DNA from: a virus
Reading direction: 5' to 3' (one strand)
Virus record (IMG/VR): IMGVR_UViG_3300048924_000012
Coordinates: 1-20,121 of that record
DNA: 20,121 bases
Made by a program: the position numbers and the translations under genes. Below are positions 1 through 20,121 of the stretch, in pieces. The notes below the pieces were generated by a model. That model was not told the origin of the DNA and did not search any database. It saw only the letters and a list, made by a program, of their open reading frames with translations. Position 1 is the stretch's first letter. Each line of letters opens with the position of its first letter.

Positions 1-302
1 GTCATCTTGAAGCCGACGATCCGACAAGCAGAGATCATCGCATTGCGGAAGGACGGCGCTGGAATTCCCGTCCACCCTTCCCGGCTGACATGCTTGGCGG
101 CCTCGAATGTCGCCATGAAATCCTTAGCCTCGCGCGCGGCGCCTTTCCGGCTCCGCGAGCCGGTTTCCTGCTTGATGCGCATAGCCTCCCGCATTTTTGC
201 GGAAAACTTGTTCTGCACGTACGGCGCGGTGCCGACGATCTGGATATCGGCCATCTCGAATTTCGGCGCTTCGATGATGACGCTGCGATTTTCTTTTGCC
301 AT
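1..302 (-). CDS. Phage protein of unknown function, C-terminus cut by window edge
   Basis: An open frame starts at an ATG (300-302) and stays open for 100 codons to the left edge, so its stop lies outside the window. The translation begins MAKENRSVIIEAPKF and includes the stretches IVGTAPYVQNKFSAKM and EGWTGIPAPSFRNAMISACR. The pattern of a short beta-like N-terminus, a K/R/E-rich helical centre, and a G-x-P-A-x-x-F-R-N-A segment resembles conserved phage early-region proteins I remember without an agreed function; that likeness is from memory. It starts 9 nt after the stop of the 86-aa ORF at 312-572 and so is probably cotranscribed with it, leftward from the 573-656 control region. Natural composition and absence of stops make it a better candidate than the overlapping frames on either strand. 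No function is claimed. Confidence 0.7.
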   Translation of the reverse strand, partial: MAKENRSVIIEAPKFEMADIQIVGTAPYVQNKFSAKMREAMRIKQETGSRSRKGAAREAKDFMATFEAAKHVSREGWTGIPAPSFRNAMISACRIVGFKM

Positions 303-311
303 TGCCGCTAC

Positions 312-572
312 TCACTGCGCCGTAGCTTCGCGCAAGGCGCGCGCGTTCGTGGACGCTTCATAGAGCAGGAAGAAAATCGTCTCGAGCGTGTCGTCGGGAA
401 CGAAATAGGCATGCGGCCGGTGAAAGACCGCCTCATGCTCCCGCTTGTTCGAAAACGTGGTTTCGAGGATATCGATCGCCGCATTCAGCAGTTGATGGGC
501 GCATTCGGCGTTGCGCGCATGCACTTTTGCGGTCGAGACCTCTCTGATAGATACTACGTTAGCCTGCGACAT
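312..572 (-). CDS. Hypothetical 86-aa protein, first gene of the leftward unit
   Basis: The protein begins MSQANVVSIREV and appears mostly helical, with a central AIDILETTF segment and an acidic-hydrophobic stretch PDDTLETIFFLLYEAS near residues 63-78. I do not recognise a family. The ATG at 572 is preferred over an in-frame ATG at 584 because a GAGG core lies about 6 nt upstream of it. That Shine-Dalgarno lies inside one arm of an inverted repeat (574-580 paired with 591-597), so on the leftward transcript the start site could be masked by a hairpin. It is followed after 9 nt by the truncated protein at the window edge. Diverging from it is the ribbon-helix-helix regulator at 657, an arrangement typical of phage regulatory regions. 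Its role is unknown. Confidence 0.6.
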   Translation of the reverse strand: MSQANVVSIREVSTAKVHARNAECAHQLLNAAIDILETTFSNKREHEAVFHRPHAYFVPDDTLETIFFLLYEASTNARALREATAQ

Positions 573-573
573 G

Positions 574-597
574 CCTAACCTCATGCTGTGGGTTAGG
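574..597. repeat. Inverted repeat CCTAACC/GGTTAGG covering the RBS of the leftward gene
   Basis: CCTAACC (574-580) and GGTTAGG (591-597) are perfect 7-bp inverted arms with a 10-nt spacer. On the leftward strand the arm next to the ATG at 572 contains the Shine-Dalgarno. It may be an operator for a dimeric repressor, or an RNA hairpin that hides the ribosome-binding site. Both readings are inference; the symmetry itself is visible. Confidence 0.6.
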
Positions 598-630
598 GCC
601 GCCTTGGTGTTGGAAGCACCTTGGCGGCCC
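596..630. repeat. Long imperfect inverted repeat in the divergent promoter region
   Basis: GGGCCGCC (596-603) pairs with GGCGGCCC (623-630), then a 2x2 unpaired step, then GGTG (606-609) with CACC (617-620), around a 7-nt loop. The GC-rich hairpin would be stable in RNA from either strand. On the plus strand it is followed by a short T-run at 637-640, so a weak terminator is possible, but the T-run is offset from the stem by about 6 nt. It overlaps the -35 element proposed for the regulator gene and shares positions 596-597 with the neighbouring repeat. An operator role is the more attractive explanation. Confidence 0.6.
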
Positions 631-650
631 GAATGATTTTATGTTATCAT
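621..650 (+). promoter_or_regulatory. Putative sigma70-type promoter for the RHH regulator (leaderless)
   Basis: TTGGCG (621-626) and TATCAT (645-650) are separated by 18 nt and match the -35/-10 consensus at 4/6 and 5/6 positions. Transcription about 7 nt after the -10 would begin at the A of the ATG at 657. No Shine-Dalgarno is visible upstream of that ATG, which fits a leaderless mRNA, as known for lambda cI made from PRM. The -35 lies in the right arm of the 596-630 inverted repeat. Confidence 0.4.
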
Positions 651-668
651 CAAATCATGACGGGTCAA
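641..668 (-). promoter_or_regulatory. Putative leftward promoter overlapping the regulator promoter
   Basis: Read leftward, TTGACC (668-663; 5/6 to consensus) is followed after 16 nt by TAACAT (646-641; 4/6). Transcription would start near 634 and give a roughly 60-nt untranslated leader containing both inverted repeats before the ATG at 572. Its -10 overlaps the -10 of the rightward promoter, so the two would compete for polymerase. The assignment was made by eye and the -10 is weak. Confidence 0.3.
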
Positions 669-860
669 GATAAAAAGATAGCAAAAAAGCGGGGGCGCCC
701 CGCGACGGGCACGAGCCCGACCATTGGCGTGCGATGCGGGCCTGATCTAGTCGGCAAGATTGACGAATGGAGGTCAGGGCAGCGCCCTATCCCCTCGTTA
801 CCCGAGGCGATCCGCCGCCTTGTCGAGCAAGCCCTTGAGAAGCCGGGAAAATCGAAGTGA
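657..860 (+). CDS. Small ribbon-helix-helix DNA-binding protein with AT-hook-like N-terminus
   Basis: The 67-aa protein has a basic N-terminal segment KKRGRPATG (residues 10-18) with the R-G-R-P core of an AT hook. It continues with a short beta segment (TIGVRCGPDLV), a helix (VGKIDEW) and a second helix, SLPEAIRRLVEQAL (47-60). The strand, first helix, turn and S-x-x-E-A-I-R-R-L-V-E-x-x-L helix are the hallmark of the Arc/MetJ/CopG ribbon-helix-helix fold, whose dimers bind inverted repeats through the paired strands. The ATG at 657 is chosen over a TTG at 621 because the upstream segment is not protein-like and contains promoter-like and dyad sequences. It is likely to autoregulate and control the divergent unit; this is inferred from position. 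The regulator class is fairly sure, the target is not. Confidence 0.75.
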   Translation: MTGQDKKIAKKRGRPATGTSPTIGVRCGPDLVGKIDEWRSGQRPIPSLPEAIRRLVEQALEKPGKSK

Positions 861-946
861 GCCGGATCGGCCGTCGCACGCTCGTCTGCATGGCCGTTCT
901 CGTTTTGGTTGCGGTGATCTGGACTCTCATGCGCCGCATGGCATGA
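857..946 (+). CDS. 29-aa single-pass membrane peptide
   Basis: A GTG at 857 overlaps the stop of the regulator gene (GTGA) and opens 29 codons to a TGA at 944-946. After the basic MSRIGRRT comes a hydrophobic run, LVCMAVLVLVAVIWTLM, long enough to span a membrane, and then a basic end (RRMA). The basic-hydrophobic-basic layout and stop/start overlap suggest a coupled small membrane protein. With the two-helix membrane protein at 1245 it could belong to a lysis or membrane-effector set, but no family is recognised. Size and a GTG start without a strong ribosome site keep confidence modest. Confidence 0.4.
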   Translation: MSRIGRRTLVCMAVLVLVAVIWTLMRRMA

Positions 947-967
947 TCCCCTCAACCGGGAGGGGCG

Positions 968-1222
968 ATGAGCGAGGAGCCAATAAGGCTGGAGACGATC
1001 GTAGGCATGACCGCTGTGTTCTTCGCTAACCCAGCCTTCGGAGGTCACTCTGCCATTGAGCCCATTCTGACGCTGAACTTGGTAGATCAATCCGGGCGGA
1101 TTGTCCTGCTACCGTTAGCCGATACGGCCCTTGCAAAAATCCTTGATACGCTGAAACGTTTTGAGCAAGGCCTGACAGGCCTCCCAGGATTAGAGCCTTT
1201 CGAGCCACCCAAAGCGCAATGA
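968..1222 (+). CDS. Hypothetical 84-aa protein
   Basis: The ATG is preceded by a strong Shine-Dalgarno (GGGAGGGGCG). The protein begins MSEEPIRLETIVGM; its centre, IEPILTLNLVDQSGRIVLLPL (near residues 30-50), reads as two beta strands joined by a polar turn, followed by a helix TALAKILDTLKRFEQGL and a proline-rich end. It is soluble-looking with no signal peptide or membrane span. I do not recognise the family. It sits in the rightward cluster after the regulator and membrane peptide, and its stop overlaps the start of an 8-codon relay ORF (ATGA at 1219-1222), which suggests coupling to the membrane protein that follows. Confidence 0.65.
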   Translation: MSEEPIRLETIVGMTAVFFANPAFGGHSAIEPILTLNLVDQSGRIVLLPLADTALAKILDTLKRFEQGLTGLPGLEPFEPPKAQ

Positions 1223-1245
1223 TCTTCAGCATGAGTCTCTCCTGA
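1219..1245 (+). CDS. Eight-residue relay ORF between two genes
   Basis: ATG at 1219 overlaps the previous stop as ATGA, and after eight codons (MIFSMSLS) its TGA overlaps the next start as TGATG at 1243-1247. Ribosomes ending the 84-aa gene could restart here and hand over to the holin-like gene, which has no convincing Shine-Dalgarno of its own. A chance origin cannot be excluded for so short a frame. Confidence 0.25.
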   Translation: MIFSMSLS

Positions 1246-1583
1246 TGTGGAACGCCTTCGTCTGGATCATGTGCGCGGCCGTGATCGCTTTGTGGGCTTG
1301 GACCGTCAAGTACATCGGTCACAACACGCCGCCTGAAATCTTCATTCCGGTCGGCGCCGCATTCCTCGCAGCGATCCTCATTTGGGATCACCGGAAGACG
1401 AAAGCAGCCGCTGCCGAACAGGCGAAGCGAGAACAGCGTTCAAGATCCCGAGCTGCTGCGGAGTTATACGATCCGCGAGACGATTCCCGAGCGCCTTCTG
1501 CACCGGTCCTGACAATAGAAGCCGACCCGCAAGGCCGGGCCCGGCCAAGCCGAACGCCACAGCTCCCGCCCCCGCGCCCCTAG
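1245..1583 (+). CDS. Two-helix membrane protein, holin-like candidate
   Basis: The 112-aa product has two hydrophobic segments, about residues 4-24 (AFVWIMCAAVIALWAW) and 32-48 (IFIPVGAAFLAAILIW), joined by a short polar turn (GHNTPPE). A strongly charged tail (HRKTKAAAAEQAKREQRSRSR) follows. Two spans plus a basic cytoplasmic tail and about 110 residues match the topology of class II holins, but holins share little sequence and no endolysin is in the window, so this is an inference. The last 206 nt run antisense into the 3' end of the ejection-protein gene that ends at 1378; the residues encoded there are low-complexity and Pro/Arg-rich, as if read through from a once shorter gene. Any signal-anchored membrane protein of unknown role is the alternative. 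Confidence 0.55.
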   Translation: MWNAFVWIMCAAVIALWAWTVKYIGHNTPPEIFIPVGAAFLAAILIWDHRKTKAAAAEQAKREQRSRSRAAAELYDPRDDSRAPSAPVLTIEADPQGRARPSRTPQLPPPRP

Positions 1584-3108
1584 GGCCATCGGCAGCGCCG
1601 CCGGCGGCCGCGCCCGCGCCCGCGCTGATTGCGTGCTGCACAAAGGCGCGCGGCGCCGTACCAGAATTTGGCAGCTTCTCCATGATGGCCGCGCCGGCGC
1701 GCGCGAGATCGGCCATCTCGCCCTTACCGCGCGCGTAGGCCCCGCGGTTCGCGGTCGCCACCGCAGTTCGCAACTGCTGCGGCGAAATGAGCCCCTGCGC
1801 GGTCTCGGCACCGGCGCCCGTGACGGCCTTTTCGAGCGTCTTCCAATTCGCCCACTGCCGGCGTGCCGTCTCCCATTCTTGGCGATCCGCACTGGAGATT
1901 GAGCGGTTCATGGCCTTGTCCAGCGCTCGACGGACATCCTTCAAAGCCCCCGCGAGCGGAGGATTGCTGAATTCGATCTCCTTGGCAGACTTATCCGCGG
2001 CAGAGCGCACCGCTTGATACATCTGGCCTGGCATGGAGCGCCCCTGCGCAACGATCCCATCAATGACCTTCGCGAGCATCGGAGCTTGCATATTTTTCGG
2101 GATGAGATCGTCGTATTTCTGAAGCGCGGCGCCCAAGTCTTTTGCGAGCGGCACATCGTAGTTTAGCGTGTTGCGAGCGCTTAAGTCCTCGAACTTCTGC
2201 GAAATACGTTTTACGCCGTCGTCGATCACTTCAGACGTTGCGCGCGGCGCATCAACACCCATGCGACGCAGCGCGGCGCTCGTGAACTGTTCGCCCTGGC
2301 GCTCTGAAATCTCAGCCGCCTTGCCGCCGGATAGCGGCAAATCGCCGAACGCGGATTCAAACCACTTCAGCGGCTTCGATCCGCTCCGCTGGCCGGCTGT
2401 AACGTCAACGCCCTCTTTCGTGAGGGTATCCACAAGTTCTTGGCGAGGGGCGCTCGCGGCGAATGGCGAAAGAAGCTTCTTGCCGGCTTGCACCACGCCA
2501 TGCGCGCCGGCGCCAACAACGCCGCCCGTTACGGCGCCAATTCCCGCAGACGTTGGCACGTCGCCGAGTTCATCGGCCTCGCCTGCCCCTTGGAGCGCAC
2601 CGAGCGCCGCGCCGCCAGCCACTGCGCCTTTGAGGCCAACCCCAGCCAGCTTCAGAGGAGAGAGCGAGGCGCCGACATTCGCGGCCACCTCGGCGCTGCC
2701 ATGCGCGATCGGATGCTCGATACCAGCCGTGGCATTGAGAGATCGGAACTTGTCCCGTTCGGCCTTATAGGCCTCCTCGGCGCCATCCGAGCCGATCAAG
2801 CGCCGCACCGCGCCGACCGGCGCCGAGATGAGCGGCGGCGTGCCGACGGGCAGCCCGGACGCGGCGCCAAGACCCGCGAGCTCATCCGAGAAGCCAAAGG
2901 CTGCGCCTTCGTGAGCGCCCATCAAGGCTGCCTGCGTCGCACTCGTCTTCTCGAGCTTTGGCTGCGGGTCGTGATACCCGACCTTCAGATCAAATAGATC
3001 GCGAGGCATATCCGAATAGTGCTTCGTGTACATGCTGTCGGCGAGCTGCTGATCCGACATGTCATTGTACTCGGGATATTGCTGGCGAATTTCAGCGAGC
3101 GTTGCCAT
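1378..3108 (-). CDS. Large ejection/internal virion protein candidate (576 aa)
   Basis: The N-terminus (ATLAEIRQQYPEYNDMSDQQ, residues 2-21, then YSDMPRDLFD) is a segment I recall from proteins injected with the genome by short-tailed phages, where an I-R-x-x-Y-P-x-Y-x-D-M-S-D-x-x-L-A-D pattern recurs. Glycine/alanine-rich, weakly hydrophobic segments at about 140-205 and 490-535 could insert in membranes, and charged helices lie between them. It is the last of three coupled genes at the end of the tail module, the place of P22 gp7/gp20/gp16-type ejection genes. Start and upstream stop overlap as TGATG at 3106-3110. Role as an ejection protein is inferred from N-terminus, composition and position; no enzymatic motif is visible. 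The gene's end is overlapped by the opposing holin-like gene. Confidence 0.75.
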   Translation of the reverse strand: MATLAEIRQQYPEYNDMSDQQLADSMYTKHYSDMPRDLFDLKVGYHDPQPKLEKTSATQAALMGAHEGAAFGFSDELAGLGAASGLPVGTPPLISAPVGAVRRLIGSDGAEEAYKAERDKFRSLNATAGIEHPIAHGSAEVAANVGASLSPLKLAGVGLKGAVAGGAALGALQGAGEADELGDVPTSAGIGAVTGGVVGAGAHGVVQAGKKLLSPFAASAPRQELVDTLTKEGVDVTAGQRSGSKPLKWFESAFGDLPLSGGKAAEISERQGEQFTSAALRRMGVDAPRATSEVIDDGVKRISQKFEDLSARNTLNYDVPLAKDLGAALQKYDDLIPKNMQAPMLAKVIDGIVAQGRSMPGQMYQAVRSAADKSAKEIEFSNPPLAGALKDVRRALDKAMNRSISSADRQEWETARRQWANWKTLEKAVTGAGAETAQGLISPQQLRTAVATANRGAYARGKGEMADLARAGAAIMEKLPNSGTAPRAFVQHAISAGAGAAAGGAADGPRGAGAGAVAFGLAGPGLAGRLLLSGPVQKALGNRLADRITPQQLGILNAVLASPVRQRLLSSSGDPK

Positions 3109-4445
3109 CAGCGGAGCCCCAACGGATCAGCGGCGGCCGCGGCGGGCGGCCTGCCATCTGCGGTCGGCATCCTCGCCTTTGCAGCAGCGCGCAATTGCCC
3201 AGCCTGAATGACCTTGCGGAAGTCGCTCAGCGCTTCCTTGAAGGCTTCCGGCGACTGCGCCTGATCCAGCCGTGCAAGAGCGTTGGTCGCCTTGGCACCC
3301 TCGATGTCCGTGATGGCGCCGCCGCCCTTCAGCGTATTGTATGCCTCAAGGAAGGTTTGGCCCTTCAACTGCTCAACGGCAGCACGGAAATTGGCCTGCT
3401 GCGTGCCCGGGATCGTCGGGATCTTGGAATACGGTCCCAACGACCAGCCCAAGCCGGGATGGTTTTCGATGTCGCCGATCGTCTTGAGGATCTGACCTGA
3501 CGCAGCTTGAACCTGCGGCAGTGCTACGGCAGCCTGGCCGACGGCCTTGCCCGTCTCCTTGTCGCGCGCGGCGCCGGCTATATCCTTCGGCAACATCGCG
3601 ACCGGCTGCCGCGTGATCGGATCAACCAAAACCGTCCCCGTTGCGGTATCTACCTTGATCGGCGCCTTTGAAAGAACGACGCCATTAGGCAACTTCACCG
3701 TTGCGGCGCCGCCCTTGTCGTTGAGCTGGATCGCGACCGGCTGCCCATCGGCGCCCACGCCATAGATCGGCGTCAGGCCGTACTTGGCATCCTTCGCTTG
3801 CGCATCCTTGAAATCCGGATGATCCTGCGAATACTCGTACTCCTTGATCTTCTCCGTCCGCTTGTCGGCGAACGCGTTCGTGACCAGGATTTTCATGATC
3901 TCAGGGTTTGCCGCGGCTGCCTGCGCCATTGCCGGATCGACGCCCTTTTTAACGAGAGCCTGAAGCGTGGCATTCGTCTGCTGTGCTTTGATCGAACCTT
4001 CATCAGTTGGCCGACCGGTGACCGCGGCGCCAAGGCCGCCGGCGAGCGCAGCGATCGGGCCGCCGGCCATATTTCCGAGGAAGCCCTTCAGGCCCAACAT
4101 AAACCGGCCGTCTCCTTCTGGCGCGGCTGGTGCAGCTTGGGGCGCAGGCGCGGACGGCCCGGCCATGGACATCGGCGCGGGTTGCTGCGGCGCCTGAGGC
4201 ATTGCCGCATTGGCGTTCATCGGCGCACCGACGGGGCCCTGCGGCCAGGCTGCGCTATCAATCGCGTTGGGCTGGTTCGCCGGCATCACCTGGGCTTGCG
4301 GAGGCGGCGCAAACGACATCGGGCCCGGCGAGCCGTAGCTCGCTGTGTCGGACTGCTGGAGCCCGGGCGCGTTCTGGTTCATGGCATTTGCGCGGAGAAA
4401 GTCTAGGATTCCGCCGCCGCTCAGAGCATCGAGAAGTCCCGCCAT
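3108..4445 (-). CDS. Second ejection/internal virion protein candidate (445 aa)
   Basis: The product opens with MAGLLDALSGGGILDFLRAN, then a Pro/Gln/Ala/Met-rich disordered region (about 38-110), then a glycine-rich amphipathic stretch FMLGLKGFLGNMAGGPIAAL (115-134), and a mixed C-terminal half. The segment FLEAYNTLKGGGAITDIEGA near residues 365-385 is one I associate with phage injected proteins. An ATG at 4445 overlaps the upstream stop (TGATG); a GTG one codon earlier (4448) is a possible alternative. Coupled position between two other Gly/Ala-rich proteins at the end of the tail cluster supports a virion protein delivered with DNA. No enzymatic motif is visible. Confidence 0.75.
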   Translation of the reverse strand: MAGLLDALSGGGILDFLRANAMNQNAPGLQQSDTASYGSPGPMSFAPPPQAQVMPANQPNAIDSAAWPQGPVGAPMNANAAMPQAPQQPAPMSMAGPSAPAPQAAPAAPEGDGRFMLGLKGFLGNMAGGPIAALAGGLGAAVTGRPTDEGSIKAQQTNATLQALVKKGVDPAMAQAAAANPEIMKILVTNAFADKRTEKIKEYEYSQDHPDFKDAQAKDAKYGLTPIYGVGADGQPVAIQLNDKGGAATVKLPNGVVLSKAPIKVDTATGTVLVDPITRQPVAMLPKDIAGAARDKETGKAVGQAAVALPQVQAASGQILKTIGDIENHPGLGWSLGPYSKIPTIPGTQQANFRAAVEQLKGQTFLEAYNTLKGGGAITDIEGAKATNALARLDQAQSPEAFKEALSDFRKVIQAGQLRAAAKARMPTADGRPPAAAAADPLGLR

Positions 4446-5317
4446 CACTTCGCTCCGAAACTGATGTTCGTCTTAGGCATCAGCGAACCTATGCCACCCG
4501 CGATGGTCGCAAACTGCTGCGCGCCTGACATCGTGTTTTCGCCGGTGCTGCTGCCGTTGTTGGTGCCGAACTGCGCCGCCACCGGTGAGACCATGCCGAG
4601 CAGGGTCTGCAACTGCGAAGCCGGGATGTTAAACATCTGCGAATAGGCGTTGATCGCAGCCGTCGGGGCCGCGTTTTGCGCCTCAAGGCCACTCGACACC
4701 GATCCCACGCCGTTCGTGAAGTTCTGATTGGCCTGGTTTTGGTTGGAGTTCAGCAGGCCATAGCTCGTATTTCCGGCGTTATAGAGCGTGCCCGCGGCAT
4801 TCAGCGCGTTCGTGGTATCGGTGTTGTACTGCTGCGCGATCACGGGCGCGACGCCGGCGGCGATGCCGCGGCCGAGCGCCTGGGAATTGCCGGGCGAGCC
4901 GTCGCGGCCGGCCGCCGCCCATGCGCCGTTGGTCTGGTTCGTGACATCCGTCGTGATCTGGTCGAGCTGGGCCTTGAGCGCCGGGTTGTTGCCGATGTTC
5001 GCGCCGCTTGCCGTCGTGCCGAGAATTCCGTTCTGGAGCCCAGAGAGGTTCGATTTGATCGCAGCATCGTTGTTCTGTGCGCCGCCCCCGTTGAGCAGCC
5101 CCATGGTCCCGGAGTTGATCTGAGGCGCATAGTTCGGCTGGTTGCTCGAGTTGTTGATGACCTGATTGAGCACGCCCTGTTCGCCGGTGGAGAGCGTTCC
5201 GGCCTGCGGCACTAACTTGTTGACTGATCCAAGGATTCCCGTCAGCGAGCTCGCGGCCGGATCGTAGGGCGCCAACTGCGACGTGCTGGTCTGCTTGCTG
5301 GTTGAGGTGCCGCCCAT
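4445..5317 (-). CDS. Gln/Asn/Ser-rich tail or ejection protein candidate (290 aa)
   Basis: It begins MGGTSTSKQTSTSQLAPYDP and is unusually rich in N, Q, G, S and A. Helical segments such as NPALKAQLDQITTDVTNQTN and repeated asparagine/glutamine patches (SYGLLNSNQNQANQNF) fill the rest, with a hydrophobic C-terminal part (FATIAGGIGSLMP). This low-complexity, cysteine-free composition suits small injected virion proteins of podoviruses, the first of a set of three here. The ATG at 5317 abuts the previous stop (TAATG); the longer frame to 5458 has an Arg-rich, shadow-like N-terminus and overlaps the GNAT-like gene, so it was not used. Function is inferred from context only. Confidence 0.7.
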   Translation of the reverse strand: MGGTSTSKQTSTSQLAPYDPAASSLTGILGSVNKLVPQAGTLSTGEQGVLNQVINNSSNQPNYAPQINSGTMGLLNGGGAQNNDAAIKSNLSGLQNGILGTTASGANIGNNPALKAQLDQITTDVTNQTNGAWAAAGRDGSPGNSQALGRGIAAGVAPVIAQQYNTDTTNALNAAGTLYNAGNTSYGLLNSNQNQANQNFTNGVGSVSSGLEAQNAAPTAAINAYSQMFNIPASQLQTLLGMVSPVAAQFGTNNGSSTGENTMSGAQQFATIAGGIGSLMPKTNISFGAK

Positions 5318-5727
5318 TACAAAGGCCTTTCCAGAACAACGTTGGAAACTCGATAATTTGGCAGTACCCGGGCCCAGCCAGCGCGGCCCATAATGCGCAC
5401 GAGTGCCGCGCCTTCGGCGCGCGCCCAATCCTCGATTTCCCTCAGCGCTTCGATCCAACGATCCATATCTGAACCGCCAAGCGCCGTGATGAGGCAGATG
5501 AGGTGCCTGTCAGTGTTCACGAGGAGCGTGGTGCACGCTGCCAAAATCTCCTTCCCCTCACAGACCAGCCACAGAAGCGCGTCGCCCTCAAGGAGATCGC
5601 TCTCGACATCCTTCGTGTGGCTCAAATCCGTTCGTAGGACGGCCGAGAACAGTGCATCCTTAACCCGAGGCCACAAATCAGGGACCATGGATGGTGGGAC
5701 ACAGATCAGTTTAGCCGAGGCAGACAT
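5317..5727 (-). CDS. GNAT-like phage protein in the tail module (136 aa)
   Basis: After MSASAKLICVPP comes an N-terminal helix, then the strands LLWLVCEGKEILAACTTLLV (51-70) and HLICLITALGG (75-85), a helix MDRWIEALREIEDWARAEGA (88-107), a strand (ALVRIMG), and the end YRVSNVVLERPL. This order matches the GNAT acetyltransferase fold, and phages of this type often carry such a protein between nozzle and ejection genes. The typical Q/R-x-x-G-x-G/A acetyl-CoA loop is not clearly present (ITALGGSDMDRW occupies the place), so catalytic activity is doubtful and a structural role is possible. The ATG at 5727 gives a 17-nt overlap with the upstream gene; an ATG at 5763 would lengthen that overlap without sensible sequence. 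Confidence 0.7.
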   Translation of the reverse strand: MSASAKLICVPPSMVPDLWPRVKDALFSAVLRTDLSHTKDVESDLLEGDALLWLVCEGKEILAACTTLLVNTDRHLICLITALGGSDMDRWIEALREIEDWARAEGAALVRIMGRAGWARVLPNYRVSNVVLERPL

Positions 5728-6025
5728 AGAAGAACGACCGATCGGTTTGAGCGTTGTTCGCATGCGAAACCGTGAACGTCTGTTTTCCGACCGACGCCAC
5801 GTATGTCGTGGACAATGCCGCAGCCGCGTTAGCGGTTTTTTGGAAGAGGAAGACGGCGCTCCCGGGAGCGCAATTCACCGCGGAAACGACCGTCGAGGTG
5901 GCGCTCGGGGTCAGGGTTACTGTTCCTGTCGCGTTCGACCGTCCCATGGCGAGCTGCTGGAGCGACATCGCGAACTTCGCGAGGTCTTTCTCTTGCGAGC
6001 CCGGAAGATAGACGCCAGCGCTCAT
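5711..6025 (-). CDS. Small beta-rich virion-associated protein (104 aa)
   Basis: An N-terminal helix (QEKDLAKFAMSLQQLAMG, 11-28) is followed by a beta-rich domain with Thr/Ser/Val strands (GTVTLTPSATSTVVSA) and the segments FQKTANAAAALSTTYVAS and FTVSHANNAQTDRSFFYVCL. The T-A-N-A-A-A-A-L-x-T-T-Y-V and F-T-V-x-H-A-N-N-A-Q-T-D-R patterns recur in small phage proteins next to tail genes, as far as I remember, so a tail or capsid-associated role is likely. The start at 6025 overlaps the nozzle stop as ATGA. The longer frame from 6103 only adds an Arg/His-rich shadow segment. Confidence 0.75.
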   Translation of the reverse strand: MSAGVYLPGSQEKDLAKFAMSLQQLAMGRSNATGTVTLTPSATSTVVSAVNCAPGSAVFLFQKTANAAAALSTTYVASVGKQTFTVSHANNAQTDRSFFYVCLG

Positions 6026-7503
6026 CGCTTGCCCGTTGCTTTGAGATCGATCGGCTCGACCCCGTTGATGAAGGTCCACACCGTCCCGGTGGGGATCCGG
6101 CATTTCAGCCGGCTATAGCGCGTGTCCAGCAGCATGTTGCAGATGCCGGTCGTTGGGTTCACAAGGCTCTCCGTGCCGGCCGAGACCGCCGCTTGCAGGT
6201 TCTCTCGCCGTGAGGCCGAACCGTAGACCGCAGGCGCGTCCGAGACTGGCCGAAATCCGACCTTGAGCTTGATGCGCTGCCCGTCGGTGCCCTGCTCAGA
6301 CGTTTCAAGCGTAGCCTCCAGGTTCGGGCCGCGGAAGAAGCTGGCAAGGTGGCCGGTATCGAAGGCGGCGAGCTCCGGCACGATCACAGTGGACAGGCTG
6401 TCGAACGACTGCGCTATCGCGTCCATGTTTGACCCAAGCAATGCGTCGAGGCCTTCCAGCGTCACGCCCGGCTGCGCCATCTTGAACAGGAATTCGCCGG
6501 AGAAGCGCAGCGGCGTGAACTTGTCGAGCACCGGATCGTAAACCAAGCCCTTGTCGAACTGGTTCGGCAAACCGTTGATGGATCGGTAGACCCACAGCAC
6601 GCGCAAGGAGCGCGGGTCTGCTGCGCCAATGAACAACTGCGGCTGTGTGGCGTCGAGGTCGGCGAAGAAGGTCCTGTCAACGCGCTCACGGCCGATCGGA
6701 ACCGGAGCGCTGCCGGGATCGATGCGCTGGAAGCCCTTCAGCGAAAAGAAGAACACAGAAGCGCCAGAACGGATCAGGCTGAGAGGCCCATAGATGCCGA
6801 GCCCATCGGCGATCTTCTCGATCTGGAACACCCGGGGATCACCCGGCAGATAGGTCATGCGCCGGATAGCGGTGTCCTGGAAGATCACTCCAGATTCGCC
6901 GCCGGCGATGCCTCGGGTAATGCCGCCGTCGGGGAGGTCCTGAGAATCGCTCGAGTTGATGCCGGCCGTCCATGAATTGGCGCCGTTCACGTCGTTGAGG
7001 CCCGACCACTGCACGCGGTTTGGATTGCTAAGCAAGCCGGTGAGCACCATAAATCGGCCGACGACATCGACATACCGCGCTTGGGGGGGGCTGCCGGCAA
7101 GGTTGGCAAAGGCGCTTGAGCTCGAGATATCGAACACCTGCGGCACCACGGAGGCTTGGCAGGCCACAACCAGATTGTTGTACTGAGCGAACGACCACTG
7201 ATCTGACGACGGCACGCTCAAATAAGGACCGCCCCCGAGAGACACCTTCGACCATGCAAACGTCGTGTTATTCAGCAGATAGAGATCAGTTGCGGTGGCG
7301 GCAAACGCCACAATGCTCCCGTCGGTTTTATATGCAGCGAACGCGCCGCGGCATTGGGCGCCAAGGGATTGCGATATCGCGGCCAAGCTTGGAAACGGAC
7401 CATAGCCGTCGCCGCGCGGAACCACGTTGAGGACGCCCTGTCCTGACTGCGCCTCGTAGTCCGAGAGGTCCGGCTTGTATTCTCCGAAGGGAATGAGCGG
7501 CAT
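6022..7503 (-). CDS. Nozzle / gp10-like packaged-DNA stabilisation protein (493 aa)
   Basis: The protein is rich in short beta strands, as expected for the beta-propeller nozzle or P22 gp10-like proteins that close the tail channel and hold packaged DNA. Recognisable parts are MPLIPFGEYKPDLSD, then QWSFAQYNNLVVACQ and VQWSGLNDVNGANSW, and the block GGESGVIFQDTAIRRMTYLP followed by GPLSLIRSGASVFFFSLKGF. P22 gp10 is 472 aa, so the size is close. It is coupled to the adaptor gene by TGATG at 7501-7505, the expected order for portal-adaptor-nozzle tails. A run of eight identical bases lies inside the gene at 7083-7090 (codons Ser-Pro-Pro-Gln, near residue 139). Confidence 0.85.
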   Translation of the reverse strand: MPLIPFGEYKPDLSDYEAQSGQGVLNVVPRGDGYGPFPSLAAISQSLGAQCRGAFAAYKTDGSIVAFAATATDLYLLNNTTFAWSKVSLGGGPYLSVPSSDQWSFAQYNNLVVACQASVVPQVFDISSSSAFANLAGSPPQARYVDVVGRFMVLTGLLSNPNRVQWSGLNDVNGANSWTAGINSSDSQDLPDGGITRGIAGGESGVIFQDTAIRRMTYLPGDPRVFQIEKIADGLGIYGPLSLIRSGASVFFFSLKGFQRIDPGSAPVPIGRERVDRTFFADLDATQPQLFIGAADPRSLRVLWVYRSINGLPNQFDKGLVYDPVLDKFTPLRFSGEFLFKMAQPGVTLEGLDALLGSNMDAIAQSFDSLSTVIVPELAAFDTGHLASFFRGPNLEATLETSEQGTDGQRIKLKVGFRPVSDAPAVYGSASRRENLQAAVSAGTESLVNPTTGICNMLLDTRYSRLKCRIPTGTVWTFINGVEPIDLKATGKR

Positions 7504-8132
7504 CAGAAGCTCGTCGGGCGGATGCGCCCGGTAGCGGCCCTTGCGCTCGTCTTGTAGTCGAGGCGGTCCTTATGGGCCTGCACCTGGGCCGACATGCGCT
7601 GCGCGCCGTCGTTATCCTCCAGCACGTTCGAATAGAGCAGAAGCTTGGCGTGGCAGCGGATCAGCTGCTCGGCGTCATTGGTCCACGCGTTGGTGTCTTC
7701 GTCGGCCGAAAGCTCGGTGAGCTTGTAGTGCATGTGCGGCCGCATCGTGTAGACCGCGGCCGGCGTCGGCCAAAGCAGGATCTGCGAGTCCACATAGGTA
7801 TAGGCGCACGGGCGCCCGTTTCCGGTCACCGTGCTTTGCAGCCACTCGAACTCGTCGGCCTCGTATTTCTCCAGCTCGGAAGGCCGGCCGCCCTCGAACA
7901 GAAACAGCGTGTCGAGGCTGATCAGGTCGGGAATTTGCGCCAGATCATCGCCACCATAAGCGATCTGCCCGATCACGGTGGGGAAAGTGAACGATCGCGT
8001 GACGTTGAAGTAGAACCGGGAAGTCTCGTAATGCCTAACGGCGTCGAGAATTGCGCTTTTTACCTGACTTGTCAGGTCGGTTCGCGTGAGGTCCGTTGCG
8101 ATCGCGGTCTGAAGGTCGAGATACGTTCCCAT
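7503..8132 (-). CDS. Head-tail adaptor protein (209 aa)
   Basis: The N-terminal helices (MGTYLDLQTAIATDLTR, then VKSAILDAVRHYETSRFYFN) and the strand FTFPTVIGQ are typical of SU10-type adaptors. So are the central PDLISLDTLFLF and YEADEFEWL segments, a beta portion (CAYTYVDSQILLWPTP) and a C-terminal helical part (EQLIRCHAKLLLYSN). In these phages adaptors form the ring between portal and nozzle. The gene's position immediately before the nozzle gene, with which it overlaps by TGATG, agrees. A GGTGG lies about 4 nt before the ATG. P22 gp4 plays the comparable role; sequence here resembles the SU10-like type more, by recollection. Confidence 0.8.
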   Translation of the reverse strand: MGTYLDLQTAIATDLTRTDLTSQVKSAILDAVRHYETSRFYFNVTRSFTFPTVIGQIAYGGDDLAQIPDLISLDTLFLFEGGRPSELEKYEADEFEWLQSTVTGNGRPCAYTYVDSQILLWPTPAAVYTMRPHMHYKLTELSADEDTNAWTNDAEQLIRCHAKLLLYSNVLEDNDGAQRMSAQVQAHKDRLDYKTSARAATGRIRPTSF

Positions 8133-8238
8133 CGTCCACCATCACGGCCGGAGGCGCACGCGGCGCCGGGATAGCCAAGCGCGGCGCTTGCTCCTCAAGA
8201 ACAACCGCCGCGCCCGCGTAGTGCAGCCAGATATCCAA
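8035..8238 (-). CDS. Possible small ORF with TTG start ahead of the adaptor gene
   Basis: A TTG at 8238 follows the previous stop by 6 nt, with AAGG in the stop region as a plausible ribosome site, and opens 67 codons. The first 36 codons (MDIWLHYAGAAVVLEEQAPR, then LAIPAPRAPPAVMVDDG) look protein-like and show GC-rich third positions. The remainder, overlapping the adaptor gene from 8132 down, is Arg/Asp-rich and shadow-like. It accounts for most of the otherwise empty 112-nt space between decoration and adaptor genes. No family is recognised; it may be a short genuine protein or a remnant. Confidence 0.4.
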   Translation of the reverse strand: MDIWLHYAGAAVVLEEQAPRLAIPAPRAPPAVMVDDGNVSRPSDRDRNGPHANRPDKSGKKRNSRRR

Positions 8239-8244
8239 CGGGCC

Positions 8245-8664
8245 TTACAGGTCGTTGTTCGGGATGTACTTGATGACCACGACGGCCACGCCGGCGCTCG
8301 CCACCGTGCCGGTCTGGGTATAGAGCGCGAACACCTGGGCGTCGGCGGCCAAGGGGCCGAGCGCAAGGCCGGTCGGCGCGAGGTTCGCCTTCAATCCGGG
8401 CGTGCCCGCGACGGCCTGTGCCGTGGTGACGATGTTGGTGTAGGTGGACGCCTCGGTGCCGATCGACAGCACGTTGGTGGTGCCTGCGTTGAACGCGGTC
8501 GTCACCACCACGTCGGTGCCGATGATCACTGCGCCCTTCGGCAGGTACTGCTTGCCGTTCCCGGTCGCAATGCCTGCGTCGTTGTAGTTCACCGTGAAGC
8601 GCAGATAGTGCACCTGCTGTTCGGCGGATTGGCGAGCAGTCGTCGCCGCGGTTCCGGTAGCCAT
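8245..8664 (-). CDS. Capsid decoration/stabilisation protein candidate (139 aa)
   Basis: The protein is Ala/Thr/Val-rich with alternating strands: QVHYLRFTVNYNDAG, KQYLPKGAVIIGTDVVVTTA, TTNVLSIGTEASTYTN, and AGVAVVVIKYIPNNDL at the end. It looks like an all-beta domain without enzymatic motifs. It lies directly after the major capsid gene and has a good Shine-Dalgarno (AAAGGCGA) that overlaps a 10-bp palindrome, CTTTCGAAAG, at 8674-8683. Small beta proteins in this place are usually head decoration or fibre-base proteins. That role is inferred from position and fold impression, not from a recognised family. Confidence 0.7.
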   Translation of the reverse strand: MATGTAATTARQSAEQQVHYLRFTVNYNDAGIATGNGKQYLPKGAVIIGTDVVVTTAFNAGTTNVLSIGTEASTYTNIVTTAQAVAGTPGLKANLAPTGLALGPLAADAQVFALYTQTGTVASAGVAVVVIKYIPNNDL

Positions 8665-8707
8665 GTCGTTCGCCTTTCGAAAGAGGTTGCGGGATCAGCA
8701 GTCGCGC

Positions 8708-9772
8708 TTAGTGCGCGACCGCATAGGTGGTGGCGACGATCGTTCCGAAGTCCTGGGAGTTGAAGACGCTCTTCTTCATGCCCCAGACGGTCTGCGCGGA
8801 GACGCCGAGCTCGCGCTCGTAATCGAACAGCTCCTCAATCCACTTGAAGTGGGAGCCGTTGGAGAACTCCTTGCCGAAGCCGATCGCGGCCGCCTGAGCA
8901 CCGCAGAACACGGCGCGACGGGTGTTGGCCTGGGCGGCGCCGGCGTTGGAGATGCCGACGGGCAGGCGATTCCACTTGTGCAGAACGACGCCATTGTACT
9001 CGCCGAGCGCGCCGGTATAGATCGGCGACTTCGAACCAGCGCCGCCGGCGAGAGCCGACTTCTGGATGTCGAGCCATTGGCCGGCCGAGGTCGAAATCCG
9101 CATGTCCGTGACCTGGTAGTCGTGCAGGAACATGACGAACTTCTTCTCGCCGCCGACCATGATGGGCCGGATCAGCGGAGACGCCACGTTCGCGCGTTCC
9201 ACCAGGGCGTCAATGATCTGAAGGTTCATCGTCTTGGTGGAATCGCCGTTCACCGTGGCATCGTCCGTGCCGGTCGGGCGGTAGATGCGGGTCGGCGCGG
9301 TGATGGCGTTGTTGCCGGTGTACCGGGGATCCGTCACCAGCGTATTGCCGGCCAGATGGTTCGCCATCGTGGTATCGAAGCGGTTGGAGAACCAGTCGCC
9401 GAGACCGTCCTTGGCCTCGCTGCGGAGGTTGAAGGGCACGCGCTGGGCGTCGATCGTCTGCTTGTTGCGGACGCGCGCGGCGTGGGCCAGCTCGCCGATG
9501 GTCAGGCTGTCCGAGTAGGTAGAGAGTGCCTCTTCGTTGCCCTGAAGCACCTGGCCTTCGGTAACACCGTCGCCGGTCATCTGCACGCGCAGGCCGATGG
9601 TGATCTTGTCGCCGGCGTTCTGGGACAGCTCGGTCTTGACCTGGATCATGTTCGAGGAACCCTCGCCCATGAACTTGCCGAAGTAGGTCGTCTTGAGGGC
9701 TTCGACGTTGAGCTTCTTGGCCCAAAGCTTGTTGGAAAGGACGTCATTGACGCCATAAGTCGTCGTCGACAT
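8708..9772 (-). CDS. Major capsid protein, N4-gp56 family
   Basis: The sequence has the family signature in order: TYGVNDVLSNKLWAKKLNVE (5-24), FGKFMGEGSSNMIQVKTELS (31-50), GDKITIGLRVQMTGDGV, GNEEALSTYSDSLTIGEL, and DAQRVPFNLRSEAKDGLGDW. Further on are KFVMFLHDYQVTDMR and a C-terminal region with KEFSNGSHFKWIEELFDYER and GMKKSVFNSQDFG. N4-gp56-type coat proteins adopt the HK97 fold and build the icosahedral head. The 354-aa length is usual for the family. The scaffold gene upstream fits. The 178-nt leader and GGAG upstream of the ATG may allow expression separate from the coupled genes, as expected for the most abundant virion protein. Confidence 0.93.
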   Translation of the reverse strand: MSTTTYGVNDVLSNKLWAKKLNVEALKTTYFGKFMGEGSSNMIQVKTELSQNAGDKITIGLRVQMTGDGVTEGQVLQGNEEALSTYSDSLTIGELAHAARVRNKQTIDAQRVPFNLRSEAKDGLGDWFSNRFDTTMANHLAGNTLVTDPRYTGNNAITAPTRIYRPTGTDDATVNGDSTKTMNLQIIDALVERANVASPLIRPIMVGGEKKFVMFLHDYQVTDMRISTSAGQWLDIQKSALAGGAGSKSPIYTGALGEYNGVVLHKWNRLPVGISNAGAAQANTRRAVFCGAQAAAIGFGKEFSNGSHFKWIEELFDYERELGVSAQTVWGMKKSVFNSQDFGTIVATTYAVAH

Positions 9773-9950
9773 TTTTCATGTCTCCGCAAGAGGAAAACTG
9801 GGTGCTGTGGGTTGACCGCGAGCCGCCGCGATCGAGCGCAACACCGGAATTTTCCGTCTTCGGTGGAGACGAGCGCCGTGACGGGGCGCCAAACGAAAAC
9901 GGGATCAAGGCTCCCGCGGGCCTTACGCTTCACTCACCAGGTCGGCGACA
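9773..9950 (-). promoter_or_regulatory. Capsid gene leader with GC hairpin; possible internal control site
   Basis: This 178-nt space is the largest on the structural strand and has no convincing ORF; the overlapping frame 9646-9933 is Arg/Ser-rich and shadow-like. Leftward, AAGGC (9924-9920) pairs with GCCTT (9911-9907) around a GC loop, followed by a T-rich run GTTTTCGTTT. It could be a weak terminator or processing site that isolates capsid expression from the scaffold. I could not find a convincing -35/-10 pair by eye. Confidence 0.35.
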
Positions 9951-10889
9951 TCAGCCGCCGAAAAGTCTGCGAGCCTTGGCCGGATTCTTGTTGGTCCATG
10001 CCTCGAACTCGTCTGCCGGCATGGCGATCAGCGCCTCTGCCGTCATCTCGGGATCGCCTGAGCTGCCGCCTGCGTTGGACAGGCTCTTGTTGGCCGCCTG
10101 CCCGCGCTCTATGGTCTCAAGCTTCTCAGCTGCCTTGCCCTTATTGGGATCGGCGACTTCCTTCTTATAGCCCCGCTGATTTGCCAGATTGTAAAGCATC
10201 TCGGCCGGGCTCTTGCCCTTCTCGAATGCCATCTGCGCAATCGCGAACTCGTCGGCGATGAGCGCCTGATGCAAAGCCTCCGGCGTGTCATAGCCGATGG
10301 CCTTCAATTCAGCCGCTCGCGAGTTGAGGATGAAATTGTAGGCTGCCTTGAAATCGGGCGTGTCGGCCTCGAAGTCGTCACAAGCCTTGCGATACTTGTC
10401 CACAAATGTTTTTTGTTCAGTCGCGGCCTTCTCGGAATCGGCCTTGGCCTTTTCGGCGTCGTCGATGCGCTTCTGCATCTGCGCGAGCGTCTCGCCGACG
10501 TGCTTCACCGCGCCGAAGATGTCTTCTTCCGGGTTCGGCGGGCCGGCCGGCGCCGCGGGCTCGGCCTCGCCTGCGAATTTCAGCCGATCGATGATCGCGA
10601 ACTTGCCCTTGAACTCGGCGATCTGTTTTTCGTAGTCGGTGAGCTTGCCCGCAAGCTCCTTGCGGGCCTTCTTCTCTTCCAGGAAGGTCGCGAGCGGGAC
10701 GTGATCGTTCTTGGGGGTGTCGCCGGGCTTCGCTTCGCCGCTGGCAGGCTTGGCCTCGCTGCTTTCACCGGTGCCGGGATCAGCGCCGCCTTCGGCCGGG
10801 ATGGACTTCTCGCCGCCGCTGGAGAAAAACGCCTCTTCGTCTGCCGAGAGCTGCGGGGTGCCGCCGGCGTCAATGACCTCAGGATCCAT
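9951..10889 (-). CDS. Scaffold protein (312 aa)
   Basis: The protein begins MDPEVIDAGGTPQLSADEEA and has an acidic, Gly/Glu/Pro-rich N-terminus (to about 68). Charged helical segments follow, including ATFLEEKKARKELAGKLTDY (68-87) and TLAQMQKRIDDAEKAKADSE, and a basic helical tail ends in NPAKARRLFGG. Acidic N-terminus, coiled-coil middle and positively charged C-terminal helix are the classic build of phage scaffolds, which bind coat protein through the basic tail. Its place directly before the major capsid gene supports this. There are no cysteines apart from one in KYRKACDDF. A GAAGG ribosome site precedes the ATG. Confidence 0.85.
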   Translation of the reverse strand: MDPEVIDAGGTPQLSADEEAFFSSGGEKSIPAEGGADPGTGESSEAKPASGEAKPGDTPKNDHVPLATFLEEKKARKELAGKLTDYEKQIAEFKGKFAIIDRLKFAGEAEPAAPAGPPNPEEDIFGAVKHVGETLAQMQKRIDDAEKAKADSEKAATEQKTFVDKYRKACDDFEADTPDFKAAYNFILNSRAAELKAIGYDTPEALHQALIADEFAIAQMAFEKGKSPAEMLYNLANQRGYKKEVADPNKGKAAEKLETIERGQAANKSLSNAGGSSGDPEMTAEALIAMPADEFEAWTNKNPAKARRLFGG

Positions 10890-10988
10890 AATCGTGCCTT
10901 CTACCGAAACTGTCGGCCCAGAGAACGCGGAGACCGCCGCGCGCGGGAATCCGGCTTCGCACCGGAAGGAGCCTCTGGTTAAACCGGC
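10890..10988 (-). other. 99-nt leader of the scaffold gene
   Basis: No ORF fits this gap. Read leftward it holds a short hairpin, TCCGG and CCGGA around a 7-nt loop, and a GAAGG Shine-Dalgarno before the scaffold ATG. I see no clear promoter. Together with the capsid and decoration leaders it breaks the otherwise continuous coupling of genes. Confidence 0.3.
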
Positions 10989-11636
10989 TCAGCAAGCGAG
11001 AAGTAAAAGTGCCTCTTCTTCGCGGCGACGACGCGCAGTGGCGGTCTGGGCAGCCTGCGCCTGCTGTTGGGCATCAGCGGGAGGCGTTGCCGCGGCGGGC
11101 ACAGGCGACGCGCTAGGCATGGCCCGCAGGGGCGCAAAGCGCGGCACGGTGCGCCGATCGACCGGCCCCGGAACTTTGCGCGTGATCGCGTTGAGCTTCT
11201 TCTGGCGCTCGATCTCCTCGAGCAAATGACCGATGCCACCGAGGTTCAAATCGTAGTCGTCGCCGGTCCTGACCAGATTGGATGGAATTCCGGTAACATT
11301 GAATGCCCCTGGCCCATCAGCGAAAAGGATCGCCTCATTCGCCGACCCGCCTATGGCACCGAATGCGCCAGTCGATGCCAGCTCTGTGAGCCTAAACGTC
11401 GCGGTTTGGCCGTTAAAGACAAAGCTTGCCGCCGAGGCCGGCTCTGTCAGCCTCAAAACGCTCCCGACACCAGAAACCGCGAATGCAGCCGTGGCACTCC
11501 CACTCAGTACCTTGAACGTCGCAGCAACGCCCGCAACGGCAAAGGCGCCGGCCGCAGCCGACAATACAACGCCCTGATCTCCCTGGATCTGTCCGAGCGC
11601 AAGTCTACCGATTGCGTTGAAGCCAAGAAGCGACAT
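10989..11636 (-). CDS. Phage protein with five 20-residue beta repeats (215 aa)
   Basis: MSLLGFNAIGRLALGQIQGD leads into five consecutive repeats whose starts fall exactly 20 residues apart: AFAVAG (31), AFAVSG (51), SFVFNG (71), AFGAIG (91) and AFNVTG (111). Each is followed by a hydrophobic strand such as TFKVLSG or TFRLTELA. Phe at the second and Gly at the sixth place are invariant. Repeats of this G-A-F-x-x-x-G type occur in proteins near head and tail genes of alphaproteobacterial phages, as far as I recall, and probably form a stacked beta structure. After about residue 135 the sequence turns helical (HLLEEIERQKKLNAITRKV) and then Pro/Ala/Gln-rich, ending RRRREEEALLLLAC. Role unknown; a virion-surface or fibre-associated protein is likely. 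Confidence 0.7.
   Translation of the reverse strand: MSLLGFNAIGRLALGQIQGDQGVVLSAAAGAFAVAGVAATFKVLSGSATAAFAVSGVGSVLRLTEPASAASFVFNGQTATFRLTELASTGAFGAIGGSANEAILFADGPGAFNVTGIPSNLVRTGDDYDLNLGGIGHLLEEIERQKKLNAITRKVPGPVDRRTVPRFAPLRAMPSASPVPAAATPPADAQQQAQAAQTATARRRREEEALLLLAC
11247..11546 (-). repeat. Five tandem 60-nt (20-codon) units inside the repeat protein
   Basis: The five protein repeats occupy codons 31-130 and so form five 60-nt units. The DNA copies have diverged considerably, but the phase of the Phe and Gly codons is exact. This suggests old duplication followed by selection for the beta pattern. Confidence 0.65.
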
Positions 11637-11647
11637 CGTCTAAGCCT

Positions 11648-12832
11648 TCAGGAGTTCACGGCCTTGATAACGGCGAACTGAATGACAACAGCGTCTGTCA
11701 ACGTTCCACCGGTGTTGTTTCTTACGTCAATGGTCGCCGAACCGGCCGCTGCCCTGGCGTTGAAAACATATGACCCGAATGCCCCAGTGGAGATGTGGTT
11801 CAAAATTAAAACATCGGTGCCCGCAATCGTCGAATTTGTCAGGACAAACGATGCGACCGCACCGGACGCAAGCGCCGCAGCGTTCATCGTGATCGCACCG
11901 CAGAGCGCATTCAAGGTGACGCCCGTTGTCTTATTCGTGAGCTGAGTAACCGTTCCGCCGGCACCCGTCGCATATCCGACTCCACCGGAGGCACCATTCG
12001 ATTTGATGCTTGCGGTTGCCAGAATTGCGCCGGCACCCGGATCGGTGGTAGTCCCAACCATGACGCCTGCACCCACTGAGGCAGCGCGAGCAACCGACGC
12101 TGTGCCGGTCGGCGTGGCGTAAAGGTCAAGCCTCGCGCCTGCTGCGGCCGTGGTATAGTTTTCGGTCGCCGTCATGATGAAGCCAGCGCCGGCAGTGCTC
12201 ACATAGTCAGAGCTTACAGAAGTCGCATACCCATAGGCAAAATTGGCTCCGATAAAATCGCCGGATTGCACGGCCGCAGGCGATGCAGCTGTACCGCGCG
12301 TTTTCATGTAGCGCACGGTCGGCTGGGCAAATCCGTTGCTGTTATTAAACGACTGCAAAATAATGTCGGAACCTACGGTATCCGCATTCGCACCGTTAAA
12401 AATTGCAGCGGCAGCAAACGATCCCGCAGAAGGCAGGGCCGACGTATTTTTGCTGATAGTTATGATATCGGTGAAAGTGTTTGCTTTTGTGAGCGAAGGC
12501 AAATCCTCAGCCAAGGCAACGATCGCAACTTGCGGCGTCGTGCTGAAGCTAATCTTCGAGCCCGCTCCGCTCTGGCCGGCTCCGGTACCGGTCCCAGACG
12601 AATTGTAGAGCACCGTTGTGCGCGCAAGCACGCCGGTCCCGGTGTTGTATGTCCCCTGGCCCAGCTCCCATTGCGTCAAATCCGAGCTCTCGGCCCGATA
12701 TTTGTAGGTCCCGCCGTTCACGATCCCGGCCGATGCCGGGCTCTGATAGCCGGTTACGGCGGAAGAATAGGTCCAGTCCGCCGTTCCGCCAGCGGTAGGG
12801 GTGAAGCGACACACATTGATGAAAGCAGTCAT
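11648..12832 (-). CDS. Tail fibre/spike-type protein (394 aa)
   Basis: The first 110 residues match a domain common at the head of phage tail proteins: TPTAGGTADWTYSSAVTGYQ (11-30), then YKYRAESSDLTQWELGQGTY (43-62), RTTVLYNSSG, and QVAIVALAEDL (101-111). The rest is Ala/Thr/Gly/Ser-rich and beta-like, with GANFAYGYATSVSSDYVSTA and a C-terminal DAVVIQFAVIKAVNS. The layout suggests an N-terminal virion-attachment domain and a beta-structured shaft or receptor-binding body. Compared with its neighbours the gene looks poorer in GC, which is common for host-range genes exchanged between phages. The ATG at 12832 follows the preceding stop by one base. Confidence 0.75.
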   Translation of the reverse strand: MTAFINVCRFTPTAGGTADWTYSSAVTGYQSPASAGIVNGGTYKYRAESSDLTQWELGQGTYNTGTGVLARTTVLYNSSGTGTGAGQSGAGSKISFSTTPQVAIVALAEDLPSLTKANTFTDIITISKNTSALPSAGSFAAAAIFNGANADTVGSDIILQSFNNSNGFAQPTVRYMKTRGTAASPAAVQSGDFIGANFAYGYATSVSSDYVSTAGAGFIMTATENYTTAAAGARLDLYATPTGTASVARAASVGAGVMVGTTTDPGAGAILATASIKSNGASGGVGYATGAGGTVTQLTNKTTGVTLNALCGAITMNAAALASGAVASFVLTNSTIAGTDVLILNHISTGAFGSYVFNARAAAGSATIDVRNNTGGTLTDAVVIQFAVIKAVNS

Positions 12833-12833
12833 G

Positions 12834-13265
12834 TCAGGTGATCGTCAGGATGCCGTTGGTTTGATCGAGATCAACGGTGAAAGTGTTGCCATTCGTGAGC
12901 GTGACCGCGGCGCCATAGTCCCACCAGCCGATCAGAGGCTGCGTGCCATTGGTGTTGTAGAGCACCGCATATTGAAACGGCCCGATCGAGCCCCCCGACG
13001 CCGTCCACTGCGGATCCGTGCCGCCTACGAACTTGAACGTGCCAGAGGCCTGCGATCCCGTAATCGTGCCGACCGAGATGCCGCCAGCGGTATAGCCGTT
13101 GGCCGTCGATAGATCTGCCGGCGTATTGTAGACCGTATTCGTCGCCGCGTTCGGCGCGGTGTTGGTCAGGTAGATCTTGTAGACGTGCGCTGTGCCCGTC
13201 TGCATCTGATGCTTCGCGCTCGCAACATCGAGCACGAAGCACTGAAACTTGTTGAATATGGCCAT
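12834..13265 (-). CDS. Small beta-rich phage protein (143 aa), probable structural
   Basis: MAIFNKFQCFVLDVASAKHQ is followed by KIYLTNTAPNAATNTVYNTP, GYTAGGISVGTITGSQASG, and QYAVLYNTNGTQPLIGWWDY. The beginning, the L-T-N-T-A-P-x-A-x-T-N motif, the G-Y-T-A-G-G turn and the W-x-D-Y-G segment belong to a phage protein type I recall as common and unassigned, next to tail genes. It reads as an all-beta fold. The ATG abuts the portal stop exactly and its own stop lies one base before the tail-fibre gene, so the three are tightly coupled. Possibly a fibre-associated or head-completion protein. Confidence 0.7.
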   Translation of the reverse strand: MAIFNKFQCFVLDVASAKHQMQTGTAHVYKIYLTNTAPNAATNTVYNTPADLSTANGYTAGGISVGTITGSQASGTFKFVGGTDPQWTASGGSIGPFQYAVLYNTNGTQPLIGWWDYGAAVTLTNGNTFTVDLDQTNGILTIT

Positions 13266-15446
13266 TTACTGCGTCCCCACTGGTGCGATGCCGATGATCT
13301 CGCCCGTCTGCGGGTCGCGGATCAGCTTCTTCGGCGCGTTGAAGGCGGTCGCGAGCGTATTCATGTCGCGCCGCATTTCCTGCATGAAGGCCATTATCAG
13401 CGCTGCGGTGTCGCCGCCCTGGTTCTGCATGGGCTTGCCATCGGCGTCCGTCGGCGGCGCCGCCGTGAGCGCCTTGATCATGGCGTTATGCTGCGCTTCC
13501 TCGGCGGCGATCTTCATCTTGACTTGGCTTTCGGCCTGCATGGTCTGGATCTTGGCATCCGAGGCCTGCTTGTCGTTCGCCATCTTGGCTTGCGCCTTGT
13601 CGTTCTCCAGCTTCAGCTCGGCGTCGCGCTTCTGCTGCTCGGGATCGGGCTGCTCCTGTGACTTCTCGATGCTGTCGGAGATGTCCTTCTGCGCCGAGGT
13701 CGGCAGCGGCGAGTATTTGAGCAACGCAAGCCATGTGGCCGGCGGCAGCATCTTGCCGATGACAGGCAGGATCTGTTGCAGCATCGCCCAAGTGGCTTCT
13801 TTCTGGTTGGCAGAGGTTGGGCTTTCGTCCACGATCACGTCGTAGGAGGTCTTGCCGTCGAACGCCTGCTCCTTCACCAGCGGGACGAACTGCGCCTCAT
13901 CCGGTCCTTCGATCTTGATCAGGCGACCGTCGGAGAGGTAATGCTGGATCAGGTACAGCATGAGCCGCCCTTGCTCTTTCCGGTAGCGGCGCAGGCTGTC
14001 GAATAGCGGTTGCAGGATGGTCAAGGCCGACTGCTTGCGCTGAAGGTCGAGGCTCGCGGCCTGGCCGGCCGAGCTCTGCATGCCGAGGATCTCGACATTG
14101 ACGCCGGACACGTCGCGGAGCGATTGGTTCGCGTACTGCATGAGCTCGAAGGAGCCCTGCGGGAACTGCGACACCGGCTTGGCGATGAATTTTGGGTTCT
14201 GGCCCGAAAGTGCGCCTTGCTTCAGGTATGTGACCTGATCCTGGTGCGCCCACGACGCCTCGCCGGTCGCGTCATTGTCGAAGAACCCGCCCCGTTCCGC
14301 GGCAATACCGCCCTTCGCGGTCGAATTCATGATGTGCATGGTCTGCGACATCCACTTGTTCGACCAGCGCGCCGGGTCCTTCATGGCGCGCACGATGCCG
14401 AAGAAGACGTTCTTGTTCCGGTCGCGCTTGCCGGTCATGCACTTGAACGAGAAATTGTTCTTCGCCGGCGCGTCGCCGATCTCGAGCAGCACGTTGCCTA
14501 GATAGGCCTGCCGATAGACCTTGCGGGTGCTCTTGGTGAACTTCAACGTTCCGCCGGCCATCTTCGCCTTGGCGCTGAGTTCCTTGAATTCGTCAGTGCC
14601 GAGCGTCAGGATGGAGTCGGGATTGGTCGGATCGAGCACCAGATAGGCCGGCACACGCTCCCACCACTGGATGCGCACCATCGTCACGCACTCGTCGTCC
14701 TCGTCCTCTCCGGTGTTTTCCTTGTCGTAGGTCGTGGCGTTGTTGTGGTGAGGTTCCTCGCCGTCCTTTTCGTCGGCGAGCCACGTCGCGTTGTAGTCTT
14801 CGTCCTCGAACGGGTGATCGGGATCGCCCGGGCACAGCGCGCGCGCCTCATCGATCGGAACGTCGCGGCGGATATGAAACACGCGGCGGCCGTCCACCAG
14901 ATTGCGCTTCTTGGCTCCGCTGTCCCAGCCCATTTCGAGCGGATCGACGCGATCGACCTTAGGATCGCCCTCGGGATTATCCTCGTAGTCGAGCCTGGTC
15001 TCGGTCCAGCCCATGCCGCAGACAACCATGTCGCGAAAGGCGTCCGATTCCTCGTCCTCGGCGTCGCACTGCTGACGGAACCACTTCGCGGCCGATGTGA
15101 GGAGCTCGTTCTTCTTCACGGCGCCTTGCTGGCGCGGCAGATACTGCACTTCCTGCCGATTGCCGACCTCCTGACCGGCCACGCTGTCGATGGTGGTCCC
15201 GATGCGGTTGAAGATGACGATAGGACGCTTGGCATCCTGAAGAATGGCCTTGTCGTCCTCGGTCAGCTGCTCGCCGGCCTCGAAATCGAAGTCCTCACGG
15301 GCGTCCTTGCGCCATTTGACTTGGCCCTTGCTGTTGTAGTCGAGCTTGATCCAGCCCTTCAGCTTGGCAAAGAGGGCCTCGGCGTCCGAAGGCGTCTCCG
15401 CTGCTTCGTCGCTTCCACCACCGTAGCCGTCCGCGTCGTTCAGCAT
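13266..15446 (-). CDS. Portal protein, P22-like (726 aa)
   Basis: The length is almost that of P22 gp1 (725 aa). The N-terminal part has the marks of this portal family: VIFNRIGTTIDSVAGQEVGN, FRDMVVCGMGWTETRLDYED, RVDPLEMGWDSGAKKRNLVD, and RRVFHIRRDVPIDEARALCP. A later block is MQYANQSLRDVSGVNVEILG. The C-terminal region is a long charged helical segment (KRDAELKLENDKAQAKMAND and continuing), comparable to the coiled-coil barrel of P22 portal. It ends with IRDPQTGEIIGIAPVGTQ. The dodecameric portal sits at one capsid vertex and is the DNA channel and docking point of terminase and adaptor. It starts adjacent to the stop of the preceding short gene. Confidence 0.9.
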   Translation of the reverse strand: MLNDADGYGGGSDEAAETPSDAEALFAKLKGWIKLDYNSKGQVKWRKDAREDFDFEAGEQLTEDDKAILQDAKRPIVIFNRIGTTIDSVAGQEVGNRQEVQYLPRQQGAVKKNELLTSAAKWFRQQCDAEDEESDAFRDMVVCGMGWTETRLDYEDNPEGDPKVDRVDPLEMGWDSGAKKRNLVDGRRVFHIRRDVPIDEARALCPGDPDHPFEDEDYNATWLADEKDGEEPHHNNATTYDKENTGEDEDDECVTMVRIQWWERVPAYLVLDPTNPDSILTLGTDEFKELSAKAKMAGGTLKFTKSTRKVYRQAYLGNVLLEIGDAPAKNNFSFKCMTGKRDRNKNVFFGIVRAMKDPARWSNKWMSQTMHIMNSTAKGGIAAERGGFFDNDATGEASWAHQDQVTYLKQGALSGQNPKFIAKPVSQFPQGSFELMQYANQSLRDVSGVNVEILGMQSSAGQAASLDLQRKQSALTILQPLFDSLRRYRKEQGRLMLYLIQHYLSDGRLIKIEGPDEAQFVPLVKEQAFDGKTSYDVIVDESPTSANQKEATWAMLQQILPVIGKMLPPATWLALLKYSPLPTSAQKDISDSIEKSQEQPDPEQQKRDAELKLENDKAQAKMANDKQASDAKIQTMQAESQVKMKIAAEEAQHNAMIKALTAAPPTDADGKPMQNQGGDTAALIMAFMQEMRRDMNTLATAFNAPKKLIRDPQTGEIIGIAPVGTQ

Positions 15447-15686
15447 CTATGCCCTGCCGTGAATTTCGTAATGACCGGGCGCGCACTTGTAGCGGTCGAG
15501 GCGCCAGCCTGATCGATAGAGCGGATGCTCGCTCATCCACTTCGCGATGCCAGCCTGGCCGCTGATCATGCAGGCCTGAAACGTAAGAGCCGGGTCCATG
15601 TCGCTATCGGACACGATCTCCTCGACGCAGGCGCCGGTGGCCGGGCCGCTGAGGTGGCAGAGAACCGCAACGATGGTAGTGAACAT
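15447..15686 (-). CDS. Short secreted-looking protein between terminase and portal (79 aa)
   Basis: MFTTIVAVLCHLSG is a short hydrophobic N-terminus that could be a signal peptide or a small anchor, followed by CVEEIVSDSDMDPALTFQAC and a tail with HPLYRSGWRLDRYKC. Four cysteines and the I-V-S-D-S-D-M-D-P-A-L-T-F pattern resemble small proteins of alphaproteobacterial phages remembered from this same position; function is not known. The ATG at 15686 is preferred; an ATG at 15755, overlapping the terminase end by 16 nt, would add a basic stretch (AERLIHFRRGGRTGRR). The stop directly abuts the portal ATG, so the gene probably couples portal translation to terminase. Confidence 0.6.
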   Translation of the reverse strand: MFTTIVAVLCHLSGPATGACVEEIVSDSDMDPALTFQACMISGQAGIAKWMSEHPLYRSGWRLDRYKCAPGHYEIHGRA

Positions 15687-15739
15687 GGATGTGGCCTTGG
15701 TGCTTCGCCTTCCGGTCCTACCACCGCGCCGGAAATGAA

Positions 15740-17050
15740 TTAGACGCTCTGCCATGAGCCGCCGCCGCGGTTGCGGGATCGCGAATACGGGACGTGCGCG
15801 GCCGGCGCATACGGCGCCTCGTAGCAGACCGCCATCAGGCCAAGGCTGTCTGCGGCGTGCGAGCTCCAATCGTGCTCTGGCCCAAGGCCGATGTTGCGGG
15901 TCTCATCCTTCCGCTCATGGTAGTAGCCGACGGCATCAAGCCCTGCTTCCACCGCGGGCGTCTCGGAGAACCAGCAGAACGGGAAGACGCGGCGGGTGGC
16001 CTCGACGCGCATCATGGCGGCGCCGGCGCCCTGGTTCGGGATCGGCTCGGGACAGTCAAAGCCCGCTTCGCGCCAGTGATCGACATAGCGCTTGCCGGTG
16101 ATTGCGTTGGCGTTGGTGCCGTCATGCGGCAGCTGGATCACCGCGCGCGTGTAGCCTCGGGTCCTGAGCTCGTTGACGTAATATTCGAGCGGCTGGCCAA
16201 GGCCCTCGATGTAGTCGAGCACCCGGATTTGCGGGCCGACCCACTGCGTCACCCACAGCGACATGGCGTCGGCCTTCGCTCCAGCGCCGCCGATGTCCAC
16301 AAAGATTTTGATGGGGAGCAGCGGATCGGCTGGAATGATGCCCTTGCCGATACGCCCCTGAGCCTTGGCCTCGGCGATCTGACGGGCGTAATAGGCGCCC
16401 TCGAATGCGCGCGCGTAGCCGCCTTCCCAGATGTGATCGTACCGCTCGGGATATTTCGAGAGGTCGAGCAGGCGCTCTTGCTCGAGCACGTCGTTGAACC
16501 AGGGATTATCGCGCCAATTGGCTGGGACCACGATGGCACCAGGCGGCGGATCAGCGCGCAGGAACTCATCAATCGCATCGACCTTGCGCCGTGGATTCCA
16601 CGCGGCCCAAATCTCTGAACCGTCGGCTCGGATAGTTGGGCGAAGCAGCGATAGAGACCTTGAACTTAGCGTCTGAGCTTCTTCGATAAACGCTCTTTTG
16701 AAACCTTCGAGCGACTTGATGCTTTCCGCCGTGTGATCCTGCATACCCTGAAAGATGATGATGCCATCGCCCGGCGTTTCGATCTTGTCATTGAACACCC
16801 GAAATTCGGAGCCGACGCCGAGTTCCTGAATTTTCTTCTCGATCAGACGCTTGGAGGATTGAGCGAGCGTCTTCTGTACCTCGCGGATGCAGACCGATAG
16901 CATCCCCTTTTCATAGAGGCTGTCTTCCACGATCATCTCGCAGAAGAAGTGCGATTTTCCAGAGCCGCGGCCGCCATACGCACCTTTGTAGCGGGCGGGC
17001 TGGAGCAGAGGCCGGAAGACGTGTGCGGTGGGGATCTGGAGCGTGGTCAA
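15740..17050 (-). CDS. Terminase large subunit (436 aa)
   Basis: This ATPase-nuclease drives DNA into the procapsid and cuts the concatemer. Walker A is GGRGSGKS (26-33) within YKGAYGGRGSGKSHF, and Walker B is AFIEEA (120-125). A coupling segment, EIWAAWNP, lies at 146-153. The C-terminal RNase H-like nuclease shows IFVDIGG with Asp252, LPHDG with Asp310, and SHAADSLG with Asp401. The pattern fits the Terminase_3-like group used by P22/PBSX-related phages. A TTG start at 17050 overlaps the preceding stop (TTGA); no upstream in-frame start exists and the first residues TTLQIPTAHVFRPL are usual for the family. The portal gene follows after one small gene. Confidence 0.93.
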   Translation of the reverse strand: MTTLQIPTAHVFRPLLQPARYKGAYGGRGSGKSHFFCEMIVEDSLYEKGMLSVCIREVQKTLAQSSKRLIEKKIQELGVGSEFRVFNDKIETPGDGIIIFQGMQDHTAESIKSLEGFKRAFIEEAQTLSSRSLSLLRPTIRADGSEIWAAWNPRRKVDAIDEFLRADPPPGAIVVPANWRDNPWFNDVLEQERLLDLSKYPERYDHIWEGGYARAFEGAYYARQIAEAKAQGRIGKGIIPADPLLPIKIFVDIGGAGAKADAMSLWVTQWVGPQIRVLDYIEGLGQPLEYYVNELRTRGYTRAVIQLPHDGTNANAITGKRYVDHWREAGFDCPEPIPNQGAGAAMMRVEATRRVFPFCWFSETPAVEAGLDAVGYYHERKDETRNIGLGPEHDWSSHAADSLGLMAVCYEAPYAPAAHVPYSRSRNRGGGSWQSV

Positions 17051-17241
17051 TGGTGATGCCCGACGTGCCAGCCACCGCAGAACTTGCAGGAATATGGCTC
17101 GATATTGTCATCGCCCTGCGAGCAGGACAGCCGGTTGGCGTGGCTCTGCGCGGCCTCACGCGTCCAATGACGGAGCTTGGAAAAGCAGGAACGGTCCATA
17201 TGCAGGCGGCGGGTTAGTGCTGCGCCTTCAAGCTTTTGCAT
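17047..17241 (-). CDS. Cys/His-rich microprotein ending in a zinc-knuckle-like motif (64 aa)
   Basis: The product ends in PYSCKFCGGWHVGHHH: Cys-x-x-Cys followed by spaced His residues, a possible single zinc site. Two more Cys lie at DRSCF and LSCSQ. Small alphaproteobacterial and phage proteins with an x-C-x-F-C-x-x-W/Y-H-x-G-H end are known to me as unassigned. The ATG at 17241 has GAGGGATG upstream; an ATG at 17199 (MDRSCFSK) is an alternative that would give the more conserved-looking N-terminus. It lies 3 nt after the preceding gene and its stop overlaps the terminase TTG. Could bind nucleic acid or assist terminase; unproven. Confidence 0.65.
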   Translation of the reverse strand: MQKLEGAALTRRLHMDRSCFSKLRHWTREAAQSHANRLSCSQGDDNIEPYSCKFCGGWHVGHHH

Positions 17242-17244
17242 GGT

Positions 17245-17418
17245 TCATCCCTCGCCGACGGGAGCGGCCATGCGCCCGAGATGGGTCGATCCGACAACGA
17301 GCGGACCGGTGTATTTTGGAGGTGGAACAGGGATTGGCTCGCATAGCGCCGGGCACTTGCCATTGCGGCCGAGCTGCTCGCCACAGCGGTCACAGCCGCC
17401 TGGCGGTGGCCGCTTCAT
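17245..17418 (-). CDS. Zinc-ribbon-like microprotein (57 aa)
   Basis: The ATG at 17418 overlaps the stop of the winged-helix gene as ATGA. The 57 residues start MKRPPPGGCDRCGEQLGRNG and contain CDRC (9-12) and CPALC (22-26), spaced as a compact four-cysteine zinc site, then a proline-rich segment (EPIPVPPPKY). A longer frame to 17715 would overlap the winged-helix gene completely and is Arg/His-rich, so it was rejected. Function is unknown; a small DNA- or protein-binding accessory of packaging is possible. The overlap and spacing to neighbours argue that it is translated. Confidence 0.6.
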   Translation of the reverse strand: MKRPPPGGCDRCGEQLGRNGKCPALCEPIPVPPPKYTGPLVVGSTHLGRMAAPVGEG

Positions 17419-17834
17419 GCGCCGGCCATGAACGCCGCACGCCGCGACGCCATGTCTCCCGTGGGCTGCAAATCGCCGGCCATCATGGCCCTGAGCTTGT
17501 CCTTGTCGGCGCGCGCCAGCGACCAGCCGCCATAGCCCCATTCGGTTTGGACCTTGATCCCGACCTTGTCGAGCGAGCGCTTGACCTTGACCATCTGCAC
17601 GTCGATGAGCTTCGGCTCGGGGTGATGGCATTCCGGACGGTTGCCGAACAGGATGGTGAGGAGCGCGTCTCGCGTGGCCACAGCTCGGCGAAGCATGAAG
17701 CCGATGATCTCGCATTGCTGCGGGGTCGCATCCAGGACTGTGAGCAGCCGCGACACGTCGTCATTGCCGACGCCAAGCATGGCCTCGAGTTCGATTACGC
17801 GGTTACGCAACTGCTCCTGTTCGGTCTCGGTCAT
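17415..17834 (-). CDS. OmpR/CtrA-like winged-helix DNA-binding protein without receiver domain (139 aa)
   Basis: A short N-terminal helix with heptad character (EQEQLRNRVIELEAML, 6-20) precedes a winged helix-turn-helix at about 35-107. Its helix TPQQCEIIGFMLRR is followed by VATRDALLTILFG, a recognition helix EPKLIDVQMVKVKRSLDK (73-90), and a wing GIKVQTEWGYGGWSL (92-106). The P-x-x-K-x-I-D-V-x-x-x-K-x-R-x-x-L and I-x-T-x-W-G-x-G-x-x-L patterns are those of OmpR/PhoB-type effector domains, and near the form in the alphaproteobacterial cell-cycle regulator CtrA. No phospho-receiver is present, so activity would not depend on phosphorylation. It lies between small and large terminase genes. 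It could regulate late genes or bind a packaging site; both are inference. Confidence 0.75.
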   Translation of the reverse strand: MTETEQEQLRNRVIELEAMLGVGNDDVSRLLTVLDATPQQCEIIGFMLRRAVATRDALLTILFGNRPECHHPEPKLIDVQMVKVKRSLDKVGIKVQTEWGYGGWSLARADKDKLRAMMAGDLQPTGDMASRRAAFMAGA

Positions 17835-17853
17835 TCTGGCCCCCGCCCGGTCG

Positions 17854-18333
17854 TCAGTCCTGCTTTGGTGCGTCCACGATGATGCGCTCGATCCTGGTGA
17901 TGCGTTGTTCGATCGGGCCGCCGTCCTTACCGGTCACTTCGGACTTGTCAGCCAAGCCGAGATCGCGGGCGATGATGTTCGGGTTCAGGAGGTCCGCAGC
18001 TGCGCCTTGGAACTTCTGCGTCCTGATGATTTCGTCCACCCGCGAAGTGATCGGTGTAAAATCTTGACGCTCGCGGTACTCGGCCCACGTCTTCGGACTG
18101 ATATCCAAGAAAATACAAAGGCTTGAGATCGTCATTGCGCGCATCTTGGCGCAAGGCTCATGGCTGGCCGTTCCTTGGAACGTGACGAGCTTATCCTCGT
18201 AGAGAGGATTGGCCTCGATCCAGTCGAAATATTCCACGCACGCGGTCCACAAGTCCTCGGAAGACGCGAAGATAGGAGCCCGACCGTGCGAGCTCCTCAC
18301 CTCCCAGAACTTGTTGCCGATGGGAGCTACCAT
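17854..18333 (-). CDS. Terminase small subunit, gp3-type (159 aa)
   Basis: The protein contains the family blocks FASSEDLWTACVEYFDWIEA (22-41), AKMRAMTISSLCIFLDISPK (62-81), TWAEYRERQDFTPITSRVDE, and FQGAAADLLNPNIIARDLGL, then ADKSEVTGKDGGP. The A-M-T-I-x-x-L-C-x-F-L-D-I-S and G-A-A-A-D-L-L-N-P-N-I-I-A-R-D-L-G-L motifs are those of the P22 gp3-like DNA-packaging proteins. These recognise the packaging site and load the large subunit. Its start overlaps the preceding stop as TGATG. Unlike usual pairs, it is separated from the large subunit by three small genes. Confidence 0.9.
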   Translation of the reverse strand: MVAPIGNKFWEVRSSHGRAPIFASSEDLWTACVEYFDWIEANPLYEDKLVTFQGTASHEPCAKMRAMTISSLCIFLDISPKTWAEYRERQDFTPITSRVDEIIRTQKFQGAAADLLNPNIIARDLGLADKSEVTGKDGGPIEQRITRIERIIVDAPKQD

Positions 18334-18764
18334 CAGCCCAGCTCGTTGGTGAACTGCCCGACGCTGGCGAGCAGATCGTCAGCCTCAGCGGCCACCTTGT
18401 CGCCTACGCTGTTGAGCGCGGCCGTGGCCTGGTCCATCTTGGCGAACGCGCTTTGGAGCTTCGCGTGGCCGTCGGCCATGGCCTGCTTGCGCTGGGACAG
18501 CATGTCCTTGAGCGAGGTGGAGACGTGCGCGGCGCCTGTGATGCTCATGGGGGCGTCCTTGGTTTCTTCCGCGATCAGCGGAACGATTGGAAGACGAACG
18601 GCGCTGCGAATGGCCTGCTCGATCTCCTCATCCGATGCAAATGCTCCGGTTGAGACGACGTGACCGAGGATCGTGAAGACCTGCCGGCCGCCGGCGAGCT
18701 GCATTGTCAGCCCGTCGATTCCCGGGACGTCAGCCATGCGCGCGCGAAGGTCGTTGATGCTCAT
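18333..18764 (-). CDS. Hypothetical protein with helical C-terminus (143 aa)
   Basis: The product begins MSINDLRARMADVPGIDGLT with a compact mixed part (GGRQVFTILGHVVSTGAFAS, then DEEIEQAIRSAVRLP). It continues as a helical region with SLKDMLSQRKQAMADGHAKL and MDQATAALNSVGDKVAAEAD that may form a coiled coil. There is no cysteine. The ATG at 18764 is used; a GTG two codons earlier (18770) is equally possible, since neither has a good ribosome site. Its stop overlaps the small-terminase ATG (TGATG). I do not recognise a family; the position suggests an accessory of packaging or late replication. Confidence 0.65.
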   Translation of the reverse strand: MSINDLRARMADVPGIDGLTMQLAGGRQVFTILGHVVSTGAFASDEEIEQAIRSAVRLPIVPLIAEETKDAPMSITGAAHVSTSLKDMLSQRKQAMADGHAKLQSAFAKMDQATAALNSVGDKVAAEADDLLASVGQFTNELG

Positions 18765-18788
18765 GCTCACGAGCGTGGAACTGATTTG

Positions 18789-19376
18789 TTAATCCGGCAA
18801 ACCCGAAGGCCTGTAATCTTCGGATTTCTGTGGGTAAGCCTTCGGCTTGAACGCGAGACCGTAATGCGCGTAGTGGTGCCGCAGTTGCTCTGCGTTCGGG
18901 GCCTGAGCTTTCGGCATCCCGGTCTTCTCGGGCTCCTCGCCTATTCCCCAATTCTCGCCGTACTTCGCCTTCAGCTGCGCCATCGACGGGCGCTCGCCAC
19001 GCTCCTCGCGCTCCCGCATCTCAAGTTGCTCCTTGATGCGCTTGAGCCGCGCCTCGTTCTCCAGGATCGGCGCATAGGCCGCATGGCAGGCGTCGAAGAC
19101 TTCCTTGACGGTTGGAAGCCAGTCCTTCTTGGACGGCAATCCGGTGACGGGATGGGTGATCGACGTGATCACGTCGCGCGGAAAGCGCGCCAGCACGGCG
19201 GTGATTGCGGCCACGTAGGTTTGCGGATCGTTGGCGTCACCCGTGCGATAGCAGCCGAGTAGCATCTTCGCCCGAGCCGCTGCGTAGCTCGTCAGATCCT
19301 CCCCTGTCGTCGAAGTCGGCAAGCCGCTGGTTGAGGTCGTCAATGGCTTGAATGACTGCGCTTTTTGGTTTTCCAT
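18789..19376 (-). CDS. Replication-region companion protein (195 aa)
   Basis: After a Ser/Thr-rich N-terminus (to about 27) the core reads SYAAARAKMLLGCYRTGDAN, then YVAAITAVLARFPRDVITSI, LPSKKDWLPTVKEVFDACHA and a highly charged helix (LKRIKEQLEMREREERGERP). The L-x-G-C-Y-R, L-x-x-F-P-R-D-V and L-P-x-x-x-x-x-x-P-T-x-x-E-V arrangement matches, by memory, proteins next to replication genes in Rhizobiales phages. The charged helix could contact a helicase or primase. The first 46 codons overlap the upstream gene in another frame by 140 nt, and GGTGA about 7 nt before the ATG at 19376 supports that start; an internal ATG at 19265 would cut the overlap to 29 nt. Confidence 0.7.
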   Translation of the reverse strand: MENQKAQSFKPLTTSTSGLPTSTTGEDLTSYAAARAKMLLGCYRTGDANDPQTYVAAITAVLARFPRDVITSITHPVTGLPSKKDWLPTVKEVFDACHAAYAPILENEARLKRIKEQLEMREREERGERPSMAQLKAKYGENWGIGEEPEKTGMPKAQAPNAEQLRHHYAHYGLAFKPKAYPQKSEDYRPSGLPD

Positions 19377-20121
19377 GGGTGTTCACCGTGAGGGTTGGAG
19401 CGTCTCTGATTTCGACTTTCGGGAGCGGTGCGGCCTGGCGCGCATGCTCCTCTGCGATCGCGTTCTCGAAGAACTGCACGCTGTTCGCGGGTGGCCCACG
19501 CTTCCGAGCGGCGGCGGCCGTCACCGCGGCGATGATGATCTCGGATTTCCAGCCCTGCGCGAGCCACGTCTCGATGCGGTTCGGTGCTCCACACCAGCCC
19601 GGGGGCCAGAACTTCACGTCGTGGCCGGCGATGACGAGCAGCTTCTCGGCCAGCGCGAAAGATCGGCTCGGCTCTCGCGCGTCAGCAGCAATATCAATTC
19701 TGGCTTCTGGCTTCTGAGTAGTAGCGACCCTACTGTCGGACCTATTAGGTCCCCTTGTAGGTTCTTCTTCACTTTCCTTCTTGGTCCATCGCTTTGAAAC
19801 CTGCTTCCTCCCCTCTTCCGCGCGAGCGTAGTCTCGCCGCATGCGACGTGAATAGATCGTGCCGTCAGGATCGCGCCCAAACACGCCCATGCCTTCGAGC
19901 TCCAGGAGGAGCACTGTGCACTCGCGCTCAGGCACTCCGGCGAGCGCCGCAAGCTGTTTCTTGTCAACACGCTTCCCCTTCACGAGAAGAGAACCGTAAG
20001 GCTCGGCCTCATGCATGATCGCCATCATCTCGATCCAGAGGCCCCGTGCGGCGATCGTGCAGCTGCGAAGCGCCGGGTCGGAGCGCCAATCAGCCGGATA
20101 GAACTTCATCCACGGGTTGCC
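19237..20121 (-). CDS. Replication initiation/primosome-like protein, N-terminus cut by window edge
   Basis: From the edge the frame reads GNPWMKFYPADWRSDPALRS, then AARGLWIEMMAIMHEAEPYG, KQLAALAGVPERECTVLLLE, and GTIYSRRMRRDYARAEEGRK. This N-terminal winged-helix-like block is familiar from phage proteins of the DUF1376/YdaU kind linked to replication. The linker (PTRGPNRSDSRVATT) is low-complexity, and a second helical domain holds EPSRSFALAEKLLVIAGHDV and PNRIETWLAQGWKSEIIIAA, where similar proteins contact helicase loading functions. The ATG at 20109 is possible, but in-frame codons before it (Gly-Asn-Pro-Trp) fit the family's usual N-P-W-M-K-F-Y-P start, so the true start is probably outside the window. 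Its end overlaps the next gene by 140 nt. Confidence 0.7.
   Translation of the reverse strand, partial: GNPWMKFYPADWRSDPALRSCTIAARGLWIEMMAIMHEAEPYGSLLVKGKRVDKKQLAALAGVPERECTVLLLELEGMGVFGRDPDGTIYSRRMRRDYARAEEGRKQVSKRWTKKESEEEPTRGPNRSDSRVATTQKPEARIDIAADAREPSRSFALAEKLLVIAGHDVKFWPPGWCGAPNRIETWLAQGWKSEIIIAAVTAAAARKRGPPANSVQFFENAIAEEHARQAAPLPKVEIRDAPTLTVNTHGKPKSAVIQAIDDLNQRLADFDDRGGSDELRSGSGEDATRLLSHG

Follow-up and report, generated by a model that had tools for sequence, protein, structure and literature searches.

The window analysed here, an entire virus record of 20,121 bases that is probably a fragment, carries a gene (C) whose product contains five tandem 20-residue repeats. The repeat is real and conserved, and C belongs to a three-gene cassette, A-B-C, rather than to the scaffold. 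The best explanation that we can offer, tentatively and at a probability of about 0.4, is that C is a minor tail protein of this host-attachment cassette, acting as a solenoid spacer that anchors the cassette's fibre on the virion. We infer that C is located in the virion, where its repeats probably form a stiff, beta-rich spacer that helps to fix a host-recognition fibre to the tail. The coordinates of C, its parts, and the neighbouring genes are collected in Table 1.

Table 1. Gene C, its parts, and surrounding genes of the 20,121-base window.
Feature	Coordinates	Strand	Description and basis
Gene C	10989..11636	minus	Repeat protein, 215 aa; ORF and 79 distinct homologues
N-terminal motif of C, residues 1-17 (MSLLGFNAIGRLALGQI)	11586..11636	minus	51-row alignment A2, window included
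Five 60-nt/20-residue repeats of C, residues 26-125	11262..11561	minus	Lag score, family consensus, and shuffle control
C-terminal tail of C, residues 126-215 and stop	10989..11261	minus	Lineage-a type; two helices in the model
Gene B	11648..12832	minus	Tail-fibre-like, a name resting on the match of B in the relative L112 to phrog_11393 "tail fiber protein"; phrog_18251 (function unknown); first 110 aa common to both lineages, remainder variable
Gene A	12834..13265	minus	143 aa; phrog_644 (function unknown)
Portal, left flank of cassette	13266..15446	minus	P22_portal
Scaffold-type gene, right flank of cassette	9951..10889	minus	Position and conservation; name inferred from position
Major capsid protein	8708..9772	minus	Phage_capsid_3
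Tail adaptor	7503..8132	minus	SU10_adaptor
Nozzle/stabilization-type protein	6022..7503	minus	phrog_3287, virion structural protein; common to both cassette-bearing lineages; "nozzle" taken from annotated relatives
Large terminase	15740-17050		

The periodic stretch of the preliminary description (11247-11546) corresponds to residues 31-130 of the minus-strand ORF. The in-register units of C start at residues 26, 46, 66, 86, and 106, and the starts at 31, 51, 71, 91, and 111 apply when counting from the residue that precedes the Phe. As had been described, the five copies are free of indels and all five possess the invariant Phe (residues 32, 52, 72, 92, and 112) and Gly (residues 36, 56, 76, 96, and 116). 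The mean BLOSUM62 score for residues 21-130 was 0.89 at lag 20, the runner-up was the multiple 40 with a score of 0.29, and no score of 0.89 or above occurred at lags 3-49 in 5000 shuffles. The divergence of the DNA copies was also confirmed. Identities between copies were 33-53% for DNA and 15-35% for protein, indicating that the copies are old.

With the C protein alone as the query, sequence searches of viral contigs, species genomes, phages, and plasmids returned no relative, and neither Pfam nor PHROGs contained a match to window C. The capsid gene was used as a query and led to 19 loci, 9 of which carry a repeat protein; these nine proteins plus that of the window made up alignment A1. 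The search with A1 yielded 85 viral loci (80 retained) and 10 genome loci (eight from Bradyrhizobium, including the complete sequence of BTAi1, one from a Xanthobacteraceae MAG, and one from a Lysobacterales MAG). The total of 90 loci, some being the same prophage present in two collections, provided 79 distinct proteins, and 50 of these homologues were combined with the window protein as alignment A2 (51 rows). When A2 was scanned row by row, 0 of the 51 rows matched PHROGs or Pfam at E <= 0.01, and the single row that matched NCBIfam, at 0.0087 to an unrelated L,D-transpeptidase model, probably did so by chance. Comparison of two family profiles to the PDB gave nothing convincing (best E values of 0.2 and 0.4), and searches of a library of open-access papers listed nothing on 20-residue repeats in phage virions or tail fibres, on solenoid repeats of Bradyrhizobium prophages, or on the N-terminal motif. 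The family was present in 16 of 117 sampled genomes from the genus of the L111 host, Bradyrhizobium sp. CSA112, with one of the 16 matches containing a stop codon. For the phylum of that host, the search, which scored fewer candidates per genome than the genus search, found the family in 2 of 299 genomes, both already in the genus sample. One of the capsid relatives, L018, which has no A on its contig, shows a strong 21-residue repeat in a different protein (5761-6441).

Gene A is located upstream of C in 89 of the 90 loci and B in 87, a constant linkage of C to a fibre-like gene. The exceptions are L037, which shows neither gene because its contig starts at C, and L047 and L072, for which no B was detected. 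C is the last of the three genes; it starts at or adjoining the end of B in L039, L045, L096, L112, and L113 and lies 11 bases after B in the window, and other genes are found between B and C in L041 and L077. The C-terminal tails of C differ between two lineages, and the two classes of tail coincide with two positions of the cassette. For class a, the lineage of the window, the order portal-A-B-C-scaffold was observed in 18 of 21 loci, and the remaining loci had no downstream match (two) or no upstream match (one). For class b, the order adaptor-A-(B)-C-nozzle was observed in 60 of 65 loci; four others had no nozzle match (L070, L079, and L083 end soon after C, and L068 continues for 4.8 kb without a nozzle), and in L094 the nozzle match begins ahead of C. 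The other four of the 90 loci were of another type. The tail agreed with the position in 86 of 86 classed loci, an agreement that is essentially one historical split, whatever the number of loci. A further check of 16 regions provided 4 that had no LGFDA-type motif and were left unclassed, 6 that repeated counted loci, and 6 new loci, all concordant (five of class b after the adaptor and one of class a between portal and scaffold). Genome G109 carries one cassette of each class. The capsid relatives that have no cassette (L016, L019, L020, L022, and L023) have portal and scaffold adjoining or nearly so. The location of C between tail-fibre and scaffold genes agrees with the preliminary description, but the suggestion that this is an unusual place for a fibre-like repeat was not borne out; it is the standard slot of the lineage, as seen in the 18 of 21 loci with both flanks. 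By eye, the last 50-60 residues of the lineage-b C tails (for example, in L112, L063, and L111) consist of Trp-rich short repeats like EAWTPxxxQPExWT.

Within the family, the N-terminal motif MSLLGFDAxGRLALGQ is near-invariant, with L4, G5, F6, A8, G10, and R11 found in 51 of 51 A2 rows. The commonest letters of 399 units define an approximate consensus of AAAAG(S/A)(Y/F)A(L/V)TGNAAAFx(V/I)xx, in which position 7 is Phe/Tyr in 296 units, position 9 is Leu/Val/Phe/Ile in 287, position 11 is Gly in 315, and position 16 is Phe in 236. Under a free phase, 295 of 396 units (74%) had Phe/Tyr at position 7 and 315 of 396 (80%) had Gly at position 11, compared to 26% and 33%, respectively, in shuffled arrays. 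Among lags 10-30, lag 20 scored highest in 74 of the 79 distinct homologues, a count that includes the C-terminal tail in some proteins without an anchor. Lag 40 was not preferred over lag 20 (0.82 versus 0.86). Two features of beta-solenoid proteins, a regular coil length (a period of 20 residues) and alternating hydrophobic positions in the unit, are both present.

Array lengths were measured from the motif to the C-terminal anchor, which was absent from 8 of 80 proteins. The arrays of class b spanned 131-134 residues in 52 of 54 anchored members, with 173 and 187 residues in the other two, and those of class a (n = 18) spanned 111-113 residues in 10 members (window included), 106-108 in 3, 139 in 1, and 153-156 in 4. 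These quantised lengths indicate that the copy number changes mostly by whole units. A comparison of repeat number between related phages, suggested in the preliminary description as a check, revealed about 3 to 9 units (5 or 7 in lineage a and 3, 6, 8, or about 9 in lineage b) with the period of 20 retained. Copy-number steps of two, considered on the basis of the lengths 113/153 and 133/173, were rejected in view of the approximately nine units of L087 and the three of L077. Two adjoining 40-residue array blocks of L103 (5001-5747) look nearly identical in protein, which suggests a two-unit duplication. For 31 non-independent close pairs, the dN/dS values of the repeats were 0.19-0.63, and those of the rest of C, computable for 30 pairs, were 0.10-0.36; the repeats had the higher value in 28 pairs and the two regions were level to two decimals in 2. 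Selection on C thus appears to be purifying, and looser in the array than in the ends. The lag counts, the dN/dS values of the repeats, and the array lengths of class b bear out the earlier claim that the period is held by selection.

The genes around the cassette were compared between lineages. Five window proteins (portal, scaffold, capsid, decoration, and adaptor) exhibited median identities of 60-79% to class a versus 27-51% to 12 loci without an A match, three of which (L017, L018, and L021) have the portal-scaffold slot outside the sequence. Because most class-b loci include about 5 kb of upstream sequence (median of 5001 bases), portal and scaffold were tested on longer pieces; in the nine class-b loci with about 14 kb upstream, 0 of 9 matched the window portal, scaffold, capsid, or adaptor at E <= 1e-3. 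At a looser cut-off, an adaptor resemblance was seen in nine class-b loci, with identities of 24-25% in the four best. The nozzle had median identities to the window of 76% in class a (14 loci), 55% in class b (58 loci), and 34% in loci without an A match (9 loci), and the four genes after the nozzle are also present in class b (medians of 37-45%). A small tail-cluster gene of the window (5317-5763) encodes a protein with no Pfam match at 0.01, and similarly placed genes are annotated as acetyltransferases in Pam1, Paracoccus phage KLEP18-1, and MW202473.1. The large terminase of the window was 61-72% identical to that of 4 of 9 class-b loci versus 41-45% for three class-a regions in the same test; it was 91% identical in class-a L030 and L032 and at most 45% in loci without A, a pattern that we read as mosaic exchange outside the tail. 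The lineages thus have distinct head-core blocks flanked on either side by common genes, among them those for the nozzle and, in some loci, the large terminase. Because the large terminase is shared too, exchange extended beyond the tail tip, and the sharing of the nozzle becomes weaker evidence for a tail role. The cassette travels with the shared part that includes the nozzle, which is compatible with a tail role without proving one. In PMC10386132, the product of tubeA/gene 4 is described as the tail protein that the tail fibres attach to.

The cassette itself has a mixed ancestry in the window. The four class-b proteins closest to window A had identities of 83-85%, no class-a protein exceeded 54%, and the N-terminus of window B was 85% identical to class b versus 73% to class a. 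The C-tail of the window was 61-66% identical to its four best class-a matches, whereas comparison to class b gave only four weak stretches of 39-76 residues at 29-36%. Distal B had hardly any relatives among these loci (25-29% identity in the best rows). In a tree of A (76 rows and 140 columns, a quick method with one support measure, 40 of 73 inner branches open), the window grouped with four class-b rows with a support of 98, and at least four changes of class a are required on well-supported branches. The identities of A, the B start, and the C-tail, together with the A tree, indicate that A crossed lineages, as did at least the beginning of B in the window, and that the C-tail was kept with the position. 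Region 11648-13265 of the window, comprising A and the N-terminal part of B of lineage-b ancestry within a lineage-a genome, amounts to a natural exchange. In 150-base bins, the window DNA matched that of class-a L034 up to the bin at 11101, showed no match in bins 11251 and 11401 (the repeats), showed weak short matches at 11551, and showed no match from 11701 to 12301 (distal B). Judged from these comparisons, the repeats of C and distal B are fast-changing stretches.

Structure prediction was performed with AlphaFold2. Window C (10 rows) yielded a pLDDT of 49 and a pTM of 0.22, with predicted strands at residues 32-35/40-43, 52-56/60-63, 72-76/80-83, 92-95, and 112-115 and predicted helices at 135-153 and 187-214. 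The homologue L112 (51 rows) yielded a mean pLDDT of 63.5 and a pTM of 0.46; ten-residue blocks over residues 31-140 attained pLDDT values of 67-77, each unit was modelled with one long or two short strands, and the lineage-b C-terminus had no helix. When the L112 model was compared to the PDB by Foldseek, solenoids predominated among the matches listed (LpxD, CsgA fibril, ice-binding protein, bactofilin, and GlmU), none of them at E <= 0.001 (best E of 0.089, TM-scores under 0.3). A single BFVD match was obtained at E <= 0.001 (A0A1B1INP9, 2.5e-5, TM of about 0.2). The top VIA-align row for the L112 model was the CsgA curli fibril, with a Z of 9.9 but an rmsd of 9.1; 4opw gave a Z of 9.0 (rmsd of 3.1, 122 aligned) and 3jx8 a Z of 8.6 (rmsd of 3.4, 127 aligned), values of a size that the tool's own note calls common for repeats. 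These beta-solenoid adhesins and fibrils (4opw, 3jx8, bactofilin, and CsgA) have no sequence relation to C. According to PMC11795689, AlphaFold2 makes solenoids of over 40% of random repeat sequences, the large majority with pLDDT values of 70 or more. The beta-solenoid joined to a charged helical tail that had been suggested from the window receives moderate support: the repeat blocks of L112 at pLDDT values of 67-77, the mostly solenoid matches, and the two window helices speak for it, and the low pLDDT of the window model, the absence of a PDB match at E <= 0.001, and the over-prediction of solenoids count against it. For the repeats of C, the predicted beta-solenoid is the leading model, not a result.

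Repeats of a similar kind were encountered in other phages. The gp72 protein of EBPR siphovirus 2 (AEI71088.1, JF412297.1; the record is named a siphovirus) resembles C in having N-terminal tandem units of type GxFxLxGQ.. and matched the C profile by hhalign (95.7%, E of 8.4e-9) and the unit profile (10.8 bits and 9 units, compared to 5.2 for the best of 20 shuffles); an A homologue (gp76) lies four genes upstream. Unlike C, gp72 combines its repeats with a tail-cluster protein region (510 residues matching phrog_8917), scores highest at lag 38 and next at lag 20, and has no LGFDA-GR motif. In the Manatee Spring podoviruses MW202473.1 and MW202478.1, the gene directly after the A homologue encodes tandem repeats (YTLTGTAKTTTF... 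in MW202478.1) together with the tail adaptor domain phrog_394, with a period of 22 or 44 as opposed to 20 in C. Tail adaptor proteins with an N-terminal 22-residue repeat array are encoded directly downstream of the A homologue in L116 (6418-8679) and L120 (5406-7364). Neither the profile (L120) nor the unit profile (L116 and L120) related the adaptor-fused 22-residue repeats to C; we regard them as analogous, homology not being shown, with repeats of similar style attached to the adaptor in a like neighbourhood. No C-type units were detected by the unit profile in Pam1 gp10 or Keelan gp57. Another podovirus has A, one small gene, and then a pectate lyase gene, and in Gordonia phage Keelan A follows minor tail genes. 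Pam1 gp09, an A homologue, is annotated as hypothetical and goes unnamed in a portion of PMC9382816. The A-B-C cassette is comparable to phage tail-fibre gene cassettes, which likewise contain a fibre-like gene with a constant N-terminus and a variable distal part that is exchanged between phages; the A-B-C cassette differs in that its fibre comes with a dedicated repeat protein whose tail is lineage-specific.

The proposal that C is a minor tail protein with a solenoid spacer is supported by the cassette linkage, the two positions, the shared nozzle, the unshared head core, the C-tail that follows the head core, and the predicted fold, as well as by the fusion of this repeat type to a tail-cluster protein in EBPR siphovirus 2 gp72 and by the location of the A homologue ahead of a repeat-fused adaptor gene or a pectate lyase gene in other podoviruses. 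It is weakened by the poor window model, the over-prediction of solenoids, the Foldseek search of the PDB with no match at E <= 0.001, the shared terminase, the single historical split, the small A tree with its many open branches, and the looser selection on the repeats. According to this proposal, the N-terminal motif would dock to something common to both lineages (B, A, or the nozzle), and the repeats would form a short two-sided beta-solenoid in which each 20-residue unit makes one coil; Phe7 and Phe16 would occupy the core and Gly11 a turn, and the solenoid would act as a rigid spacer whose length is fixed. The lineage-specific C-tail, helical in the window, would dock to a lineage-varying part, such as the adaptor, the portal, or another head-core protein, and C would thereby tie an exchangeable fibre to different heads. 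A rather unlikely alternative is that C itself is a homotrimeric fibre shaft, in which three chains would build a beta structure from the strands of their 20-residue units and would be trimerised by the helical tail. Such a shaft would suit a gene that follows a tail-fibre-like gene, the poor folding of the window monomer with its shallow alignment, the presence of up to two strands per unit, and a C-terminal helix (187-214) that could be a coiled coil. Against it, L112 reached its repeat pLDDT values as a monomer with 51 rows and retrieved mostly solenoids, and the lineage-b C-terminus is without a helix in the model. Moreover, the unit of the triple beta-spiral is 15 residues, as opposed to the 20 residues found in C.

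A position directly after the fibre gene is a common one for tail-fibre chaperone genes, and C, placed directly after the fibre-like B (at or next to its end in the five loci named above and within 11 bases in the window), could encode an assembly chaperone for B that is needed for folding and not kept in the particle. We consider this improbable because other genes separate B and C in L041 and L077, distal B hardly has relatives among these loci while the ends of C stay constant, the C-tail follows the head core, and EBPR siphovirus 2 has a C-type repeat joined to a tail-cluster protein. A head-assembly or scaffold-side function might be read from the lineage-a gene order beside the scaffold and from the association of the C-tail with head-core genes. 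It is very unlikely given that the 65 class-b loci have C after the adaptor gene, with the nozzle next among the genes searched in 60, and that the five cassette-free relatives have the same head genes. We give even less credence to the repeats being a flexible low-complexity linker without a fixed fold, as the Ala/Gly/Ser-rich units and the low pLDDT of the window model would allow, since the class-b arrays are so constant in length and the Phe/Tyr at position 7 and Gly at position 11 far exceed their frequencies in shuffled arrays.

A further, unlikely reading is that C serves as a coupling device, letting one fibre module and tail tip serve different head cores. Its universal N-terminus would bind the shared fibre/nozzle side, its C-terminus would be a lineage-specific neck plug, and the solenoid would be a ruler with a length that changes mostly by whole coils. 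If true, this reading would explain why A and the start of B crossed lineages while the C-tail stayed. Fibre exchange is a main route of host-range change, and the compatibility of fibre modules with different heads is seldom visible in sequence. C is an uncatalogued repeat protein that travels with a fibre-like gene, and because one of its ends is constant across head cores and the other is lineage-specific, the coupling role is directly testable in a laboratory Bradyrhizobium prophage. The N-terminal motif, which would allow the C family to be annotated, recurs (GLDALGRLAIGQ) within the array of the L035 repeat protein (5001-5753).
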